Shown here: positions 1 through 64,000 of the stretch, piece by piece
Position numbering within the stretch: the first letter of the stretch is position 1
Layout of the letters: every line of letters begins with the position of its first letter
Assembly: GCF_900105145.1 (NCBI RefSeq)
Contig: NZ_LT629752.1
Span: 248,001 to 312,000, forward strand
Reading direction: 5' to 3'
Source of the DNA: Polaribacter sp. KT25b
GTDB taxonomy: Bacteria > Bacteroidota > Bacteroidia > Flavobacteriales > Flavobacteriaceae
DNA length: 64,000 nucleotides
Notes under the pieces: generated by a model
The model's database searches: none
Told to the model about the DNA's origin: nothing
The model's input: only the letters and a program-made list of their open reading frames with translations
Made by a program: the position numbers and the translations under genes

Positions 1-908
1 ACAGTTGAATTAGTGGAAGTTGTTTTTAAAAGAATATCAGAGTTCTTAAGTTGTAATGTGCTAAGATTAATTTGGTTTTCTGCTAAATTTATTTCAGGAA
101 TTGTAGTGTAAAAATCACTAATATTTACATCGGCAATTAAGTTATTTGCTGAATTCTCGTAATACGTTTTTACATTTTTTAAAGTGATATTTTTTGCTGA
201 TAAAACGGGTGAAACAGATGCTGCAGTTGAAGTATCTTTAGCCACAGATTGCTGAATTAATTTGATATTTGTATCAGAAAGACCTATTTTATCTACGTTA
301 AAAGTCATTTTTTCTAAATCTACTTTATCTATACTAGCAGTTAGATTTCCAATTTTAAAATGACTGTTAATTCCTAAAACTTCATCATTAAAAACAACAT
401 TAATATTTTCTAAATTTAGATTTCCAAGTACAATATTTAAAGGTTCTTTGTCTGTTTCTTTAACAGTAGTGGTTGTTTCTCCATCGGCAAAAGCATCTAC
501 TAAAAATTGAAAATTATACCCAGAAATAGTGTCATCTCTTTTAATATTGGCACGCAATCCCTTCCATTTTAAATCATCAATACCAACAGAAGTTCCTCTT
601 ATCATAGACCAAAGCGGCAAATTTGCTTCTAAAGATTTAGAGTACACTAATGTGTCTCCTTTGGTGTCTTCTAAATACAAACCATCTAATTGCAGACCAC
701 CTTTAAAAGTTAAAAAAAGTTTGTCTATAGAAATTTTAGTATTGGTTTTGTTAGAAACGTAGTTTACGGCTTTGTTTACAACAATATCTTGTCCCCAAGG
801 GCTTCTAATAAAAAGGATTAATAAACAAATTAGAAATAGAAAAGCTAAGAAGATTCGTAAAAATCTTCTTAAAAATTTGTGTTTTTTATTTCTGGTTTTT
901 TTAGACAC
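1..908 (-). CDS. TamB-like translocation/assembly protein, N-terminal part (runs off the window)
   Basis: The minus strand is open from 908 to the window edge, so only the first ~302 residues are present. The protein begins with a basic stretch and one membrane segment (about residues 17-34), followed by SPWGQDIVVNKAVNYVSNKT and repeated beta-rich text such as LQLDGLYLEDTKGDTLVYS. This layout matches Bacteroidota TamB/DUF490 proteins, which are inner-membrane-anchored periplasmic beta-solenoids thought to serve lipid transport or outer-membrane biogenesis. No ATG lies in frame after the upstream stop, so GTG at 906-908 is the likely start (MSKKTRNKKHKF). The family's diagnostic C-terminal domain lies outside the window, so the assignment rests on the N-terminal anchor and overall pattern. 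Confidence 0.75.
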   Translation of the reverse strand, partial: MSKKTRNKKHKFLRRFLRIFLAFLFLICLLILFIRSPWGQDIVVNKAVNYVSNKTNTKISIDKLFLTFKGGLQLDGLYLEDTKGDTLVYSKSLEANLPLWSMIRGTSVGIDDLKWKGLRANIKRDDTISGYNFQFLVDAFADGETTTTVKETDKEPLNIVLGNLNLENINVVFNDEVLGINSHFKIGNLTASIDKVDLEKMTFNVDKIGLSDTNIKLIQQSVAKDTSTAASVSPVLSAKNITLKNVKTYYENSANNLIADVNISDFYTTIPEINLAENQINLSTLQLKNSDILLKTTSTNST

Positions 909-1088
909 TATGATTTAATGGTTTTAGCATTGCAAATGTAACTTACAAATGCTATTCAAATTGTCCTTATATCATAAATTTTTAACTCTTTTGCTAAAAT
1001 TAGACAGCTTTCTGTATTTATTTAGAAGCTATTCTAAAACTGTACATGTATAAAAAAATAGTAAGATTCTTATCTATGATTTTTTGGG

Positions 1089-2306
1089 TTATACTAATTC
1101 AGTTTCTATAATAATATCGCTTTGTAAAGTTTTGTGAACAGGGCATTTTGCCGCAATTTCTTTTAAACGTTGTGTTTGTTTTTCATCTAGATTTCCAATA
1201 AACTTTAGTTTTTTCTTTAAATGATCAAAACGAGTTGGTTTATTTACAGCAATATCTAAGTCGTCACTATGTTTTTTAGAATACGTAATGTATACAAAGA
1301 CTTCCTGTAAGTCCCATTTTTTTTGGGCTGCATACATTTTTAAGGTCATTACAGTACAAGCAGCTAAACCTGCGCTTAAAAAATCATACGGAGAAGGACC
1401 AAAATCATCACCACCAACACTTACGGGTTCATCTGCTATAAATGAGTGTTTTTTAGTCTGAATTGAAGTTGTAAAATTGTCTTCTAATAAGTTTAAATGA
1501 CCTACTAATTGCTCACCTTCGGTAGAAATCATGTTGTTCTCTTCAGGCTCAAAATAGCGTTCCACCCAAGTGCCTATCATATTACCAACATAGATGCTGT
1601 CTTTTGGTTTTGATAATAAATGATCTGCATCATCTAAACTAACAAAACTCTTTGGGTGCATGGCATTATGATAAATCTCATGCGCATTTTCTATACCCAC
1701 AACGTTATCAAAAGGAGCGTGCATTACCAAGATGGGTTTGCGCAAGTCTTTAATAATTTTTGGTAAATCGGTTTTGCCAAAATCGTTTACAAAATCTTGA
1801 TTTATTTTAAAAGGACGACCTCCAATTTTTACTTCTACATCTCCTTTTTCTGGAATTTTTTCTATTCCGTGAGAGAATAAATGAGTTACGTGCCCAACAG
1901 TGGCAGGTGCGCCAACAGTAGCAACAGCTTTTATGTTTTTTAATTTTGAAGCCGCCACAATAACAGCTGCACCTCCTAACGAATGACCAACTAATAACGA
2001 TGGAGCTTTGTAGTTTTTTTCTAAAAAAGCATTTACCGCTAACAAATCTTCTACATTGGCAGAAAAATGACTTTCAGCAAACTCGCCTTCGCTTCTTCCT
2101 AATCCTGTAAAATCGAAACGTAAAACGCCAAAACCATGATTAGACAAAGAACGACTGATGTTTTTTACCGCGTTAAAATTACTGTTGCAAGAAAAACAAT
2201 GTGCAAAAATGGCAAATTGATTTGGTTTTTCATTTGCAGGTAATTCTAAATACGCTTGTAATTTTAAGCCTTTTTTGTTTCCGATTTCTAATTTAACTGT
2301 ATTCAT
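1089..2306 (-). CDS. Alpha/beta hydrolase-OsmC fusion protein
   Basis: A 405-residue two-domain protein. Residues 1-255 form an alpha/beta hydrolase with nucleophile elbow GHSLGG (Ser109) and plausible acid and base at Asp200 and His229. Residues 265-405 form an OsmC/Ohr-type domain with the two conserved cysteines, Cys317 (LAACTVM) and Cys388 (AKCPVHK), which in this family reduce organic hydroperoxides. The fusion is widespread in Bacteroidota; the hydrolase substrate is unknown. It is the last gene of a minus-strand cluster of redox-repair genes, 85 bases after the aldo/keto reductase, which supports a role in peroxide defence. Cytoplasmic, with no signal peptide. Confidence 0.9.
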   Translation of the reverse strand: MNTVKLEIGNKKGLKLQAYLELPANEKPNQFAIFAHCFSCNSNFNAVKNISRSLSNHGFGVLRFDFTGLGRSEGEFAESHFSANVEDLLAVNAFLEKNYKAPSLLVGHSLGGAAVIVAASKLKNIKAVATVGAPATVGHVTHLFSHGIEKIPEKGDVEVKIGGRPFKINQDFVNDFGKTDLPKIIKDLRKPILVMHAPFDNVVGIENAHEIYHNAMHPKSFVSLDDADHLLSKPKDSIYVGNMIGTWVERYFEPEENNMISTEGEQLVGHLNLLEDNFTTSIQTKKHSFIADEPVSVGGDDFGPSPYDFLSAGLAACTVMTLKMYAAQKKWDLQEVFVYITYSKKHSDDLDIAVNKPTRFDHLKKKLKFIGNLDEKQTQRLKEIAAKCPVHKTLQSDIIIETELV

Positions 2307-2391
2307 TTTTTTTTGATTTTTTAGGTAGTCGGAATAAAGTGAGGTGCTTTACGTTTGTTTAAATTTTTGGAATAAAAATTTTTAGCTTGTA

Positions 2392-3336
2392 TTAATTCCA
2401 TGCCAATTGCTTTCTTTCTGCCCAATAAGCATCAGGCGAAATTTTAAACGAATTTAAAGTTTCAATTTCTTCAGAAGAAAGCATAAAAGAATTCAGTTTT
2501 AAATTCTCTTTTAATTGTGATATGCTGCTTGCACCGCTTAAAACGGTTGCATTAGAAACGGTTTGCTCGCAATATTTTAAAGAAATGGCGTCTACACCAA
2601 CATTGTGTTGTTTGGCTAACTCTTTTAATGTTGCATACATTTTGGCATAATGAGGATATTTTTTATTACTAAAAATCCTTCCATTAGCCAACGCTTCTTT
2701 AATTACAATCGATTTATTTTGTAGGTTTAACTCATCTAAAATTTCTAATAAACTTTGGTCTAAAAAATTATAGGTTACTTGAAATACATTAAAAAGTGGT
2801 TCTCCATCAACCAAAACATTTAACCCTTTTTTAATCACTTCAACCTGATTTGTTCCTGTTGTCGTTAATCCTATTTTTAGGTGGTGTTCTGTTTTTAAGT
2901 AAGCTAAATATTCTAAGACTTCTTTATTTTCTAAAACTCCGGTTTCTAAGGTCGCAGAATGAATTTGATACACTTTTAAATAGGGTAGTAGTTGTTTAGA
3001 AAATTTCCATTGCTCTTTTAATTTTGCTAAACTGTGTTCTTTTACTTCGTGCACTGTTGCGTTTGCATTAAAATTTGCAGTGTACGTATACCCCCATTTT
3101 GTACCAATTTTTATAGAAGTATTATTTTTGGTTTGCAACCATTCTAAGACTAATTCTTCTGCCAAACCATAACCTGGAGCCGTATCAAAATAACGGATTC
3201 CTAAATTATAAGCTTCTTCTAAAACGGCAAAACTTTGCTTTCTAAATTCAGCTAAGTTGGAGTTGTCACAACTTTCTGTTCGTACATTAATGTATTGAGG
3301 TCTGCCTAAAGCAGCGGTTCCTAATCCTAATTGCAT
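2392..3336 (-). CDS. Aldo/keto reductase
   Basis: 314 residues with the aldo/keto reductase TIM-barrel signature. GIRYFDTAPGYGLAEELV carries the catalytic Asp and Tyr, the Lys is in KIGTKWGYT and the His in YQIHSA. The C-terminal part (SGASSISQLKENL) resembles the NADPH-binding region. Such enzymes reduce aldehydes or ketones with NADPH; the substrate cannot be read from sequence. It lies 65 bases downstream of selO on the same strand and upstream of the hydrolase-OsmC gene, so it probably belongs to the same oxidative-stress transcription unit, perhaps detoxifying carbonyls. Length is normal for the family. Confidence 0.88.
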   Translation of the reverse strand: MQLGLGTAALGRPQYINVRTESCDNSNLAEFRKQSFAVLEEAYNLGIRYFDTAPGYGLAEELVLEWLQTKNNTSIKIGTKWGYTYTANFNANATVHEVKEHSLAKLKEQWKFSKQLLPYLKVYQIHSATLETGVLENKEVLEYLAYLKTEHHLKIGLTTTGTNQVEVIKKGLNVLVDGEPLFNVFQVTYNFLDQSLLEILDELNLQNKSIVIKEALANGRIFSNKKYPHYAKMYATLKELAKQHNVGVDAISLKYCEQTVSNATVLSGASSISQLKENLKLNSFMLSSEEIETLNSFKISPDAYWAERKQLAWN

Positions 3337-3401
3337 ATTTTTTGTTTTTTTAGATTTTTCAGGTTTTAAAAACTTGAAAGGTCTTTTACTAAATTTTTAT
3401 T

Positions 3402-4958
3402 TTATGAACTACAAGACAACATAGAGCAACCCACTTTGTTTCTTGCCCATTCTGGTCTTTTTGCAAACCATTTTTCGTTTTCTGGTTGTTCTGCGTATGG
3501 TTTTTTTAAGAGCTGAAATAATTCATCAATTAAAGCGTAATTACCTTTATCTGCTTCATCAATTGCCAATTGAGACATATAATTACGCAACACATATTTA
3601 GGATTTACTAAATCCATTTGTGTTTTTCTTTCTTCGGATGAATTGCGTTCTAAGGCAAGTCTATTCGTATATTTTTTAAACCAAGTTGTCCATTTGTTTT
3701 TAACTTCATCAGAAACGTTTTCAGCATCGTAAAAAGCTTCTTTTATCAATTCTAAGCCCGATTTTTCATCTGTAAAATTACTTAAATTTCTAAAGAAAAT
3801 GGTCATGTCGGTTTCTACCAATTGCAAATTGTCTTCTAATTCTTGTATCACTTTTACATCTTCTTCATCTGAAACAACCAATCCTAATTTAGATTTCATC
3901 ATTTGTAAAGATTGCTTTTCAAAATCGACTTTATATTGCTCTAAAATGGTATTTAGTGGTTCTACTTCTTCAATAATTGGATACAGAGTATTTGCCAATT
4001 GATACAAATTCCACAAACCAATATTTGGTTGATTTCCGTAACGGTAGCGTTTGTGTTGCCTATCGGTTGTGTTGGGAGTCCAGCCAAAATCGAACCCTTC
4101 TAACCAGCCATAAGGTCCGTAATCTATGGTTAAACCCAAAATAGACATATTATCTGTATTCATCACTCCGTGTACAAAACCCACGCGTTGCCAATCGATA
4201 ATCATTTTTAAAGTTCGTTCTGAAACTTCTTTAAAAAAATTGATATAACTTTCTTTGCATGGTTTTCCTAAATGAGCAAAATGATGTTTAATGGTATAAT
4301 TTACGAGTTTCTTTAAGTTTTTTATATCTTTTCTGGCAGCTAAAATTTCGAAATTACCAAAACGTAAAAAACTAGGAGAAATTCTAGAAACAATGGCTCC
4401 TTTTTCATACGCCGGATTTCCATCGTACAAAACATCACGTAAAACGTTATCACCAGATAAACTTAAAGACAAAGATCTTGTAGTGGGTACGTTTAAATGG
4501 AACATGGCTTCTGCACATAAATATTCTCTTATAGAAGAACGCAAAACCGCCAAACCATCTGCAGTTCTAGAATACGGAGTTTCGCCGGCGCCTTTTAATT
4601 GTACTTTCCAGTTTTTATTTTGATGCTCTATTTCAAACAAATTAATAGCTCTTCCGTCTCCTAATTGTCCTGCCCAATTTCCAAATTGATGTCCGCCATA
4701 ACACATTGCATACGGTGTTGTATTTGGGTAAATTTCATTACCAGTAACAATGTTTCTAAAAAAATCTGATTTTAATGCGTTGTCAGAAATATGTAAAGCA
4801 TCTGCCATTTCTGGCGAAACATGTATTACTTCTGGTTTTGATGTTTTCTTTGGTTTTACATATGAGAAAGCGGCATTTTCTACTTGCCTTCTCGAATTTT
4901 CTAAATTAGAATCAGAAGGCAATGCTGTAGTAAACGTATTTTTTATGTTTAATTTCAT
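3402..4958 (-). CDS. selO: Protein adenylyltransferase SelO (YdiU/UPF0061 family)
   Basis: A 518-residue pseudokinase-fold protein. Family hallmarks are GGHQFGNWAGQLGDGRA (residues 88-104), KGAGETPYSR (122-131) and HGVMNTDN (263-270) with catalytic Asp269, followed by the metal-binding DYGP (279-282). SelO transfers AMP to Ser/Thr/Tyr of target proteins and is linked to redox homeostasis. The C-terminus ends Cys-Ser-Ser, the position where the mitochondrial homologue has selenocysteine, with another Cys five residues earlier, so the redox tail is intact. Its start overlaps the msrA stop by 4 bases, implying translational coupling to methionine sulfoxide reductase. Confidence 0.95.
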   Translation of the reverse strand: MKLNIKNTFTTALPSDSNLENSRRQVENAAFSYVKPKKTSKPEVIHVSPEMADALHISDNALKSDFFRNIVTGNEIYPNTTPYAMCYGGHQFGNWAGQLGDGRAINLFEIEHQNKNWKVQLKGAGETPYSRTADGLAVLRSSIREYLCAEAMFHLNVPTTRSLSLSLSGDNVLRDVLYDGNPAYEKGAIVSRISPSFLRFGNFEILAARKDIKNLKKLVNYTIKHHFAHLGKPCKESYINFFKEVSERTLKMIIDWQRVGFVHGVMNTDNMSILGLTIDYGPYGWLEGFDFGWTPNTTDRQHKRYRYGNQPNIGLWNLYQLANTLYPIIEEVEPLNTILEQYKVDFEKQSLQMMKSKLGLVVSDEEDVKVIQELEDNLQLVETDMTIFFRNLSNFTDEKSGLELIKEAFYDAENVSDEVKNKWTTWFKKYTNRLALERNSSEERKTQMDLVNPKYVLRNYMSQLAIDEADKGNYALIDELFQLLKKPYAEQPENEKWFAKRPEWARNKVGCSMLSCSS

Positions 4959-5491
4959 GCTAATTTATCTGCGTGTAATTTTCTCAATTTAGTCAATTTT
5001 GGGGCAATTACAAAACTACAATAACCTTGTTGCGAATTTTGTCTATAGTAATTTTGATGTTCCTCTTCGGCTTCGTAAAAAATGTTTAACGCACTAATTT
5101 CTGTAACAATTTTAGCATCATAATAAGGTTGTATTTGTTTTACAACTTCCTCGGCAATTTTCTGTTGAATTTCATCTTGATAATAAATTACAGATCTGTA
5201 TTGCGTTCCTTTATCTGCTCCTTGTCTATTTAAAGTTGTAGGGTCGTGCGTAGTCATAAAAATGACTAAAATATCTTGATAAGAAATGATATCTGCATTA
5301 AAAGTTACCTGAATTACTTCTGCGTGTCCTGTTAAACCAGAGCAAATTTCTCTATACGTTGGTTTGCCAGGAGCGTTACCGCCAGAATAACCAGAAACTA
5401 CTTTTTCTACGCCTTTTACTTCTAAAAATACAGCTTCTGTACACCAAAAACATCCACCTCCTAAAGTGGCGATTTGTAAATTTTTATTCAT
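4955..5491 (-). CDS. msrA: Peptide-methionine (S)-S-oxide reductase MsrA
   Basis: Reduces the S epimer of methionine sulfoxide in proteins. The catalytic motif GGCFWC lies near the N-terminus (Cys14 from the chosen start), and GHAEVIQV, FMTTHDPTTLNRQG and the C-terminal resolving Cys in QGYCS are present. An ATG six codons upstream (5509) is in frame, but it sits inside the terminal repeat of a short intergenic element (5504-5572), so the start at 5491 giving MNKNLQIATLGGG is preferred. Its stop overlaps the selO start; msrB lies upstream on the same strand beyond the repeat element. Confidence 0.95.
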   Translation of the reverse strand: MNKNLQIATLGGGCFWCTEAVFLEVKGVEKVVSGYSGGNAPGKPTYREICSGLTGHAEVIQVTFNADIISYQDILVIFMTTHDPTTLNRQGADKGTQYRSVIYYQDEIQQKIAEEVVKQIQPYYDAKIVTEISALNIFYEAEEEHQNYYRQNSQQGYCSFVIAPKLTKLRKLHADKLA

Positions 5492-5503
5492 TTTATTTCT
5501 TTT

Positions 5504-5572
5504 TGTCATTTCAAAGCGATAAAAAATCTTGTAGATTTTGAGATTCCTCCTCGTTCCTTATTCGGAATGACA
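5504..5572. repeat. 69-bp MITE-like intergenic element with TGTCATT ends
   Basis: The segment is bounded by a perfect 7-bp inverted repeat (TGTCATT at 5504-5510, AATGACA at 5566-5572). Inside is a hairpin, AAAATCT-TGT-AGATTTT at 5523-5539, followed by GAGATTCCTCCTCGTTCC. Similar text is common between genes in flavobacterial genomes. It separates msrB from msrA and would form a stem-loop in the shared transcript. Only one copy is visible in this window, so its repetitive nature is inferred. Confidence 0.5.
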
Positions 5573-5589
5573 TTGGTTTTTTTGTTAAG

Positions 5590-6036
5590 TTATTTTTTAT
5601 CTAAAATCATCGATTCAGAATTAATACAATAACGCAATCCGCTTGGCTCTGGACCATCAGGAAAAACATGCCCTAAATGTGCGTCGCAAGTATTGCACAT
5701 TACTTCAACTCGAATCATTCCAAAAGAAATATCTTTATGATATTTAATGGCGTTTTCTTTAATTGGTTGCGTAAAGCTTGGCCAACCAGAACTAGAATCA
5801 AACTTTATAGTAGAATCGAATAAAGGAGTGTTGCAACAAACACAATTGTACTGGCCTTCATCATAAATACTACATAAATCTCCTGTATGTGGTCTTTCTG
5901 TACCTTTATGTCTGGTAATTCTAAATTGTTCTGCTGTTAACTGTGCTCTCCATTCTTTTTCAGATTTTTCAACTCTTTTATCTGGAGTTGGGTTTCCTTT
6001 TACACTAAAATTGATAATTTCTTTCCAAGTAAGCAT
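5590..6036 (-). CDS. msrB: Peptide-methionine (R)-S-oxide reductase MsrB
   Basis: 148 residues. Zinc-binding pairs are Cys65/Cys68 and Cys114/Cys117, the core is SSSGWPSFTQPI, HLGHVFPDGP precedes the active site, and the catalytic Cys137 is in GLRYCINS. It reduces the R epimer of protein methionine sulfoxide and so complements MsrA next to it. It appears to be the first gene of the minus-strand msrB-msrA-selO-reductase-OsmC cluster. Cytoplasmic, with no signal peptide. The ATG at 6036 is the only sensible start. Confidence 0.95.
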   Translation of the reverse strand: MLTWKEIINFSVKGNPTPDKRVEKSEKEWRAQLTAEQFRITRHKGTERPHTGDLCSIYDEGQYNCVCCNTPLFDSTIKFDSSSGWPSFTQPIKENAIKYHKDISFGMIRVEVMCNTCDAHLGHVFPDGPEPSGLRYCINSESMILDKK

Positions 6037-6536
6037 ATTTATTTCTTTTCTAAGTTAATAATTTTATCTCTTTTTTTGACGTAAAAAAACTTGTAATCTT
6101 ACAGGTAATTCATGCTAAAAAACGGATGAAAATGTTTTAATAAATTTATGACGAATATAGATGAGAAACTTAAGATACTATAGTTTGCCGCTGTTTTTTT
6201 ACCATACTGATTGTGTTTGTTATATGTTTTTTTAAAAATTATCAAATTAAATTGGATAAATTTTGATTTTTGGAGGTGTGTTATTTGTCTAACATAGAGA
6301 TCATTTAAAAGATTTTAAAACTAAATTTTTAAGTCTTTTTTATTATTAGAATTAGAAAATGTAAATTAAATTAGAATCATGTTTAAGTATCTATTACGGG
6401 GGTTTTGATTGTTTTTTTATTAAATTTAGTAGCATTATTATGTGTGATGTAAGTGTTTTTTTGCGGGTAATGTTTAATTAACTTTAATTTAACACACTTA
6501 AATTAATTAGTTATATTTGCCCTAAAATTACTATAT
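6037..6536. other. 500-base intergenic region between divergent genes
   Basis: Very AT-rich spacer between divergently transcribed msrB and the CotH gene. It must hold both promoters. Only the one for the CotH gene (6512-6519) is recognisable to me. I see no ORF, RNA gene or repeat in it. Confidence 0.6.
6512..6519 (+). promoter_or_regulatory. TAnnTTTG -7 promoter element for the CotH operon
   Basis: TATATTTG matches the Bacteroidota housekeeping -7 consensus. It ends only 17 bases before the ATG at 6537, so the transcript would have a very short leader. No clear -33 TTG is present at the usual distance, which makes this a moderate call. Confidence 0.5.
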
Positions 6537-9500
6537 ATGTTGGGCAAAAAATTACAATTAATTTATTTTAAAAAAGCTTTTCTGTTTACAAAAGTTTTAA
6601 TTCTTTTTCTTTTATTTTCTTCACAAGTACACTCGCAAAATGTAGCAATAAACGAAGTTATGTCTTCTAATGATGTTACTTTAGCTGATGAAGATGGAGA
6701 ATTTAATGATTGGATAGAGATTTATAATTATGGTACAACAGCCGTAAATATCGGAGGTTATGGTTTAACTGATGATGCTTCAGATCCATATCAATGGGTT
6801 TTTCCTACTTATACACTTGAACCACAAGAATTCCTATTAATTTGGGCGTCTGGTAAAGATAAAACGATTCCTAGTCAACCGTTACATGCTAATTTTAAAA
6901 TTAGCTCAGGAGGAGAAACGATTATTCTTACAAACTCTGGTGGAACAGAGATAAATAATGTTCCTGCTATAGCGATAGCTACAGATGTTTCTTATGGTAG
7001 ACAACCAGATGGAACAGGTTCTTGGGAGTTTTTTAATACACCTACACCAAAACTAAGTAATACAGGTACGGTGAATGCAGCTACAGAAAAAATTGCTATA
7101 AATGAGGTTATGAGCTCAAATGATGCTACTATAGCAGATGAAGATGGTGATTTTAATGATTGGGTAGAACTTTATAACTACGGAACAACATCTGTAAATT
7201 TAGAAGGTTATGGTTTGTCTGATGATAATGGCGAGTCTTTTAAATGGACTTTCCCTTCTATAACAATAGATCCAAATCAATATATTTTAGTTTGGGCTTC
7301 AGATAAAGATATATCAGTTGCTAATGAACCTTTGCATGCAAATTTCAAAATAAGTTCAGGTGGAGAGTCAATATTTTTAAAGAATCCATCGGGTGCTTTA
7401 GTAAGTGGTTCGCCTTCTGTAGTTTTAGATGTAGATGTTTCTTATGGGAGACAACCAGACGGAACTGGAGATTGGTTGTATTTTGATGAACCAACACCTT
7501 TAGCCTCAAATACGAGTTCTGGTTTAACAGAGATAATTAAACCACCTGTGTTTTCTCATGCTTCAGGGTTGTTTTCAGAGCCTTTTAATTTATCACTTAC
7601 AGCAGAAAATGAGGGTGCTGTTATAATTTATACTTTAGATGGTTCGGAACCAGATATCAATAATTTAAATGGATCTAGTTTTCAATATAAAAACGATTAT
7701 CCTTACGATATAGGTGAAAGTTTTGGTGAAATGTTAAATCAAAGTTATCAATCTTTTTCATACACTGGTCCAATTGAGATAAGAGATAGATCTAATGACG
7801 AAGATGTTTTAGCAAGAAAAAATACAGTTTCTGCTGATATTTATATTCCGCCAGTAAAGGTGAGAAAAGCTACAGTTTTAAGAGCTAAAGCTTTTTTAAA
7901 TGGGAAAGGTTCTAGAACTAGAACAAGAAATTATTTTATTTGGCCAGAAGGAAACCCTTATGACGTTCCTGTGATATCTTTAACTACATTCGAAGAGAAT
8001 TTATTTGGTTACGAAAAAGGTATCTATACGTCAGGTAAAACTTTTGACGATTGGAGAACTGCAGAACCAAATGGTAATCAGCCAGGTAATGCACAATTTA
8101 GTAATTATGGGCAAGATGGAAGAGAGTGGGAACGCGAAGTGCATGTTCAAGTATTTAACGAAAATTTAGAATCTATCTTAAATCAAGATGCAGGTATAAG
8201 AATTCATGGTAACACTTCAAGAGCAGATATTATTAAAAACTTAAGAATTTATGCAAGGAGTGAATATGATGAAGATAATGAGTTTGAGTTAGATGTTTTT
8301 GATCAACAAATACCAGACTCTCCAGTACCTTATAATAATACATTTAAAAGATTAATGCTTCGTGGAAATGGTAGTGGTGGTCAAATAGCCAATGATATGG
8401 TTTTTAGTAGGCTCATGCAACCATTCTTTAATGGTATTATGAGAATAAAAACAGCAGTGAATTTTATTAATGGTGAGTATTTTGGAATTACAGCTATTAG
8501 AGATCGTTTTGATGTAAACCATATAGCTAATAATTTTGGTTTAGATAGTGATAATGTATCTATCGTAAGTTGTGTTGGGTCTTGTGTATTACAAGATGGA
8601 CCAGACGATCGTGATAGCAATCCTGAAAGGGTGTTACGATATTTATTTAAAGATTTAAAACATGATGATTTAAAGTCTGATGTTGAATACCAAAAAGTAG
8701 CAGACATTTTAGATATAGATTCATATATAGATCATATTGCTCTAGAGACCTTTTCTGAAGGAGATAGTTATGAAATTAAATTTTGGAGGGCAACAAATCC
8801 TGTAAATGACGAATTTGGAGATGGTAAGTTTCGCGTTTATACTCAAGATTTTGAAGCAGCAATGATTAGTCGTTTGAATTGGTTAGAAGATTTTTCTGGA
8901 AATTCTAGCAGTTGGCAACGTAATATATTTTCAAATCTAATTGATAATGAAGGTTTTAAGGTTAAATTTATCAATCGTACAGCAGATTTATTAAACACAG
9001 CATTTGTTAAAGAGAGATTTGATGCTATTGTAAATGAAACTTTTGATGTAGTAGCACCACTTTTAGAAGAAGATAGAAATCGTTCTCCAAGATTAAGATT
9101 CTATGAAGATGGCGATAAAGTTAAACTTTTAGATTGGATTCAAGAAAGGCCAGCTATTTTTAGAGATCAAATAAATGAGCTATTTGAAATTGATAAAACT
9201 ATAAATTTAGATTTAAATGTTTCTAATCCAAATGCAGGTTATATTACATTAAATACTATCAATATAAACTCAACAACACCTGGTGTTAATGACAAACCTT
9301 ATCCTTGGTCTGGTGTTTATTTTGATAATATACCAGTAACTTTAGAAGCTAACCCAATGCCAGGATATACTTTTTCTCATTGGTCTGGAGATGCTAGTGG
9401 TAATAGCAGTAAAATTACAATTACACCTACAGATGATTTACAAATAAGTGCAATTTTTACACCAGATGAAGATTATTCTCATTTGCTTTACTTTTGGCTT

Positions 9501-10352
9501 TTTGATGATAATATTACAAACGACACACCTTTAGAAAGTTTAAATTCTACTTATTCTAGAAATGATTTAACAGCAATGATGAACTATAATTCATCATTAT
9601 CAGGGTATCCTTTTGACGCTAATAATGCAGATTGGAGAAAAGCATCTTTAGAAAGAACTAATAAACCAGTAGCAATTAATTATCAAACTATTGCAAATGA
9701 TAATATTGCTTATGCACCAGAAATGATGAAAGGTTTGCAAATAAAACAACCTTTTAAATCTGGTAGTTTAGAGAATAATTTTGAATTAGATTTTTCTACT
9801 GTTGGTTATGAAGATATTAAAATTTCATTGGCAATTAATTCTGATGGAGCTGCAAATACTATAATTGCTGAATACTGGAATGGATCAAATTGGGTTTCTA
9901 CTAATATTATTAATGGTACACAATCTATAGTTTCAGATTATGAACTAAAAGAATTTGACTTTTCTAATGTTTCTTTAGCTGATGAAAATGAAGCTTTTAA
10001 AGTTAGATTTAGATTTAACGGTACAGATATGACTGAAGATGCTGACAAAAAAGTAATTTTTAATAATGTAGCCATTAGTGCAGTTGATAAAAATGTATTA
10101 TCTGCAGATGAATTTATAAAAGAAAAGCAAAACATAATGGTTTATCCTAATCCTGCAAAAGATAAGATTAAAATATTTTCAAATACTACTATCAAAAATG
10201 TTTTAGTATATAATGTTCTTGGTAAATTGGTTTATAAATCAGAAAAATTAAACAATTCTACTGTTGATTTAAGTAACTTTTCTAAAGGTATTTATTTTGT
10301 AAAAGTTTTTTCTGACGGATCTTCTACAACTAAAAGAATCGTAAAAGAATAA
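6537..10352 (+). CDS. Secreted CotH-family kinase with two lamin-tail domains and a T9SS sorting tail
   Basis: A 1271-residue modular exported protein. An N-terminal signal peptide (hydrophobic about 14-30, cleavage near VHSQ) is followed by two near-identical lamin-tail-like domains (about 35-165 and 185-315, both starting with AINEVMSSND). Next come a chitobiase-like beta domain (about 345-440) and a CotH kinase-like domain (about 480-880; RIHGNTSR, QDFEAAM). Then follow a bacterial repeat (TFSHWSGDASGN) and a ~70-residue type IX secretion sorting domain (VYPNPAKDKI to KRIVKE). CotH proteins are atypical protein kinases. The sorting tail predicts passage through the outer membrane and surface attachment. 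It heads a four-gene operon with VTC and DUF4956 genes, a recurrent bacterial association. The target is unknown. Confidence 0.88.
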   Translation: MLGKKLQLIYFKKAFLFTKVLILFLLFSSQVHSQNVAINEVMSSNDVTLADEDGEFNDWIEIYNYGTTAVNIGGYGLTDDASDPYQWVFPTYTLEPQEFLLIWASGKDKTIPSQPLHANFKISSGGETIILTNSGGTEINNVPAIAIATDVSYGRQPDGTGSWEFFNTPTPKLSNTGTVNAATEKIAINEVMSSNDATIADEDGDFNDWVELYNYGTTSVNLEGYGLSDDNGESFKWTFPSITIDPNQYILVWASDKDISVANEPLHANFKISSGGESIFLKNPSGALVSGSPSVVLDVDVSYGRQPDGTGDWLYFDEPTPLASNTSSGLTEIIKPPVFSHASGLFSEPFNLSLTAENEGAVIIYTLDGSEPDINNLNGSSFQYKNDYPYDIGESFGEMLNQSYQSFSYTGPIEIRDRSNDEDVLARKNTVSADIYIPPVKVRKATVLRAKAFLNGKGSRTRTRNYFIWPEGNPYDVPVISLTTFEENLFGYEKGIYTSGKTFDDWRTAEPNGNQPGNAQFSNYGQDGREWEREVHVQVFNENLESILNQDAGIRIHGNTSRADIIKNLRIYARSEYDEDNEFELDVFDQQIPDSPVPYNNTFKRLMLRGNGSGGQIANDMVFSRLMQPFFNGIMRIKTAVNFINGEYFGITAIRDRFDVNHIANNFGLDSDNVSIVSCVGSCVLQDGPDDRDSNPERVLRYLFKDLKHDDLKSDVEYQKVADILDIDSYIDHIALETFSEGDSYEIKFWRATNPVNDEFGDGKFRVYTQDFEAAMISRLNWLEDFSGNSSSWQRNIFSNLIDNEGFKVKFINRTADLLNTAFVKERFDAIVNETFDVVAPLLEEDRNRSPRLRFYEDGDKVKLLDWIQERPAIFRDQINELFEIDKTINLDLNVSNPNAGYITLNTININSTTPGVNDKPYPWSGVYFDNIPVTLEANPMPGYTFSHWSGDASGNSSKITITPTDDLQISAIFTPDEDYSHLLYFWLFDDNITNDTPLESLNSTYSRNDLTAMMNYNSSLSGYPFDANNADWRKASLERTNKPVAINYQTIANDNIAYAPEMMKGLQIKQPFKSGSLENNFELDFSTVGYEDIKISLAINSDGAANTIIAEYWNGSNWVSTNIINGTQSIVSDYELKEFDFSNVSLADENEAFKVRFRFNGTDMTEDADKKVIFNNVAISAVDKNVLSADEFIKEKQNIMVYPNPAKDKIKIFSNTTIKNVLVYNVLGKLVYKSEKLNNSTVDLSNFSKGIYFVKVFSDGSSTTKRIVKE

Positions 10353-10393
10353 TTTTAATTAATCTCCTTAATTCTAGTAGTTAACAATAATTA

Positions 10394-11137
10394 ATGAATA
10401 AAGCACTTGTTCTTTTTATAAATAAATTTCATCCAATTTCATTGGATGAAATGAACAGTGTTGCTTTAATGAAAAGGACAGATACTAAATATGTAATTAA
10501 TATTTCTTCTTTATCTAAAGTTCTAGAAAAACTGTCTGAAACGTATAAAGTTTTAGAAATTAAAGAGCAAAGAATTATGAATTATTCTTCTTTGTATTTA
10601 GATACTAAAGAGTTTAAGTTCTATCACGATCATCATAATGGAATTGTGAATAGAACAAAAATAAGACAACGTAAATATGTAGATTCCGATTTAACTTTTC
10701 TAGAGATAAAAAAGAAAAACGGAAAAGGAGAAACCAATAAATTTAGAATTAAGATTAACGATTTTGAAACTAAATTGTCTGATAAATCTAAAAAGTTTAT
10801 ATCAGAAATTACCAATGAAGATTATAATTTACAAACCAGTTTATGGAATAGTTTTAATAGAATAACGCTTGTAAATTTAAAAGAGAACGAAAGAGTTACT
10901 ATAGACTTTAATTTAACATACACTGTTGATGATAAAGAAAAAAAATACAGTAACCTAGCCGTAATAGAATTAAAGCAAAGCAGATTTGATAGAAAATCCC
11001 TCGTTGTTAAAGTGCTTAAAAGTATTGGTCACAATCCTTACAGTATAAGTAAGTATTGTATTGGTGTAGCTAACCTTTATCAAAATTTAAAACACAATAT
11101 ATTTAAACCTAAATTATTAAAAATAAATAATATATAA
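10394..11137 (+). CDS. VTC domain-containing polyphosphate polymerase-like protein
   Basis: 247 residues with the VTC/CYTH-like tunnel-fold pattern: a KRTDTKYVI start, YLDT, a basic TKIRQRKY strand, FLEIKKKNGKGETNKFRI and a late VIELKQSR strand. In eukaryotes VTC domains make inorganic polyphosphate from ATP. Bacterial members are annotated as polyphosphate polymerase-like but few have been tested. There is no signal peptide or membrane segment, so it is presumably cytosolic and works with the DUF4956 membrane protein that starts 5 bases downstream. The gap to the CotH gene is 41 bases. Activity is inferred from the family. Confidence 0.85.
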   Translation: MNKALVLFINKFHPISLDEMNSVALMKRTDTKYVINISSLSKVLEKLSETYKVLEIKEQRIMNYSSLYLDTKEFKFYHDHHNGIVNRTKIRQRKYVDSDLTFLEIKKKNGKGETNKFRIKINDFETKLSDKSKKFISEITNEDYNLQTSLWNSFNRITLVNLKENERVTIDFNLTYTVDDKEKKYSNLAVIELKQSRFDRKSLVVKVLKSIGHNPYSISKYCIGVANLYQNLKHNIFKPKLLKINNI

Positions 11138-11142
11138 TTAGT

Positions 11143-11760
11143 ATGGATTTTTTTAACATTCCTTTATTTGATGACGATTTTTTTAAATTGGCATCAATTT
11201 TTTTAATGAATTTATTTTTTTTAACACTTATCATTAGATGGCTTTATTACAGTTCTAGCGGAAGAAAAGATTACTTGTTTACATTTTATATGATAAGTAT
11301 TATAGTTTTCTTTTTATGTTTTACTCTTAAAAAGTATAAAGTAGATATTGGTATAGCACTTGGTCTTTTTGCAATTTTTGGTATTATTCGCTATAGAACA
11401 GAATCGATACCAATTAAAGAAATGACCTATTTGTTTGTTGTAATAGGGGTTTCTTTAATGAATTCTTTTGTAAATAAAAAGATGAGTTATCTCGAAATTA
11501 TTTTTGCCAATTCTGCAATAGTTTTTGCTATTATAATTATAGAAAAAGTTTGGCATTTAAAACATGAAATCACAAAAAAAATTAACTACGAAAAGATAGA
11601 GAATATAAAACCCGAAAACTATAATTTTCTTATTTCTGATTTAGAAAACAGAACAGGTCTTGTAATTAATAAAGCTATTATTGAAGATGTAGACTTCTTA
11701 AAAGACAGTGCAACTGTTACTATTTTTTATAATAATCAAGTAGTAAAAAAATTAAAATGA
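11143..11760 (+). CDS. DUF4956-type membrane protein
   Basis: 205 residues with about four membrane segments in the first 130 (FFKLASIFLMNLFFLTLII; FYMISIIVFFLCFTL; IALGLFAIFGIIRY; IIFANSAIVFAIIII) and a soluble C-terminal ferredoxin-like tail of ~70 residues. The segment FGIIRYRTESIPIKEMTYLF is characteristic of the DUF4956 family, whose genes repeatedly sit beside VTC and CotH genes. It could be the membrane partner or channel for the VTC product; that is inference. The 3' end overlaps the next gene by 4 bases, indicating one operon. Confidence 0.82.
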   Translation: MDFFNIPLFDDDFFKLASIFLMNLFFLTLIIRWLYYSSSGRKDYLFTFYMISIIVFFLCFTLKKYKVDIGIALGLFAIFGIIRYRTESIPIKEMTYLFVVIGVSLMNSFVNKKMSYLEIIFANSAIVFAIIIIEKVWHLKHEITKKINYEKIENIKPENYNFLISDLENRTGLVINKAIIEDVDFLKDSATVTIFYNNQVVKKLK

Positions 11761-12473
11761 TAAGAATGACAAAAAATAGTTTTCAAACATTATTTTGTTT
11801 ACTCTTAGTATCTAATGTGGCATTTTCTCAAGTAGATACTTCAGATTTTGCAATATGGAGTTCTGTTGGTATTGATTATTCTCCTATTAAAAAACTAAAA
11901 ATTGGTGTAGAAGAAAGTCTAAGATTAAAAGAAGATGCAACAGTAACCGATGAATACTTTACAGAAATAAGCTTGCAATACGAAGTTTTTAAAAATTTTG
12001 AAATTGGTGGAGGAGTAAGGTTTATTAAAGAGAATGATAATGTAGGTAAAAAGCAAGGTTATGAAAGTCATTTTAGATTTAATTTTGATGCTAGTTACAA
12101 ATATGATATTGAAAGATTTACTCTGTCACATAGAATACGCTACCAAAATAAAAAAGAATTAAATCTTCCTGTTGATGAAGAAAATGTGCTAAAAGAAACA
12201 ATAAGGTTTAAAACAGGTATAGAATATAACATACGTAAATGGCCTTTAGATCCTAGTTTTTCTTTAGAACTCTTTAGCGGAATAGAAGAAGATGTTCAAC
12301 TAATTAGAGATTTAAGTTTAGATAAGTTTAGAGTAACTTTTGGAACTGATTATAAATTTAGAAAAATTGGAAAATTTGGTGTATTTTATCGTTACGAAGA
12401 AAGTATCATAAAATATTTTAAGAACGAAACCTTGCATGTTCTAGGGCTTAAATATACTTATTCCATCAATTAA
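11757..12473 (+). CDS. DUF2490-like outer-membrane beta-barrel protein
   Basis: 238 residues. A signal peptide (hydrophobic TLFCLLLVSNVAFS, cut near FSQ) is followed by alternating amphipathic strands with many aromatic ends (FEIGGGVRFI, FTLSHRIRYQNK, GKFGVFYRYEE) and a C-terminal strand. This is the layout of DUF2490 family outer-membrane proteins. The start overlaps the DUF4956 stop. As the last gene of the CotH-VTC-DUF4956 operon, it would give that system an outer-membrane component. Substrate unknown. Confidence 0.75.
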   Translation: MIRMTKNSFQTLFCLLLVSNVAFSQVDTSDFAIWSSVGIDYSPIKKLKIGVEESLRLKEDATVTDEYFTEISLQYEVFKNFEIGGGVRFIKENDNVGKKQGYESHFRFNFDASYKYDIERFTLSHRIRYQNKKELNLPVDEENVLKETIRFKTGIEYNIRKWPLDPSFSLELFSGIEEDVQLIRDLSLDKFRVTFGTDYKFRKIGKFGVFYRYEESIIKYFKNETLHVLGLKYTYSIN

Positions 12474-12605
12474 GCTTAACCTCGCTTTACAGTCTTAAAA
12501 AGTGTTTTAATCTTCAAAGTATTTGTTTTAATTATATTTAAATAAATACTTTAATTTTTTATTAAAGGATTAAAAGTTATCTCAGTTCTTAAATCAAAAC
12601 ATAAT

Positions 12606-12643
12606 AAAAAACCCTTCAAAGCAATTTGCATGAAGGGGTTTTT
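12606..12643. terminator. Bidirectional terminator hairpin
   Basis: CCCTTCA (12612-12618) pairs with TGAAGGG (12631-12637), with an inner GCAA/TTGC pairing. The stem is flanked by an A-run on the left and a T-run on the right. It lies between the convergent ends of the CotH operon (stop 12473) and the GH26 gene (stop 12729), so it can serve both strands. Confidence 0.8.
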
Positions 12644-12728
12644 ATTATTTAATAGTTCATAAACCATAAAATAAAGACTGATTTATAACTAATAGATCAA
12701 GTAATAATCTATAAAGGTTACTGTTTTG

Positions 12729-13913
12729 TTACTCAATACTAGGTTGCTTAATATTAGCTGGCCACTCTTTTAGTGCATCTTTAATTGCAGTAGTTACTTC
12801 ATGATCATCTTTTATATACCAATCTACATTTTTGTATGTAATAGTTCCGTCACTAGAATAATGAAAAAATACAATTGCATTTACATAAGGATATTTTGCA
12901 TTAAAATTCTTAAAAGTATCTTTAAACCATTTTGCTCTACTTCCTCCAGGTTTTAAACTACCAAATTCAGCAATCATTATTGGCTTATAGAAAGCTGCTA
13001 ATTGGTTATAGAAATTACCAAAAATTTCTTCAAAAGTCCACCAATCGCTCCAACTGGTACTTGTACCATAATTTAATGCTCCTGTAGCAACAATATCTAC
13101 ATAATCAGTTCCTGGGTAATATTCCTGGAATTTTCCGTAGGATAAATGCGGACTCCAAACCCAAATAATATTTGTAGCTCCAACAGTATCAAAAACATCT
13201 TTTACATGTTTAAATGCCGCAACATATTCTGCTGGGTCATTATTTTGTGGTCCCCAAGGATATCTATAAGGGTCATTCATTTCGTGTCCTACTCTTAAAT
13301 AAATAGGATAACCAACTTTAGCTGCCTCTGTAGCCCATTCTTTTAAATAAGAATCATAATCTCCATTAGCAACAGATGCAAGCCCATGACTGTTTCTTTG
13401 CTCTAAATCTTTAATTTTAGGAAAATTTTCTTGTGTAAATTTTTCTAACCAAGGCTCCCAAGTAATCATTGGCACAGATCCAATTCTAACAATGGCATCA
13501 ACATCATTTTTAGGGAATTCATAAGTTTGCCCTTCTCCCCAAGCTTTGTAGATGTGAATAATAGGAAACGTTAACGCTAATGAATCTTCTAAATTAATAA
13601 TGTTTTCATAAGAGCCTTCTTTACTATCGTCTGATGCTCCAAAAAGAATTTTTTTGGTTTTTAGAAGTGCAAACTTATTATTTCTTTGGTCGTTAAACCA
13701 AGCCAACTTTTTTTCTCTATTTTTTTCTCTTTTTCCTAAAATATTATCGTGCTCAAAGTCTTTAACCATATTACCTGCGTTTTCTAGAAACCCGGCTAAA
13801 GGACCTTTAGAGCTTTTACTAACAGCCGATAAGCCATAAATTATAAAATAACCTATTACTATTGCAAGGACTACATTAAAAAGTCTTTTATATTTTTTAC
13901 CAAATGATGACAT
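12729..13913 (-). CDS. Glycoside hydrolase family 26-like protein, membrane-anchored
   Basis: 394 residues. One N-terminal membrane segment (about 13-30) anchors an extracytoplasmic domain. Catalytic motifs of GH26 are visible: RVGHEMNDPYRYPWG with the acid/base Glu, and IMIAEFGS with the nucleophile Glu. Family members cleave beta-mannans, beta-1,3/1,4-glucans or related chains. It is the third gene of an operon with a TPR/barrel protein and a processive-type GT2 synthase. That position resembles the hydrolase of other synthase-dependent polysaccharide operons (for example BcsZ in cellulose operons), so trimming of a nascent exopolysaccharide is more likely than nutrient degradation. Substrate not deducible. 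Confidence 0.85.
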   Translation of the reverse strand: MSSFGKKYKRLFNVVLAIVIGYFIIYGLSAVSKSSKGPLAGFLENAGNMVKDFEHDNILGKREKNREKKLAWFNDQRNNKFALLKTKKILFGASDDSKEGSYENIINLEDSLALTFPIIHIYKAWGEGQTYEFPKNDVDAIVRIGSVPMITWEPWLEKFTQENFPKIKDLEQRNSHGLASVANGDYDSYLKEWATEAAKVGYPIYLRVGHEMNDPYRYPWGPQNNDPAEYVAAFKHVKDVFDTVGATNIIWVWSPHLSYGKFQEYYPGTDYVDIVATGALNYGTSTSWSDWWTFEEIFGNFYNQLAAFYKPIMIAEFGSLKPGGSRAKWFKDTFKNFNAKYPYVNAIVFFHYSSDGTITYKNVDWYIKDDHEVTTAIKDALKEWPANIKQPSIE

Positions 13914-13986
13914 AATTATATTTGATTTATAATGATTTTAAAACCTTTATCTTTTCTGATTTTTTGGTCTAAAAACTATTGATTTT

Positions 13987-15597
13987 TTATTCTTTAATTT
14001 TAATTTTTTTATCTGATGTTATGATCATATTGCTCCAAGCATTTTCTGCTTTAATATTTAAAGATTTATATGCGGCTACAATACCTCCTATAAACTGTAT
14101 AAAGGCAATCATAGCAAAACCTATCATAGCCCAAGTTTTTTCGGCAGTAAGAATCAATTCAGTTTCTGGAGTGTAATATCTTCTTTCAATATAAACTCCT
14201 ATCAAAATAAATATAAATATTATACAGTATAAAATTAATGGTTTTACAAACGGACTCATAAAACCTTTTACAGCTACTTTTGCTGTTGGAATATATGGAA
14301 CTTTTTTGTTAATTAAAGACAAATAGAATGCATACGTAAAAACTGGCCAACAAGAATATTTTAAAACCATTCCTCTCCATTGAACGCCTTGTTCGGTTTT
14401 TTTATCACACATAAAACGTTGTGCATGTGCGTATATTAAAGTTGCAATTAACACAATTGGACTGCCAAGTATTAAAAATTCAGTAAAATCCATACTTGCA
14501 GGACCTATTTTTGTGGTGAAAAATAATAAAGGAACAAAAATAAAAAAAGCCGTCATTGGCCCAACTAAATAATAAGTTCCTATTGAAAAATAGGATACTT
14601 TTTGCCAAAAAGTTAATGTTTTTGATGCTTTTGGAAATTCATCAAATAACATTTCAAATACACCTCTAGCCCATTTTAATTGTTGTTTACAAAATGAAGT
14701 AAAATCTTCTGGAACTAAACCACGACTAACAATTACAGGATTGTAAACAGATTTCCATCCTTTTGAATGAATTCTAATAGAAGTATTTAAATCTTCTGAT
14801 AAACCTTTTGCATGACCTCCAATACTTTCTAAAGCCTTTCTTCTAAAAGTGCAATTTGCACCAATAGCAACTGCGCCTCCATAACCAAATAAACCCATTT
14901 GTGTAGGTCCGTAAAAAGCATATGTTTGTTCTGCAGCTCCTTGCGCAGTAAAAGAACGATACATGTTATAATAACCTTGACTTACCTGTACAAATCCTAC
15001 TTTTTCATCTTGAAAGAAACCTAATGTTTGATCTAAAAAATTAGGAAAAACAATATGATCTGGATCTAAAACTAAAATAAAATCTTCATTCGTTATTTTT
15101 AAAGCTTCGTTAATTTTACCAGCTTTTGCACCTGGTATATTTGGTAAATCTAACCATACAACTCCATGTTCTTCTGCTAATTCTTTAAAAGCAAGATCAC
15201 CAGTATCATCTAGCAAATAAGTTGTATGAGGATAATTTAAGTTTTTAAGTGCTTTAAATGTGTTTTCGAACATTGATAAAGGTTCGCCAGGAGAAGAGGT
15301 TGTAAAAACGGCAACGCTTAAGTCTTTTTCAGGAACGGGTACTTCTTTTGGTTTTTGTATGCGTAAATAATTAATCCAGATTAAAGCAATCCTTATGTTT
15401 CCATAGCCAAAAAAAAGAGTTAAAATAATGAATAAAGGAAGGTTCTCTATATGTTCTGCTCTAAACCACCATTCCATTAAATTAAACATGCTAATTAACC
15501 CTGCAAGTGTTAGGCCTAAAAAGATAGCTTTATCAAGGCTCGTTACTTTTTTTGCCTCCTTAAATACCCATAAATCATTTCGTAATTTTGAATTCAT
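13987..15597 (-). CDS. Family 2 glycosyltransferase, cellulose/hyaluronan-synthase-like
   Basis: 536 residues. Two N-terminal membrane segments (about 25-45 and 55-75), a cytosolic GT-A domain, then about five C-terminal membrane segments. Catalytic motifs of processive synthases are present: LLDDTGD, DPDH, LSEDLNTSIR, and QQLKWARG in place of the usual QxxRW (Lys replaces Arg). No PilZ domain is present, so c-di-GMP control through this subunit is not evident. It overlaps the upstream TPR/barrel gene by one base and precedes the GH26 gene by 73 bases. It probably polymerises and translocates an unidentified beta-glycan across the inner membrane. Confidence 0.88.
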   Translation of the reverse strand: MNSKLRNDLWVFKEAKKVTSLDKAIFLGLTLAGLISMFNLMEWWFRAEHIENLPLFIILTLFFGYGNIRIALIWINYLRIQKPKEVPVPEKDLSVAVFTTSSPGEPLSMFENTFKALKNLNYPHTTYLLDDTGDLAFKELAEEHGVVWLDLPNIPGAKAGKINEALKITNEDFILVLDPDHIVFPNFLDQTLGFFQDEKVGFVQVSQGYYNMYRSFTAQGAAEQTYAFYGPTQMGLFGYGGAVAIGANCTFRRKALESIGGHAKGLSEDLNTSIRIHSKGWKSVYNPVIVSRGLVPEDFTSFCKQQLKWARGVFEMLFDEFPKASKTLTFWQKVSYFSIGTYYLVGPMTAFFIFVPLLFFTTKIGPASMDFTEFLILGSPIVLIATLIYAHAQRFMCDKKTEQGVQWRGMVLKYSCWPVFTYAFYLSLINKKVPYIPTAKVAVKGFMSPFVKPLILYCIIFIFILIGVYIERRYYTPETELILTAEKTWAMIGFAMIAFIQFIGGIVAAYKSLNIKAENAWSNMIITSDKKIKIKE

Positions 15598-17114
15598 TAA
15601 ATGTTAAAATTTAATCCTAAGTTAATATTTTCTCTTTTGTAGAAAAAAGTTTCTTGATTTGTATACGTAATTTTTGCATTAAAACGATTTGAAAAACTGT
15701 AATTAATAATTCCTGTAAGTTCTACAGGTGTAAAAGTTTCATCGTAAAATCCGCCAATTTCTATACTAGTTGCAGTTACTTGAAGGGGGTAAGGGTTTCT
15801 TATCGTAGCTTTAAAACCATAATTGGCTTTTGCTTCTAATGATAATTTTTTGGTTGGTTTATAATTGACTATAAATAAACCAGAATGAATTTGTTGTTCT
15901 TTTGGGGTAAAGTAAGGATTATAAACCCCTACACCTTGATTGTCATAGATAAATAAAATGTCTTTTGAGTCTGTGTAATTATAGCTATATCCTAATTGAA
16001 AATTAAAATTTCTAAATTTAATAGGTTGAGATAAAATCCAAGCACCAATAGATTCAATGGTATTGTCATTTTTATAAAATTGTTGATTATAGCCAGCATT
16101 TAATAATAATAGTTTATTACTATAATTTATTTCGCCAAAAACATCTTGTTTCGTTAAATTAAATGCAGTGCTTGCAATGGTACTTAGTACGCTGTTTTTA
16201 GAATATCCAACATTTAATGATACATTTTTAGTTATTTTTTTGATGAAACTAATGTCACCAATCCAATCTACTTTTTCAGAAAGGTTTTTATAAATACCTC
16301 CAGTTATATTTGCTGTAAGTTTTAAATTATCAAAATAAAATTGATTACTTATTTTAAGTATAACAGCTTGTTCTTTTTCTGGAGAGAAATTATAGGTTGA
16401 TAATTCTAATTTAGGATTTAGAAACCTAGATTCATAGTGACCTATTGCTATATGATATGCAAAAAAATCTAAAGGTTGAGAATCTGTATGGTATTCAAAA
16501 TTGGTATTTATATAATAGATTGTTAACTCATCTATTTGCGCAGTTAAACTTTTAGTAATTTCTGTGTCAGGATAGATTTCTTTAATTCTAGCAATTTTTT
16601 TCTGTGAATTCTTAATGTCTCCTTTCCAAAAACTAATATTTGCTTGCATCAATAAAAATTCAGCATTTTTAGAATCATTAGTTATAAATTTTGATAAAAT
16701 AGACTCTACTTTTTTTATTTTTCCTGTTTCGTAAAGAAATCTAGCATAATCTAGTTGAAGGTCTTTATTTAAAGGAGCTATTGAAATTGCTTTTTTAAAT
16801 TTTTCTTCGGCTTGTGTTTTATCATTGTTTAAAGACAGTACTTGTGCATAAAGCCAATTTATAGTCAGGTTTTCAGAAAATTGTTGGTAATTGGTTGATA
16901 AAAATGAAGCTGCTTTATCATATTCTTTTTTGGTAATATAATCCTTCGCCTTTTTTAATAATTCTTGTTCTGTATTTGTAGTATTTCCTTTCTGATTATC
17001 AGCATTAAGAGGCTTTTCTTGTGAAAAGGAATGTAGGTTGTATAAAAAAAATAAGCAAATACAAGTGTTTTTAAGCAATAATAAAAAAGTATTAGCGATT
17101 TTTAAATTCATCAT
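15597..17114 (-). CDS. TPR protein with C-terminal outer-membrane beta-barrel (YaiO/PgaA-like layout)
   Basis: 505 residues. A signal peptide (NTCICLFFLYNLHSFSQ) is followed by TPR-like helical repeats from about 50 to 200 (KAKDYITKKEYDKAASFL; AEEKFKKAISIAPLNKDLQL). The second half is rich in amphipathic strands, about 220-505, ending in LGLNFNI with a terminal hydrophobic residue. TPR plus barrel is the arrangement of exporters such as PgaA, BcsC and AlgK/E, through which a polymer leaves the periplasm. It is first in the operon with a GT2 synthase and a GH26 hydrolase, which supports that role. A second Met follows the first, so either codon may start. Confidence 0.8.
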   Translation of the reverse strand: MMNLKIANTFLLLLKNTCICLFFLYNLHSFSQEKPLNADNQKGNTTNTEQELLKKAKDYITKKEYDKAASFLSTNYQQFSENLTINWLYAQVLSLNNDKTQAEEKFKKAISIAPLNKDLQLDYARFLYETGKIKKVESILSKFITNDSKNAEFLLMQANISFWKGDIKNSQKKIARIKEIYPDTEITKSLTAQIDELTIYYINTNFEYHTDSQPLDFFAYHIAIGHYESRFLNPKLELSTYNFSPEKEQAVILKISNQFYFDNLKLTANITGGIYKNLSEKVDWIGDISFIKKITKNVSLNVGYSKNSVLSTIASTAFNLTKQDVFGEINYSNKLLLLNAGYNQQFYKNDNTIESIGAWILSQPIKFRNFNFQLGYSYNYTDSKDILFIYDNQGVGVYNPYFTPKEQQIHSGLFIVNYKPTKKLSLEAKANYGFKATIRNPYPLQVTATSIEIGGFYDETFTPVELTGIINYSFSNRFNAKITYTNQETFFYKRENINLGLNFNI

Positions 17115-17286
17115 TTTTATTTTTTTTTATGTATATCTTTAAGGTGTGAAATTGATAACATAAAAAGGATATTATTTTTTATAAAAAAAAACAAATATAT
17201 TGTTTTTATTTAGATAGCACTTTTATTTATGCAACAGTTTTCTTTGCTTATGGGGGAGAGATTTTATATAGGTTTGTAAAATGAAA

Positions 17287-17322
17287 CTTGCTCAAGCATT
17301 TTACTTGAGCAGTGTTTTTTTA
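17287..17322. terminator. Hairpin between the LRR lipoprotein gene and the polysaccharide operon
   Basis: TGCTCAAG (17289-17296) pairs with CTTGAGCA (17304-17311) around a 7-base loop. A T-run follows on the plus strand. On the minus strand it lies 50-80 bases after the lipoprotein stop but is followed by a weaker T tract, so its efficiency for that gene is uncertain. Confidence 0.55.
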
Positions 17323-17369
17323 TAAACTTATATATTAAAAATAATTTTCAATTTATATTTTAGGAGCGA

Positions 17370-19310
17370 TTATATCGCGTTTATTGATCCAAATTCTTTC
17401 CAAACATCAGTAGCTTTGTAAGTTGTTATAGAAGCAGAAGGTACTTTTAAATTCATATTACTCATGGTAACATATTCAAAAACATTAGCTTCTATAGTTA
17501 AAGGAGTAACTATGTCTACAGTTACATTTTTTAAACTACCACAATTGTAAAAAGCGCTATTTCCAATACTTGTTATACTATTTGGTATATTAACATCTGT
17601 TAAACTTGTACATTGATAAAAAGTTTGTTCAGAAATACTTGTTACAGTATTTGGGATACTAAAATTAGTTAAACTATTACATAGACCAAAAGCAGTTTTT
17701 CCTATAGCTGTTAAATTATCTGGAAGATTAATTACACTTAAGCTACTACAATTATAAAAAGTGTTTTCAGGCAAAGAAGTAACTCCATTAGGAATCGTTA
17801 TTTCGCTAATGCTATTACAACCACCAAAAGCTCCACTTTCTATACTTGTTACTCCACTAGGAATATTTATTTCTGTTAAACTACTACAATTCCAAAAAAC
17901 TGTAGCTTCTATTGTTGTTAAATTACTTGGTAAATCAAAATTCTTTAAGCTAAAGCAATTACCAAAAGCACTGTCTCCTATGCTAGTTATACTGTTAGGT
18001 AAGCTAATTTCCTCTAAACTAGTACATCCATAAAAGAAAGCATTTCCAATACTTGTTACAGCACTAGGTATGGTAAAATCTTTAAGTTTTGGGCATTCAT
18101 AAAACATATTGTCTGGTAAACTTGTAAAATTATTTGGAATTTCTGCCTTTGTTAAATTAACGCAGAAACCAAAAGCAGATTCACCAATACTGGTTACGGT
18201 TGCAGGGATAGTAATTTCTTTTAAAACGCTACATTCATAAAATGCAGAAGAACCAATGCTAGTTATATTGCTTGGAATTGTATAACTTTCTAAACTATTA
18301 CAGGCATAAAAGGTTTCGTTAGGAATTGTTGTAAAACTACTAGGAAAAGTTACATTTGTTAAACTTACACATAAACCAAATACAGCAGTTCCCATATCTT
18401 CATTTTTTACACTATCTGGAATTGTAACATTGTTTAAACTACTGCAATCATAAAAAATAGATTTTCCAATACTTGTTACCGTATTTGGTATCGTAATATT
18501 TTCTAAACTTTTACAACTAGCAAAAATATTATCTGATAAATGAGTAGTTCCAGAAGGAATATTAATTGTTTTTAAACTTAAACAACTACCAAAAGCATCA
18601 TTTCCCATACTTGTAACCGAATTAGGAATGCTAATGCTAGTTATACCTTGAGAATCATAAAAAGCAAGGTTTCCAATACTTGTAATACCACTAGGAATAG
18701 TAACACTTGTTAAGTTATAAGAATAAGCAAAACCTTCTTCTGCTATACTAGTTACAGAGTAAGTTAAATCAAATTGTTCTATGGTTTCTGGTAAATCTAA
18801 AGCGCCAGAAGGACCTGTTTCAGTGCTTTTTTCTACGGATACTTCTTTATTTTCTACATTTGTTATGGTATATTTTAATTCACCAACACTAAAAGTAGTT
18901 CCTAGAGAAGGTCCAGTAGGAGGAATCACGGTAACTGTTACTGTAGCTGTAGATGTGTCTCCGCTATTGTCTGTAATAGTATAATTAAATGTATCTGTTC
19001 CTTCAAAATCAGTTTCGGGTGTGTAATCGATTGTGTCATCAGTAGGGTCACTAGTTGTTCCTTCTTTATTCACTAAAATAGATCCACCATTATTTGAAAT
19101 GCTAGAAATGATCGTAATTGAACCTGTATTTGGGCCATCTACACCAAAGTTATCATTAGTTAAAACATTAATGTTTACTGCTGTATTTATCGCTGTAGAA
19201 GCAGAGTCATCAACCGCATTTGGAGTGTTGTTAGTGTCTTCTCCTGTAGAACCTCCACATGATGTAAAAATTAAAGAAAGAATTACGAGAGCGAAAAATA
19301 GTTTTTTCAT
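17370..19310 (-). CDS. BspA-like leucine-rich-repeat lipoprotein
   Basis: 646 residues. The lipobox LIFTSCGGS puts the lipidated Cys at 18, so it is an outer-membrane or surface lipoprotein. Residues 30-130 form an Ig/cadherin-like domain (NAVDDSAST, TDFEGTDTFNYTITD). From about 165 to 620 there are about 20 LRR_5 units of 23 residues with the pattern SLxxxxIPxxVTSIGxxAFxxC, as in BspA surface proteins. The ending VWKEFGSINA is typical of this family. Such proteins bind host or matrix ligands, but many free-living flavobacteria have them with no known role. The start at 19310 precedes the signal MKKLFFALVIL directly. Confidence 0.88.
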   Translation of the reverse strand: MKKLFFALVILSLIFTSCGGSTGEDTNNTPNAVDDSASTAINTAVNINVLTNDNFGVDGPNTGSITIISSISNNGGSILVNKEGTTSDPTDDTIDYTPETDFEGTDTFNYTITDNSGDTSTATVTVTVIPPTGPSLGTTFSVGELKYTITNVENKEVSVEKSTETGPSGALDLPETIEQFDLTYSVTSIAEEGFAYSYNLTSVTIPSGITSIGNLAFYDSQGITSISIPNSVTSMGNDAFGSCLSLKTINIPSGTTHLSDNIFASCKSLENITIPNTVTSIGKSIFYDCSSLNNVTIPDSVKNEDMGTAVFGLCVSLTNVTFPSSFTTIPNETFYACNSLESYTIPSNITSIGSSAFYECSVLKEITIPATVTSIGESAFGFCVNLTKAEIPNNFTSLPDNMFYECPKLKDFTIPSAVTSIGNAFFYGCTSLEEISLPNSITSIGDSAFGNCFSLKNFDLPSNLTTIEATVFWNCSSLTEINIPSGVTSIESGAFGGCNSISEITIPNGVTSLPENTFYNCSSLSVINLPDNLTAIGKTAFGLCNSLTNFSIPNTVTSISEQTFYQCTSLTDVNIPNSITSIGNSAFYNCGSLKNVTVDIVTPLTIEANVFEYVTMSNMNLKVPSASITTYKATDVWKEFGSINAI

Positions 19311-19499
19311 GTTTTAAATTTAGATAATTGAATTCAAAGATATTTAAAAAATACCCTTTAGCAAACTTTAAAAAAAAATAATATTTACATAATGTTTTAT
19401 TAATAAAACATTATGTAAATAAATTAAAAATTTTACGACAAATTTGCAAGATAGAAAAGCAAGTTTAAATTGCTTATTTTTGTTTAAAATAGAGTTAAG

Positions 19500-20708
19500 A
19501 TGAGTACATTATTAGTTGATGCAGAAAAATACGTTTTCGATTTATTAAATAAAAAATTACCTACTATTTATGTATATCATAATTTAGTTCACACACAAAA
19601 TGTTGTAGAAAAAGCAAGTAAACTAGCTAAAAATTTAAAAGTTGATGAAATTTCTTATGAAAATTTACTTTTAGCTGCATGGTTTCATGATACTGGTTTC
19701 ATAAAAGGAGTGGAAAATCATGAAGATGAAAGTGTGCGTATTCTTAAGCGTTTTTTAACTAAAAATAATGTTGATGAAACTAGAATAGAAGCCATCTCTA
19801 ATATCATTTTAGCAACAAAAATGGGTTTTGAGCCTACAAATGATTTAGAAAAAATAATTATCGATGCAGATTGTGCGCATTTAGGAAGCAAAAATTTTGA
19901 TAATAAAACAGCATTATTAAGAAAAGAGTGGGAAATTGCAGAAAATAAGATGTATACAGATGTAGAGTGGGCAAATACAAATCTTCAATTTTTAACCCAA
20001 GATCATCGTTTTTACACAGATTATGCATTAAAAAATTGGTCTAAAACTAAAAGTAAAAATATAGCTACACTTTTAAAAAATCAAAAAAAGGTAAAGCAAG
20101 AAAATAACAAGTTTAATCAGAAAAAAGAAGCATTAGAAATTAAAAAAAATAAAAGCGAGGTTCCAGAAAGAGGAGTTGAAACCATGTTTAGAGTTGCTTT
20201 AAAAAACCATATGACATTAAGTAATATTGCAGATACAAAAGCAAATATTTTACTTTCTGTAAATGCTATTATTATTTCTTTAGCGTTGTCTACATTATTA
20301 CCAAAATTAGATAACCCATCTAATCATTATTTAATTTTACCAGCAGTAACTTTTATAGTTTTTACTGTGGCTTCTATTGTTTTATCAATTTTAGCAACAA
20401 GACCAAATATTACAGGTGGTAAATTTACAAAAGAAGATGTTGCTAATAAAAAAGTAAACCTTTTGTTCTTTGGTAATTTTCATCAAATGAAATTAAATGA
20501 ATTTGAGTGGGGAATTACAGAAATGATGCAAGACAGAGATTATTTGTATAGTTCTTTAACTAAAGATTTGTACTTTTTAGGATTGGTTTTAAATAGAAAA
20601 TATAAAATATTAAGAATTACATATACCGTTTTTATGATTGGTATTATAGTAAGTGTACTTGCATTTGCTGTAGCATTTAAATTACAAGATTCTGGAGTTT
20701 CTTTATAA
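19500..20708 (+). CDS. HD phosphohydrolase fused to a Pycsar effector-like membrane domain (DUF5706)
   Basis: 402 residues. Residues 1-190 form an HD domain (His31 in HNLVHTQN, WFHDTGF with His63/Asp64, His74, and a later DADCAHLG). A charged linker, rich in Lys, is followed from about 206 by the domain seen in PycTM effectors of the Pycsar anti-phage system (ERGVETMFRVALKNHMTLSNIADTKANILL). That domain has membrane segments at about 237-256, 268-290 and 370-392. In Pycsar, cUMP or cCMP activates such membrane proteins. No cyclase gene is adjacent. This stand-alone HD-PycTM architecture recurs in Flavobacteriia, so a nucleotide-signalling role outside defence is also possible. TATTTTTG just upstream may be its -7 element. 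Confidence 0.8.
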   Translation: MSTLLVDAEKYVFDLLNKKLPTIYVYHNLVHTQNVVEKASKLAKNLKVDEISYENLLLAAWFHDTGFIKGVENHEDESVRILKRFLTKNNVDETRIEAISNIILATKMGFEPTNDLEKIIIDADCAHLGSKNFDNKTALLRKEWEIAENKMYTDVEWANTNLQFLTQDHRFYTDYALKNWSKTKSKNIATLLKNQKKVKQENNKFNQKKEALEIKKNKSEVPERGVETMFRVALKNHMTLSNIADTKANILLSVNAIIISLALSTLLPKLDNPSNHYLILPAVTFIVFTVASIVLSILATRPNITGGKFTKEDVANKKVNLLFFGNFHQMKLNEFEWGITEMMQDRDYLYSSLTKDLYFLGLVLNRKYKILRITYTVFMIGIIVSVLAFAVAFKLQDSGVSL

Positions 20709-20710
20709 AA

Positions 20711-23119
20711 TTAATTCTCAATTTCTTTTATTAAATCATTAAAAGTAATGGTGTTTTTTGCATTAAAATCTTTATGATAAATAACTTCTACTCTTAATGC
20801 TTTTAAACCTGCAACACCTTGTAAATCTTCTAAAACAAGGCTTTCAACTTTACCTAATTGATTTTTAGATTGTAAGTAAGAAATGTATTTTAAATATTCT
20901 AGAGCATCTTTTTCTTGAGAATAAACAATGGCAATTTTACCAGGCACAGTTAAACGTTCATTAGTACCTTTTATATTTGCTTTGTCAATTCTTTTCTTAA
21001 TAATTTCGTATCTTATATTATAAGCGCCATCAACATCAAATTGTTTTTCATCCATTCTAAATTTAATTGCCATAGAATTACTGTGAACAAGAATTAAAGA
21101 AGCAACTTGTAAATCTGCAATCATGTTTTTGCGTTCAGCAAAAGCCACGTTTTCCATCTCGCACATAGTTTGTAGTTGCCACAAACGTAAATTGTACAAA
21201 TAAATATCATCAAAAGAATCTTCTTTAGTGATCGATTGACCAATATACATGTTGTATTCTACACCATCTGTTTTGTATCTTTCAAAATAATGAGGATACA
21301 TTTCTTGGGCTTGAATTTGTTTTTTATCTATAAATTTAGCAAGTTTATCATTTAAAAGGTTTACGCTATTCTCATATTCTTTTCGTTTTTCATAAACAAC
21401 ACCTAACTCACTGTCTATTCGTTTCATATAAATATCCACTTGCTCAGAAAGTTTAATATTTATTGTTTTAATATGATTAAAAATAGGATATATTTCTCGT
21501 TTTAAAAAATCTAAAATTAATATTTCATCACCAGCATTTAATCCTTTTTTTACTTCGGATAAATATGCAGCAACTCTAAACATTAGTTCATCGTAAATAG
21601 GTAAATCTTCAGATTTACAAGCGTCTTTAAGTACGTTAATGGCTAAAGAGAGTTGTGTTATTAAATCTTCTTTAATAGCATTATTCCTTGCTTCGGATGA
21701 ACCTTTAATGTCGCTTTGACCAAATAAAGGATACACATCATTAAAAATAATTTCGTCTAATTTTGCATTTTCATTCGTTTGAGAATCTACATGATATTGC
21801 TCTGCAGCTTGATAAAAACGCCATTTTACAGAACTATGTATAGAAGTGTAGTTTTCTTGAATTGTAGCCTCTAAAATATTTTGACGTTCTTCTGCAGTTC
21901 TTTTTACAGCTGCTTCAAAAACAGGGATAATGTCTTTTAATTTATTAATATTTACAGAGTTTAAGTCGTATGCTCTTGGCGATGCAATTTCTAATAAAGC
22001 TAAATCGCCATTATTAGTTGCTTTAATTGGTATTAAAATGATGCTTTTTATACCAAGTAATTTTAAATTTTGATAAAATGGATTTTTATTGGTAGATAAG
22101 CCATACTTTTCAACATCAGAAATTATAAAAGTTTCATGATCTTTAAACACTTTTTGAAGAATTCCAGAGCAAAAATAATTAGAATCACATTTAATTTCTG
22201 AGAGGTTATTTAAAATAATACTGTTTGATTTTTTTACAACAGTTTCACAAATTTTTGTATTGATATTGTCAAAAATAGAATAACCTAATTTTAAATCTTT
22301 AATACTGTAAAAGTCTCTTAAGTTATTCTGTAATTTTGGTAATAATTGTGTGTCACCTGCCAATAAATTTGCTTTTATAGATGATAACACTTCTTCTGCA
22401 GTAACATCAAATAGGTTAATTAATCCAAAACCTTTAAAAATATAGCTATTTGGTGGAAATTTTTCTTTCCATAATTCTATATTATCAAAGTTGTTTAAGA
22501 GTTCTTTAAAATCTTTATCTGTTATTGTTGGAGCATTCTCGGTTGCTTTTATATCAGAAAAATCAGCATTAAAAGTAGCTCTGTAATATTTCATTGTTCC
22601 AGTTGTATTATCTGGAATATTAAAGTAAAACGGTCTTTTTAAATCAACATTAAAGTCATACAAAAAGCTTAAAATAAATGTACAAGCCATAATGTACATG
22701 TCGTCATTTTCAAAATTACGAACATTTAATTCGTAGTTTTCGCCAGCATTTTTTAAAATATTTTTAAAACGTTCTGTAAACTTAAAAGAAGTAAAAGAAA
22801 AAGGAACGCTTGCAGCTTTTATTTCGTTTAATAATAAAGGTTCTGGAAAAAGCGGTTCTAGTAATAAATTTATTTGTTCTTTATGTTTTTCTAATAAAGA
22901 TTCATCAGAAAACCCCTCAATTAGTTCGGGATTATTTTTAAAAATATTCACCATTTCTCTTGCTGATGCGTGATACGGATGGTTAGAAAATTCTTTATTT
23001 GCATATTTTTCAAACAGCACAAAAATTTTCTGAAAAGAAATATTTAGCTGTAACGGTAACTCTTTTTCTGAAACTGAATTTGGTAATACGATTTTCATGC
23101 TCATTAATTGTTGATGCAA
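20711..23119 (-). CDS. Large GAF domain-containing protein of unknown function
   Basis: 802 residues, no signal peptide and no membrane segment. The middle (about 270-420) looks like a GAF sensory domain (IFDNINTKICETVV; IILIPIKATNNGDLALLEIAS). The flanking regions are mostly helical with coiled-coil character. I recognise it only as a conserved flavobacterial GAF protein; no catalytic motif is visible. Codons for Met 6 and Met 8 (MKIVLPNS) are alternative starts. It ends 2 bases from the convergent HD/PycTM gene and lies 58 bases downstream of der on the same strand, so it may be cotranscribed with der. Confidence 0.7.
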   Translation of the reverse strand: MHQQLMSMKIVLPNSVSEKELPLQLNISFQKIFVLFEKYANKEFSNHPYHASAREMVNIFKNNPELIEGFSDESLLEKHKEQINLLLEPLFPEPLLLNEIKAASVPFSFTSFKFTERFKNILKNAGENYELNVRNFENDDMYIMACTFILSFLYDFNVDLKRPFYFNIPDNTTGTMKYYRATFNADFSDIKATENAPTITDKDFKELLNNFDNIELWKEKFPPNSYIFKGFGLINLFDVTAEEVLSSIKANLLAGDTQLLPKLQNNLRDFYSIKDLKLGYSIFDNINTKICETVVKKSNSIILNNLSEIKCDSNYFCSGILQKVFKDHETFIISDVEKYGLSTNKNPFYQNLKLLGIKSIILIPIKATNNGDLALLEIASPRAYDLNSVNINKLKDIIPVFEAAVKRTAEERQNILEATIQENYTSIHSSVKWRFYQAAEQYHVDSQTNENAKLDEIIFNDVYPLFGQSDIKGSSEARNNAIKEDLITQLSLAINVLKDACKSEDLPIYDELMFRVAAYLSEVKKGLNAGDEILILDFLKREIYPIFNHIKTINIKLSEQVDIYMKRIDSELGVVYEKRKEYENSVNLLNDKLAKFIDKKQIQAQEMYPHYFERYKTDGVEYNMYIGQSITKEDSFDDIYLYNLRLWQLQTMCEMENVAFAERKNMIADLQVASLILVHSNSMAIKFRMDEKQFDVDGAYNIRYEIIKKRIDKANIKGTNERLTVPGKIAIVYSQEKDALEYLKYISYLQSKNQLGKVESLVLEDLQGVAGLKALRVEVIYHKDFNAKNTITFNDLIKEIEN

Positions 23120-23177
23120 ATTTATATAAACTAATTTTTTTAGACGTAATTACATCAAATTCCTTTCAAAAAGAATT

Positions 23178-24488
23178 CTATTTTTGTCTAAAATAAATAG
23201 TAATTGGCACACCAGAAAAGTTATAGATTTCACGTAATTTATTTTCTATAAATCGTCTGTATGGGTCTCTAACATATTGTGGTAAGTTACAGAAAAAAGC
23301 AAATTGAGGTGTTAATGTAGGTAATTGCATACAATATTTAATTTTTACAAATTTACCTTTAGTTGCTGGTGGTGGATACATTTTTACAATCTCTAACATG
23401 GTGTCGTTAAGTTTGCTAGTAGGTATTTTTATTTTTCTATTTTGAAAAACTTCAACAGCAGTTTCTATAGCTTTAAATATTCTTTGTTTAGTAAGTGCAG
23501 ATGTAAAAATAATTGGTACATCTGTAAAAGGTTCTATTTGTTTTCTAACCATTGCTTCAAAATCTCGCATTGTGTTAGTTTCTTTTTCAACTAAATCCCA
23601 TTTATTTATTAAGATAACAATTCCTTTTCTGTTTTTTTCTGCTAGCCAAAAAATATTTTGATCTTGACCTTCAAAACCACGAGTTGCATCAACTACTAAA
23701 ATAATAACATCAGAATATTCGATGCTTCTAACAGCACGCATTACAGAATAAAATTCTAAATCTTCTTTTACTCTCGATTTTTTACGGATTCCTGCAGTAT
23801 CAACTAAATTAAAATCAAATCCAAAACGGTTATATTTTGTGTCAATAGAATCTCTGGTTGTACCAGCAATATTTGTTACAATATTTCTGTCTTCGCCAAT
23901 TAAAGCATTAATAAAAGACGATTTTCCTGCATTTGGTCTACCAACTACAGCAAATCTAGGTAGTTCTTCTGCATCTAAATCAATAGGTTCTGGTTCTGGC
24001 ATTTCTGCTGCTAAAGCATCTAATAAATCTCCAGTTCCGCTTCCGTTAATAGATGCAATTGTAAAGTAATCGCCTAAACCTAGATTGTAAAATTCTACAG
24101 CATCTGGTTCACGCATGGCGTTATCAACTTTATTTACCACTGTAAAAATTGGTTTTTTAACCTTGCGTAAAAGCTTTGCAACTTCAGCATCCATAGGTGT
24201 AATACCATCTTCTACATTTACAACAAAAACAATTAAATCTGCTTCATCAAGAGCAAGCTTAACTTGTTTTCTAATTTCTTCTTCAAAAATATCATCAGAA
24301 CCAATAGCATATCCACCAGTATCTATAACAGAAAATTCTTTTCCATTCCAGTCAGATTTTCCATAATGTCTGTCTCTTGTAACTCCGCTAACAGAGTCTA
24401 CAATTGCTTCTCTTCTTTGAACCAATCTATTAAAAAGTGTTGACTTCCCTACATTTGGTCTTCCTACAATGGCAACAATACTATTCAT
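23178..24488 (-). CDS. der: Ribosome biogenesis GTPase Der (EngA)
   Basis: Two consecutive GTPase domains, with P-loops GRPNVGKS near the N-terminus and GRPNAGKS at about 185, followed by a KH-like domain ending with YFRQK. Der assists assembly of the 50S ribosomal subunit. Each domain has DTGG/DTAG and NKVD/NKWD motifs. The reading frame extends 7 codons upstream to another ATG, but the start at 24488 ([16 protein letters not shown]) fits the family. The gene is 436 residues long, which is normal. Confidence 0.97.
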
Positions 24489-24569
24489 TTGATTTGAAAT
24501 TTTTTGCAAAGATACAATTTACTAAATGAAAAATTATCGTAAATTTAAACAGTTATAAAATAGGTTTTT

Positions 24570-25094
24570 ATGGATGAAAAATTGAATATGTTAATTGAGA
24601 CAAGAAATAGTGAGGTTTTTTTAAGACCAAGATTTACAATTGATTTAGATGAAAATCGTGATAAAATACTACAAGATTTTATTAATGAATTTAAAAAAGA
24701 AGACTGTGTTTTTTTAGGAAATATAGTTGATGGGCATATTTTTATTTCTGTTTCAAAAAAAGATGAACACTTTTGGTCGCCACAATTGCATTTAGAAATT
24801 TTAGAAACATCAGAAAATAAATCTCTTTTAAAAGGATTATTTGGGCCAAAACCACATGTCTGGACACTTTTTATGTTTGTTCATTTTGTTATAGGTGTTT
24901 CTTTCTTAGGATTTGCCGCGTTACTCTACACAAACATTTCGTTAAACGAATCTGTATTCTTTCCTTTAATTATGATAATTTTCTTACCTTTAATTTGGGT
25001 TCTATTATATTTTTTAGGTAAAATAGGAAAAAATACAGGTAAAAATCAAATGAAAAAGTTACACGATTTTATGATGAAAGTAATAAATAATTAA
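24570..25094 (+). CDS. Unknown protein with two C-terminal membrane segments
   Basis: 174 residues. The N-terminal ~95 residues are soluble (MDEKLNMLIETRNSEVFLRP to FGPKPHVW) and are followed by two hydrophobic segments, at about 97-121 and 126-148, with a basic tail. I do not recognise the family. It lies between der and era, transcribed against both, and its last 4 bases overlap the era stop. A role at the membrane is all that can be inferred. Confidence 0.7.
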   Translation: MDEKLNMLIETRNSEVFLRPRFTIDLDENRDKILQDFINEFKKEDCVFLGNIVDGHIFISVSKKDEHFWSPQLHLEILETSENKSLLKGLFGPKPHVWTLFMFVHFVIGVSFLGFAALLYTNISLNESVFFPLIMIIFLPLIWVLLYFLGKIGKNTGKNQMKKLHDFMMKVINN

Positions 25095-25975
25095 TTTTGA
25101 TTGTATCCAAATCGTTTTAATTGATTTTTATCACTTCTCCAGTTTTTATTAACTTTTACATACAATTCAATAAATACTTTTTTCTCAAAGAATTGTTCTA
25201 AATCCTTTCTAGCTTCTGCGCCAACTCTTTTTAATGCAGCACCTTTATGACCAATAATAATTCCTTTTTGAGTTTCTCTTTCTACCATAATGATAGATCT
25301 AATTCTAACAATATTTTCTTCTTCAATAAAACTTTCGGTTTCTACTTCTACAGAATAGGGAATCTCTTTTTTGTAATGCATTAAGATTTTCTCTCTAATT
25401 TTCTCATTCACAAAAAAACGTTCAGGTTTATCTGTTAATTGATCCTTTGGATAAAAAGGAGGTCCTTCTGGTAATAATTCTTTAATTTTTTCGAAAACTG
25501 CTGTGATATTAAATTTTTCTAAAGCAGAAATCACAAAAACATCAGCATTAGGTACTTTTATTTTCCAGTATTCTACCTTTTCTTCAACCTCATCTTGCGT
25601 AGATTTATCAATTTTATTTAATAATAAAATAACAGGAATTTCGCTGTGAATAATCTTATTAAAGAAAGCTTCGTTTTTTAATTCTTTTTCACCAACTTCC
25701 ACCATATAAATTAAAACATCGGCGTCATCTAAGGCAGATTTTACAAAATCCATCATAGAAGATTGCAATTCATAAGCAGGCTGAATGATTCCTGGAGTGT
25801 CTGAAAAAACAATTTGAAAATCATCTTCATTCACAATTCCGAGAATGCGATGCCTTGTAGTTTGCGCTTTAGGTGTTATGATTGATAGCTTTTCACCTAC
25901 CAAAGCATTCATTAATGTTGATTTACCTACGTTAGGATTTCCTATAATATTTACAAAACCAGCTTTGTGAGTCAT
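25091..25975 (-). CDS. era: GTPase Era
   Basis: 294 residues. The GTPase domain has P-loop GNPNVGKST, switch region TTRHRILGI, DTPGI and NKID. The C-terminal KH domain contains the characteristic GHKGAALKRVGAEARKDLE. Era binds 16S rRNA and is essential for 30S maturation. Length and start (MTHKAGFVNIIGNPNVGKS) match the family. It is a single gene transcribed away from the tRNA at 26156. Confidence 0.97.
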   Translation of the reverse strand: MTHKAGFVNIIGNPNVGKSTLMNALVGEKLSIITPKAQTTRHRILGIVNEDDFQIVFSDTPGIIQPAYELQSSMMDFVKSALDDADVLIYMVEVGEKELKNEAFFNKIIHSEIPVILLLNKIDKSTQDEVEEKVEYWKIKVPNADVFVISALEKFNITAVFEKIKELLPEGPPFYPKDQLTDKPERFFVNEKIREKILMHYKKEIPYSVEVETESFIEEENIVRIRSIIMVERETQKGIIIGHKGAALKRVGAEARKDLEQFFEKKVFIELYVKVNKNWRSDKNQLKRFGYNQN

Positions 25976-26052
25976 GCTGCAAAGATAAATAGATTTTATA
26001 GTTGATTAGAATTTAGAAGATTAAAAAATATTTAAAAATTAATTGATAAAAG

Positions 26053-26085
26053 TTTGGTAAATTGTTTTGTTAAGTTGTATATTTG
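26053..26085 (+). promoter_or_regulatory. Promoter of the initiator tRNA gene
   Basis: TTTG at 26053-26056 and TATATTTG at 26078-26085 are separated by 21 bases, within the 17-23 spacing of the Bacteroidota TTG/TAnnTTTG consensus. The predicted leader of about 65 nt contains a long-range inverted repeat, AAATAACG (26093-26100) with CGTTATTT (26136-26143). Confidence 0.75.
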
Positions 26086-26155
26086 CACTCGGAAATAACG
26101 TATCGAGTTTATGAATCGAAAGTTAAAAGCTAAGTCGTTATTTTTGAAATCACAA

Positions 26156-26229
<74 letters not shown>

Positions 26230-26238
26230 TAGTAAAGA

Positions 26239-26270
26239 CAAGGCTTCACATTTCTGTGAAGCCTTTTTTA
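26239..26270 (+). terminator. tRNA terminator, element-borne copy
   Basis: AAGGCTTCACA pairs with TGTGAAGCCTT around a TTTC loop (11 bp) and is followed by a T-run. Its loop and inner stem are the same as in the terminator after attR (53207-53242), although the outer bases differ. The element thus brought a functional look-alike of the host terminator. Confidence 0.9.
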
Positions 26271-26278
26271 TTTTATCA

Positions 26279-26303
26279 GGTACAACATAGGTACAACAAA
26301 TAG
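26279..26303. repeat. Left arm-type site: 25-bp direct repeat
   Basis: Two tandem GGTACAAC octamers 11 bp apart (GGTACAACATA then GGTACAACAAA). The same 25 bases recur in the same orientation at 53034-53058, just upstream of the integrase. Identical sites inside both ends of an integrated element suggest integrase arm-binding sites. Confidence 0.75.
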
Positions 26304-26342
26304 CGTTTTTAAACACGCTTATTTGAACTATTACAATCTAAT

Positions 26343-26606
26343 TTAAAGTTCTCTTTCGTTTTGTTTTTGTTCTTTGCTTTTCATTTTTTCTAAAGTTTCT
26401 AATCTTGAGCGATTACGTTGTTCTAGTCCTGCCATAAACCCACTCATAAGAGCCTTCATTTTTTTGTTATTAGAGGCACTTTTTTTCATGGACTGATATT
26501 TCTTTTTTAATCGGTCTAAATTTTCTTTTGGAGAAAAAACCGCCAAAAGATACGCTTCGTTATAATAGTCTTGATACTCTTTATTTTTTGAAAATAACCA
26601 ACTCAT
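26343..26606 (-). CDS. Small hydrophilic protein of unknown function
   Basis: 87 residues, highly charged and mostly helical, with no signal peptide. It shares a pattern with the next gene upstream (97 residues): an N-terminal Y-x-L/M-x-x-(F/Y)-x-P followed by LDRL, then a G-rich helix and a charged tail. The two may be distant paralogues from a duplication. It is the last gene of a tightly spaced minus-strand mobilization operon (3 bases after its neighbour). Function unknown; an accessory role in transfer is possible. Confidence 0.6.
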   Translation of the reverse strand: MSWLFSKNKEYQDYYNEAYLLAVFSPKENLDRLKKKYQSMKKSASNNKKMKALMSGFMAGLEQRNRSRLETLEKMKSKEQKQNEREL

Positions 26607-26609
26607 AAT

Positions 26610-26903
26610 TTATCGTTCTTTTTCATCTTTTTCGATGCTTTTTTCTTGCGCCTTAATCTTTGCCAATTTTGCTTTACGTTCTTGGAGTTTTGCTCTTGAA
26701 TTTAAAAGTAATGACTTATGCTTTTCATAAGTGGCAATGCCTTTTTCTAACCCCTCCTTATAAGCTGAAATGTGCGGGAGTGTTAATAGTCGGTCTAAAA
26801 TTTTTGGATTATAAATAGACAACATATAACCGTTATTGAATCCTTGTAATATATGTGATTTCTCTTGTTCTGGTGTCATAATTTTATTTTTTTTGTTAAA
26901 CAT
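26610..26903 (-). CDS. Small charged helical protein of unknown function
   Basis: 97 residues. The N-terminal part GFNNGYMLSIYNPKILDRL resembles the 87-residue downstream protein. The C-terminal third is a Lys/Glu-rich helix (LQERKAKLAKIKAQEKSIEK) that could form a coiled coil. An internal Met (residue 9) is a possible alternative start. It lies 4 bases downstream of the HTH gene in the same operon. No family is recognised. Confidence 0.6.
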   Translation of the reverse strand: MFNKKNKIMTPEQEKSHILQGFNNGYMLSIYNPKILDRLLTLPHISAYKEGLEKGIATYEKHKSLLLNSRAKLQERKAKLAKIKAQEKSIEKDEKER

Positions 26904-26907
26904 TTGA

Positions 26908-27174
26908 TTAATAATTCGCGATATTTTTTTCTAAATACTCGTACAGGCTAGAAACCAAATACAAAATTGTTTTACGACTTGGTTGGCTGAAAATTATTTC
27001 TTGATTATTTCTAAGCGATTGTAAACTTGTCTTTCCAATGTTTAGAATTTCTCTCGCTCGTTCTCCATTGCACCATAGCTCTTCTACTTTTTCTTTTTCT
27101 TGAACCATTTCTACAATTTCTTGTACCAAACGGTAATACGCCTCTGTTTCAAGGCAAATAACATCTAAATTCAT
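26908..27174 (-). CDS. Helix-turn-helix DNA-binding protein (Bacteroidota excisionase-like family)
   Basis: 88 residues with a widely distributed Bacteroidota mobile-element pattern: ICLETEAYYRLVQEIVEMV near the start, then a MerR/excisionase-like helix-turn-helix (NGERAREILNIGKTSLQSLR), the segment IIFSQPSRKTILYLVSSLYEYLEKN, and the end. Such proteins bind DNA and may act as excisionase or as a regulator of transfer genes. It lies inside the mobilization operon near the left att site, which fits either role. Target site unknown. Confidence 0.78.
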   Translation of the reverse strand: MNLDVICLETEAYYRLVQEIVEMVQEKEKVEELWCNGERAREILNIGKTSLQSLRNNQEIIFSQPSRKTILYLVSSLYEYLEKNIANY

Positions 27175-27185
27175 AATTTTACTAT

Positions 27186-27362
27186 TTATAGTTTTGTTTT
27201 TATTGCCTGAAAAATTTCAAGCAGTTTTGTAATAATAATTTCTGATATAGAAATGAATACCCACAAAAGGTTTTTAGTAATAAAAACCAATGCTTTATAG
27301 CATTGGGTTTCTATGTTTGAAAGAAATTCGTATCTATTTGAATTGGTATTATTTGTTGTCAT
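27186..27362 (-). CDS. Small membrane protein of the mobilization operon
   Basis: 58 residues from the ATG at 27362 (an in-frame ATG at 27386 would overlap the upstream gene by 20 bases). A polar N-terminus (MTTNNTNSNRYEF) precedes a hydrophobic segment around residues 24-45 (VFITKNLLWVFISISEIII). No family is recognised. It lies between the HTH gene and another small hydrophobic protein, both on the minus strand. It may be an accessory to the coupling protein; that is inference. Confidence 0.5.
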   Translation of the reverse strand: MTTNNTNSNRYEFLSNIETQCYKALVFITKNLLWVFISISEIIITKLLEIFQAIKTKL

Positions 27363-27366
27363 AATT

Positions 27367-27597
27367 TTAAAATCTAATTCTATCAAAAACCATGACTATG
27401 ATTTTTAGTAATCCATTAAAAATGCTTCCGATAATTTGAATACTCTTCTCTAAAACAACCTCTATTATTTTTACAAAACCCGTAGCAAGTGGAGATAAAA
27501 TTTTTCCAATAATGGAAACACTTGTGTCAAATAATGCTTTAATGGGTTGAGGAAAAAATATACTAATAAACAGCAGGAATAATAAAATTGTAATCAT
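27367..27597 (-). CDS. Small hydrophobic protein preceding the coupling protein in the operon order
   Basis: 76 residues, hydrophobic throughout. One strong membrane segment lies at residues 1-17 (MITILLFLLFISIFFPQ), followed by amphipathic helices (IIGKILSPLATGFVKIIEVV). The start overlaps the end of the coupling-protein gene by 4 bases, so the two are translationally coupled. No family is recognised. It could anchor the coupling protein, which itself lacks obvious N-terminal membrane segments. Confidence 0.55.
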   Translation of the reverse strand: MITILLFLLFISIFFPQPIKALFDTSVSIIGKILSPLATGFVKIIEVVLEKSIQIIGSIFNGLLKIIVMVFDRIRF

Positions 27598-28946
27598 AAT
27601 TTGCTTCTGTTTTTTAGGGTTCTATTTTTAAAAAATGCGGTTGCTTTTAATTTCATTGGTTTATAGCTTCCATGAATGAAAAGGCATTCGTCATCTTTTA
27701 ATTGTGTTCTCACTTCTTCAGGAGTCATTAAATTTCTAGAAATACGATTCATAGGTTGATTGCGTTTGAAAACCCCTTTTGCAGAATAGCTTTCGGTTTT
27801 TACACCAAGCATATCAGACACAATCCGAGAACTTTCATAACTCAATCCGCCATAAAAGAGTTTGCTATTACAGTTTTCAAAAATTATTTTTGATTTACTA
27901 TTATATACAGAGGTAAGTTGCTCAAAGCTCTGTAAAATCAGGCTTAAATGAATTCTTTTCTTACGGTTAGTAGTAATGATGGTTTCAAAATTTGGAATAG
28001 CTCCAACATTCGCAAATTCATCCATAAAGCAATAAACGGCGTTACCTGTACTTTCAGTCATCAGAGATTCAAATAATTGGCGATAAAATAAATTCCAAAA
28101 ACCCTTGTAATATGGCATTTTATGCTCCTCTTGAGATAAATACAAGACGGTTCTTTTGTTTCTTAAATCAGTAAAAGAAAAAGTACTCTCAGAACAAACG
28201 GTAGTCAGTGTTTCCTCGCTATAGATATAAAGAGCCGTTTTAACCGTTGCTATGATTGACTGTTTTACTTTTTGGCTTCCAGCCATAAACGAACAATACT
28301 CATCAAAATCATCCTCGTTCAAAGCAAGTTCCATCAAAGCATTAATCTCCTCATCGGCATGTCCCATTTTGTTTACGAGTCTATTTACAAAGGCAAGGCT
28401 TCTATTTTCTACTGGAATTTTAAGAACTACTCCCAAAATGAGCAGTGTTAATATAGAAATCGAAGATTGCGTCCAAAATTGGTCGCCTTTAGAGTTCTCA
28501 TAGACAACACCAATTAAAGATTCTGCCATGATTTTTGCCGTGCTTTTGTTGGTTATTTTTAATAGGGGATTATGCTTTGCAGAATTAGTAGGGTTTGTTA
28601 GGTCTAAATAAATTGGCTCAAATCTTTGTTTGATTAGCCACGTTTCTGATAACTTTCTTATTTCTCCAGAAGGATCAAAAAATATAAGTGAAACATTTGA
28701 ACCCCATTTTCTTAAAGCTTGATTTAACACGAATCGAGTAGATTTCCCACCACCTGTAGGACTTATTAAAATTAAATTTTTATAAGAACTATCTTGATTT
28801 AATCGTAAGTCGTTAGCTATATATACACCAGAATTAGATGGCTTTAATAATTTGCGTTGCTCCCAAAACCCACAAAATTCAGCACTTCCATGAGAGCTAA
28901 CTTTCTCTGGGTTCAACAAATAATCAAAAAACGTTCTTTGGCTCAT
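27594..28946 (-). CDS. VirD4/TraG-type coupling protein (conjugative ATPase)
   Basis: 450 residues. Walker A SPTGGGKST at about 61-69, Walker B-like YCFMDEFANVG at about 306, then RKKRIHLSLILQSFEQL, a hallmark of the TraG/VirD4 family. Coupling proteins deliver the relaxase-DNA complex to a type IV secretion channel. N-terminal membrane helices usual for VirD4 are not evident (the protein is short), and two small membrane proteins are encoded just downstream. With the relaxase and MobC-like genes upstream on the same strand, it completes a mobilization module. Confidence 0.92.
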   Translation of the reverse strand: MSQRTFFDYLLNPEKVSSHGSAEFCGFWEQRKLLKPSNSGVYIANDLRLNQDSSYKNLILISPTGGGKSTRFVLNQALRKWGSNVSLIFFDPSGEIRKLSETWLIKQRFEPIYLDLTNPTNSAKHNPLLKITNKSTAKIMAESLIGVVYENSKGDQFWTQSSISILTLLILGVVLKIPVENRSLAFVNRLVNKMGHADEEINALMELALNEDDFDEYCSFMAGSQKVKQSIIATVKTALYIYSEETLTTVCSESTFSFTDLRNKRTVLYLSQEEHKMPYYKGFWNLFYRQLFESLMTESTGNAVYCFMDEFANVGAIPNFETIITTNRKKRIHLSLILQSFEQLTSVYNSKSKIIFENCNSKLFYGGLSYESSRIVSDMLGVKTESYSAKGVFKRNQPMNRISRNLMTPEEVRTQLKDDECLFIHGSYKPMKLKATAFFKNRTLKNRSKL

Positions 28947-28967
28947 AAAAATGGGATTAAAAATTAA

Positions 28968-29843
28968 TTACTGTTTTTCAATAGACCGTTCTTGGTCTCT
29001 ATTCTTTAATTGTTCTAATTCGTATAAACGAACTTCTTTTTTTAGATTTTCTATATCAATCAAAAGCCTAGTAAATCGAAATTTCTTATTTGTTTCAGTA
29101 ATGATTCCTGTGGGTTTACCATTTCTGGTATAAACAGAAAAATCTTCCTCCTTTTCAATTGATTTTAAAAAATCTTCCTTCTTTGGATATTTTTTGGCAA
29201 TACTGATAAGTTTCTCTTTAATGTTTTCTAATAGACTTTTTTGTCCTCGTTTTTTAGCACGAATAGAGCCATCCGTTTCTTTCATTTTTTCAGGTAATGG
29301 TATGCCAGTTAATGTTGATTTTTTACTTTTTTCTAATTCAGGTAGATATAGCAAGCTGTGTTTTAATTCAGGGAATTTTTGCTGATATCTATTCATATCA
29401 ATCTGAATTTCTTTTAGTCTTTGTTTTGATATTCTTCGAGATTTTCCATTACCAAATTGAGAAGCGGAAACCGCAAAATGTAGATGAATATTTTCTTTTT
29501 CAAAGTGAACTCTTCCAAAAGTTATAGCGGAATTAAAATTCATTAATTCTGAGAATTTTTGAGCAAAACCAAATAGTTTTTCAGTATTTAAAAAAAGTTT
29601 TTCCTTCGGATGAAAACTTAAAATGATATGCTGAACGCCAATTCGTTTCTGTTTTCCTTGTTTAATAAACTTATTATTTTGTTTAAAATCTTCGGCAACT
29701 TCTTTAGTGTTTTTTCCTAACGTATTATGTCTCAGAATGAAATTTTTTTCATTATCAAAATGTGTTTTTCCCTCATTAATATATCTGATTAATTGGGGTA
29801 AATTCGGTCGTGAAAGTGATCTACTTAGCATTTTAATCAGCAT
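28968..29843 (-). CDS. Relaxase / mobilization nuclease
   Basis: 291 residues. The metal-binding motif of relaxases is visible as HLHFAVSA (HxH, about residues 125-131), preceded by QHIILSFHPKEKL. The C-terminal half is Lys-rich and helical. The catalytic nucleophile would be an N-terminal Tyr (for example in IRYINEGK). It nicks oriT and leads the strand into the recipient. It overlaps the MobC-like gene by 11 bases and is followed by the coupling-protein gene after 21 bases. The MOB class cannot be fixed by eye; a MobP/MobV-like member is likely. Confidence 0.85.
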   Translation of the reverse strand: MLIKMLSRSLSRPNLPQLIRYINEGKTHFDNEKNFILRHNTLGKNTKEVAEDFKQNNKFIKQGKQKRIGVQHIILSFHPKEKLFLNTEKLFGFAQKFSELMNFNSAITFGRVHFEKENIHLHFAVSASQFGNGKSRRISKQRLKEIQIDMNRYQQKFPELKHSLLYLPELEKSKKSTLTGIPLPEKMKETDGSIRAKKRGQKSLLENIKEKLISIAKKYPKKEDFLKSIEKEEDFSVYTRNGKPTGIITETNKKFRFTRLLIDIENLKKEVRLYELEQLKNRDQERSIEKQ

Positions 29844-30339
29844 TGAGGTTAGGTATTAGATGAATAGGTTTAAAATTAATTTTAGGGCTTACATAAAGTG
29901 TGTTTACTATGTTTTCTAATTGATTAACTTGTTTAATTAATTCTGAAAATCTTCCTTCTGAAATATTTTTTTGGCTGTGAGACATGAAAACCAATTGATT
30001 TATATTATTAGAGCTTTTACGAATTAGCATTTTAGCTTCTTCAATATTTTCATTTATAGGTAAAAAAGCTTCACTTTGAATATAGGCTAAAGAGCTCTTT
30101 CTTATAAAAGTGGTCGGTTTTTCATCGTATTTTTTAGCAATATTTTTAATGGTTTCATACTCTTCATTCGAGAATAAAATCTCTATTCTTTTAGAATTAT
30201 TTCGGTAAGTTTTTAAATATTCCTTTTGATAATACTTTCTATAAGATTTTCTTGCCTCCTTCCATTCTTCTAGAGTAGTAGGTTTTATGCTGAAATGCGA
30301 TATGTATTGCTGAAAATTCATCATAGAAAAAAGGTTCAA
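29833..30339 (-). CDS. MobC-like relaxosome accessory protein
   Basis: 168 residues. A ribbon-helix-helix-like segment (RIEILFSNEEYETIKNIAKKYDEKPTTFIRKSSL, about 48-82) is followed by a helical region with the MobC-typical pattern NNINQLVFMSHSQ and a leucine-rich tail. MobC proteins bind near oriT and help the relaxase nick. The gene overlaps the relaxase start and lies just downstream of a candidate oriT hairpin at 30374-30394. The assignment is by motif and position. Confidence 0.8.
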   Translation of the reverse strand: MNLFSMMNFQQYISHFSIKPTTLEEWKEARKSYRKYYQKEYLKTYRNNSKRIEILFSNEEYETIKNIAKKYDEKPTTFIRKSSLAYIQSEAFLPINENIEEAKMLIRKSSNNINQLVFMSHSQKNISEGRFSELIKQVNQLENIVNTLYVSPKINFKPIHLIPNLNAD

Positions 30340-30373
30340 AAATTATTTGAATAAAATGTTTGGTTTATTTTTA

Positions 30374-30394
30374 TAACACAAACAATGTGTGTTA
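30374..30394. other. Candidate oriT inverted repeat
   Basis: TAACACA (30374-30380) and TGTGTTA (30388-30394) flank a 7-base spacer in the 65-base gap upstream of the MobC and relaxase genes. Origins of transfer commonly lie here and contain such repeats next to the nick site. Position and symmetry are the only evidence. Confidence 0.35.
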
Positions 30395-30404
30395 AGAAAT
30401 TTTT

Positions 30405-30935
30405 TTAAACTAAAACGAGTGCTTCGTATACAATAATTCGTTCTGCCATAGCATTCCAAAGGTTTTCGTATTCTCCTTCAATGCGAAGTTGTTGTTGATA
30501 AGTAGGGAAACGCTTAATGTATTTAGCTGATTTTGAGTTTTTTTCTAGTAGACCTTGCCCTAAATTAGCGGTCGAATCTGCTATTTTAACAGCTTTTGCA
30601 ACTGGAAATTTATTTAATAAAGCATAATTAGGTTCTCCATTCGATAGTTTTGTAAGTGCTATTACATTATTTAAAACATCTATTCCAAAAAGATTTTTAA
30701 TTTCTAAACGTGTAACATTAGGACAATCTTCTAAAACATCGTGAAGTAAAGCTGTTGCTAGGTATTCGGGCTCAGAATACCCCATAGAAATTAAATGTAA
30801 GAACACATCAGATAGGTGCTTAGAATAAGCGTGCTCTCCATAGCGCTGCTCTTCTTTAGCGTGAGCCTCAAAGGCGAAGTTTCTCGCCTTATAAATGAGG
30901 TCACTATTCTTAATATGTTGATTTTTTAATTTCAA
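30405..30935 (-). CDS. HD hydrolase of the RelA/SpoT (MESH1-like) type
   Basis: 176 residues. Metal-ligand motifs of ppGpp hydrolases are present: His25, HDVLED (65-70) and KIADSTANL with Asp120 and Asn124. GEHAYSKHLSDV matches the usual EPYIxHPxxVA region loosely. The synthetase and regulatory domains are missing, so it would be a small alarmone hydrolase or a related nucleotide phosphohydrolase. It starts 8 bases after the E1-like gene on the same strand and probably belongs to the conjugation-like operon. Whether it acts on (p)ppGpp or on another nucleotide is unknown. Confidence 0.75.
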   Translation of the reverse strand: MKLKNQHIKNSDLIYKARNFAFEAHAKEEQRYGEHAYSKHLSDVFLHLISMGYSEPEYLATALLHDVLEDCPNVTRLEIKNLFGIDVLNNVIALTKLSNGEPNYALLNKFPVAKAVKIADSTANLGQGLLEKNSKSAKYIKRFPTYQQQLRIEGEYENLWNAMAERIIVYEALVLV

Positions 30936-30943
30936 AGTGGTGT

Positions 30944-31837
30944 TTATTTTTCTTTGATCATTTGTTGTAATTTACCTTTGCAATCTGGACAAGTATTATA
31001 TCCGTTATCTGGTATTTCAGCTTCAATTCTTTGCCAATAAGAATTAAAGTTTTGAGCATTCATTCCGACATTATTAAAAGCATTATCAAACAGTTTATTC
31101 CCACCTAAAGGGTGTACTTTAAATTGGATAAAATTGTAGTTGATTTTACCATCTTCATTTTTCATTTCTTGAAAAAATGATGCAAATTCAAAATCATTTT
31201 TTCTTTTTAAATGATTTTTATGAAGTATTGCCAAAGCAATAAATCCAATAAAGCTGTCTAGATGTTGTGAATGAAAAATGGTATTACAATTTGAAGAAAC
31301 TTTAATTTCTTCTTTTTTATTTGCTAAATACCGATAAGAACAACAACATCTAAAACAAGATGGTGTATATTTTGGTATTGAAAAGAAAATTTCAGCAGTT
31401 CTGCTTTTTGCATAAAATCCAGCCCAAATAGCAGGGATCATATATTTTAAAGCGAGAATATTTCCAAAAGATTGAGCCTTAAAACTATCTGTTAAAAAAA
31501 GTGCTAAATCTGCCTCTTTGAAAATAGTATCTAATTCTGTTTCATTCATGTCATGGAAGTTTTTAGTAATTCCAAGGTATTCAGTGTCAGGGTTTATTTG
31601 AGAAACCGCTTTTCCTAAAGCATTGACTTTGTAATTACCTATATCGGTTTGATTATATCCTTGTCTTACTATGTTTGAAGCCTCTACGGTGTCAAAATCT
31701 AACACCGTTATTTTACCTATTCCTGTTCTTGCTAAAGAACAAACAAGGGAATAAGAACCACCTGCTCCTACAACTATAATATGAGTTCTTTGGAGTAATT
31801 TTATATCCACTGCTTCTATTATTCTTGAATAATCCAT
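30944..31837 (-). CDS. ThiF/E1-like adenylyltransferase
   Basis: 297 residues from the ATG at 31837. The frame is open to 31927, but the extra part overlaps the JAB gene and lacks family text. Rossmann ATP-binding motif VVGAGGS (22-28), then LDFDTVEASNIVRQ (46-59) and Lys70, as in E1 enzymes that adenylate the C-terminal Gly of ubiquitin-like proteins. Two Cys pairs, CFRCC in the middle and CPDC near the end, probably bind zinc. It follows the JAB gene by 5 bases and precedes an HD hydrolase by 8. Its partner protein is not obvious; see the 20-residue ORF at 33045. Confidence 0.88.
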   Translation of the reverse strand: MDYSRIIEAVDIKLLQRTHIIVVGAGGSYSLVCSLARTGIGKITVLDFDTVEASNIVRQGYNQTDIGNYKVNALGKAVSQINPDTEYLGITKNFHDMNETELDTIFKEADLALFLTDSFKAQSFGNILALKYMIPAIWAGFYAKSRTAEIFFSIPKYTPSCFRCCCSYRYLANKKEEIKVSSNCNTIFHSQHLDSFIGFIALAILHKNHLKRKNDFEFASFFQEMKNEDGKINYNFIQFKVHPLGGNKLFDNAFNNVGMNAQNFNSYWQRIEAEIPDNGYNTCPDCKGKLQQMIKEK

Positions 31838-31842
31838 AATAT

Positions 31843-32592
31843 TTAATTTAAAAGTTGCTGAATAATGTATTTGTAAAAAACTGGTATCAATACAATTAGA
31901 AAACCTAAAAGTATTATTAGAAAACAAGTAAAAATGACTTGATAAAGCTGAGAGAAATTGAAACTATCAAGAATAGTTTTATGTACTCGTTCTTCTGTTT
32001 CTTTTTTAATCTCATCTATTTTTAAAGGAATTGTTTTAGGCTCTACTTTAAAAGTGTTGTTGATTTTAATTACTGTTTTGCTTTTGTAATTATTAATCTT
32101 CTTTTTTTTTCGAGTAGACTTTTTTTTCTTTTTTGTAATTTCATTAGAGTTCGTTACTATTTCTAACTCTAATGTATCTACCGTTCCATTTTTGTTATAG
32201 GCTAATGGGATAAACTTGAATCCACCATCTTTGGCGGAAAATACCAATGGTGTTAAAAATTTTTCCACATCAATATTCTTAAATTGAGAAGCGAAATAAT
32301 CTTTATCAGGCTGTGATAGCCTTCCTAAGCCATAAGGATGACTATGAATAAACCCAAGTAATTCTAGTTCTTCTTCATCCCACCATTTCTTAATAATAGG
32401 ATTTAAATACCCAGTATTAAAAGTGTAACTGCTTCGTGTATTAATCGAGTTTTTGTCAAACAAAAATCGAGTAACTGTAAAATCTTTTCTAGAACCAAAG
32501 AGTAACCCGCCAGACTCAGCTGGCTTGTTACCTATGGTAGCTTTTATTTCATCAAAAGCAGATTGAGTTATTTTAAATTTTTTAGTTTCCAT
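31843..32592 (-). CDS. JAB/MPN metalloprotease with Lys-rich linker and C-terminal membrane anchor
   Basis: 249 residues. A complete JAMM zinc site is present: Glu26 (PAESGG), His83-x-His85, Ser93 and Asp96 (HSHPYGLGRLSQPD). JAMM proteases remove ubiquitin-like modifiers or process their C-terminus. After the domain (about 1-145) come a Lys-rich linker (about 153-172) and one membrane segment (about 217-240), so the protease is probably tethered to the membrane, which is unusual for the family. It sits between the E2-like and E1-like genes with 5-base gaps. Confidence 0.88.
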   Translation of the reverse strand: METKKFKITQSAFDEIKATIGNKPAESGGLLFGSRKDFTVTRFLFDKNSINTRSSYTFNTGYLNPIIKKWWDEEELELLGFIHSHPYGLGRLSQPDKDYFASQFKNIDVEKFLTPLVFSAKDGGFKFIPLAYNKNGTVDTLELEIVTNSNEITKKKKKSTRKKKKINNYKSKTVIKINNTFKVEPKTIPLKIDEIKKETEERVHKTILDSFNFSQLYQVIFTCFLIILLGFLIVLIPVFYKYIIQQLLN

Positions 32593-32597
32593 AACTC

Positions 32598-32945
32598 TTA
32601 ATTTCGCATTTGAACTTGTCTGTCAATTGTAATTCCTGTGGCTATATACTTACAAGTTAAATCAGCCCATTCAGCACTTATTTGTTTAGCTCTTTGTAAA
32701 TTGGTAGGCTCGCTACCCACTGTTATACAAATTCTTCTTGTTGCATCTCGCGAGGAAGATAAATAATGGCAAATTAGAGAACTATTAGGACGATCTTCAT
32801 AACTAGGTTGTTGATGAATATCAATTTCAAAATGGTTGCCTACTTTGTGATAACTGAATTTAAAAATGGACCCGTTTTTAGCTACATATTTATAAACTTG
32901 ATAAGTCAGTAATGTTCCTTTTGTAATTTGTTCTGAAAATTTCAT
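32598..32945 (-). CDS. Possible E2-like protein of the E1/JAB operon
   Basis: 115 residues with no signal or membrane segment. The C-terminal half runs HYLSSSRDATRRICITVG, then AEWADLTCKYIATG. The spacing of Cys73 (in RICI), Trp93 and the ATG tail loosely recalls the region after the catalytic Cys of bacterial E2-like proteins (xLCLx then EWLxxYExWLATG, as in type II CBASS). It lies 5 bases upstream of the JAB gene, and E2-JAB-E1 is a known bacterial order. The match is by eye and weak; it could equally be an unrelated partner. Other cysteines are Cys59 and Cys98. Confidence 0.45.
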   Translation of the reverse strand: MKFSEQITKGTLLTYQVYKYVAKNGSIFKFSYHKVGNHFEIDIHQQPSYEDRPNSSLICHYLSSSRDATRRICITVGSEPTNLQRAKQISAEWADLTCKYIATGITIDRQVQMRN

Positions 32946-32975
32946 ATTTAGATGTTTTTATTAAATTTTAAAATA

Positions 32976-32995
32976 AGCGGGCATTTCAGCCCGCT
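32976..32995 (-). terminator. GC-rich hairpin between the 20-residue ORF and the E2-like gene
   Basis: AGCGGGC (32976-32982) and GCCCGCT (32989-32995) form a 7-bp stem with a 6-base loop. On the minus strand it is followed by TTATTTTAAAATTT. It could act as a partial terminator or processing site that lets the upstream ORF be made in excess of the enzyme genes. Confidence 0.6.
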
Positions 32996-33044
32996 GTTAA
33001 AAATTTAGATACTATTGTTCACTAAACTTTTAAAAAAATTTGGT

Positions 33045-33107
33045 TTATCCAACATGGAGAGTTCCTTCTCCAATGGCTTCACCACCTTTAGTAGGTCTTG
33101 TAGACAT
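33045..33107 (-). CDS. Candidate 20-residue peptide ending in Gly, upstream of the E2-like/JAB/E1 genes
   Basis: A short ORF with an ATG at 33107, an A-rich leader typical of flavobacterial starts, and TAA at 33045-33047. The peptide begins MSTRPTKGGEA, is Gly-rich (6 of 20) and ends LHVG. It reads in the same direction as the operon and is separated from it by the hairpin at 32976-32995. E1 enzymes adenylate a C-terminal residue, usually Gly, and some ThiF-like enzymes act on very short ribosomal peptides (MccB on MccA). A modifier or precursor role is therefore conceivable. An ORF this short may also be chance. Confidence 0.35.
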   Translation of the reverse strand: MSTRPTKGGEAIGEGTLHVG

Positions 33108-33179
33108 AATTCTATTTTTTTGGCACGCTTAAACATTCACATCTCGTTTTTTTGAACAGCTCAACGAGTAAAAACTGTA

Positions 33180-33380
33180 TTATATTTTCTTTTTAAAAAT
33201 TAAAATCAATAATGCTAAAATTGAACCTGCTATTCGATTGAAACTCCAAACTATTCCAGTAAAAATCATAGAGAAAAAACCTCTGTCAAAGACTGCAATG
33301 GGTGGACAAATAAAAAGCAGGATTCCTTTAAAAATTTTCTTAATGAACTTCCTCACTTTTATTGTCTTTAAAATTTTCAT
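33180..33380 (-). CDS. YqaE/Pmp3-like small membrane protein
   Basis: 66 residues from the ATG at 33380; an in-frame ATG six codons upstream is possible. Two hydrophobic segments flank a short polar turn, and the text FICPPIAVF is the Pmp3/YqaE signature. This is followed by a second helix (IAGSILALLILIF). The family is small plasma-membrane proteins linked to stress and membrane potential. Here the N-terminus is unusually basic. It overlaps the preceding 61-residue ORF by 41 bases and lies in the minus-strand cargo of the element. Confidence 0.65.
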   Translation of the reverse strand: MKILKTIKVRKFIKKIFKGILLFICPPIAVFDRGFFSMIFTGIVWSFNRIAGSILALLILIFKKKI

Positions 33381-33525
33381 TAAATATTCTTGTCGCACAA
33401 AATTTTGCGTAACTACGGCATTGATAAAATGTCCCGTATTTTTGAGGAACAGGTAATTTTATATTTTGAAAAAATTCTTTATTAGAAAGAATAGCACTTG
33501 TTAATTGTTCTATCGTTGGTTTCAT
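33340..33525 (-). CDS. Small unknown protein overlapping the Pmp3-like gene
   Basis: 61 residues from the ATG at 33525 (MKPTIEQLTSAILSNKEFF). The frame is open further upstream, but that part lacks coding character. It is charged, soluble-looking, and contains YGTFYQCRSYAKFC with two cysteines. No family is recognised. Its 3' end overlaps the Pmp3-like gene by 41 bases in another frame, and the A-rich start context is normal. Moderately supported as a real gene. Confidence 0.45.
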   Translation of the reverse strand: MKPTIEQLTSAILSNKEFFQNIKLPVPQKYGTFYQCRSYAKFCATRIFNENFKDNKSEEVH

Positions 33526-33605
33526 AATTCTATGTTTTTTGATTTGGTTTTGGAGATTAAAAAATTTAAAGGAGCGAAAAATGTTAAATATCGCTCCTGT
33601 TAGTT

Positions 33606-33740
33606 TTAAGAACTGATGACTAAGCAAAAAATACCAAAGCCAAGAAAAATGGCTACTTGAATAATTGTAACTAAAACGAGCTCTTTAACTGGTTCTTTAC
33701 TCGTAAGTTCATGTCTGCTGTAACTTCTCATAATAGGCAT
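33606..33740 (-). CDS. 44-residue single-span membrane protein
   Basis: An ORF starting with ATG at 33740. A polar N-terminus (MPIMRSYSRHELTSKEPVKE) is followed by one membrane segment (LVLVTIIQVAIFLGFGIFCLVI) and a short tail. It is in line with the other minus-strand small genes of this part of the element and lies just downstream of the 11-bp tandem repeats. No family is recognised. The clean amphipathic-free hydrophobic segment supports a real small protein. Confidence 0.45.
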   Translation of the reverse strand: MPIMRSYSRHELTSKEPVKELVLVTIIQVAIFLGFGIFCLVISS

Positions 33741-33812
33741 ATTTAAAAGTTTTTAGCTTCTTACTTTAAAAAGCTTTCAGCAAAGCTAGAGATGAAAATC
33801 AACAAAAAAAGG

Positions 33813-33856
33813 GCAGATGAAAAGCAGACGAAAAGCAAACTAAAAGCAAATGGGAA
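33813..33856. repeat. Four tandem 11-bp repeats (iteron-like)
   Basis: GCAGATGAAAA, GCAGACGAAAA, GCAAACTAAAA and GCAAATGGGAA follow one another without gaps. The 11-bp period places each unit on the same face of the helix, as in iterons or clustered regulator sites. They lie between the small membrane-protein gene (start 33740) and the 155-residue gene (stop 33862), outside any convincing ORF. Confidence 0.65.
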
Positions 33857-33861
33857 AGAGT

Positions 33862-34329
33862 TTAACTCAAACGATTTTTCTTAAAAAATTCCTCAGAAGT
33901 CATATTCCGATATCTTATAAGTTTTTTGTTGTAAATTCCTTGAAAAACGATGATATAATGATTAATGTCTTTAAGCTTTTCATAATTATTATCCTTTAAT
34001 GCTTGAGGCACATCAAATTCAACATCTCCTTTCCCACCACGTCTGCTCAACATATCATGAACAGAGTGATTCAAAACCCTAAAAACAGCGTCAGTATTGA
34101 AGTCAATAAATCCTTGAATACCATGTAATTCATAAGATTCATTATTACTATTTAAAATCTTATGATTTAATTTTTCATGTATAATTTGTAATTTTTCAGG
34201 ATTTAGCCATTCACTAGCCTCAGTTGTAGGAATTGGTATTCCTGAAAATTCATTAACAGAATCTTCTGAAGGTTCATGAAAATTTGGTTTAATATGATAA
34301 ATGCCATTTGAATTTAATTTTTTGTCCAT
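33862..34329 (-). CDS. Unknown protein, 155 residues
   Basis: Soluble protein with no signal peptide. Readable blocks are GIPIPTTEASEWLNPEKLQIIHEKLNHK in the middle and a basic segment MLSRRGGKGDVEF, then a C-terminal part IIVFQGIYNKKLIRYRNMTSEEF. I do not recognise a family. It is divergent from the 261/777-residue pair (28 bases between starts), so it might regulate that pair. Base composition is like that of the other cargo genes. A regulator, antitoxin or immunity role would each be speculation. Confidence 0.6.
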   Translation of the reverse strand: MDKKLNSNGIYHIKPNFHEPSEDSVNEFSGIPIPTTEASEWLNPEKLQIIHEKLNHKILNSNNESYELHGIQGFIDFNTDAVFRVLNHSVHDMLSRRGGKGDVEFDVPQALKDNNYEKLKDINHYIIVFQGIYNKKLIRYRNMTSEEFFKKNRLS

Positions 34330-34357
34330 TAATTAGATTATATTTAAAAAATTAAAA

Positions 34358-35143
34358 TTGTCAATAGTGCCAAATAAAGCAGTATATATAGAAGAGTTAA
34401 GAAAAAGAGTTATTTCTAAAACAAAAGAAATAGGAGGTTTTAATAAAGACGAAAATGTTTTTTTTGTAACTCCTGCAAACTTATTAATTAAGCTAGAAGA
34501 ATATGATTATGACTGTTCAAAAGGTATTAAAGAGTCATATAAAATATTAGAAAGTAATATTAAAAAATGTTTTAAGAGTATTAATTATAAAGCAGTATTT
34601 GAATTTGCAGAGTTAATTGACAAAGAGACAAAGGAAAAGATAAAAAAAACAGATTTAATTATAGATTCTTGCATAATAAGCTCAGATACTTTTCAAAGGT
34701 TTAACAAAATAAATGGTACTAAAGGTTTAGACAATAAAACCTTTGATTACTTTAGTTTTTATCTAGGTTATGCAGGTTGGGGTGGTTTTCAAAATAATAT
34801 AACAATTGCTGATTGCTTTATGTTAGATATGGATAGTCCTAATATAAAACTAATTTTTTCGAAGTTTGATATAAACGGTTATAAAGAGAGCTTAAAAAGT
34901 AAAGAGAAAATAAACTATAATAAAAGAGAACAAAGTGATTTTTTAGATATAGAAGATGTTGAAATAAAACCTCCTAAAATAGGGGATGTTTTAGCTGCCC
35001 AAATGGAAGAAGAGGATGAAGAAGAAAAAAATACAGCTTCAATTTATATGAAAATTTACGAAAAAAGCTTTTTAAATGAAACAGAAAAATTAAGAGTAGC
35101 TTTCAAAGAAAATCTAAGTAAAGGTAACGACCCTTTTTTTTAA
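34358..35143 (+). CDS. Unknown protein, first gene of a two-gene cargo unit
   Basis: 261 residues. No ATG is available at the 5' end; TTG at 34358 or GTG at 34367 (then MPNKAVYIEELRKR) must start it. It is soluble, with a central block CIISSDTFQRFNKINGTKG and YLGYAGWGGFQNNITIADC, and an acidic C-terminal third (AAQMEEEDEEEK). I recognise no domain. It is followed after 23 bases by the 777-residue TPR gene, and both have very low GC and non-ATG starts. The pair is isolated among other defence-type genes of the element. Confidence 0.6.
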   Translation: MSIVPNKAVYIEELRKRVISKTKEIGGFNKDENVFFVTPANLLIKLEEYDYDCSKGIKESYKILESNIKKCFKSINYKAVFEFAELIDKETKEKIKKTDLIIDSCIISSDTFQRFNKINGTKGLDNKTFDYFSFYLGYAGWGGFQNNITIADCFMLDMDSPNIKLIFSKFDINGYKESLKSKEKINYNKREQSDFLDIEDVEIKPPKIGDVLAAQMEEEDEEEKNTASIYMKIYEKSFLNETEKLRVAFKENLSKGNDPFF

Positions 35144-35166
35144 CCAAAAACACATTTTCTAAATTA

Positions 35167-37500
35167 TTGAGCGCTTTAAAAATAGATGATTATTTATTTC
35201 AAGTATTAAATTTTTATTTTCAAGAGAAAGAAGATTTGAATATAAGAAGCCAAAAAATAGCATTGATTTCTGGCTTGAATTTATCTTTTATAAAAAATTA
35301 TTCAAAATGTAAAGAAGACTATTTATCTCAATTAATTCTAAGAAACGATGAAGATATTTCAATGCATGCAACAATAGGGCTGTTTTTAGGAGTTTTATGT
35401 AATAAAGCAAAGGAATCATCAATTTTAAGCAGTCTCGTTCAAATTAAGCGTATTCAAAACACTATATTGGAGATGCTAAATTATCTGATTGTTCAATTGA
35501 AAACTGGTTATCAAACAGAAAGAGCTCCTATGCTTTTAAAACACTTTAATGATCATTTTAAATGGTTTTTACCCGATGTAATAGATGATGAATATTTTTC
35601 AATATCAATACCATTCAATAATATAAAATTTTGTTGTTATGGTGAAAACTTTTATAACGAGGGGGTAGTAAATACAAAAAATATAAAAATCGATAGTGAT
35701 TTAAAATACATTTTTTCTTTAACAAATAAAAAAATAATTAATAATTCAAAAAAGAGTAAAGGAGTATACTTTTATTTGGATCAATTATTTACGGCAACTC
35801 TAAATCATAATAAAATTGAAAATATAGGATTAGTATTAAAAGAAAAAATAATTTCAAACGTATTTAATTTTACTGTAGAACTACAAAAAACAATTAAATC
35901 GAGTTATTTTTCTGGTATTATTTTAATGGGTAAAAATAAAAGTGAATTAGCATTAAACGATTTAAAAAACGATAAGTATATTAATAATAGCAATAAAATA
36001 AGTCATATAATTAAATGTTACAATGATTTAAATAGGTATGAAGAAGCTATAGCTTTTTCATTAGAAAATGAAAAAATCGAGGATAGAATTGATTATTATG
36101 CTCTAATAGGTCACGCATATTACAAGAATAGTGATTATACTAAGGCAATATATTATTTAGAATTTACATTGCAAAGTAAGTTTGATTTATTAAATGATGA
36201 TAATAAGTCATATGTTTTTGAAACTTTAGGATTACTGTATTATAAGGTAGGTGATTTAAATAAATCTAAAACTTTATTTAAAGGTTATTTAGAAAAAGAC
36301 AATAACAAATCTGATTATGCTTTGTATTTTATGGCATTTCTTTTACAGAAAGAATCTAATTATAAAAAAGCAATAGAACTTTATGGGTTACTAATTAAAA
36401 GAAAATATAGAGAAAAAAAATGTCTTTATGATTTATTTGAATGTTACTTAGCTTTAAACGATTTTGATAATATAAAAAGTACAATTTCTAGGATTGGAGA
36501 AATAGACGATTGTTTGAATGATTTTTGTGTTTTTTTGTATTATAAAAAGAATGAAGACTATAAAAATATGTGGTTGATTCTTGAGGATTTAAAAATAGAA
36601 AACATAGAAGATACAAAAATATTAAACGATTTAGGAATTTTTTATAATGATGAGTTTGGTGATTCAAAAATGGCTCGTAAATTTTTTAAAAAAGCGTATA
36701 AACTAAAACCAAACATAGTAGTCTATCTTGAAAACATAATTCAAACTTATTTTTCTGAAATGGTTTTTATTGCGTCTCTAAAAAGTTTTGAAATTTTAGA
36801 AGAAATTAAACCATTTCTTATAGAACTAGAAAAGCAATATGGCAAAGGAGATAAGTATTCATTGTATAAGTTTCAATATCATTTTTATAGAAGTGTTTAT
36901 TTGAATATTGATGAGTTTGGAATAGCTAAATCTTATCATAAGGATAAAGAAATAGTTGCAACTGTTTTTGGAAAGAAAATTACAGGAAAGAGTCCTATAA
37001 ATATAAATCAAATTCAAAATACAACAGTAGAGGATTTAATTTTACAGTTTAAAACAGGAAGGGTGATTTTTCCTTTTTATTCTAAAGAGGTTTTAAAAAG
37101 AATCGGAATTACAAAAATAGAGTCTTTTAGTTTTACACTCTTTATTTCTACTATATTTAAGAATTTTTATAATGAAGAAAAAATTGGCTATGTAAACAAA
37201 ATTATAGATGAAAATTCAATGATTTCTGTTTGTGAGTATTTACGAAATGATAGTATTGATAAATCATATATTGGGTTTCTATATTTATTAGAAATATGTT
37301 TTTTTAATAGCAATTTAATTGAAGGGCAAGAGTTTATTAAAAATAACTTAAGGGAGGTGTCTTATTTATTAGATAATTTCCCTTCGGAATTTAGTTTTAA
37401 AATAGTTGAGGGAGATATTCCTTATATAGACCTTAACGAGAATTATCTTAAAAATTTCAAAAATAGGATGAAATATTCATTGAATAGCATTATGCGATAA
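35167..37500 (+). CDS. Large TPR-repeat protein of unknown function
   Basis: 777 residues starting at TTG (35167). No in-frame ATG occurs for 65 codons, so the start is either this TTG or uncertain. The N-terminal ~250 residues are helical and unassigned. About 300-470 contain tetratricopeptide repeats (YALIGHAYYKNSDYTKAIYYLEF; FETLGLLYYKVGDLNKSKTLF; KKAIELYGLLIKRKY). The C-terminal 250 residues are unassigned (LILQFKTGRVIFPFYSKEVL). No signal or membrane segment is visible. TPRs suggest protein binding. It probably works with the 261-residue protein encoded just upstream. Defence, regulation or transfer control are all open. Confidence 0.6.
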   Translation: MSALKIDDYLFQVLNFYFQEKEDLNIRSQKIALISGLNLSFIKNYSKCKEDYLSQLILRNDEDISMHATIGLFLGVLCNKAKESSILSSLVQIKRIQNTILEMLNYLIVQLKTGYQTERAPMLLKHFNDHFKWFLPDVIDDEYFSISIPFNNIKFCCYGENFYNEGVVNTKNIKIDSDLKYIFSLTNKKIINNSKKSKGVYFYLDQLFTATLNHNKIENIGLVLKEKIISNVFNFTVELQKTIKSSYFSGIILMGKNKSELALNDLKNDKYINNSNKISHIIKCYNDLNRYEEAIAFSLENEKIEDRIDYYALIGHAYYKNSDYTKAIYYLEFTLQSKFDLLNDDNKSYVFETLGLLYYKVGDLNKSKTLFKGYLEKDNNKSDYALYFMAFLLQKESNYKKAIELYGLLIKRKYREKKCLYDLFECYLALNDFDNIKSTISRIGEIDDCLNDFCVFLYYKKNEDYKNMWLILEDLKIENIEDTKILNDLGIFYNDEFGDSKMARKFFKKAYKLKPNIVVYLENIIQTYFSEMVFIASLKSFEILEEIKPFLIELEKQYGKGDKYSLYKFQYHFYRSVYLNIDEFGIAKSYHKDKEIVATVFGKKITGKSPININQIQNTTVEDLILQFKTGRVIFPFYSKEVLKRIGITKIESFSFTLFISTIFKNFYNEEKIGYVNKIIDENSMISVCEYLRNDSIDKSYIGFLYLLEICFFNSNLIEGQEFIKNNLREVSYLLDNFPSEFSFKIVEGDIPYIDLNENYLKNFKNRMKYSLNSIMR

Positions 37501-37677
37501 CATCTAACTAAAACATTTACTAATTACGTACAACCCAAAATATTTTAAAAAACAGGTAGCTGTATGCTAGGTTTTTCTAGCTATAGAGATTTGTGCCCTC
37601 TTATTTATTTCTTAACCCCGTTTTTTTAGTTCCTTAAAAAGGGCTTTTTTTCTTGTGCATTTTTAACAAAAATAAAC

Positions 37678-37911
37678 ATGAAAACAAAAAGAGAATTTGT
37701 GTTCGTTCAGAAGGCGCTTTTTTCGCCAATTTCAAAATCTGATTTTGATATAGGAAAAGGAGCTTTGGTTGACTTGGAATTAGTTACCGAAGCTTTAGCT
37801 GAATTTTTAAAACTTGAATATATTAAAGATTCAACCTGCCTATCTGGAAACGTGTTAAGGCTTTTTCAACTTAGAAAAGTTGATTTTATAAATAGAGAAT
37901 TTCAAGAATAA
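37678..37911 (+). CDS. Small unknown protein, 77 residues
   Basis: Starts with ATG and encodes a soluble, mixed-charge protein (KREFVFVQKALFSPISKSDF to VDFINREFQE) with one clear central helix (LVDLELVTEALAEFLKLEY). No family is recognised. The upstream 177 bases contain no gene and include a pyrimidine-rich stretch. It lies 285 bases before the serine recombinase and reads in the same direction. It may be an accessory of the recombinase or a remnant; evidence for expression is limited to a clean reading frame. Confidence 0.5.
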   Translation: MKTKREFVFVQKALFSPISKSDFDIGKGALVDLELVTEALAEFLKLEYIKDSTCLSGNVLRLFQLRKVDFINREFQE

Positions 37912-37986
37912 TTTTTAACCCCAACTTCATGACTTATATTTCATTAATTAAACAATTTATTTGTCCCTAACACTTTCATCTCTCCT

Positions 37987-38121
37987 ATTTGGACTATTGA
38001 AGAAATTCAACAGTTTCAAAAAATAATTAAGTTAGAAACCAATCAAGAAATATCCGAAAAAGAAGCAAAAAAAATGCTTTTGAATCTTTATGAATGCTTT
38101 CATATGTTCATTTATGATTGA
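37987..38121 (+). CDS. Possible small helical protein with non-standard start, or a remnant
   Basis: An open frame in the 285-base gap reads WTIEEIQQFQKIIKLETNQE and then ISEKEAKKMLLNLYECF before TGA. This looks like a short helical protein type found beside genes in Bacteroidota mobile elements (x-E-E-I-x-x-F-Q ... EAxxMxxNLY). No ATG, GTG or TTG is in frame after the upstream stop; ATT at 37987 is the nearest possibility. It may therefore be a 5'-damaged copy. Confidence 0.35.
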   Translation: MWTIEEIQQFQKIIKLETNQEISEKEAKKMLLNLYECFHMFIYD

Positions 38122-38196
38122 GTTCTTTTTTTATAAATTTTGAATATTTCAAAAAAACCTTTATGATAATCAAACTATTTCTTCTCCCTTCATTCA

Positions 38197-39825
38197 ATGA
38201 AATACTATGCGTATATCCGAAAATCTTCTGAGGATAAAAAAAGACAGATTCAATCTATACCTAAGCAATATAAATGGTGTAAAACAGAAGCTAAACGAAG
38301 AGGGTTAAAAATCGCTAAATTTTTTGAAGACAGCAGTTCTGCACACAAATTAAATAGACAAGGGTTTAAAGATATGATTGCAGCAATAGAAAAATCCGAA
38401 GAACCAATTGGTGTAATTACATGGAAAATTTCTCGTTTGGCTAGAAATCCTATTGATGAAGGAGTTATTAAATACGCTTTTATGCGTAAAAAAATAACGC
38501 ATATTCTTGCTCGTGATAGGGAATATAGAGAGAATGAAAATCAGATTATAATGGGTGTTGACTTTGGACAAGCTACCCAGTTTTCGATAGAATTATCTAA
38601 AGATGTAAAAGAAGGTATGAATAAGAAGGTTTCAAGTGGTTATAGGCCAGTGAAAGCCCCTTATGGTTATGTAAATGACCCAGTAGGTTTGAAGGGTGAG
38701 AAGAAAATTTTTGTAGATGACAAGTATTTTAAACCCATTCAACAATTTTTAAAATCATTTGCTACAGGGATATATTCTGTTCCAGAATTAAGAAAAAAAA
38801 TGACAGAAGAGGGGATTCTTGCAAGGTCTAATAAACCTTTTTCTAATAGTAGTTTGTATTTAATTCTAAAAAGGCGTTTTTATTGTGGGGAATATTACTG
38901 GCAAGGAAAATTGATAAAAGGAAAACATAAGCCAATGATAACGGTTGAAGAATATGAGAAAATTCAGTTTTTATTGGGAAGAGAACAAAAAATTAGTCAA
39001 AGTAAATATCAGAACTATTATTCGGGTTTTATTAAGTGTTCTAGATGTAAGTCTTTCATAACAGGGTATTCGAAAACTAAACTTAATCGTTTTAAAGGAG
39101 TTTCAACTTATCATTATTTAAAGTGTGTGAATAAGGATAAAAATTGCACTCAAAAACCACTTACAAGAGCCAAAATTGATAGCGAAGTTTTATTAATACT
39201 TAAAGGTTTAACTCTTTCTGAAAGTATCATTGATTTTGTACTGGTTAAGTTGAAGGAAGTGAGCGAACAAGAAGAAAATCAAGATGCTAAAAAAATACAA
39301 TTACTTATAAGACGGAATACTGAAATAGAAAATGAAATTACTGTTTTAGGAGAAAAGCTAATTAAAGGAATTATAAAAGATGATTTGTATCTAAAAATGA
39401 ATCAAAAATTAGAAGAAGAATTATCATTAATTCAACAAAGAATAAAGAATCAAAAAAAACAAACTGAGCTAGATTTTGATAAAGTAAGAAGCCTATTTGA
39501 ATTCACTCTTCATGCACAAGAAAAATTCCAGTCTGGCACATTTGAACAAAGAAAAAAGATTTTAAATCTAATTGGATCGAACTTCTTAATAAATGGAGAA
39601 AAACTAAGCATAGAGTTGTCTTTAGCCTTTTCAATTATAAAAAAAATCAAACATCTGTTTGACTTGGAAAATAGAAGAATCGAACTCAATTATAACCGCT
39701 CTAGTAAAGGCTTAAAGCCTGTTTTATGTACTGATAGTTTGGTTTGGAGCTCCTTACGGGAACGATTACGAACTTATTTCCTTGAAAACATAGGTATAGA
39801 ATCAACCTTAGAAAACAAAATTTAG
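38197..39825 (+). CDS. Large serine recombinase
   Basis: 542 residues. The N-terminal resolvase domain starts MKYYAYIRKSSEDKKRQ with the nucleophile Ser near residue 10 and ISRLARNP later. The recombinase domain (SSGYRPVKAPYGYVND, FYCGEYYWQGKLIKGKHKPMI) is followed by a zinc ribbon (FIKCSRCKSFITGYS ... YLKCVNKDKNC) and a coiled coil (about 365-430). Such enzymes integrate and excise elements. A second integrase type inside a tyrosine-integrase element suggests a nested insertion or an ancestral fusion of two elements. No att pair for it could be found by eye. Confidence 0.92.
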   Translation: MKYYAYIRKSSEDKKRQIQSIPKQYKWCKTEAKRRGLKIAKFFEDSSSAHKLNRQGFKDMIAAIEKSEEPIGVITWKISRLARNPIDEGVIKYAFMRKKITHILARDREYRENENQIIMGVDFGQATQFSIELSKDVKEGMNKKVSSGYRPVKAPYGYVNDPVGLKGEKKIFVDDKYFKPIQQFLKSFATGIYSVPELRKKMTEEGILARSNKPFSNSSLYLILKRRFYCGEYYWQGKLIKGKHKPMITVEEYEKIQFLLGREQKISQSKYQNYYSGFIKCSRCKSFITGYSKTKLNRFKGVSTYHYLKCVNKDKNCTQKPLTRAKIDSEVLLILKGLTLSESIIDFVLVKLKEVSEQEENQDAKKIQLLIRRNTEIENEITVLGEKLIKGIIKDDLYLKMNQKLEEELSLIQQRIKNQKKQTELDFDKVRSLFEFTLHAQEKFQSGTFEQRKKILNLIGSNFLINGEKLSIELSLAFSIIKKIKHLFDLENRRIELNYNRSSKGLKPVLCTDSLVWSSLRERLRTYFLENIGIESTLENKI

Positions 39826-40025
39826 TTATTTGTGAGCAAATTTTTTGAACAATGTATTCGTTTTTAAGAAAGATTTCTAAATACTCCTAGCTAGTTAAAA
39901 AAAGAAAACACAAACCTATTTTCCAGTTTGTAAAAAATAAAAGGATTTGCCTCTGCGAGTTCCTCCTTGTTTTTTTTAAAACTTTCAAATGTACGGAGTG
40001 TATTCATTTTTTAATCTATCATACT

Positions 40026-40397
40026 ATGAGCACTACAAGAAACATTTCTGAGAAAAAACTAAAAAAACAATTGCAAAAAGTATTAGCTGAAAACCCAAAT
40101 ACCGTAAAAGCGTGTGTTATTCAAGAAGCTTTTGATTACCATAACATTACAGATTTCTTTGAAGATTTACTTCAAAATGGTTGTTCCAGTGGAATGATTA
40201 GCTCATTAATCTACTACCGTGACACAGAAAAATTCTTTGATTTCCACTATGAAGAAATAATGGATTTGAAAACTGAATTTGAAGAGTCTACAGGTGAGGT
40301 AATGCATATACCACATCAATTAAAAAATCATTTAGCTTGGTTTTCTTTTGAGCAAGTTGCTTATGATTTAGCAGATTTTTTAGGGCTTGAGATATAG
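40026..40397 (+). CDS. Small unknown protein (DUF7222-like)
   Basis: 123 residues, soluble. The pattern NGCSSGMISSLIYYRDTEKFFDFHYEEIMDL, followed by an acidic helix and a C-terminal LAWFSFEQVAYDLADFL, is like that of a small family often encoded near mobilizable-element cargo in Bacteroidota, for which I recall the name DUF7222; the name is uncertain. No catalytic motif is visible. It precedes alkB on the same strand by 54 bases, and the palindrome at 40413-40459 lies between them. Confidence 0.55.
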   Translation: MSTTRNISEKKLKKQLQKVLAENPNTVKACVIQEAFDYHNITDFFEDLLQNGCSSGMISSLIYYRDTEKFFDFHYEEIMDLKTEFEESTGEVMHIPHQLKNHLAWFSFEQVAYDLADFLGLEI

Positions 40398-40412
40398 CCC
40401 TATTTAAAAATT

Positions 40413-40459
40413 AAACTCATTAACTTTGTTAGACAAAAAACTAACAAAGCTATGAGTTT
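40413..40459 (+). promoter_or_regulatory. Long inverted repeat over the alkB promoter and start codon
   Basis: AAACTCAT (40413-40420) pairs with ATGAGTTT (40452-40459) and CTTTGTTAG (40424-40432) with CTAACAAAG (40441-40449). TAACTTTG at 40421-40428 fits the TAnnTTTG promoter element, and the ATG of alkB lies in the right arm. It could be an operator, a start-sequestering RNA hairpin if transcription begins upstream, or a terminator for the gene before it. Confidence 0.65.
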
Positions 40460-41048
40460 GAATAACAATATTTTTAAAGAAATTTCTTTAGATGAAGAAG
40501 CAAGTATCTGGAAAGGGAAGTTGCCAATTCAATTTGATGTATTTTTAAATGATTTTGATGAAATTTGGAATTTACACCCCCAAGATTTTCATTTGGTAAG
40601 AATGTTTGGGAAAATGATTCCAACTCCAAGATGGCAACAAGCTTATGGTAAGAACTATGAATATTCTGGTTCGCTAAATAATGCTTTACCTATTCCTGAT
40701 TTTCTTAATTCAATCCATAAATGGTGTAAAAGTAATATTGACGAACGACTTAATGGTTTATTAATAAATTGGTATGATGGAGAACAGAACCATTATATTG
40801 GTGCACATAGAGATGATGAAAAAGATATAATTAAAGATAGTGTAATTGTAACTATTTCGCTTGGAGAAGAACGGATTTTTAGAATGAGACCTTGGAAGAA
40901 AAAAGGCTTTAAAGATTTACTTTTAGCAAAAGGAGATATTATCATTTTACCAATGAGTGTAAACTCAAAATGGACACACGAAGTACCAAACTTTAACAAA
41001 TATAAGGGAAGAAGAATTTCTATAACATTACGAGTTTTTAATAATTGA
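40452..41048 (+). CDS. AlkB-like 2-oxoglutarate/Fe(II) dioxygenase
   Basis: 198 residues. Fe(II) ligands His119 and Asp121 (GAHRDD) and His176 (WTHEVP), 2-oxoglutarate-binding Arg188 and Arg194 (RRISITLR), and the NWYxxG substrate-loop motif at 106-110. AlkB enzymes remove methyl groups from alkylated bases in DNA or RNA by oxidation. It is cytosolic and of normal length. Carried as cargo by the element beside a restriction system, it may repair damage or act on modified nucleic acid; that role is inference. The start codon is in the palindrome described above. Confidence 0.9.
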   Translation: MSLNNNIFKEISLDEEASIWKGKLPIQFDVFLNDFDEIWNLHPQDFHLVRMFGKMIPTPRWQQAYGKNYEYSGSLNNALPIPDFLNSIHKWCKSNIDERLNGLLINWYDGEQNHYIGAHRDDEKDIIKDSVIVTISLGEERIFRMRPWKKKGFKDLLLAKGDIIILPMSVNSKWTHEVPNFNKYKGRRISITLRVFNN

Positions 41049-41511
41049 TAAGAAAACTACAACATCTTAAACAAGAAGTTGTAGTTTAAAGAAAGGTCAA
41101 AACACATTCTAAAATTTTCTATCGAATAATTTTAAAAAAAGTTTTAGCGTTGTTGTTTTTGAGCTTTGAAATTAGCAGAATATAAAAACACTTTGGTAGG
41201 CTCAAAAGTGAATAGCAAGTTTGCAACTTTACCGGAAACAGTATTTTTCAAATACTTATTTCTCGCTAAAGTTACAACTTGCCAAAGGGAAAACCCTTAT
41301 GGAATCCCTGAAAAAAAATCTCTAATAATAATCAAAACTGGATTTTAGATTTTAATTTTCTCCTAATTTTAGGAACTTTAATTAATCAAAAAAAAGAAGT
41401 CTAAAATTAATAAGTTTCTTACTTTAGTAGTCTACAAAAAATAACATTGCTCAAAACATTCGCCATTTATACTGAAATTAGTATTGTGGTGCTGTACTAT
41501 AAAAATAAAAA
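41049..41511. other. 463-base intergenic region upstream of the type I R-M operon
   Basis: Low-complexity AT-rich DNA. A 60-codon frame from TTG at 41166 exists but has no family resemblance and no good start context, so I do not call it. The region must contain the promoter of hsdM, but no clear TAnnTTTG element with a -33 partner is visible. Confidence 0.5.
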
Positions 41512-43320
41512 ATGACATTAGATACTCAAAGTCTACAACCAATTATCAATTTTATCTGGACAGTTGCAGATGATGTATTGATTAATAAATATTTAGAAAA
41601 TCAATACCAAGACGTTATTTTACCAATGACGGTTTTAAGGCGTTTAGATTTAGCTTTAGAACCTACTAAAAAACAAGTCCTAAAAACGCACAATGAGTTT
41701 AAAAGCAAAATGGACAATCTTTCGGGACTTTTAACAAGTAAAGATCATGGTTCTGGTTTGGAGTTTTACAATACGTCTCCATACACAATGAAAATGTTGT
41801 TGGACGACCCGAAAAGTATTGATACTAATCTTTTAGATTACTTAAATGGGTTTTCAGAAAATGTTCAAGATATTATCCAAAAGTTTAAATTTAGAAATCA
41901 GTTAGAAACTTTTGAAGAAACAGGGATTACTTTTTCCTTATTAGAAAAATTCTGTAGTCCAAAAGTAGAGTTAAGCCCAGAGAAAATTTCTCCAATGGCA
42001 ATGGGGTATATGTTTGAAGACCTTATTAGAAGGTTCAACGAAAAAACCAACGCTGCTGCTGGGCGACATTTTACACCAAGGGAAATTATTGAGTTGATGA
42101 CACACTTGGTGTATTTACCTGTAAAAGATAAAATTAAAAAAGGAACTTTTTTGGTATACGACCCTTGTGCAGGTTCTGGTGCAATGCTTACGCAATCTAA
42201 AAAATTTGCAACCAACCCAGAAGGTGAAATTAAAAGTAAAGCAAGTTTTCATTTATACGGACAAGAAAATACAGGCGAAATGTATGCGGTTTGTAAATCT
42301 GATATGCTTTTAAAAGGAGAAGATCCTGATAAAATACAATTTGGTTCTACATTGAGTAAATACGGTTTTGACCCAAATCTAAAGTTCAACTTTATGTTAA
42401 CCAATCCTCCTTATGGAACGAGTTGGAAAGAAGACCAAAAAGAACTAAACGTTGGTACAGCAAAAAAAATAGAAATAAACGATACTCGTTTTAATCTAGA
42501 AATTAAAAACTTTAAAGGTGAATTAGAAAAAAAATGTTTAACCACTCGTAGTAATGACGGACAATTAATGTTTATGTTGCATATGTTGTCTAAAATGAAA
42601 GACCCAAAAGATGGAGGAAGTAGAATTGCTTCTGTACACAATGGTTCGGCTATTTTTACAGGTAGTGCAGGTAGTGGAGAAAGTGGTATAAGACAATACA
42701 TTTTAGAAAATGATTTATTAGAATGTATTATTCAGTTGCCTAATGCTATGTTTTATAATACAGGTATCGCAACTTATGTTTGGATATTGAGTAACAATAA
42801 AGCTAAAGAGCGTAAAGGGAAAGTACAATTGATTAATGCTTCTTCTGATAAGTTTTTTAGTAAAATGCGAAAGGCATTGGGTAGTAAAAGTAATGAACTT
42901 AAACCAAATCACATTCTAGATATTCAAAATATCTATTTCGATTTTGAAGAAAATGAATATTCTAAAATATTTGATAATGAGGATTTTGGATATTACCAAA
43001 TTACAACGCATCAGCCAGCAAAGGACGAAAAGGGTGAATTTATAAAAGACAGTAAAGGAATCCTCAAGTCAGACAAGGATTTAAAGGATACTGAAAATGT
43101 GCCAATGAAAGAAAATATTGAAGATTATTTTGCTCGAGAAGTATTACCTTTTGCTGAAAATTCTTGGTACGATAAAAAGAAAATGAAGGTTGGTTATGAA
43201 ATAGCTTTCAATAAATACTTTTATCAATATAAACCTTTGAGACCATTAAAAGATATTGCAGGAGATATTTTAGCTTTAGAAAATGAAACAGAAAGTTTAC
43301 TTAAAGAAATAGTGAACTAA
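41512..43320 (+). CDS. hsdM: Type I restriction-modification DNA methyltransferase HsdM
   Basis: 602 residues. The N-terminal helical domain (FIWTVADDVLINKYLE) is followed by the N6-adenine methylase core with SAM-binding DPCAGSGAM (about 216-224) and catalytic NPPYGTSW (about 297-304). HsdM methylates adenine in the recognition sequence and with HsdS and HsdR forms the restriction complex. The C-terminal coiled segment contacts HsdS. The stop overlaps the hsdS start. No damage is visible, so host DNA protection should work. Confidence 0.95.
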   Translation: MTLDTQSLQPIINFIWTVADDVLINKYLENQYQDVILPMTVLRRLDLALEPTKKQVLKTHNEFKSKMDNLSGLLTSKDHGSGLEFYNTSPYTMKMLLDDPKSIDTNLLDYLNGFSENVQDIIQKFKFRNQLETFEETGITFSLLEKFCSPKVELSPEKISPMAMGYMFEDLIRRFNEKTNAAAGRHFTPREIIELMTHLVYLPVKDKIKKGTFLVYDPCAGSGAMLTQSKKFATNPEGEIKSKASFHLYGQENTGEMYAVCKSDMLLKGEDPDKIQFGSTLSKYGFDPNLKFNFMLTNPPYGTSWKEDQKELNVGTAKKIEINDTRFNLEIKNFKGELEKKCLTTRSNDGQLMFMLHMLSKMKDPKDGGSRIASVHNGSAIFTGSAGSGESGIRQYILENDLLECIIQLPNAMFYNTGIATYVWILSNNKAKERKGKVQLINASSDKFFSKMRKALGSKSNELKPNHILDIQNIYFDFEENEYSKIFDNEDFGYYQITTHQPAKDEKGEFIKDSKGILKSDKDLKDTENVPMKENIEDYFAREVLPFAENSWYDKKKMKVGYEIAFNKYFYQYKPLRPLKDIAGDILALENETESLLKEIVN

Positions 43321-44720
43321 TGAAAAGATATTCTAAATATAAAGATAGTGGTATTGCTTGGTTGAGGGAGATTCCTGAGCAATGGAGAATTGAATCATTT
43401 AAAAATATTCTAAAAGAAAGGAATGAAAAAAATAACCCTATAAGGACTAAAGAAATTCTTTCACTTTCAATTAACAAAGGAGTTACTTTATATGCTGAAA
43501 AAACCACAAACTTAGACCGCTTTAAAGATGATGTTAGTAAATATAAGTTAGCTCATAAAGGTGATTTGGTGTTAAACAGTATGAATATGATTGTTGGAGC
43601 TGTTGGTGTTTCAAAATATTTTGGTTGTGTAAGTCCTGTTTATTATACTTTTTATGGAAATAATAGTGATGCCTATACTACAAGGTTTTATGAATATTTA
43701 TTTAGATGTAAAGTAGTTCAAAGCGTTTTATATAGTCTTGGTAGAGGTTTGATAGCTATTGATAGAGGTGAAGGGAAATATAATACTTTGAGACTGAAGA
43801 TTTCAAGAGATGATTTGCGATCAATGAGATTACCTTTACCCAATATTTCTGAACAAATAGCATTAGTCAATTATCTTGATTTCAAAACAGAAAAAATAGA
43901 CCGTTTTATAAAAAAGAAAAAACAGTTAATTGTATTACTTAATGAGCAAAAAGCAGCTATTGTAAACAAAGCAGTTACCAAAGGAATCAATCCGAATGTA
44001 AAACTAAAACCTTCAGGTATTGAATGGCTTGGTGATATACCTGAACATTGGGAAACGAAAAGGATGAAATTTTTGGGAGATGCAATTATTGGATTAACTT
44101 ATAGTCCTTCAGAAATGGTTGATGAAGGAGAAGGAACTTTAGTTTTGCGTTCTTCTAATGTTCAAAAAGGGAAATTAGCCTATGAAGATTGCGTTTATGT
44201 TACTACTGAAATCCCAGAAAAGAAAAGAACAAGGGTTGGTGATATATTAATTTGCTCAAGAAATGGAAGTATTAAATTAGTTGGAAAAAATGCACTAATT
44301 GATGAAAAAGCAAGTAATGAATCTTTTGGTGCGTTTATGACAGTTGTTCGTAGTCCTTATTTCGAATATTTACATTATTATTTTAATTCGGCGAGCTTTA
44401 AGGCACAGTCAGGAATGTTTTTTACCTCTACAATAAATCAGTTAACTACTGGAGTGTTAAATCAAATAATTGTTTCTATTCCTAAAAACATAAAGGAGCA
44501 AAATGAAATAGTCTCTTATATTAAAGAAGAAACTTCCATATTAGACAAAACTATCTCTACCATAGAAAAAGAAATCACTTTAGTAGAGGAATACAAAACA
44601 GCTTTAATTGCAGAAGCAGTTACAGGTAAAATAGATGTAAGAGAATTTGAAATTCCGAATACAGAAGAGCCTTTGGCAATGGTAGCAGAAGAAGCTATAA
44701 GTTATAATAAAGTAGATTAA
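43320..44720 (+). CDS. hsdS: Type I restriction specificity subunit HsdS
   Basis: 466 residues with two target-recognition halves. The first starts KDSGIAWLREIPEQWR and the second, at about 231, PSGIEWLGDIPEHWE. Each ends in a long helix (DFKTEKIDRFIKKKKQLIVLLNEQK; KEETSILDKTISTIEKEITLVEEYK) that sets the spacing of the two half-sites. The target sequence cannot be read off. Both halves look intact. The stop is 2 bases before the RhuM gene. Confidence 0.93.
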   Translation: MKRYSKYKDSGIAWLREIPEQWRIESFKNILKERNEKNNPIRTKEILSLSINKGVTLYAEKTTNLDRFKDDVSKYKLAHKGDLVLNSMNMIVGAVGVSKYFGCVSPVYYTFYGNNSDAYTTRFYEYLFRCKVVQSVLYSLGRGLIAIDRGEGKYNTLRLKISRDDLRSMRLPLPNISEQIALVNYLDFKTEKIDRFIKKKKQLIVLLNEQKAAIVNKAVTKGINPNVKLKPSGIEWLGDIPEHWETKRMKFLGDAIIGLTYSPSEMVDEGEGTLVLRSSNVQKGKLAYEDCVYVTTEIPEKKRTRVGDILICSRNGSIKLVGKNALIDEKASNESFGAFMTVVRSPYFEYLHYYFNSASFKAQSGMFFTSTINQLTTGVLNQIIVSIPKNIKEQNEIVSYIKEETSILDKTISTIEKEITLVEEYKTALIAEAVTGKIDVREFEIPNTEEPLAMVAEEAISYNKVD

Positions 44721-44722
44721 TA

Positions 44723-45736
44723 ATGAGTGAATTAGAAAAAATACCCAATTTTGTTATTTTCCAAACAGGAAAGGGAAAAGTGAATATAGAAGTCTATTTT
44801 AAAGACGACACTTTATGGTTAACTCAAAAGCTAATTTGCGAATTGTTTGAGAAATCAAAATCGACTATTAGTGAACATTTCAAGAATATTTTTGCAGACG
44901 GAGAACTGAATGAAAATGCAGTTGTTCGGGAATTCCGAACAACTGCCAAAGATGGAAAAAACTATACTACAAAATATTATAATTTAAGAGCGGTAACTGC
45001 TATTGGGTATCGTGTAAATTCAACCAGAGCCATAGAATTTAGAAAATGGGCAACAGAAATATTGCACGAATTCATTATTAAGGGTTTTGCTATGGATGAT
45101 GAACGTCTAAAACAAATGAAACATTTTGGGCAGGACTATTTTGATGAAATGCTAGAACGTATTAGAGAAATACGTTTAAGTGAAAGACGTTTTTATCAAA
45201 AAATAACAGACATCTACGCACTTTCGGCAGATTACAGCACAGATGCGTTTATTACTAAAAACTTTTTTGCAACAACTCAAAATAAATTGCATTGGGCAAT
45301 ACAAGGTAAAACAGCCGCCGAAATTATTTACTCTCAAGTAGATGCTAAAAAAATAGCAATGGGTTTAAAAACTTGGAAAAATGCACCTGATGGTAAAATC
45401 TTAAAAAGCGATGTAAGTATTGCCAAAAATTACTTAGAAAAAGAACATTTAAACCAATTACAAAGATTGGTAACTGCGTATTTAGATTTGGCAGAAAATA
45501 GAGCAGAAAGAGGTATTGTGATGAATATGAAAGATTGGACGGTTTTTTTAGATAAGTTTTTAGAATTATCTGATTATCCTATATTATTACACAAAGGAAA
45601 AATATCAGCCTTAGAAGCCAAACTAAAAGCAGAAAGCGAATATGATGTTTTTAGAGTAGAACAAGACAGAAATTATCTATCAGATTTTGATAAATTGACT
45701 AAAAATCTTCCTAAGAAAAAGAATAAAGATGAGTAA
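44723..45736 (+). CDS. RhuM family protein within the R-M operon
   Basis: 337 residues. RhuM family text is clear: EVYFKDDTLWLTQKLICELF, FRTTAKDGKNYTTKYYNL, AITAIGYRVNS-type region, and FATTQNKLHWAIQGKTAAEII. The family was first named from a Salmonella pathogenicity island and its biochemical function is unknown; members are often inserted in type I restriction operons between hsdS and hsdR, as here. The N-terminal part resembles a DNA-binding BRO/KilA-like fold. It overlaps hsdR by 8 bases, so it is translated with the operon. Confidence 0.9.
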   Translation: MSELEKIPNFVIFQTGKGKVNIEVYFKDDTLWLTQKLICELFEKSKSTISEHFKNIFADGELNENAVVREFRTTAKDGKNYTTKYYNLRAVTAIGYRVNSTRAIEFRKWATEILHEFIIKGFAMDDERLKQMKHFGQDYFDEMLERIREIRLSERRFYQKITDIYALSADYSTDAFITKNFFATTQNKLHWAIQGKTAAEIIYSQVDAKKIAMGLKTWKNAPDGKILKSDVSIAKNYLEKEHLNQLQRLVTAYLDLAENRAERGIVMNMKDWTVFLDKFLELSDYPILLHKGKISALEAKLKAESEYDVFRVEQDRNYLSDFDKLTKNLPKKKNKDE

Positions 45737-48700
45737 ATCTACAAATACAAAAGAAAACGGGTTTGAAAAACATATTGTAGACTATTTGGTAAACAATAAT
45801 GGTTATGTATTGCGTACTTCACAAGATTATAACAATGTTAGTTGTGTAGATAGTGAGCTTTTATTTCAGTTTTTAGAAACAACACAACCCAAAGCAGTAG
45901 AAAAACTAAAACGATACCATAAAGAATTATATCAACAAAAAATAATAAAACGTATAAACGACCAAATAAAACTAAAAGGCGTTATTGAAGTTTTACGTAA
46001 AGGAATTACAGACGGTTTTACAGACACTAAAATTCGATTGTTTTTTGATAAACCTGTTTCTGCTTATAACACCAAAAACACAGCCTTATATCAAGCGAAT
46101 ATATTTTCGGCGATAAGACAGGTCTATTATTCAACCAAAAATAGAAACTCATTAGATATTGTAACTTTTATAAACGGTTTGCCAGTTGTAAGTTTTGAGT
46201 TGAAAAACGAATTGACCAAGCAAAATGTAAAACACGCTATTAAACAATACAAAACAGATAGAGACCCAAATGAAGAATTGTTTCGTTTAGGGAGAATGGT
46301 GGTTAATTTTGCTGTTGATACAGAAGAAGTTTGGATGTGTACGCAATTAAAAGGCGATAGTTCTTATTTTTTACCGTTTAATAAAGGAAATAAAAACGGA
46401 GCAGGAAACGAGCCAAATGGAGGTATAAAAACCGATTATCTTTGGAAAGAGATTTTAACTAGAGATACGTTTACGAATATTTTTCAAAATTATGCGAAGT
46501 TAATTACCGAAGAAAAAGAATACAAAGACTCAAAAGGGAAAAAGAAAATAAAGAAAACCAAAAAATTAATTTTCCCTCGTTTTCATCAGTTAAATGCGGT
46601 TTCTAAAATATTAGAAGATGCCAAAGAAAATGGAGCAGGACAAAAATATTTAATTCAACATTCAGCAGGTTCAGGGAAAAGTAATTCTATTTCTTGGTTG
46701 GCACATCAACTAGTTGGTTTGCACGATAAAACAGGAGCTTCTACCATTTTTGATACAGTTATTGTTATTACAGATCGTAGAGTTTTAGACAAACAAATAC
46801 GAGAAAATATAAAGCAATACCAACAAGTAAAAGGAGTTGTAGCTGCCATAACAGAAGGGAGTAAACAATTAAAATCTGCTTTAGAAGATGGTAAGAAAAT
46901 AATTATTACCACCATTCAAAAGTTTCCTCATATTGTTGAAGAAATTGGGGATTTACCAGGAAATAATTTTGGGATTATTATTGATGAAGCTCATAGTAGT
47001 TTAAGTGGACAAATGGCTCGTAAATTAAATGAAACACTTGCCAAAGTTTCTGATGAAGAAAAACTGCAAAACGATTTAGAAAATTATGATGAAACTGAAG
47101 ATGATGAAGTAACAGGAGAAGATTTTATTAGAGCAATTGTTAAAGCACGTAAACTGTTACCAAATGCCAGTTACTTTGCTTTTACAGCCACACCAAAAAA
47201 CAAAACTTTAGAATTATTTGGAGAACCTTTTGAGCAAGATGGAAAAACCAAATATGCAGCGTTTCATTTATACTCAATGAAACAGGCAATTGAAGAAGGT
47301 TTTATTAAAGATGTTTTGCAAAACTATACAACATATCAAAGTTTTTATGCGCTACTTAAAAAAATAGAAGACGACCCAGAGTATGATAAAAAGAAAGCAC
47401 AAAAAAAATTAAAAGCTTATGTAGAAGGACACGATCACGCCATTAAAAAGAAGTCTATCTTAATGATAGATCATTTTATGGACAAGGTGGTTAAGAAGAA
47501 AAAAATGGGCAACAAAGCTAAGGCTATGATGGTTACTAGTAGTCGTGCAAAAGCGGTGCAATACAAACACGCATTTGATGCTTATTTAAAATCAATAAAT
47601 AGTCCTTACGAAGCAATTGTTGGATTTTCGGGAGAAGTTGATGGAGAAACGGAGGCTAGTTTAAATGGCTTTTCTGGTGGAAATATTCCTGAAGAATTCG
47701 AGAAAGACAAATACAAATTTTTATTAGTAGCGAATAAATTTCAGACAGGATTTGACCAACCTTTATTGCATACAATGTATGTAGATAAAAAATTGGGAGG
47801 TGTAAATGCGGTTCAAACTTTATCACGTTTAAATAGAAGTCATCCTTTAAAGAAAGAGACTTTTGTGTTGGATTTTGCCAATACCTCAGAAGATATAGAA
47901 AAGGCTTTTAAACCTTATTTTGAAAACACAATTTTAGGAGAAGCTACAGACCCAAATAAATTATTTGACTTACAAGATGCTTTAGATAATTACCAAGTAT
48001 ATTCTCGTGAGCAAGTAGAGGAATTTTCTAATAAAATATTAGCAAATGTAAAAGTTGACGAATTACACGCTATTTTAGATGAATCTAGTGCAGTTTTTAG
48101 AGAAGAATTAGAAGAAGAACAACAGGCAGATTTTAGAGCAAAAGTGAAAACTTATGTTCGATTATATATTTTCTTATCTCAAATAGTAGATTTTGAAAAT
48201 GCCTATTTAGAACGTTTGTATATTTTCTTAAATCATTTACAAAACAAGTTAGTTACAGAATCAGAACCAGATTTTTCACAAGGTGTTTTAGATGATATTG
48301 ATATGGAAACCTACCGACTACAGTTGGAGGCAACAACGAATATTGCTATGGAACAGGGAGATGACTTACAGCCTATTCCAACTGAAATGAGAGGGGGAGT
48401 TAAAGACCCTGAAATTGACCAACTATCGAATATTTTAAAAACATTTAATGATAGATATGGAACAGAGTTTGAAGATGCAGATAAAGTAAGGAAAATGGTC
48501 GAAGATATTGCGGTTGACGGCGCTGAAAATATTGATTTGCAAAATTCACTTGAACATTCAGACGAACAAAATGCAAGAATTACGAGTGATAAGGTAGCAC
48601 AAGAAGAATTATTAAAATACGTAACAACCAATTTTGATTTTTACAAAGTAATAAACGACAATACAGAGGCAAAAGAAGAATTTAATTCTCTGTTTTTTGG

Positions 48701-48755
48701 TATGGTAAAAGAAATTTGGAAGAACCGAAATAAGGAAAAAGTTCAATATCGGTAG
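45729..48755 (+). CDS. hsdR: Type I restriction endonuclease motor subunit HsdR
   Basis: 1008 residues. The N-terminal nuclease domain has VSFELKNELTK (PD-(D/E)xK type). The SF2 helicase core follows, with Walker A SAGSGKSNS at about 312, DEAHSS at about 419, TATPKN, and motif VI QTLSRLNR. It translocates DNA and cuts at a distance when both strands are unmethylated. The acidic insertion LENYDETEDDEVTGEDF after motif II is unusual but not disruptive. The operon is complete, so restriction should be active. It ends before a bidirectional terminator. Confidence 0.95.
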   Translation: MSKSTNTKENGFEKHIVDYLVNNNGYVLRTSQDYNNVSCVDSELLFQFLETTQPKAVEKLKRYHKELYQQKIIKRINDQIKLKGVIEVLRKGITDGFTDTKIRLFFDKPVSAYNTKNTALYQANIFSAIRQVYYSTKNRNSLDIVTFINGLPVVSFELKNELTKQNVKHAIKQYKTDRDPNEELFRLGRMVVNFAVDTEEVWMCTQLKGDSSYFLPFNKGNKNGAGNEPNGGIKTDYLWKEILTRDTFTNIFQNYAKLITEEKEYKDSKGKKKIKKTKKLIFPRFHQLNAVSKILEDAKENGAGQKYLIQHSAGSGKSNSISWLAHQLVGLHDKTGASTIFDTVIVITDRRVLDKQIRENIKQYQQVKGVVAAITEGSKQLKSALEDGKKIIITTIQKFPHIVEEIGDLPGNNFGIIIDEAHSSLSGQMARKLNETLAKVSDEEKLQNDLENYDETEDDEVTGEDFIRAIVKARKLLPNASYFAFTATPKNKTLELFGEPFEQDGKTKYAAFHLYSMKQAIEEGFIKDVLQNYTTYQSFYALLKKIEDDPEYDKKKAQKKLKAYVEGHDHAIKKKSILMIDHFMDKVVKKKKMGNKAKAMMVTSSRAKAVQYKHAFDAYLKSINSPYEAIVGFSGEVDGETEASLNGFSGGNIPEEFEKDKYKFLLVANKFQTGFDQPLLHTMYVDKKLGGVNAVQTLSRLNRSHPLKKETFVLDFANTSEDIEKAFKPYFENTILGEATDPNKLFDLQDALDNYQVYSREQVEEFSNKILANVKVDELHAILDESSAVFREELEEEQQADFRAKVKTYVRLYIFLSQIVDFENAYLERLYIFLNHLQNKLVTESEPDFSQGVLDDIDMETYRLQLEATTNIAMEQGDDLQPIPTEMRGGVKDPEIDQLSNILKTFNDRYGTEFEDADKVRKMVEDIAVDGAENIDLQNSLEHSDEQNARITSDKVAQEELLKYVTTNFDFYKVINDNTEAKEEFNSLFFGMVKEIWKNRNKEKVQYR

Positions 48756-48793
48756 GGATTGGAACCTCAATGAATAAATAGTTTTTAAACCAA

Positions 48794-48825
48794 AAAAAAT
48801 AGGACAAGTTTTTGTCCTATTTTTT
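48794..48825. terminator. Bidirectional terminator between hsdR and the TrlF-like gene
   Basis: AAAAAATAGGACAA (48794-48807) pairs with TTGTCCTATTTTTT (48812-48825) around a 4-base loop. The A- and T-rich outer stem makes it usable for both convergent genes (stops at 48755 and 48868). Confidence 0.9.
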
Positions 48826-48867
48826 ATGTAAAGTTTAATAATTTTTAAACACTATAAATTTTAATGT

Positions 48868-51681
48868 CTAAAAACCATATTTCTCTTTTCTTAATTTAAA
48901 GGCTCTTTCTCCACCTTCCATAATAGAAGTTATTTCGTCTCTGATTTCTTTTTTATCAATAGAACCTTCATGTTTTATTTGCCCTTTGGTTTGATTACTT
49001 GTTTCATTGTAGTCACAACATATAACCAATTCTGAATCGCCATTAACAACTAAATTAGCATTATGGCTACTAAAAATAATTTGTCTGTGCTTTTTAGAGT
49101 TCCATAGATTCTTAATTATTTTTTCTATAGCTCTATTGTCAATATCGTCTTCTGGTTGGTCTATAATTAACGGGAAGCCATTTTGGTTTAATAAAACATT
49201 TAACAAAGCGGTAGCTTGTTGTCCAGCAGAAGCATCTTCAAAAGGGATTTCATCTTCCATTTGGTTATTAGTTTGATACTTAAATTTAGGTAAAAAATCT
49301 AATGAAATTGTAGCTATATCTAAAAAATTATTGCTGTTTAGGTTTTCTGTAATTTTCTTTTTATTAGCTATTGAAAACCCAAGACTATCAAGGATTGGAG
49401 AATGAGGATATTCGTTTTGAGACTCGGGGTTTATATTGAACTCACTTAAAAGTTTAAACTCTAATATAATTTCTAACCAATTTTTTAATGAATCCTCTGA
49501 ATTCGAAACGAATTCTGTTAGTTGAATGCTTCTAGCTTTTGGGATGTTTAAACTACTTCCAGAAAAAAGACTTATTAGCGATTTAGATAAATTATTTGCA
49601 TTAATAATTTTCGAAAAATCTACTTTAATTAAACCATCAGATAGTTTTGTGAAAAATTCTGTAGATTCTTTTAGCTTGTTGATTTTTAAATCTTGTAATT
49701 TAATAAAATCTTTTAAACTTGTAGAAAAATCTAATTCAGTAACAGTATAACTAGATAATTCTACTTTTTTTTGTCTTATAATTAATTCTAATTTTTCTAA
49801 CTTTCCTTCAAGTTCTTTAATGCCATTTAAAGTTGCCTGACTTGAAGTAGTTTTCTCTTTTGCCTTTAAATATTCTTTTTGAAATTCAATTTTTAATATA
49901 TCCCAATCTTTTATTAAGGTTTCAATTGTAGTCTCTGAATTTAAATGGGTCTTTTCTAAATTGGTAAGATTCTCCAGTAAATCTTTTAAATATTTATTTC
50001 GCTCATCATTTATTAGTTTGAATTTTTCAATATTTTCATACTCAACACCTTCCTCTAAACTAATTCCATTTAATTTTTCTACTAATTCTTTTAATTCTGA
50101 AATACCATCATTAACAGTTGAGTACTCTAAGTTTATCTCATCAAGTCTATTCTTTTCATTTACATAAAATTTAGCTCTATCTATTGTTTTTTTGTCATCT
50201 TCTGAAATACCTTTTAATCCGCCTTTTAATTCTTCAATCTGTAATTTAAAAGATTTAATGTCTAATGAGTTATTTTTAATATCTGATTCTATTTTTTTAC
50301 TACTAGATAATTTAAGATAGTCAGTTCTTGTTTTTTTAGAGGCACTTTCAATTTGTTTATCAATTTCTTCAATTTCATTAGCAATTGGCTGTACAATAAA
50401 CCTTTTTAATTCATCAGGTCTAATTGATATGCTGCTAAGTTGTTTTTGACTATAGGCTTGGATTGGTAATAAATTTGATATCTGTGATGGTCTTACGCTT
50501 TGAAATTCTTCATCACCTATTTTAAGTTTAACTTCTTCACTTTTGGGGTTTCTTTTTATTATGTGTCTTGTTCCATTAACATTAAAGAAAACCCTTACCT
50601 CGCCATCAACTTCTTTTAAAGTTTTTTCAATTAAAGAATTCCTCTTTCTTTCTATTTCTGTTTTTGCTTCATCACTGCCAAATTTTTCTGTTTGGTCACA
50701 CAAAGCCCATCTTAAATATTCAAGAATAGTTGATTTTCCAGAGCCTCTACCTCCAATAATCGAGTTTAATTGTGGGTTAAAATCTAAATCGAATTTAGAT
50801 AAAAAGGCAGAATTGGTTACATCAATTTTTTCTATAAAAGTATTTGGGATTTCTGGGACAGTTAAACTAATTCGAGACTCTTTAGCTAGACAAGCTTGTC
50901 TTAACGCTTCTGCGGTTGGTTCCTTTAGCTTTATCCAAGTCGCAACATCATAATCTTTAATTTCTTTTTCTGCTCTGTAGTCTGTTGTTTGAATTACTGC
51001 AATTGATTTATATCCATAGGCAGCCACAGTTCCGTCTAATACCTTTAAGTATCCAACTCCACCATTTTCAAATTTACCATCTACATATCCTGCTCCACAA
51101 GGCATTTTTGCATAAGCTTCGTGAAAACCATCTCTCATAAGAGTCTTATGTCCTTTTTCTTTAACGTGTGGTAAAAAGACGTATCGCCCTTTTACTCCAT
51201 CGGTGCCATCAAGTTTAAAGTAGATGTCATTTATACTACTAATTGATCCGCTTGGAATTGCTACGGTTTGAGATGTTTTAGAATCTGTTTTGGGCGCCTG
51301 AGCAAGAGATAACGCTCCTAAAATTGTAGGGAATAATCTTATTGGGAAGTTTGCATCAAATATTAATAAGCCTTGAATTGGAGGGGAATGCAGTGTTAAC
51401 TCAACTCCAGGGAAAATTATTATTCTGTTTTCTTCGGGAATAGCATTTCCTTCTTCATCCAATTCCTCTAATGAAGCCTTTTTAATGTATTCATAAAAGA
51501 CCATGTCATGATGGTCTGTTATTGCAATTGCATCTAGACCTGCATCTCGGCATTCTTTTATGAAGTTTCGAGAATATAGATCTCGGTCTTCTTCTGTGAC
51601 TTTTGGTCCACCTTTCCAATTTCTATCTCTTGGGGTATGTATTTGTAAGTCGCATTTTTTGTAATGATTTCCTTTATCCAT
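48868..51681 (-). CDS. TrlF-like protein: PHP domain plus SMC-like ATPase
   Basis: 937 residues. The N-terminal PHP phosphoesterase region has CDLQIHTPRDR (10-20) and IAITDHHDM (about 52-60). An AAA/SMC-like ATPase follows, with Walker A GGRGSGKST at about 310, a long coiled-coil insertion (about 430-700), ASAGQQATALL and Walker B PLIIDQPEDDIDNR near 830. The layout matches the NCBI TrlF family of AAA-like ATPases, frequent in defence islands; the substrate is not established. It resembles OLD/RecN-type nuclease-ATPases. Position next to a complete type I system supports a defence role. Confidence 0.88.
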   Translation of the reverse strand: MDKGNHYKKCDLQIHTPRDRNWKGGPKVTEEDRDLYSRNFIKECRDAGLDAIAITDHHDMVFYEYIKKASLEELDEEGNAIPEENRIIIFPGVELTLHSPPIQGLLIFDANFPIRLFPTILGALSLAQAPKTDSKTSQTVAIPSGSISSINDIYFKLDGTDGVKGRYVFLPHVKEKGHKTLMRDGFHEAYAKMPCGAGYVDGKFENGGVGYLKVLDGTVAAYGYKSIAVIQTTDYRAEKEIKDYDVATWIKLKEPTAEALRQACLAKESRISLTVPEIPNTFIEKIDVTNSAFLSKFDLDFNPQLNSIIGGRGSGKSTILEYLRWALCDQTEKFGSDEAKTEIERKRNSLIEKTLKEVDGEVRVFFNVNGTRHIIKRNPKSEEVKLKIGDEEFQSVRPSQISNLLPIQAYSQKQLSSISIRPDELKRFIVQPIANEIEEIDKQIESASKKTRTDYLKLSSSKKIESDIKNNSLDIKSFKLQIEELKGGLKGISEDDKKTIDRAKFYVNEKNRLDEINLEYSTVNDGISELKELVEKLNGISLEEGVEYENIEKFKLINDERNKYLKDLLENLTNLEKTHLNSETTIETLIKDWDILKIEFQKEYLKAKEKTTSSQATLNGIKELEGKLEKLELIIRQKKVELSSYTVTELDFSTSLKDFIKLQDLKINKLKESTEFFTKLSDGLIKVDFSKIINANNLSKSLISLFSGSSLNIPKARSIQLTEFVSNSEDSLKNWLEIILEFKLLSEFNINPESQNEYPHSPILDSLGFSIANKKKITENLNSNNFLDIATISLDFLPKFKYQTNNQMEDEIPFEDASAGQQATALLNVLLNQNGFPLIIDQPEDDIDNRAIEKIIKNLWNSKKHRQIIFSSHNANLVVNGDSELVICCDYNETSNQTKGQIKHEGSIDKKEIRDEITSIMEGGERAFKLRKEKYGF

Positions 51682-51788
51682 ATTTATTCTTTTTATAGCT
51701 TAAAATTTAGTAATCTAAGATAAGATAATATTGAGTATTTATTTCACTTAATAGAATAATAAAATTTCATTATTTTGCTATTTTGAAA

Positions 51789-53000
51789 TTAAAAATTTAA
51801 AACAGAATCAAGAGCTTCATCAAAATCTTTATGCACAAAATTAGCTTGATAATTGATAGTAGTGGTAATAGAGCTATGTCTATATAACTTTTGTAAGATT
51901 TGAATATTGATACTGTCTCCTGCTATAGAGGCGAAAGAATGTCTAGCAAGGTGACAACTTAAATTTTTATCGATACCAACTGTTTTAGCCATATTTTTAA
52001 GGTGTCTATTAAATTTTCTAGTAGCCGTTTGAGTTTTGGTTAATACATCATTTGCATCTTTCATATTTGCCTTCTTCATTTCTGGAAAAACAAAATCATT
52101 TTTTCCTTTTTGTGAAGATTTGTATTGTTCTAAAATAGGAATCACTTTTTCTGGGATTTTTAAGGCTACTAATTTTTGGTTCTTGTTCATTCGGTAGTGT
52201 AATCGTCCATCAACGAAATCAGACCATTTTAATTGCAAAACATCTCCGATACGAATTCCTGCAAAATAGAAACTTGTTAACCAAATATTAATAGCGTGGC
52301 GTTGAGCAGCACTTTCTAATTTAATATTTTCTAGAAGTAGAATCTCTTTTTCATTTAAGCCTATTTTTTCTGTTTCTGGAATTTTAATCTGAATTTTGCC
52401 TTTTCCAAAGGGATAAAACTTTCTGTCTACAAAATTTTGAGTGATGGCAATATTGTAAACTGTACGTATAAGTATCAAGTAATTGACAACAGTTCTTTGA
52501 GAAATTTTTCTAGTTAAAAGTAAATGTGATTGGAATTTTTTAAGCAAAGTAGATGTTAAATCTTCTAATAAGAATTTATCAGATTTTATAAATTGTTTGA
52601 AAACCTTCAAACGTCCTTTTTCTGTTTTTATCTGATGGAATTTATTTCTGCCCTTTAAATTTTCTAAATGGATTTCTGAAACAAAAAAGAAATCATTTGA
52701 ACGTTCTTCTAAGGTGATTTTTGTCTTAATATTTTTAACGCTTGCTTTTTTGTTTTCTGCAACAACTTCTAAAAGTGTATCGTTAGCTTCTGATATTTTT
52801 TTTGCAATTAAATTATTTAATCTAACCGAATTAGAATGTGATTTTTTTACACGTTTATTTTGAGCATCCCAATATTTTTCTTCAATATACTGTCCAATAT
52901 ATAAGAAAGTCGATTTTCTGTTTTTAGTGATACGTACCGCTAAAGGAAACAAACCTTGTTTGTTTGGTTTTTTGCGCAATGTTGCCGATATTGAACTCAT
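51789..53000 (-). CDS. Tyrosine-type site-specific integrase
   Basis: 403 residues. An N-terminal arm-binding domain (ATLRKKPNKQGLFPLAVRI, typical of Bacteroidota phage-integrase types), a core-binding SAM-like domain (about 110-215), and a catalytic domain with Arg in AGIRIGDVLQLKW, HLARHSFAS and HSSITTTINYQ carrying His and the Tyr nucleophile. It catalyses integration of the element into the initiator tRNA 3' end; attR lies 160 bases upstream of the gene. CAAAGATA at 53019-53026 is the reverse of TATCTTTG, a suitable -7 element. Confidence 0.95.
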   Translation of the reverse strand: MSSISATLRKKPNKQGLFPLAVRITKNRKSTFLYIGQYIEEKYWDAQNKRVKKSHSNSVRLNNLIAKKISEANDTLLEVVAENKKASVKNIKTKITLEERSNDFFFVSEIHLENLKGRNKFHQIKTEKGRLKVFKQFIKSDKFLLEDLTSTLLKKFQSHLLLTRKISQRTVVNYLILIRTVYNIAITQNFVDRKFYPFGKGKIQIKIPETEKIGLNEKEILLLENIKLESAAQRHAINIWLTSFYFAGIRIGDVLQLKWSDFVDGRLHYRMNKNQKLVALKIPEKVIPILEQYKSSQKGKNDFVFPEMKKANMKDANDVLTKTQTATRKFNRHLKNMAKTVGIDKNLSCHLARHSFASIAGDSINIQILQKLYRHSSITTTINYQANFVHKDFDEALDSVLNF

Positions 53001-53033
53001 AAATTTATTTTACTAAAACAAAGATACAAATTT

Positions 53034-53058
53034 GGTACAACATAGGTACAACAAATAG
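53034..53058. repeat. Right arm-type site: 25-bp direct repeat
   Basis: Identical to 26279-26303 and in the same orientation; two GGTACAAC octamers spaced 11 bp. It lies between the integrase start and the right core, and overlaps the -33 region of the integrase promoter, so integrase binding could also repress its own gene. Confidence 0.75.
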
Positions 53059-53158
53059 TGTTTTAAAACGGTTTAATTCAGGTTTATTTAATGTTTAAAA
53101 AATTTAAAATACTGACAATTAGTGTGTTTGGATTCACGGTGGTGTTAATTACTGAAAA

Positions 53159-53201
53159 CTCATAACCCGAAGGTCACTGGTTCGAGTCCAGTTCCCGCTA
53201 C
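53159..53201 (+). repeat. attR core: displaced 3' half of the initiator tRNA
   Basis: 43 bases identical to 26187-26229, from the anticodon loop to the discriminator plus one base. The 5' half of a tRNA is missing here, so this is the original chromosomal end displaced by integration and should not be called as a tRNA. Confidence 0.93.
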
Positions 53202-53206
53202 AAGTA

Positions 53207-53242
53207 TTAACAAAGCTTCACATTTCTGTGAAGCTTTGTTAA
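53207..53242 (+). terminator. Original chromosomal terminator of the initiator tRNA gene
   Basis: A 16-bp stem, TTAACAAAGCTTCACA with TGTGAAGCTTTGTTAA, and loop TTTC. It shares the inner stem and loop with the element-borne copy at 26239-26270. It now follows the displaced tRNA half. Confidence 0.85.
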
Positions 53243-53403
53243 TTTCTTTCTTAAAACACACCTAAAACGGATCAAGTCAAAAAGTTGTGGGATTTGATTA
53301 TTTTCATCCCATTTAGTAAGTCTTATCAGAGCTGAAGTTTTGTTTTTGAGTTGTTGAATATCCAAGATGTTCTCTTTTTTATCCAATATTTATAGGGTTT
53401 TAC

Positions 53404-54390
53404 TTAATATACAGCAATTATATCCCATGTTTTTCTTAATGAAATATTCTCATCTATTTTATCTCCCAATCCTCCTTCTTTGGTTATGACATAAGTCTTA
53501 GACAAACCTCGTTCTTTATCGTAAAACAATATGTATGTACTATTAGAAATAGAATATGGTAATATAATGTCCCATGATGTATTGATAGCATTATCGTATA
53601 CTTTTGCACCCATTTCTCCATCATTTGTTAAGATATAACTTTTATAAATACCTCCATTATTGCTGAAGAATGATATAATATTAATGCCTTTTACTGAATA
53701 AGTATTTATAATATTCCAATCTTTACTTAGTTCAGCCTTTTCATAAGTTTTAGTGCCTAATTGACCATTTTTAATAGAATAATTCTTAATCACACCATTC
53801 ATTTTGTCATAGAATGTTATAAATGATGAATTTGCTGTTTCAAATGATTGGATCGAATACCAATTTTTATGTAAACCTGCCTTCTCAAAAGTTTTAGAAC
53901 CTAATTCACCATTACTTGTTAATGAATAAATTTTCATTACTCCTTTGTCATTATCATAAAAAAGAACATATCTTTTATCATTTTCGGTTATGGGTATTAT
54001 TATGTCCCAATCTTTATTTAAACCCGTTTTGTTATAGGTTTTAACACCAAGGCTACTATTAGAAATATCATATATTTTAATAGTACCATTTTCATTATCA
54101 TAAAAAAAAGCAAATGTTTTTGAATCTGCTTTATATGTAAATACTTGATCCCATGACTTATTTAATCCCTCTTTATCATAAGTCTTTGTACCTAGTTTAC
54201 CGTTTTCACTTATATCGTAAATTTTATTTACTCCATTTGATTTATCAAAAAAGAAAATAGTGTTTTGTTCAACAACTTTTTTCTCATACGAATTATCTAG
54301 AATCAATTCTAATAAACTTCTTAATGTTTGTGCATTAGATTTACTAATTGAAAAAAATGCTAATAAAATAAATATAAAACGTACCTTCAT
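53404..54390 (-). CDS. Secreted protein with six ~48-residue repeats
   Basis: 328 residues. The signal peptide (FIFILLAFFSISKSNA) is followed by six repeats with the shape FxFYDxxxGxxKxYxI, then GxLGxKTYxKxGLxKxWDII, starting near residue 46. Each repeat has a beta-rich half and a Trp-containing end, and six units would suit a beta-propeller. No known family is recognised. It is the first chromosomal gene beyond attR, reading towards the element. There is no T9SS tail or lipobox, so the periplasm is likely. Confidence 0.7.
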   Translation of the reverse strand: MKVRFIFILLAFFSISKSNAQTLRSLLELILDNSYEKKVVEQNTIFFFDKSNGVNKIYDISENGKLGTKTYDKEGLNKSWDQVFTYKADSKTFAFFYDNENGTIKIYDISNSSLGVKTYNKTGLNKDWDIIIPITENDKRYVLFYDNDKGVMKIYSLTSNGELGSKTFEKAGLHKNWYSIQSFETANSSFITFYDKMNGVIKNYSIKNGQLGTKTYEKAELSKDWNIINTYSVKGINIISFFSNNGGIYKSYILTNDGEMGAKVYDNAINTSWDIILPYSISNSTYILFYDKERGLSKTYVITKEGGLGDKIDENISLRKTWDIIAVY

Positions 54391-54707
54391 ACAATGTTAA
54401 ATTTTTAATGTAATTGCTTACTCTTAACGATTTTCTGCTTACTCGCCTAGTTTTTATTTTGGATGGATTAACAAGGTTATTTATCCATTATCTTTATATG
54501 TAAAGGTGGTTAGCCTAATTTTTTAACCTGCTTAACAATTTATCTGTTATACTTTTCTTTTGAGATAACTGTTTATATAGGATTAGTATTTTTTATCAAT
54601 TTGGAAAAAAATAAATACGTTTTATAAGCTTATTTAGAATTTTTGTTTTTTCTTTAACTATGATTTAATCCTATAATTTATCAATTGAATTTTTAATCTT
54701 TTTAAAA
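54391..54707. other. 317-base intergenic region
   Basis: AT-rich DNA between the repeat-protein gene and the first universal stress gene of the next cluster. I see no ORF, RNA, palindrome or repeat that I can support. Confidence 0.5.
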
Positions 54708-55559
54708 CTAGTTTTTCAAATCGTGCAATGCAAGTATAGGAATATTGGCATTATTACCTAATTCTTTAACCATTGGATTAGAAAAAACACTGCCGAAGAA
54801 ATGATGTTTTTTATTGAAAAAAGCAATCATTTCACTTTCTCTACTTTGTGAAAAACAGCGAATACCTTCGTGTAAATTAGAGTTGTAAAGCTCGTGATGA
54901 GTAAAGCTGGTAGAAGCTAAAATATGATTTAGTAAATTTTTATTTTTAAATTGTTCCTTGCTAAATTCTTTGTCTTTTTTAATGTGTAAAATTCTGATTG
55001 GAGCTTTTAGTAATTTAGAAATTTCTATTAAAGTAGTCAATTCATTTTCTTTATAATCAGCTTTAAAACTAGTAGGAAATACAATCTCGTTTGGATGTTT
55101 AAAACGAACGTTTCCTGGAATAACAAACACGGGGCAGTTTCTAACTTCTTCCATCGTAATTACTGCATTACTACCAAGAATTATGTTTTTATCGTCTGTT
55201 TCTCCACGTGTTCCCATTATAATTAACTTAATGTTTTCTTTTTCTATAATTTTTTTAAGCACATTGTTAAAAGAACCAAATTCATTAAGAAAATAGAACG
55301 TATGCTTGCTGTTTACATTATTAAAAAGAGCATGAGTTTTTAATTTTTGAATATTTTTTTCAGCTCTTTTTTTTACCTCATTTAATTTTTTATCCGTAGG
55401 CTCTGGACTTAATAAATTATTTTTAGAAAAGCCGGGAAGATAATAGGTATGTAAAATATAGAATTCGCAAGGTTCTTCTTTGTAAAGTTCAATAGCATAA
55501 CTTATTGCATTTAATGCATTTTTTGAAAAATCTGTTGGAAGTATTATCTTTTTTTTCAT
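54708..55559 (-). CDS. Universal stress protein, tandem two-domain type
   Basis: 283 residues with two UspA-like halves. The first is more typical: IILPTDFSKNALNAISYAIELY, KLIIMGTRG and GSNAVITMEEVRNCPVFVIPG, with the nucleotide-binding G-x2-G-type turn. The second is more divergent. Usp proteins bind ATP or other ligands and help survival under stress or low oxygen. It is the most downstream of three such genes in a row on the minus strand, with 65 bases to the next. Confidence 0.9.
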   Translation of the reverse strand: MKKKIILPTDFSKNALNAISYAIELYKEEPCEFYILHTYYLPGFSKNNLLSPEPTDKKLNEVKKRAEKNIQKLKTHALFNNVNSKHTFYFLNEFGSFNNVLKKIIEKENIKLIIMGTRGETDDKNIILGSNAVITMEEVRNCPVFVIPGNVRFKHPNEIVFPTSFKADYKENELTTLIEISKLLKAPIRILHIKKDKEFSKEQFKNKNLLNHILASTSFTHHELYNSNLHEGIRCFSQSRESEMIAFFNKKHHFFGSVFSNPMVKELGNNANIPILALHDLKN

Positions 55560-55624
55560 CAGTTTATATTTACAATTTATTTAATAAAATTAGCTAAACA
55601 GGTTGTTAAAAGCTATCACAATCA

Positions 55625-56473
55625 TCAGTTGAAATTAGGTAAAATCAATAATGGATTTCTAATGTGATATGTTATTTCTTTTACTACATTTTCCCTAAAT
55701 AAATCACTAATAAAGTTGTGTTTATAATAGCAAAAAGTTAACATACATAATTGCTCTTTGTAAACATATTCCATAATAGTATCTGCCTTACTTTGTCTTT
55801 TAGGTAGCCAGTTTAGTTCTATGTTTTCATCTTTTGAAATTTCTAGCAAATTCTCAAGATTTGCTAGTTTTTTTGCATTAAGTTTTTCATGTTCATAAAC
55901 ATAAATTATGGTTGTTTTTGAATTAAATAATTTACTAATTTCCTTTAATGGTACTAACTGTTCATTAGTATAAGATCTTTTAAAACTAGAGGCAAATCCT
56001 ATTTTTTTGGGTTCTTTATAATCTATTTCATCAGGAATAATTAAAATAGGTACTTTTTTTATTGTTTGTATTGCTCTAAAACTATTACTGCCAACAAATA
56101 TTCTTTCTGTAGCTGTTTTACCTTTACTTCCCATTACTACAAAATCTACATTTTCTGATTCAATAAACTCATTAATTGCTCTTGTTAATAATAATGAGGT
56201 AGCAATTATTTTAAAAGTATGTTTTGTAGATTTTAATTCTTTAATGAGTTTGCATTTTATAGCTAAACATGTTGCTTCTGATTTGTGAAATAGTTTATCA
56301 ATATTTACTTGAGATATATCTAAATCTATAACACTTGAGTGCCTAGAAACTTCAGCTTCAAACGAGTTTAAAATAATTAAATGAGCCGGTTCTTTTTCAA
56401 ATAATTTTGCCGCATAAAACAAAGCACAATAAGCATTTTTTGAAAAATCTGTTAGCACAAGAATATTTTTCAT
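55625..56473 (-). CDS. Universal stress protein, tandem two-domain type
   Basis: 282 residues. First half: ILVLTDFSKNAYCALFYAAKLF, VDFVVMGSKGKT, GSNSFRAIQTIKKVPILIIPDE. The second half, more divergent, ends ITYHIRNPLLILPNF. It is a paralogue of both neighbours and probably arose by gene duplication, with strong divergence since. It lies 15 bases downstream of the third copy, so the two are cotranscribed. Specific ligand unknown. Confidence 0.9.
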   Translation of the reverse strand: MKNILVLTDFSKNAYCALFYAAKLFEKEPAHLIILNSFEAEVSRHSSVIDLDISQVNIDKLFHKSEATCLAIKCKLIKELKSTKHTFKIIATSLLLTRAINEFIESENVDFVVMGSKGKTATERIFVGSNSFRAIQTIKKVPILIIPDEIDYKEPKKIGFASSFKRSYTNEQLVPLKEISKLFNSKTTIIYVYEHEKLNAKKLANLENLLEISKDENIELNWLPKRQSKADTIMEYVYKEQLCMLTFCYYKHNFISDLFRENVVKEITYHIRNPLLILPNFN

Positions 56474-56488
56474 AAGAAAGTGCTTCTT

Positions 56489-57343
56489 TTAGTTTTTTAT
56501 CAGTTCATTTGAGGGGATTACTAAGAATGGAATGTTTGTGTGATATACCATTTGATTAACGATAGGTTTAAAAAGTAAGTTTTCAAAGAAGTTATGATGG
56601 TTTTGAATCATTATTAAAAAATTTATTCTATTTTCAATTTCAAAATCTTCGATAGCTTCAATAAGGTCATGCTTTTCACTGCTATGAAAAAAATGATGAG
56701 TATCTTTAAAATAGGTGTCTAAAAAGGTTTCTATTTTTTCTTGTTTTTCTTTTAAAGGAATATCTTGATAAACATTTAAAATATGTAATTTAGATTTATG
56801 CTCTTTGCATATTTTTTTTATTAGTGGAAGGTATTTATTAGATTTAATAGCTTCATAATTTGTAGGAAATAAAACTTCGTTTGGTTTCTCATATTTAAAA
56901 TCCGAAGGAATAGCAATTACTGGGCATTTTAGTTTTTTAATGGTTTGCATTGTATTTGTACCAATAAATATTTCTTTAGCTCCTGTAGCTCCTTTTGTTC
57001 CCATAATTATCAAATCGATGTTATTTTCTTTAATAACCCTTCTCATTTCTGATATAAAAAGATTAAATGAAGCCATAGGAATAAATGAGTGGTTTGCATT
57101 ATTAAACTTCTTTTTTAATTGATCTTCTATTTTTTTGAGTTTTTGTTTAGCAGCCTCTTTTTGTATTTCTTGTAAAGTAAGTATAGAATAGCTATCTACT
57201 AAATCTTCTGCTCCAGAACTTATAGGTATATCGGTATGAAGAATGTAAAACCTACATACTTCGTTTTTGTATAGTTGCACAGCATAGGAAATAGCATTAT
57301 CTGCATTTTTTGAAAAATCTGTGGGTAGTAATATATGTTTCAT
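56489..57343 (-). CDS. Universal stress protein, first gene of the usp cluster
   Basis: 284 residues. First half: ILLPTDFSKNADNAISYAVQLY, DLIIMGTKGATGAKEIFIGTNTMQ, KLKCPVIAIPSD. The second half is divergent, with FLIMIQNHHNFFENLL in place of a normal nucleotide site. It is first in the three-gene run. The perfect palindrome at 57393-57410 lies 50 bases upstream, so a CRP/FNR-type regulator may control the cluster. Confidence 0.9.
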   Translation of the reverse strand: MKHILLPTDFSKNADNAISYAVQLYKNEVCRFYILHTDIPISSGAEDLVDSYSILTLQEIQKEAAKQKLKKIEDQLKKKFNNANHSFIPMASFNLFISEMRRVIKENNIDLIIMGTKGATGAKEIFIGTNTMQTIKKLKCPVIAIPSDFKYEKPNEVLFPTNYEAIKSNKYLPLIKKICKEHKSKLHILNVYQDIPLKEKQEKIETFLDTYFKDTHHFFHSSEKHDLIEAIEDFEIENRINFLIMIQNHHNFFENLLFKPIVNQMVYHTNIPFLVIPSNELIKN

Positions 57344-57392
57344 TAAAGTGTGGATTTAATATCTCAAAGTTAACTACCTACTATTAGATATA

Positions 57393-57410
57393 AAATGACT
57401 TATGTCATTT
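57393..57410. promoter_or_regulatory. CRP/FNR-type palindrome between usp and trx
   Basis: AAATGAC-TTAT-GTCATTT: perfect 7-bp arms with a 4-bp spacer. It sits between divergent usp (start 57343) and thioredoxin (start 57478). Related sites occur at 60566-60579 and 63376-63389, with a weaker one at 60449-60460. Confidence 0.65.
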
Positions 57411-57477
57411 CTTCTATAAATCTAGTTGCTTAATTTTATCTTAAATTACACTGGATTTAATAAAAAATAAATACAAA

Positions 57478-57774
57478 ATGAAAAGTAGTTTTAATTCCAT
57501 TATCTCATCAGAAGTTCCTGTACTTGTAGATTTTTTTGCAGACTGGTGTGGTCCTTGTAAAACATTAGCGCCAATTTTAAAACAAGTAAAAGAAACGCTT
57601 GGGGATAAAGTGAAAATTGTTAAAATAGATGTAGATAAAAACACATCTATTTCATCTAAATATAATGTAAAAGGTGTACCAACGCTACTATTATTTAAAA
57701 ACGGACAGCAAATATGGCGTCAATCTGGTGTGGTGCAAAAAAATGTCATTATCGATAGAATTAAAAAGGCATAG
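57478..57774 (+). CDS. Thioredoxin
   Basis: 98 residues with the active site Trp23-Cys24-Gly25-Pro26-Cys27 and the cis-Pro segment KGVPTLLLF. It reduces disulfides of client proteins in the cytosol and may supply electrons to methionine sulfoxide reductases. It is divergent from the usp cluster with a shared palindrome, suggesting joint stress control. It ends 8 bases from the convergent MlaD-like gene. Whether it is the main cellular thioredoxin or a second copy cannot be told. Confidence 0.95.
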
Positions 57775-57782
57775 TTGTATGT

Positions 57783-58781
57783 TTAATTTTCTTTTTCTTG
57801 TATTTTTTTGTTTCTTTTTTCTATTCTTTCTTGTTTTTTAAAATATCCTCTAAAAAAGAAATTGTGTTTTAACGCTTCCATATTTTCATTTAATTTATGT
57901 GAAGCTTCTTTAATTTCTATCATTGTAGAATCTATTGTTTTTGGTAAGGTTTCATTTTTTGTAAGATAATTAAAAGTGTTTTCACTATTTTTTATTCCAG
58001 AAATAATTTCCTCTAGTTGTTTTGTTGTTTCTAAAAAAGTTGTGCTAGACTGTTCAAAGTTAGAAACTATTTGTTTTACCTGATTTCCCATAATAGTGTC
58101 ATTAACTAAAAGACCTAAAGCACTTTGTTCCATATTAATTTTTGAGAATTTATTGTTTAAAGTGCCAATGAGTTTATTTGTTCCGTTTGTAGTTTTTTTT
58201 AAATTAACTAACGTAGCTCGAATATCTTTTGTTAATAAAGAGTCTGTAATTAGCGCACCTAAAGCGCCTTCTCCTTTTAAAATTTTAGTAGTAATTTTTA
58301 ATAAATCTGATGTTAACAAAGCTGCATTTTTATTGGTTACATTAAGTGTAGATAACATATCTTCTGTGCCAACTTTATTATAAGATGTAATTGTATCAGC
58401 AGAAATAACCGCACGTAAATTCTCTTTTCCAGGAATAATATTGATAACCATGCTTCCTACCAAACCATCAGAACTTATACTTGCAATTGCGTCTTTTTTA
58501 ATGAAGGCTCCTGTTTTAGTATCAATCATCATTTGTACAACTATTTCTGTATTATTTATCATATTTATACTGCTAACAGTACCTATATTTATACCAGAAT
58601 AACGAACGTTATTTCCTAATTGTAATCCATTAACATTTTGGAATACTGCATAAAGTTCAATGTTTTTAGTAAAAAGATGTTGTCTGTTTCCAATAAAATA
58701 AAGGGTAACTAATAAAATAAGAGTACCAATTACTACAAATATGCCAACTCGAGTTTTATGAGGATCTGTTTTTTTTATCAT
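57783..58781 (-). CDS. MlaD-type MCE lipid-transport protein
   Basis: 332 residues. One N-terminal membrane segment (about 12-29) and an MCE domain (about 35-120; ELYAVFQNVNGLQLGNNVRYSGINIGTV). The remaining ~200 residues are helical and extend towards the periplasm, longer than in E. coli MlaD. MCE proteins form rings that carry phospholipid between membranes. It is the third gene of an mlaE-mlaF-mlaD operon (81 bases after the ATPase gene). Confidence 0.9.
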   Translation of the reverse strand: MIKKTDPHKTRVGIFVVIGTLILLVTLYFIGNRQHLFTKNIELYAVFQNVNGLQLGNNVRYSGINIGTVSSINMINNTEIVVQMMIDTKTGAFIKKDAIASISSDGLVGSMVINIIPGKENLRAVISADTITSYNKVGTEDMLSTLNVTNKNAALLTSDLLKITTKILKGEGALGALITDSLLTKDIRATLVNLKKTTNGTNKLIGTLNNKFSKINMEQSALGLLVNDTIMGNQVKQIVSNFEQSSTTFLETTKQLEEIISGIKNSENTFNYLTKNETLPKTIDSTMIEIKEASHKLNENMEALKHNFFFRGYFKKQERIEKRNKKIQEKEN

Positions 58782-58862
58782 AATAAAATTTTTAAATAAT
58801 AAGATTAATTAAAGTACTCATTCCATTTGGTTTATAAAGCGGTAAATAGCGTGTCATCGTAT

Positions 58863-59618
58863 TTAATTTTTAAAAAAGGCTTTAATTTTTATGTCTTCGG
58901 ATGTAGAAAGTTCTTTAAAAGTACCTTCTGCATAATTAATTCCGTCTACTAATAAAATCATTCGGTTGCTAATTACTCGTGCGCAATCCACATCATGCGT
59001 AATAATAAGAGATGATGTTTTATATGTTTTCTGAATAGTTCTCATTAACTGAATGATTTCTTTTGCAGTAATAGGGTCAAGACCTGTTGTAGGTTCATCA
59101 TATAAAATAATTTTTGGTTTTAAGATTAAAGCTCTTGCTAATGCTACTCGACGTTGCATTCCGCCAGAAAGTTCTGCTGGCATTAAATCTATTGTATTTG
59201 CTAACCCTACATTTTGTAGTGCTTCTATTACTAATTCTTCATCTGTTTTTGTTGCATCTGTTTTGTCTCTATTTCTACGTAACGGAAATTCTAAGTTTTC
59301 CCTAACTGTCATAGAATCATACAATGCGCTGCCTTGAAATAAAAAACCAATTTCTGTTCTAAGAACATCTAATTCTTTTCTGCCTAGTTTTAGAATATCA
59401 AGATTTTTAATTGTAATACTGCCACTATCAGCCTCTAATAAACCCACCAAACATTTTATCATTACAGATTTTCCAGAACCAGATTTACCCATTACAACCA
59501 GATTTTCTCCTTCGTATAATTTTAAATTAAAACCATTTAGCACATGATTTGTACCAAAGCTTTTATGTAAATCTTTAATTTCTAAAACAGGCTGTATGTT
59601 GTCTTTTGTTTTTATCAT
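58863..59618 (-). CDS. MlaF-like ABC transporter ATPase
   Basis: 251 residues. Walker A GKSGSGKS, signature LSGGMQRRVALARAL, Walker B IILYDEPTTGLDP and switch His in ITHDV. It powers the MCE/Mla phospholipid transporter. It overlaps the permease gene by 4 bases and is followed by the MCE gene. Length and motifs are intact. Confidence 0.95.
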   Translation of the reverse strand: MIKTKDNIQPVLEIKDLHKSFGTNHVLNGFNLKLYEGENLVVMGKSGSGKSVMIKCLVGLLEADSGSITIKNLDILKLGRKELDVLRTEIGFLFQGSALYDSMTVRENLEFPLRRNRDKTDATKTDEELVIEALQNVGLANTIDLMPAELSGGMQRRVALARALILKPKIILYDEPTTGLDPITAKEIIQLMRTIQKTYKTSSLIITHDVDCARVISNRMILLVDGINYAEGTFKELSTSEDIKIKAFFKN

Positions 59619-60397
59619 AACTTAAAGAAAATATCTGTGATAAATACGGCAATAAAATCGATAATAAATAATAACATTGATGTGTAAACCACTGCAGCAT
59701 TCGATGCTTCACCAACACCAACAGTACCTTTAGAACAATTATATCCTTTATAACAACCTACTAAACCAATAGAAAAACCGAAGAAAAAAGATTTTACGGT
59801 TGCGGGAAGAATATCACTAAACTGCAGCGCGTCAAAAACTTTATTAAAATATAAAAGATAAGAAACTTCCCCTTTTAAATTCTCTACAAGTGCAGATCCA
59901 AATAAAGCAATAGCGTCCCCCATAAGAATAAGTAACGGTAGCATTAATGTTGCTGCTAATATTCGTGTTACAACTAAGTATTTAAAAGGATTTGTTCCTG
60001 ATACTTCCATCGCATCAATTTGCTCTGTAACTTTCATTGAACCAAGTTCGGCGCCAATTCCAGAGCCAATTCTACCGGCACAAATTAGTGCAAAAATTAC
60101 GGGTCCTAATTCTCTTACAATTGATAAACTTACCATTGATGGCATCCAAGAAGTAGCTCCAAATTCTAAAAGTGTAGGTCTAGATTGTAGCGTAAAAACC
60201 AATCCTAAAATAAAACCTGTAACACCAATTAATAAAAACGATCGATTACCAATTTGGTAACATTGTCTTAAAAATTCTTTCCACTCAAAAGGAGATGTGA
60301 AAACTTCTCTAAAAAAACGAATGGCGAAATAAATTATATCGCCAACTTCATTAAAAAAGAGTTTGGTACTTGCTTTTATAGAGTTCGTTTTGCTCAA
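59615..60397 (-). CDS. MlaE-like ABC transporter permease
   Basis: 260 residues with about five membrane segments and the MlaE signature GAELGSMKVTEQIDAMEVSG. It is the inner-membrane part of the transporter that moves phospholipid between inner and outer membranes and preserves outer-membrane asymmetry. It is first in the operon; two palindromic sites lie in the 329-base region upstream (60449-60460 and 60566-60579), so stress regulation is possible. Confidence 0.93.
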   Translation of the reverse strand: MSKTNSIKASTKLFFNEVGDIIYFAIRFFREVFTSPFEWKEFLRQCYQIGNRSFLLIGVTGFILGLVFTLQSRPTLLEFGATSWMPSMVSLSIVRELGPVIFALICAGRIGSGIGAELGSMKVTEQIDAMEVSGTNPFKYLVVTRILAATLMLPLLILMGDAIALFGSALVENLKGEVSYLLYFNKVFDALQFSDILPATVKSFFFGFSIGLVGCYKGYNCSKGTVGVGEASNAAVVYTSMLLFIIDFIAVFITDIFFKL

Positions 60398-60726
60398 TTT
60401 TTATCAATTATTTAAAGCTAATTTAGAGTAATTTTAGCTATAGATAAATGACTTTGATCAGTTTACATAGTTGTAAATATTGTGTGTTAATCTTGTTTTA
60501 AGAGGGTTTTGACTACTAATCTTATTGTACGCTTCTAGAGAATTTATACATTATTTTTTATCTAAATGACACAAGTCATATCGATTAAAGATGAAATAAT
60601 CAACCTTTGTAAAATCTCAATTCTTAACATCAATTATTCTTGTTAATGAGGCTAAATTTATAAGAATTAGATTGTTGTTTAAAAAGCATATTCAAACAAT
60701 TACACTTCATTTAAAATCTAATAATT
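60398..60726. promoter_or_regulatory. 329-base divergent control region with two ATGAC-type sites
   Basis: Lies between mlaE (start 60397) and the SpoIIAA-like gene (start 60727). It holds TGAC-TTTG-ATCA at 60449-60460, an imperfect site, and ATGAC-ACAA-GTCAT at 60566-60579, a perfect 5-bp-arm site. Both resemble the site at 57393. Otherwise AT-rich without an ORF. Confidence 0.55.
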
Positions 60727-61113
60727 ATGATAGAACAAATAAAAATTTTCGACTCAAATGTAATCGCTATTGAGGTAATTGATGGTTTTACCAAAATAGA
60801 TGAAAAAGTTTGCGAGAGAATATTCCAGAGAAAAATAAGTAAGGGTTTTAAGTCTATTAATATCCTTGTAAGGGTTGATAAGGTTAAAATTTCTAAGTGT
60901 AAGGTAAAAGTCTTTTTTGAAGATATTATATGGTTATCTAGAAATTATAATAAAATGGGGCGTTTTGCAATTGTAGCTCATTCTGATTTGTTAAAAGCTT
61001 TAGTATCTATAGATAATTTGTTTTTTGCCAAAACAAGCAAAGGAAGAGAAGAACGATATTTTGATGTTTCTCAAATAGAAGAAGCCTTTACATTTGTTAT
61101 TGCTAAAGAATAA
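60727..61113 (+). CDS. SpoIIAA-like (STAS-type) protein
   Basis: 128 residues. The pattern MIEQIKIFDSNVIAIEVIDGFTKIDEKV followed by a beta-strand NILVRVDKVKI and KMGRFAIVAHSDLLKAL fits the SpoIIAA-like family, stand-alone STAS/SEC14-fold proteins often found in stress clusters. The usual phosphorylatable Ser of anti-sigma antagonists is not evident. Function unknown. It is divergent from mlaE, with a CRP/FNR-type palindrome 148 bases upstream. Confidence 0.78.
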   Translation: MIEQIKIFDSNVIAIEVIDGFTKIDEKVCERIFQRKISKGFKSINILVRVDKVKISKCKVKVFFEDIIWLSRNYNKMGRFAIVAHSDLLKALVSIDNLFFAKTSKGREERYFDVSQIEEAFTFVIAKE

Positions 61114-61158
61114 TGAATTTACATAGAAAACGAAAAAAAGGGATAAATAACTTTATAA

Positions 61159-61806
61159 TTAATTTGATTCAACTGCTAATAAAATAGCTATATAATGACA
61201 AACAGCTGCTGCAAGTACAAAAAAATGCCAGACAGCGTGATTATAAGGGTATTTTCTCCATAAGTAAAAAATAACGCCTATAAGGTAAAGTCCGCATCCA
61301 ATTAGAAGCATTGTTAGGATGTTAGAAGGAATACTTTCAAAAAATGTTCGCCCACCAACAATCATAATACAGCCCATTACTATATAAATTATTGTTGATA
61401 AAATATTCCATTTTCCTGTAAAAAAAATCTTAAAAATGATTCCGAATGCAGTTAAACCCCACAAAACAGATAGTAACGTTATACCAAAAGAATTGCGCAT
61501 ATACATCAATAAAAAAGGAGTGTAAGTACCAGATATTAAGAAATAGATACTGATGTGATCAAGGATTTCAAGTGTGTGTTTTGCTTGGGCGTGCTGTATG
61601 CTATGATAAAGTGTAGAAAAGGTGAAAAGTTGTAGAAAACAAAATCCATAAATAGCCGCACCAATAATACCAATCGTATTATCACTTTTAATAGCAAATG
61701 CTATAAGAATAGGAATACTTACAATGCCAAAAATGATTCCGAAGCCATGTACAATGCTGTTTACGAGTTCTTGTTTAATCTGTGTATTTGAATCCTTAAC
61801 TTGCAT
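61159..61806 (-). CDS. Haemolysin III / TrhA-family membrane protein
   Basis: 215 residues with seven membrane segments. PAQR-family residues are visible: NSIVHGFGIIFG, FSTLYHS, LDHISIYFLISGTYTPF and HAVWHFFVLAAAVCHY, with the conserved histidines of the zinc site. In E. coli TrhA is linked to membrane energetics; haemolysis is only the historic name. Its start region has no clear motif. It is convergent with the SpoIIAA-like gene. Confidence 0.93.
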   Translation of the reverse strand: MQVKDSNTQIKQELVNSIVHGFGIIFGIVSIPILIAFAIKSDNTIGIIGAAIYGFCFLQLFTFSTLYHSIQHAQAKHTLEILDHISIYFLISGTYTPFLLMYMRNSFGITLLSVLWGLTAFGIIFKIFFTGKWNILSTIIYIVMGCIMIVGGRTFFESIPSNILTMLLIGCGLYLIGVIFYLWRKYPYNHAVWHFFVLAAAVCHYIAILLAVESN

Positions 61807-61974
61807 AAAAAGTGAATTAATCTACTTATTATTGTTTCAGTATTTTCTGTAAAATTACTCAAATCTATGCTTATGTTGGTTGTAAAAGTTATTTAATTTT
61901 ACTTGCAATTTATGCTCTTTTTTATCCAAAAGAGTTCTTTTAATTTCTTTCGTTATTTTATTAAATGTAAACTT

Positions 61975-62523
61975 TTAATTATCAACTTTATTTAAATTTT
62001 TATTTCTCATAACAGGAGCATAAAGAAAAATATTTATACCAATTATGATAAAAAGTAGTCCAAAACCTTCTATGTTTATTTCTTTATTTATTTCGGGAGA
62101 GTACTCGAGTATTACAACTCCAAAACCTACTATTAATGCTAAAAGTAAACGAATAAAAATAATTTTATAACTTACTTTTCTGTCTAAATTAAAAAGCCAA
62201 CTACAAAAAATAATTTCTGATAACGTATAAAAGAGAAACAGAAAAGAAGTAAAATTTATAAGTGTTTCTATATTTTTACAAAACAACAAAACAGAAGCTC
62301 CATAAACCATCATTGCTAATGCATGCATTTCATGATAAGTAAATTCAACTTGTTTTCTTTTGCGATAAAAAGCTGTTACTAACGCTAAGATAGCTCCTGT
62401 AATTAGAGATAATCCTAAGCTAAATTTTATGTTTTCGAATGTAAAATACTTAGAGAAAATAAGAAAAAAACCTCCCAGTATTGTAATTGAACCATATAAA
62501 TGTGTGAAAAGATTATTTTTCAT
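61975..62523 (-). CDS. Unknown membrane protein with about six spans
   Basis: 182 residues, mostly hydrophobic: segments around 8-25, 33-50, 63-81, 87-105, 122-140 and 150-168, with a polar C-terminus. The YHEMHALAMMVYGASVLLF block is distinctive, but I do not recognise a family. It lies in the stress cluster between the haemolysin III homologue and the cysteine dioxygenase-like gene, reading in the same direction as both. Confidence 0.65.
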   Translation of the reverse strand: MKNNLFTHLYGSITILGGFFLIFSKYFTFENIKFSLGLSLITGAILALVTAFYRKRKQVEFTYHEMHALAMMVYGASVLLFCKNIETLINFTSFLFLFYTLSEIIFCSWLFNLDRKVSYKIIFIRLLLALIVGFGVVILEYSPEINKEINIEGFGLLFIIIGINIFLYAPVMRNKNLNKVDN

Positions 62524-62600
62524 GATTAAAAGTTTAAATATTATTAAGAATGTTTATTAATTTAATTTGAACTTCTTTACTAGTTGTTTTTAATCCATTT

Positions 62601-63149
62601 TTAATTATTTAAATGGTTATATTCTTTAACTTGCATATCATATAATTGCTTTACAATACTTACTCTGCCAGTATTTTTATCATATTCTTTTCTTTCTAAA
62701 ACAGGTTTTGAGTATAAATGCAAACACGCCGATCGATGCTCAAATGAATTTATATACCTATAAATAGTTTTTGATTTTTGCATATATGAGTAACTCAAAG
62801 AATTCATTAAAATTGAGCTTACCTGTTCTAGTCCTTTTTTTTCTTTTGATATTCTATAGCGTTCTTCTATAAATTGCCCAGATATTGGATGAATCCATGC
62901 TTCTTTAGAATCAATGTCGTGTATTGGACTTTGTTGACCTTTTTCCCAACATGATAAAACTAACTGATAACGTTTATTTTTAAAAAGGCTTACTCTTCCT
63001 GGCCTGTATTCCTTAAATTTGAAATATTTTTCCCATTCTTTAAGTGGAATACTTATTTTTTTTAGAGCGTTTAGATAGCAGCTTTCTGTATTACTAATAG
63101 CACAAGTATTTAATGCTAAAATCAGTTTTTCTATAGTTTTTATTTTCAT
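62601..63149 (-). CDS. Cysteine dioxygenase-like cupin with a changed metal site
   Basis: 182 residues. Family text is WEKGQQSPIHDIDSKEAWIHP, GQFIEERY and CLHLYSKPV. The family oxidises cysteine to cysteine sulfinate using an iron held by three His (IHDH and HLYS). Here His77 and His144 remain, but the second His (position 79) is Ile, so the site is His-Asp-Ile-Asp. It may use Asp, bind a different metal, or act on a different thiol. A palindromic site lies 227 bases upstream (63376-63389). It is the last gene of the window. Confidence 0.75.
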   Translation of the reverse strand: MKIKTIEKLILALNTCAISNTESCYLNALKKISIPLKEWEKYFKFKEYRPGRVSLFKNKRYQLVLSCWEKGQQSPIHDIDSKEAWIHPISGQFIEERYRISKEKKGLEQVSSILMNSLSYSYMQKSKTIYRYINSFEHRSACLHLYSKPVLERKEYDKNTGRVSIVKQLYDMQVKEYNHLNN

Positions 63150-63375
63150 TTTGTATTAAATTATTCTATTTTTCTAACATAAATATTTATATAAACATCA
63201 AAAATTGACATTTCAATTACTCTTGTTAAAACTTAATTGAATAGAAATTTTAGGAAAATATTGTATAAAAGACCTAATGTTTTGATACTGATATTTTAAT
63301 TAGTTTTTACAAGCTAATAAGTATAAATTACTCTTAATATAATATCAAAAATACAGATATTATAAAAGTATTGAA

Positions 63376-63389
63376 ATGACCTAAGTCAG
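63376..63389. promoter_or_regulatory. CRP/FNR-type palindrome upstream of the cysteine dioxygenase-like gene
   Basis: ATGAC-CTAA-GTCAG, matching the core of the sites at 57393 and 60566 (TGAC-N4-GTCA). It is 227 bases from the start codon, so the assignment to this gene is tentative. Confidence 0.45.
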
Positions 63390-63525
63390 TGTTTTTAATT
63401 ATTTGAAATTCAAATAGATAAAATTTTTTAATTCTAAGTAGTGTAGTTCTTTTTAAAGTTTTATCAGTAGAATTAAAAGATGTTAATTAAGGTGTTTGTA
63501 AAGATTTTTTTCTTTTAAAAAGAGA

Positions 63526-63556
63526 AGAAACTGAGAGTTTTAAACTCCCAGTTTCT
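63526..63556. terminator. Hairpin AGAAACTG...CAGTTTCT
   Basis: An 8-bp outer stem, one mismatch, then GAGTTT/AAACTC. It is terminator-like on either strand, but no gene ends nearby in this window. The hairpin at 63666-63693 has a related right half (TAAACTCC then C-tract and GTTTT). Confidence 0.5.
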
Positions 63557-63559
63557 AAT

Positions 63560-63585
63560 TTGTGTAAAATTTATATTTTACACAA
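63560..63585. repeat. 26-bp inverted repeat TTGTGTAAAAT-TTAT-ATTTTACACAA
   Basis: Perfect 11-bp arms with a 4-bp centre, immediately after the hairpin at 63526. Its AT-rich symmetric form suits a regulator site. No flanking gene is visible. Confidence 0.6.
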
Positions 63586-63665
63586 CTTCCCCTAATTAAT
63601 AGCGTTTTTTTAAATCTTTATTTTATTTAAATCATTCTTCAATTTTTAATCAACAAATAAATATA

Positions 63666-63693
63666 AAAACAGGAAGCCTAAACTCCCTGTTTT
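63666..63693. terminator. Hairpin AAAACAGG...CCTGTTTT
   Basis: 8-bp perfect stem with a 12-base loop and a T-rich 3' flank on the plus strand. Terminator-like; owner unknown. Confidence 0.5.
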
Positions 63694-63841
63694 CTATTAA
63701 GGAACTATTATTTTTCTCTTAATTCCTGTCATTAAAAAAATCTATCTCTAGAGCCTTTTAAAATTAGGTTTAAAAAGAAAAACAACAATTAACTAACATA
63801 ATATCTATTCTAATTTACAGAGAAAAGATATGTTTTTTTAA

Positions 63842-63871
63842 GAAATCGAGATATCTAGATATCTCGATTTC
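63842..63871. repeat. 30-bp perfect palindrome
   Basis: GAAATCGAGATATCT is followed at once by its exact reverse complement AGATATCTCGATTTC, with no spacer. A dimeric or tetrameric regulator could bind it; it would also form a long hairpin in RNA. Confidence 0.75.
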
Positions 63872-64000
63872 CTTGAAGGTATTAAATGTAATTTAAAACT
63901 TTTGCTAATTTGGAGCATCTCTATTTGTAGAAACGTAGTACAAAAAACTTAAAATACTTTTAGATAACCTCTAAACTCAAAGGGCATTGCTTCCTAAGAA

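Follow-up and report, generated by a model that had tools for sequence, protein, structure and literature searches.

Results

The 64,000-nucleotide stretch of DNA analyzed here (the window) carries on its minus strand a compact series of genes that runs, in order of transcription, from a 20-codon open reading frame (ORF) through a 115-codon gene and the genes for a JAB protease, an E1 and an HD hydrolase to those for a NikA/MobC-like protein, a relaxase and a VirD4-like protein. A preliminary description of this DNA had reported four closely spaced minus-strand genes (E2-like, JAB, E1 and HD), which we find at 30405 to 32945 with gaps of 5 to 8 nt. It had overlooked the 20-codon ORF (33107 to 33045), although the interval that it gave extends just to this ORF. 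The features of the cassette and its upstream stretch are as follows:

33143 to 33172, minus strand: conserved 5' element TTTACT-N8..24-AAAANGAG, possible pseudoknot (motif search, helices)
33045 to 33107, minus strand: 20-codon peptide ORF, candidate modifier, MSTRPTKGGEAIGEGTLHVG (conserved ORF, shuffle control, motif also fused as repeats)
32997 to 33033, minus strand: another predicted hairpin, the second one to follow the peptide ORF (fold prediction)
32976 to 32995, minus strand: G+C-rich hairpin with a T-rich tail, terminator-like, between the peptide ORF and the E2-like gene (terminator scan, fold)
32598 to 32945, minus strand: E2-like protein, 115 residues
31843 to 32592, minus strand: JAB/JAMM protease, 249 residues
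30944 to 31837, minus strand: E1-like adenylyltransferase, 297 residues from its ATG (mechanical ORF starting further upstream, at 31927)
30405 to 30935, minus strand: HD hydrolase of the RelA/SpoT type, accessory, 176 residues, TTG start

Pfam assigns the E1 to ThiF (2.5e-28), the JAB protein to Prok-JAB (2.7e-7) and the HD protein to HD_4 (1.2e-7), the last in agreement with the RelA-type hydrolase claimed before, and returns no family match for the 115-residue protein. In the NCBIfam scan, the E1 reached no equivalog cutoff.

We compared nine distinct loci: in addition to the window, six retrieved by the E1 alignment (L004 to L009), one by the E1 (L026) and one by the E2-like profile (L024); L001, L010, L011, L012 to L023, L025 and L035 repeat places already counted and were excluded from the counts. 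Six loci, the window and L004 to L008, have a short E2-like gene, and since L004 to L006 are closely related, these represent about four lineages; at L009, L024 and L026, the peptide motif forms part of the E2-like protein itself. The E2-like, JAB and E1 genes occur together at all nine loci. The HD gene is present at only three, downstream of the cassette in the window and upstream of it in L004 and L006, and we therefore regard it as accessory. The recurring four-gene set that the preliminary description proposed to look for thus holds for E2-JAB-E1 and fails for the HD hydrolase, and the earlier interpretation as a whole is supported in part.

Residue counts refer to 120 E1 homologs among the matches listed, of 226, and to 120 E2-like homologs among the matches listed, of 151 from a profile search; searched as a single sequence, the 115-residue protein retrieved itself and one relative, and nothing more. 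The E1 was found at E <= 1e-40 in 2/395, 1/397, 1/173, 1/229 and 1/45 genomes, and the E2-like protein was found in 2/395 and 2/173, in overlapping samples that include the seed genomes. The rare and scattered occurrence of the E1 is the pattern expected of mobile elements.

The motifs previously read in the E1 are strongly conserved, ten adenylation positions being identical in 120/120 homologs among the matches listed and both CxxC pairs being kept (Cys161 and Cys164 in 120/120, Cys283 and Cys286 in 119/119 that reach them). Beyond these four paired cysteines, no other cysteine is constant in the 120 homologs listed, position 184 being Ser in 60, Cys in 50, Ala in 7, Gly in 2 and Phe in 1, and a thioester on the E1 is for this reason unlikely to be required. 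Among solved relatives, the best profile matches are to UBA5 (1.6e-16), MccB (1.8e-15), MoeB (7.4e-15) and ThiF (4.6e-12). The preliminary description depended on an E1 distinct from the sulfur-carrier and molybdopterin enzymes, and in a tree of 13 family rows, eight references and one host paralog (leaving out the host-paralog row own_L002), the 13 rows indeed form one clade (97/97) apart from ThiF, MoeB and MoeZ. The deeper joins are weak, including that with the E1s of CBASS and ubiquitin-like operons (75/81, with long branches). The zinc site of the JAB protein consists of Glu26, His83, His85, Ser93 and Asp96, as had been stated, and the E...HxH...S...D metal site is kept at 9/9 loci together with a C-terminal hydrophobic (transmembrane-like) segment.

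For the 115-residue protein, earlier considered possibly E2-like, AlphaFold2 gives a confident model (pLDDT 90.2) that VIA-align places on E2s, with a CBASS E2 as the best match, and a second E2-like model has UFC1 as its top, weak match. Foldseek alone returned no match for the E2-like model at E <= 0.001, and hhalign found no significant similarity between the E2-like profile and either a protein from a Bradyrhizobium operon or the N terminus of CBASS Cap2. Structural alignment favors an E2 fold, which the sequence profiles do not confirm. In alignment A6, a set of 64 E2-like proteins that we selected, His60 and Cys73 are invariant (64/64).

A peptide ORF of 19 or 20 codons lies 99 to 125 nt upstream of the E2-like gene at all six short-E2 loci, and for each of the six 400-nt upstream stretches, a dinucleotide-shuffle control yielded an ORF of this type in 0/1000 shuffles. 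All six peptides end in G-T/V-L-H followed by one or two residues, which are A, S, VG or TN. L004 and L006 share MRKSNRKGVDELEPGTLHA, from which L005 departs only by an N as the third residue; beside MSTRPTKGGEAIGEGTLHVG in the window, the other sequences among the six loci are MKKSNRKGVEELQGGVLHS and MKNSNTKGGGYIDPGTLHTN. At L008, the N terminus of the E2-like protein is without the motif, and the separate peptide is kept.

Within E2-like proteins, the motif takes the form of four tandem 11-residue units at L009 and L024 and of two spaced copies, NPGLVIPPGTLHH and NPGLVIPKGTLHA, at L026. Among the 120 listed homologs, 54 carry at least two strict GGEEIKPGTLH-type units; a looser pattern detects 278 units, 141 of which are GGEEIKPGTLH, and a single protein can have as many as 14 copies of G-x-L-[HCRY]. 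By the loose pattern, again among the matches listed, the motif is fused to 67/68 long and 41/52 short homologs and is absent from the first 40 residues of 11/52 short ones. The 363 motif sites in the 120 listed proteins continue with GG in 238 cases and with S or A plus one further residue in 90, that is, with small residues at 328/363. Units of L009 and L024 differ by 5 to 9 synonymous and 0 to 3 nonsynonymous codon changes, an excess that indicates selection on the residues. In the L009 model, pLDDT is 42 to 51 over residues 1 to 80 (the leader and first three units), 74 to 81 over residues 81 to 100 and >90 over most of the core; the array is predicted to be unfolded, with its last copy partly ordered against the core. 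Matches of HicA_toxin to the arrays were discarded as summed matches to a 12-residue repeat, no single stretch of which passes alone.

The TTTACT-AAAANGAG element occurs once per locus upstream of the peptide ORF (6/6), nowhere else in the window or in the loci examined, and could form interleaved helices. The gap between the peptide ORF and the E2-like gene folds better than shuffled sequences at 6/6 loci (z from -3.2 to -4.4), and G+C-rich hairpins stand at the equivalent place at all six, with stem sequences that vary between lineages. The terminator scan found none in L004 to L008, where the T tract is too short. Only the window hairpin fits the terminator pattern, and transcription of the peptide gene in excess of the cassette, as the terminator of mccA/mccB would suggest, is thus no more than a possibility. 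The scans gave 20 promoters against 20.1 in shuffles and 4 terminators against a mean of 1.4. Rfam, searched at E up to 5 with stretches of the window and L004, gave only matches far below the gathering scores.

The surroundings of the cassette include the following:

26187 to 53201, no strand: integrated mobilizable element in tRNA-Met, bounded by 43-bp repeats (direct repeats, tRNA)
29833 to 30339, minus strand: NikA/MobC-like mobilization protein (Pfam NikA-like, 1.3e-5, just under the cutoff)
28968 to 29843, minus strand: relaxase (Pfam Relaxase, 2.9e-11)
27594 to 28946, minus strand: VirD4-like coupling protein (CD1115 family, 2e-65, 221 bits against a cutoff of 250)
51789 to 53000, minus strand: tyrosine-type integrase (recognized by eye)

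A 43-bp direct repeat of the 3' part of tRNA-Met stands at 26187 to 26229 and at 53159 to 53201, and since the cassette lies between its two copies, the element measures about 27 kb. The placement on a mobile element in the preliminary description was correct in that the repeats enclose relaxase, coupling-protein and integrase-like genes. Terminal repeats, an integrase recognized by eye and a relaxase give it the features of an integrative element that would be mobilizable. Relatives of the relaxase and the VirD4-like protein lie downstream of the cassette at 8/9 loci, the window counted, and a MobC-like relative was detected at five of those eight (the window, L004, L008, L009 and L024); L026 has no relaxase, VirD4-like or MobC-like relative within its 17 kb. 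Type I restriction genes were also noticed on the element by eye.

A phage origin was rejected, as three viral-contig scans contained no related locus and phage records no match for one array protein. PHROG returned no match for the E2-like or JAB protein, a match of unassigned function for the E1 and phosphohydrolases among others for the HD protein. Plasmid records were likewise set aside, with E1 matches in 119, none covering 80% of the query, no match for the E2-like protein and five distant repeat matches to an array protein.

Discussion

We lean toward reading the cassette as a ubiquitin-like conjugation system with a short, unfolded peptide in place of a beta-grasp modifier. In favor of this reading are the peptide ORF at 6/6 short-E2 loci, the fused repeats with their selected residues, the small residues behind the motif, the separate peptide retained at L008, the predicted disorder of the array, the constant adenylation residues of the E1 and the relaxase and VirD4-like genes at 8/9 loci, together with the precedents of CBASS, whose conjugated protein has no ubiquitin fold (PMC10097602), and of MccB, which adenylates a peptide (PMC6495379). 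As reported before, neither the ORFs of the window cassette nor Pfam scans of the proteins that it encodes gave a recognizable folded ubiquitin-like modifier; what that observation passed over is a candidate peptide modifier, and the missing modifier is probably the product of the 20-codon ORF.

In this scenario, the modifier would come either from a separate gene of 19 to 20 codons, as in the window, or from repeats at the N terminus of the E2-like protein. The membrane-anchored JAB protease would trim the peptide, or cut the array, after the small residue or residues behind Leu-His, and the E1 would adenylate the newly exposed C terminus. Because the E1 has no conserved cysteine besides the four paired ones, we propose that it hands the peptide directly to the E2-like protein, at Cys73. 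The E2-like protein would in turn attach the peptide to an amine of a target located at the membrane or close to it, a conjugation that JAB may reverse. The likeliest targets would be parts of the mobilization or mating machinery, since those genes are the constant neighbors. From this neighborhood, mobilization as the purpose of the cassette seems plausible, if somewhat short of an even chance, and the combined proposal, in which E1, E2-like and JAB proteins act on an unfolded peptide of about 11 to 20 residues, made in some species as a repeat polyprotein analogous to polyubiquitin, by which mobile elements control their own transfer, is a shade more tentative still.

The enzymes might instead make a peptide natural product, with the E1 activating the peptide in the manner of MccB toward an adenylate, a thiocarboxylate or a crosslinked peptide, the E2-like domain presenting the precursor and JAB serving as the processing protease. 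This would agree with MccB being the second-nearest kind of solved E1 relative, after UBA5, with the short precursor gene and repeated cores and with the arrangement of microcin C, in which a terminator separates mccA from mccB (PMC6495379). However, the microcin C parts described in that account include neither a JAB protein nor an E2-like protein whose His and Cys are invariant, and no exporter or immunity gene was recognized by eye in the window operon; we consider this reading unlikely.

Somewhat less likely again is a docking scaffold, in which the E2-like protein uses the motif to recruit the real modifier, JAB or the E1, with the array adding avidity and the separate peptide regulating. 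The frequent fusion of motif and E2-like protein (67/68 and 41/52, loose pattern, among the matches listed) and the partial order predicted for the last copy fit such a role, but the motif has a gene of its own at 6/6 short-E2 loci, L008 keeps that gene without a fused copy, and no folded modifier gene was recognized in the cassettes. The hairpins and the conserved 5' element with its potential interleaved helices raise a further alternative, namely, that the ORF is a leader peptide within an RNA switch or attenuator controlling the operon and that the enzymes act on something else. An attenuator would make no sense of an identical amino acid motif selected as repeats inside E2-like proteins, and we give this idea a slim chance. 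A Bil-like antiphage system with HD as the effector and a folded modifier encoded elsewhere or missing, the earlier reading, is very improbable, for although the E2-JAB-E1 order, PADLOC matches (E1-E2 profile to the E1, 9.9e-17; JAB profile to the JAB protein, 2e-9) and restriction genes speak for it, HD is present at 3/9 loci, the constant partners are the relaxase and coupling protein, and the E1 consists of a single short ThiF-type module, unlike the two-domain BilD with its Cys domain (PMC11354881).

If the peptide-modifier reading is true, E1-E2-JAB conjugation can do without a folded modifier, whereas among known modifiers, Bil-type systems use folded ubiquitin-like proteins and CBASS uses a whole enzyme. 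Ubiquitin-like conjugation would thereby be joined to MccB-type peptide activation and linked to horizontal gene transfer, and a 20-residue synthetic substrate makes every step directly testable. No earlier report of the peptide or array was found in the literature searched, which left subscription papers and preprints mostly outside and is weak evidence, and the repeat sequences used as literature queries led to no paper.

Among known systems, the PRTRC cassette also has a ThiF-family protein on mobile elements, and its PRTRC_ThiF profile matches the E1 at 8.6e-8 (31.8 bits against a cutoff of 144.75). The UFM1 pair resembles ours in that UBA5 heads the solved E1s in the profile comparison and UFC1 is the top hit of the second E2-like model; these matches are only weak, however, and the UFM1 modifier is folded. 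Tandem units are also the form in which polyubiquitin and bacterial poly-Ub-like proteins are encoded, but there each unit is a folded domain of the ubiquitin type, and here it comprises about 11 residues without a fold. Previously described operons combine E1, E2-like and JAB genes with tandem Ub-like domains, and the passages on them give no short-peptide version (PMC1779556).

MccB, another ThiF-type enzyme, adenylates a short peptide, and microcin C, too, has a hairpin between peptide and enzyme genes (PMC6495379); our cassette adds E2-like and JAB proteins, and its peptide has 19 to 20 residues, or repeats, compared with 7. With Bil and other bacterial ubiquitin-like operons, it shares adjacent E1, E2-like and JAB genes in one operon and, to judge by the residues, a Bil-type E2 cysteine and JAB metal site (64/64 and 9/9). 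The genes likened to Bil in the preliminary description stand in the order stated there, but the E1 of our cassette is a single module of about 300 residues without a further invariant cysteine (120 listed homologs), unlike BilD, in which an active adenylation domain is accompanied by an inactive one and a Cys domain, and the candidate modifier is a 20-residue peptide or 11-residue repeat, whereas BilA has two ubiquitin-like domains (PMC11354881). CBASS Cap2 and Cap3 also have E1, E2 and JAB activities, which serve a conjugated protein that is not folded like ubiquitin and has Gly or Ala at its C terminus (PMC10097602), and a CBASS E2 is the best VIA-align match of the E2-like model. Our cassette, in contrast, has no cGAS-like gene, encodes the E1 and the E2 as two proteins and has a short peptide as its candidate substrate.

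Conserved elements flanking the candidate modifier peptide

Upstream of the short peptide ORF that precedes the E2-like gene and is a candidate for the modifier, an element of the form TTTACT-N8..24-AAAANGAG is kept in all six loci carrying the short E2-like gene (the window and the related loci L004 to L008).

Positions of the TTTACT-N8..24-AAAANGAG element
Window, 33143-33172, minus strand: element conserved in 6/6 loci
Other loci: L004, 6718; L005, 6729; L006, 6718; L007, 6669; L008, 6662

The element is able to form two interleaved helices. When the score was compared with 300 mononucleotide shuffles per locus, an equally good score was reached by one shuffle for the window and by none for L004 or L006, while the signal was less distinct in L005, L008, and L007 (6, 12, and 24 equally good shuffles, respectively). 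A search of Rfam with the window and L004 stretches returned no credible match.

Behind the peptide ORF, and ahead of a G+C-rich hairpin, L004, L005, L006, and L007 share a second hairpin with the recurring sequence GTGAAG..A.AGTA.CTC, which is weaker in the window (32997-33033) and in L008.

Peptide arrays and other gene sets

The tandem peptide arrays of four E2-like homologs (P0125, P0126, P0133, and P0136) weakly match Pfam HicA_toxin, because a short part of that profile is similar to the array unit. Taken singly, none of the matching stretches passes, and the match was rejected.

By eye, the element carrying the window cassette also appears to hold type I restriction-modification genes at 41512-48755 (hsdM, hsdS, and hsdR, with a RhuM-like gene between hsdS and hsdR) and a large serine recombinase (38197-39825), additional to the integrase at 51789-53000.

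What looks like a further ubiquitin-like operon, placed in a defense setting, lies on a Bradyrhizobium plasmid (L033, 948-3900): genes for a JAB protein, a protein of 155 residues, and a ThiF-family member, followed by nuclease-domain and TIR genes.
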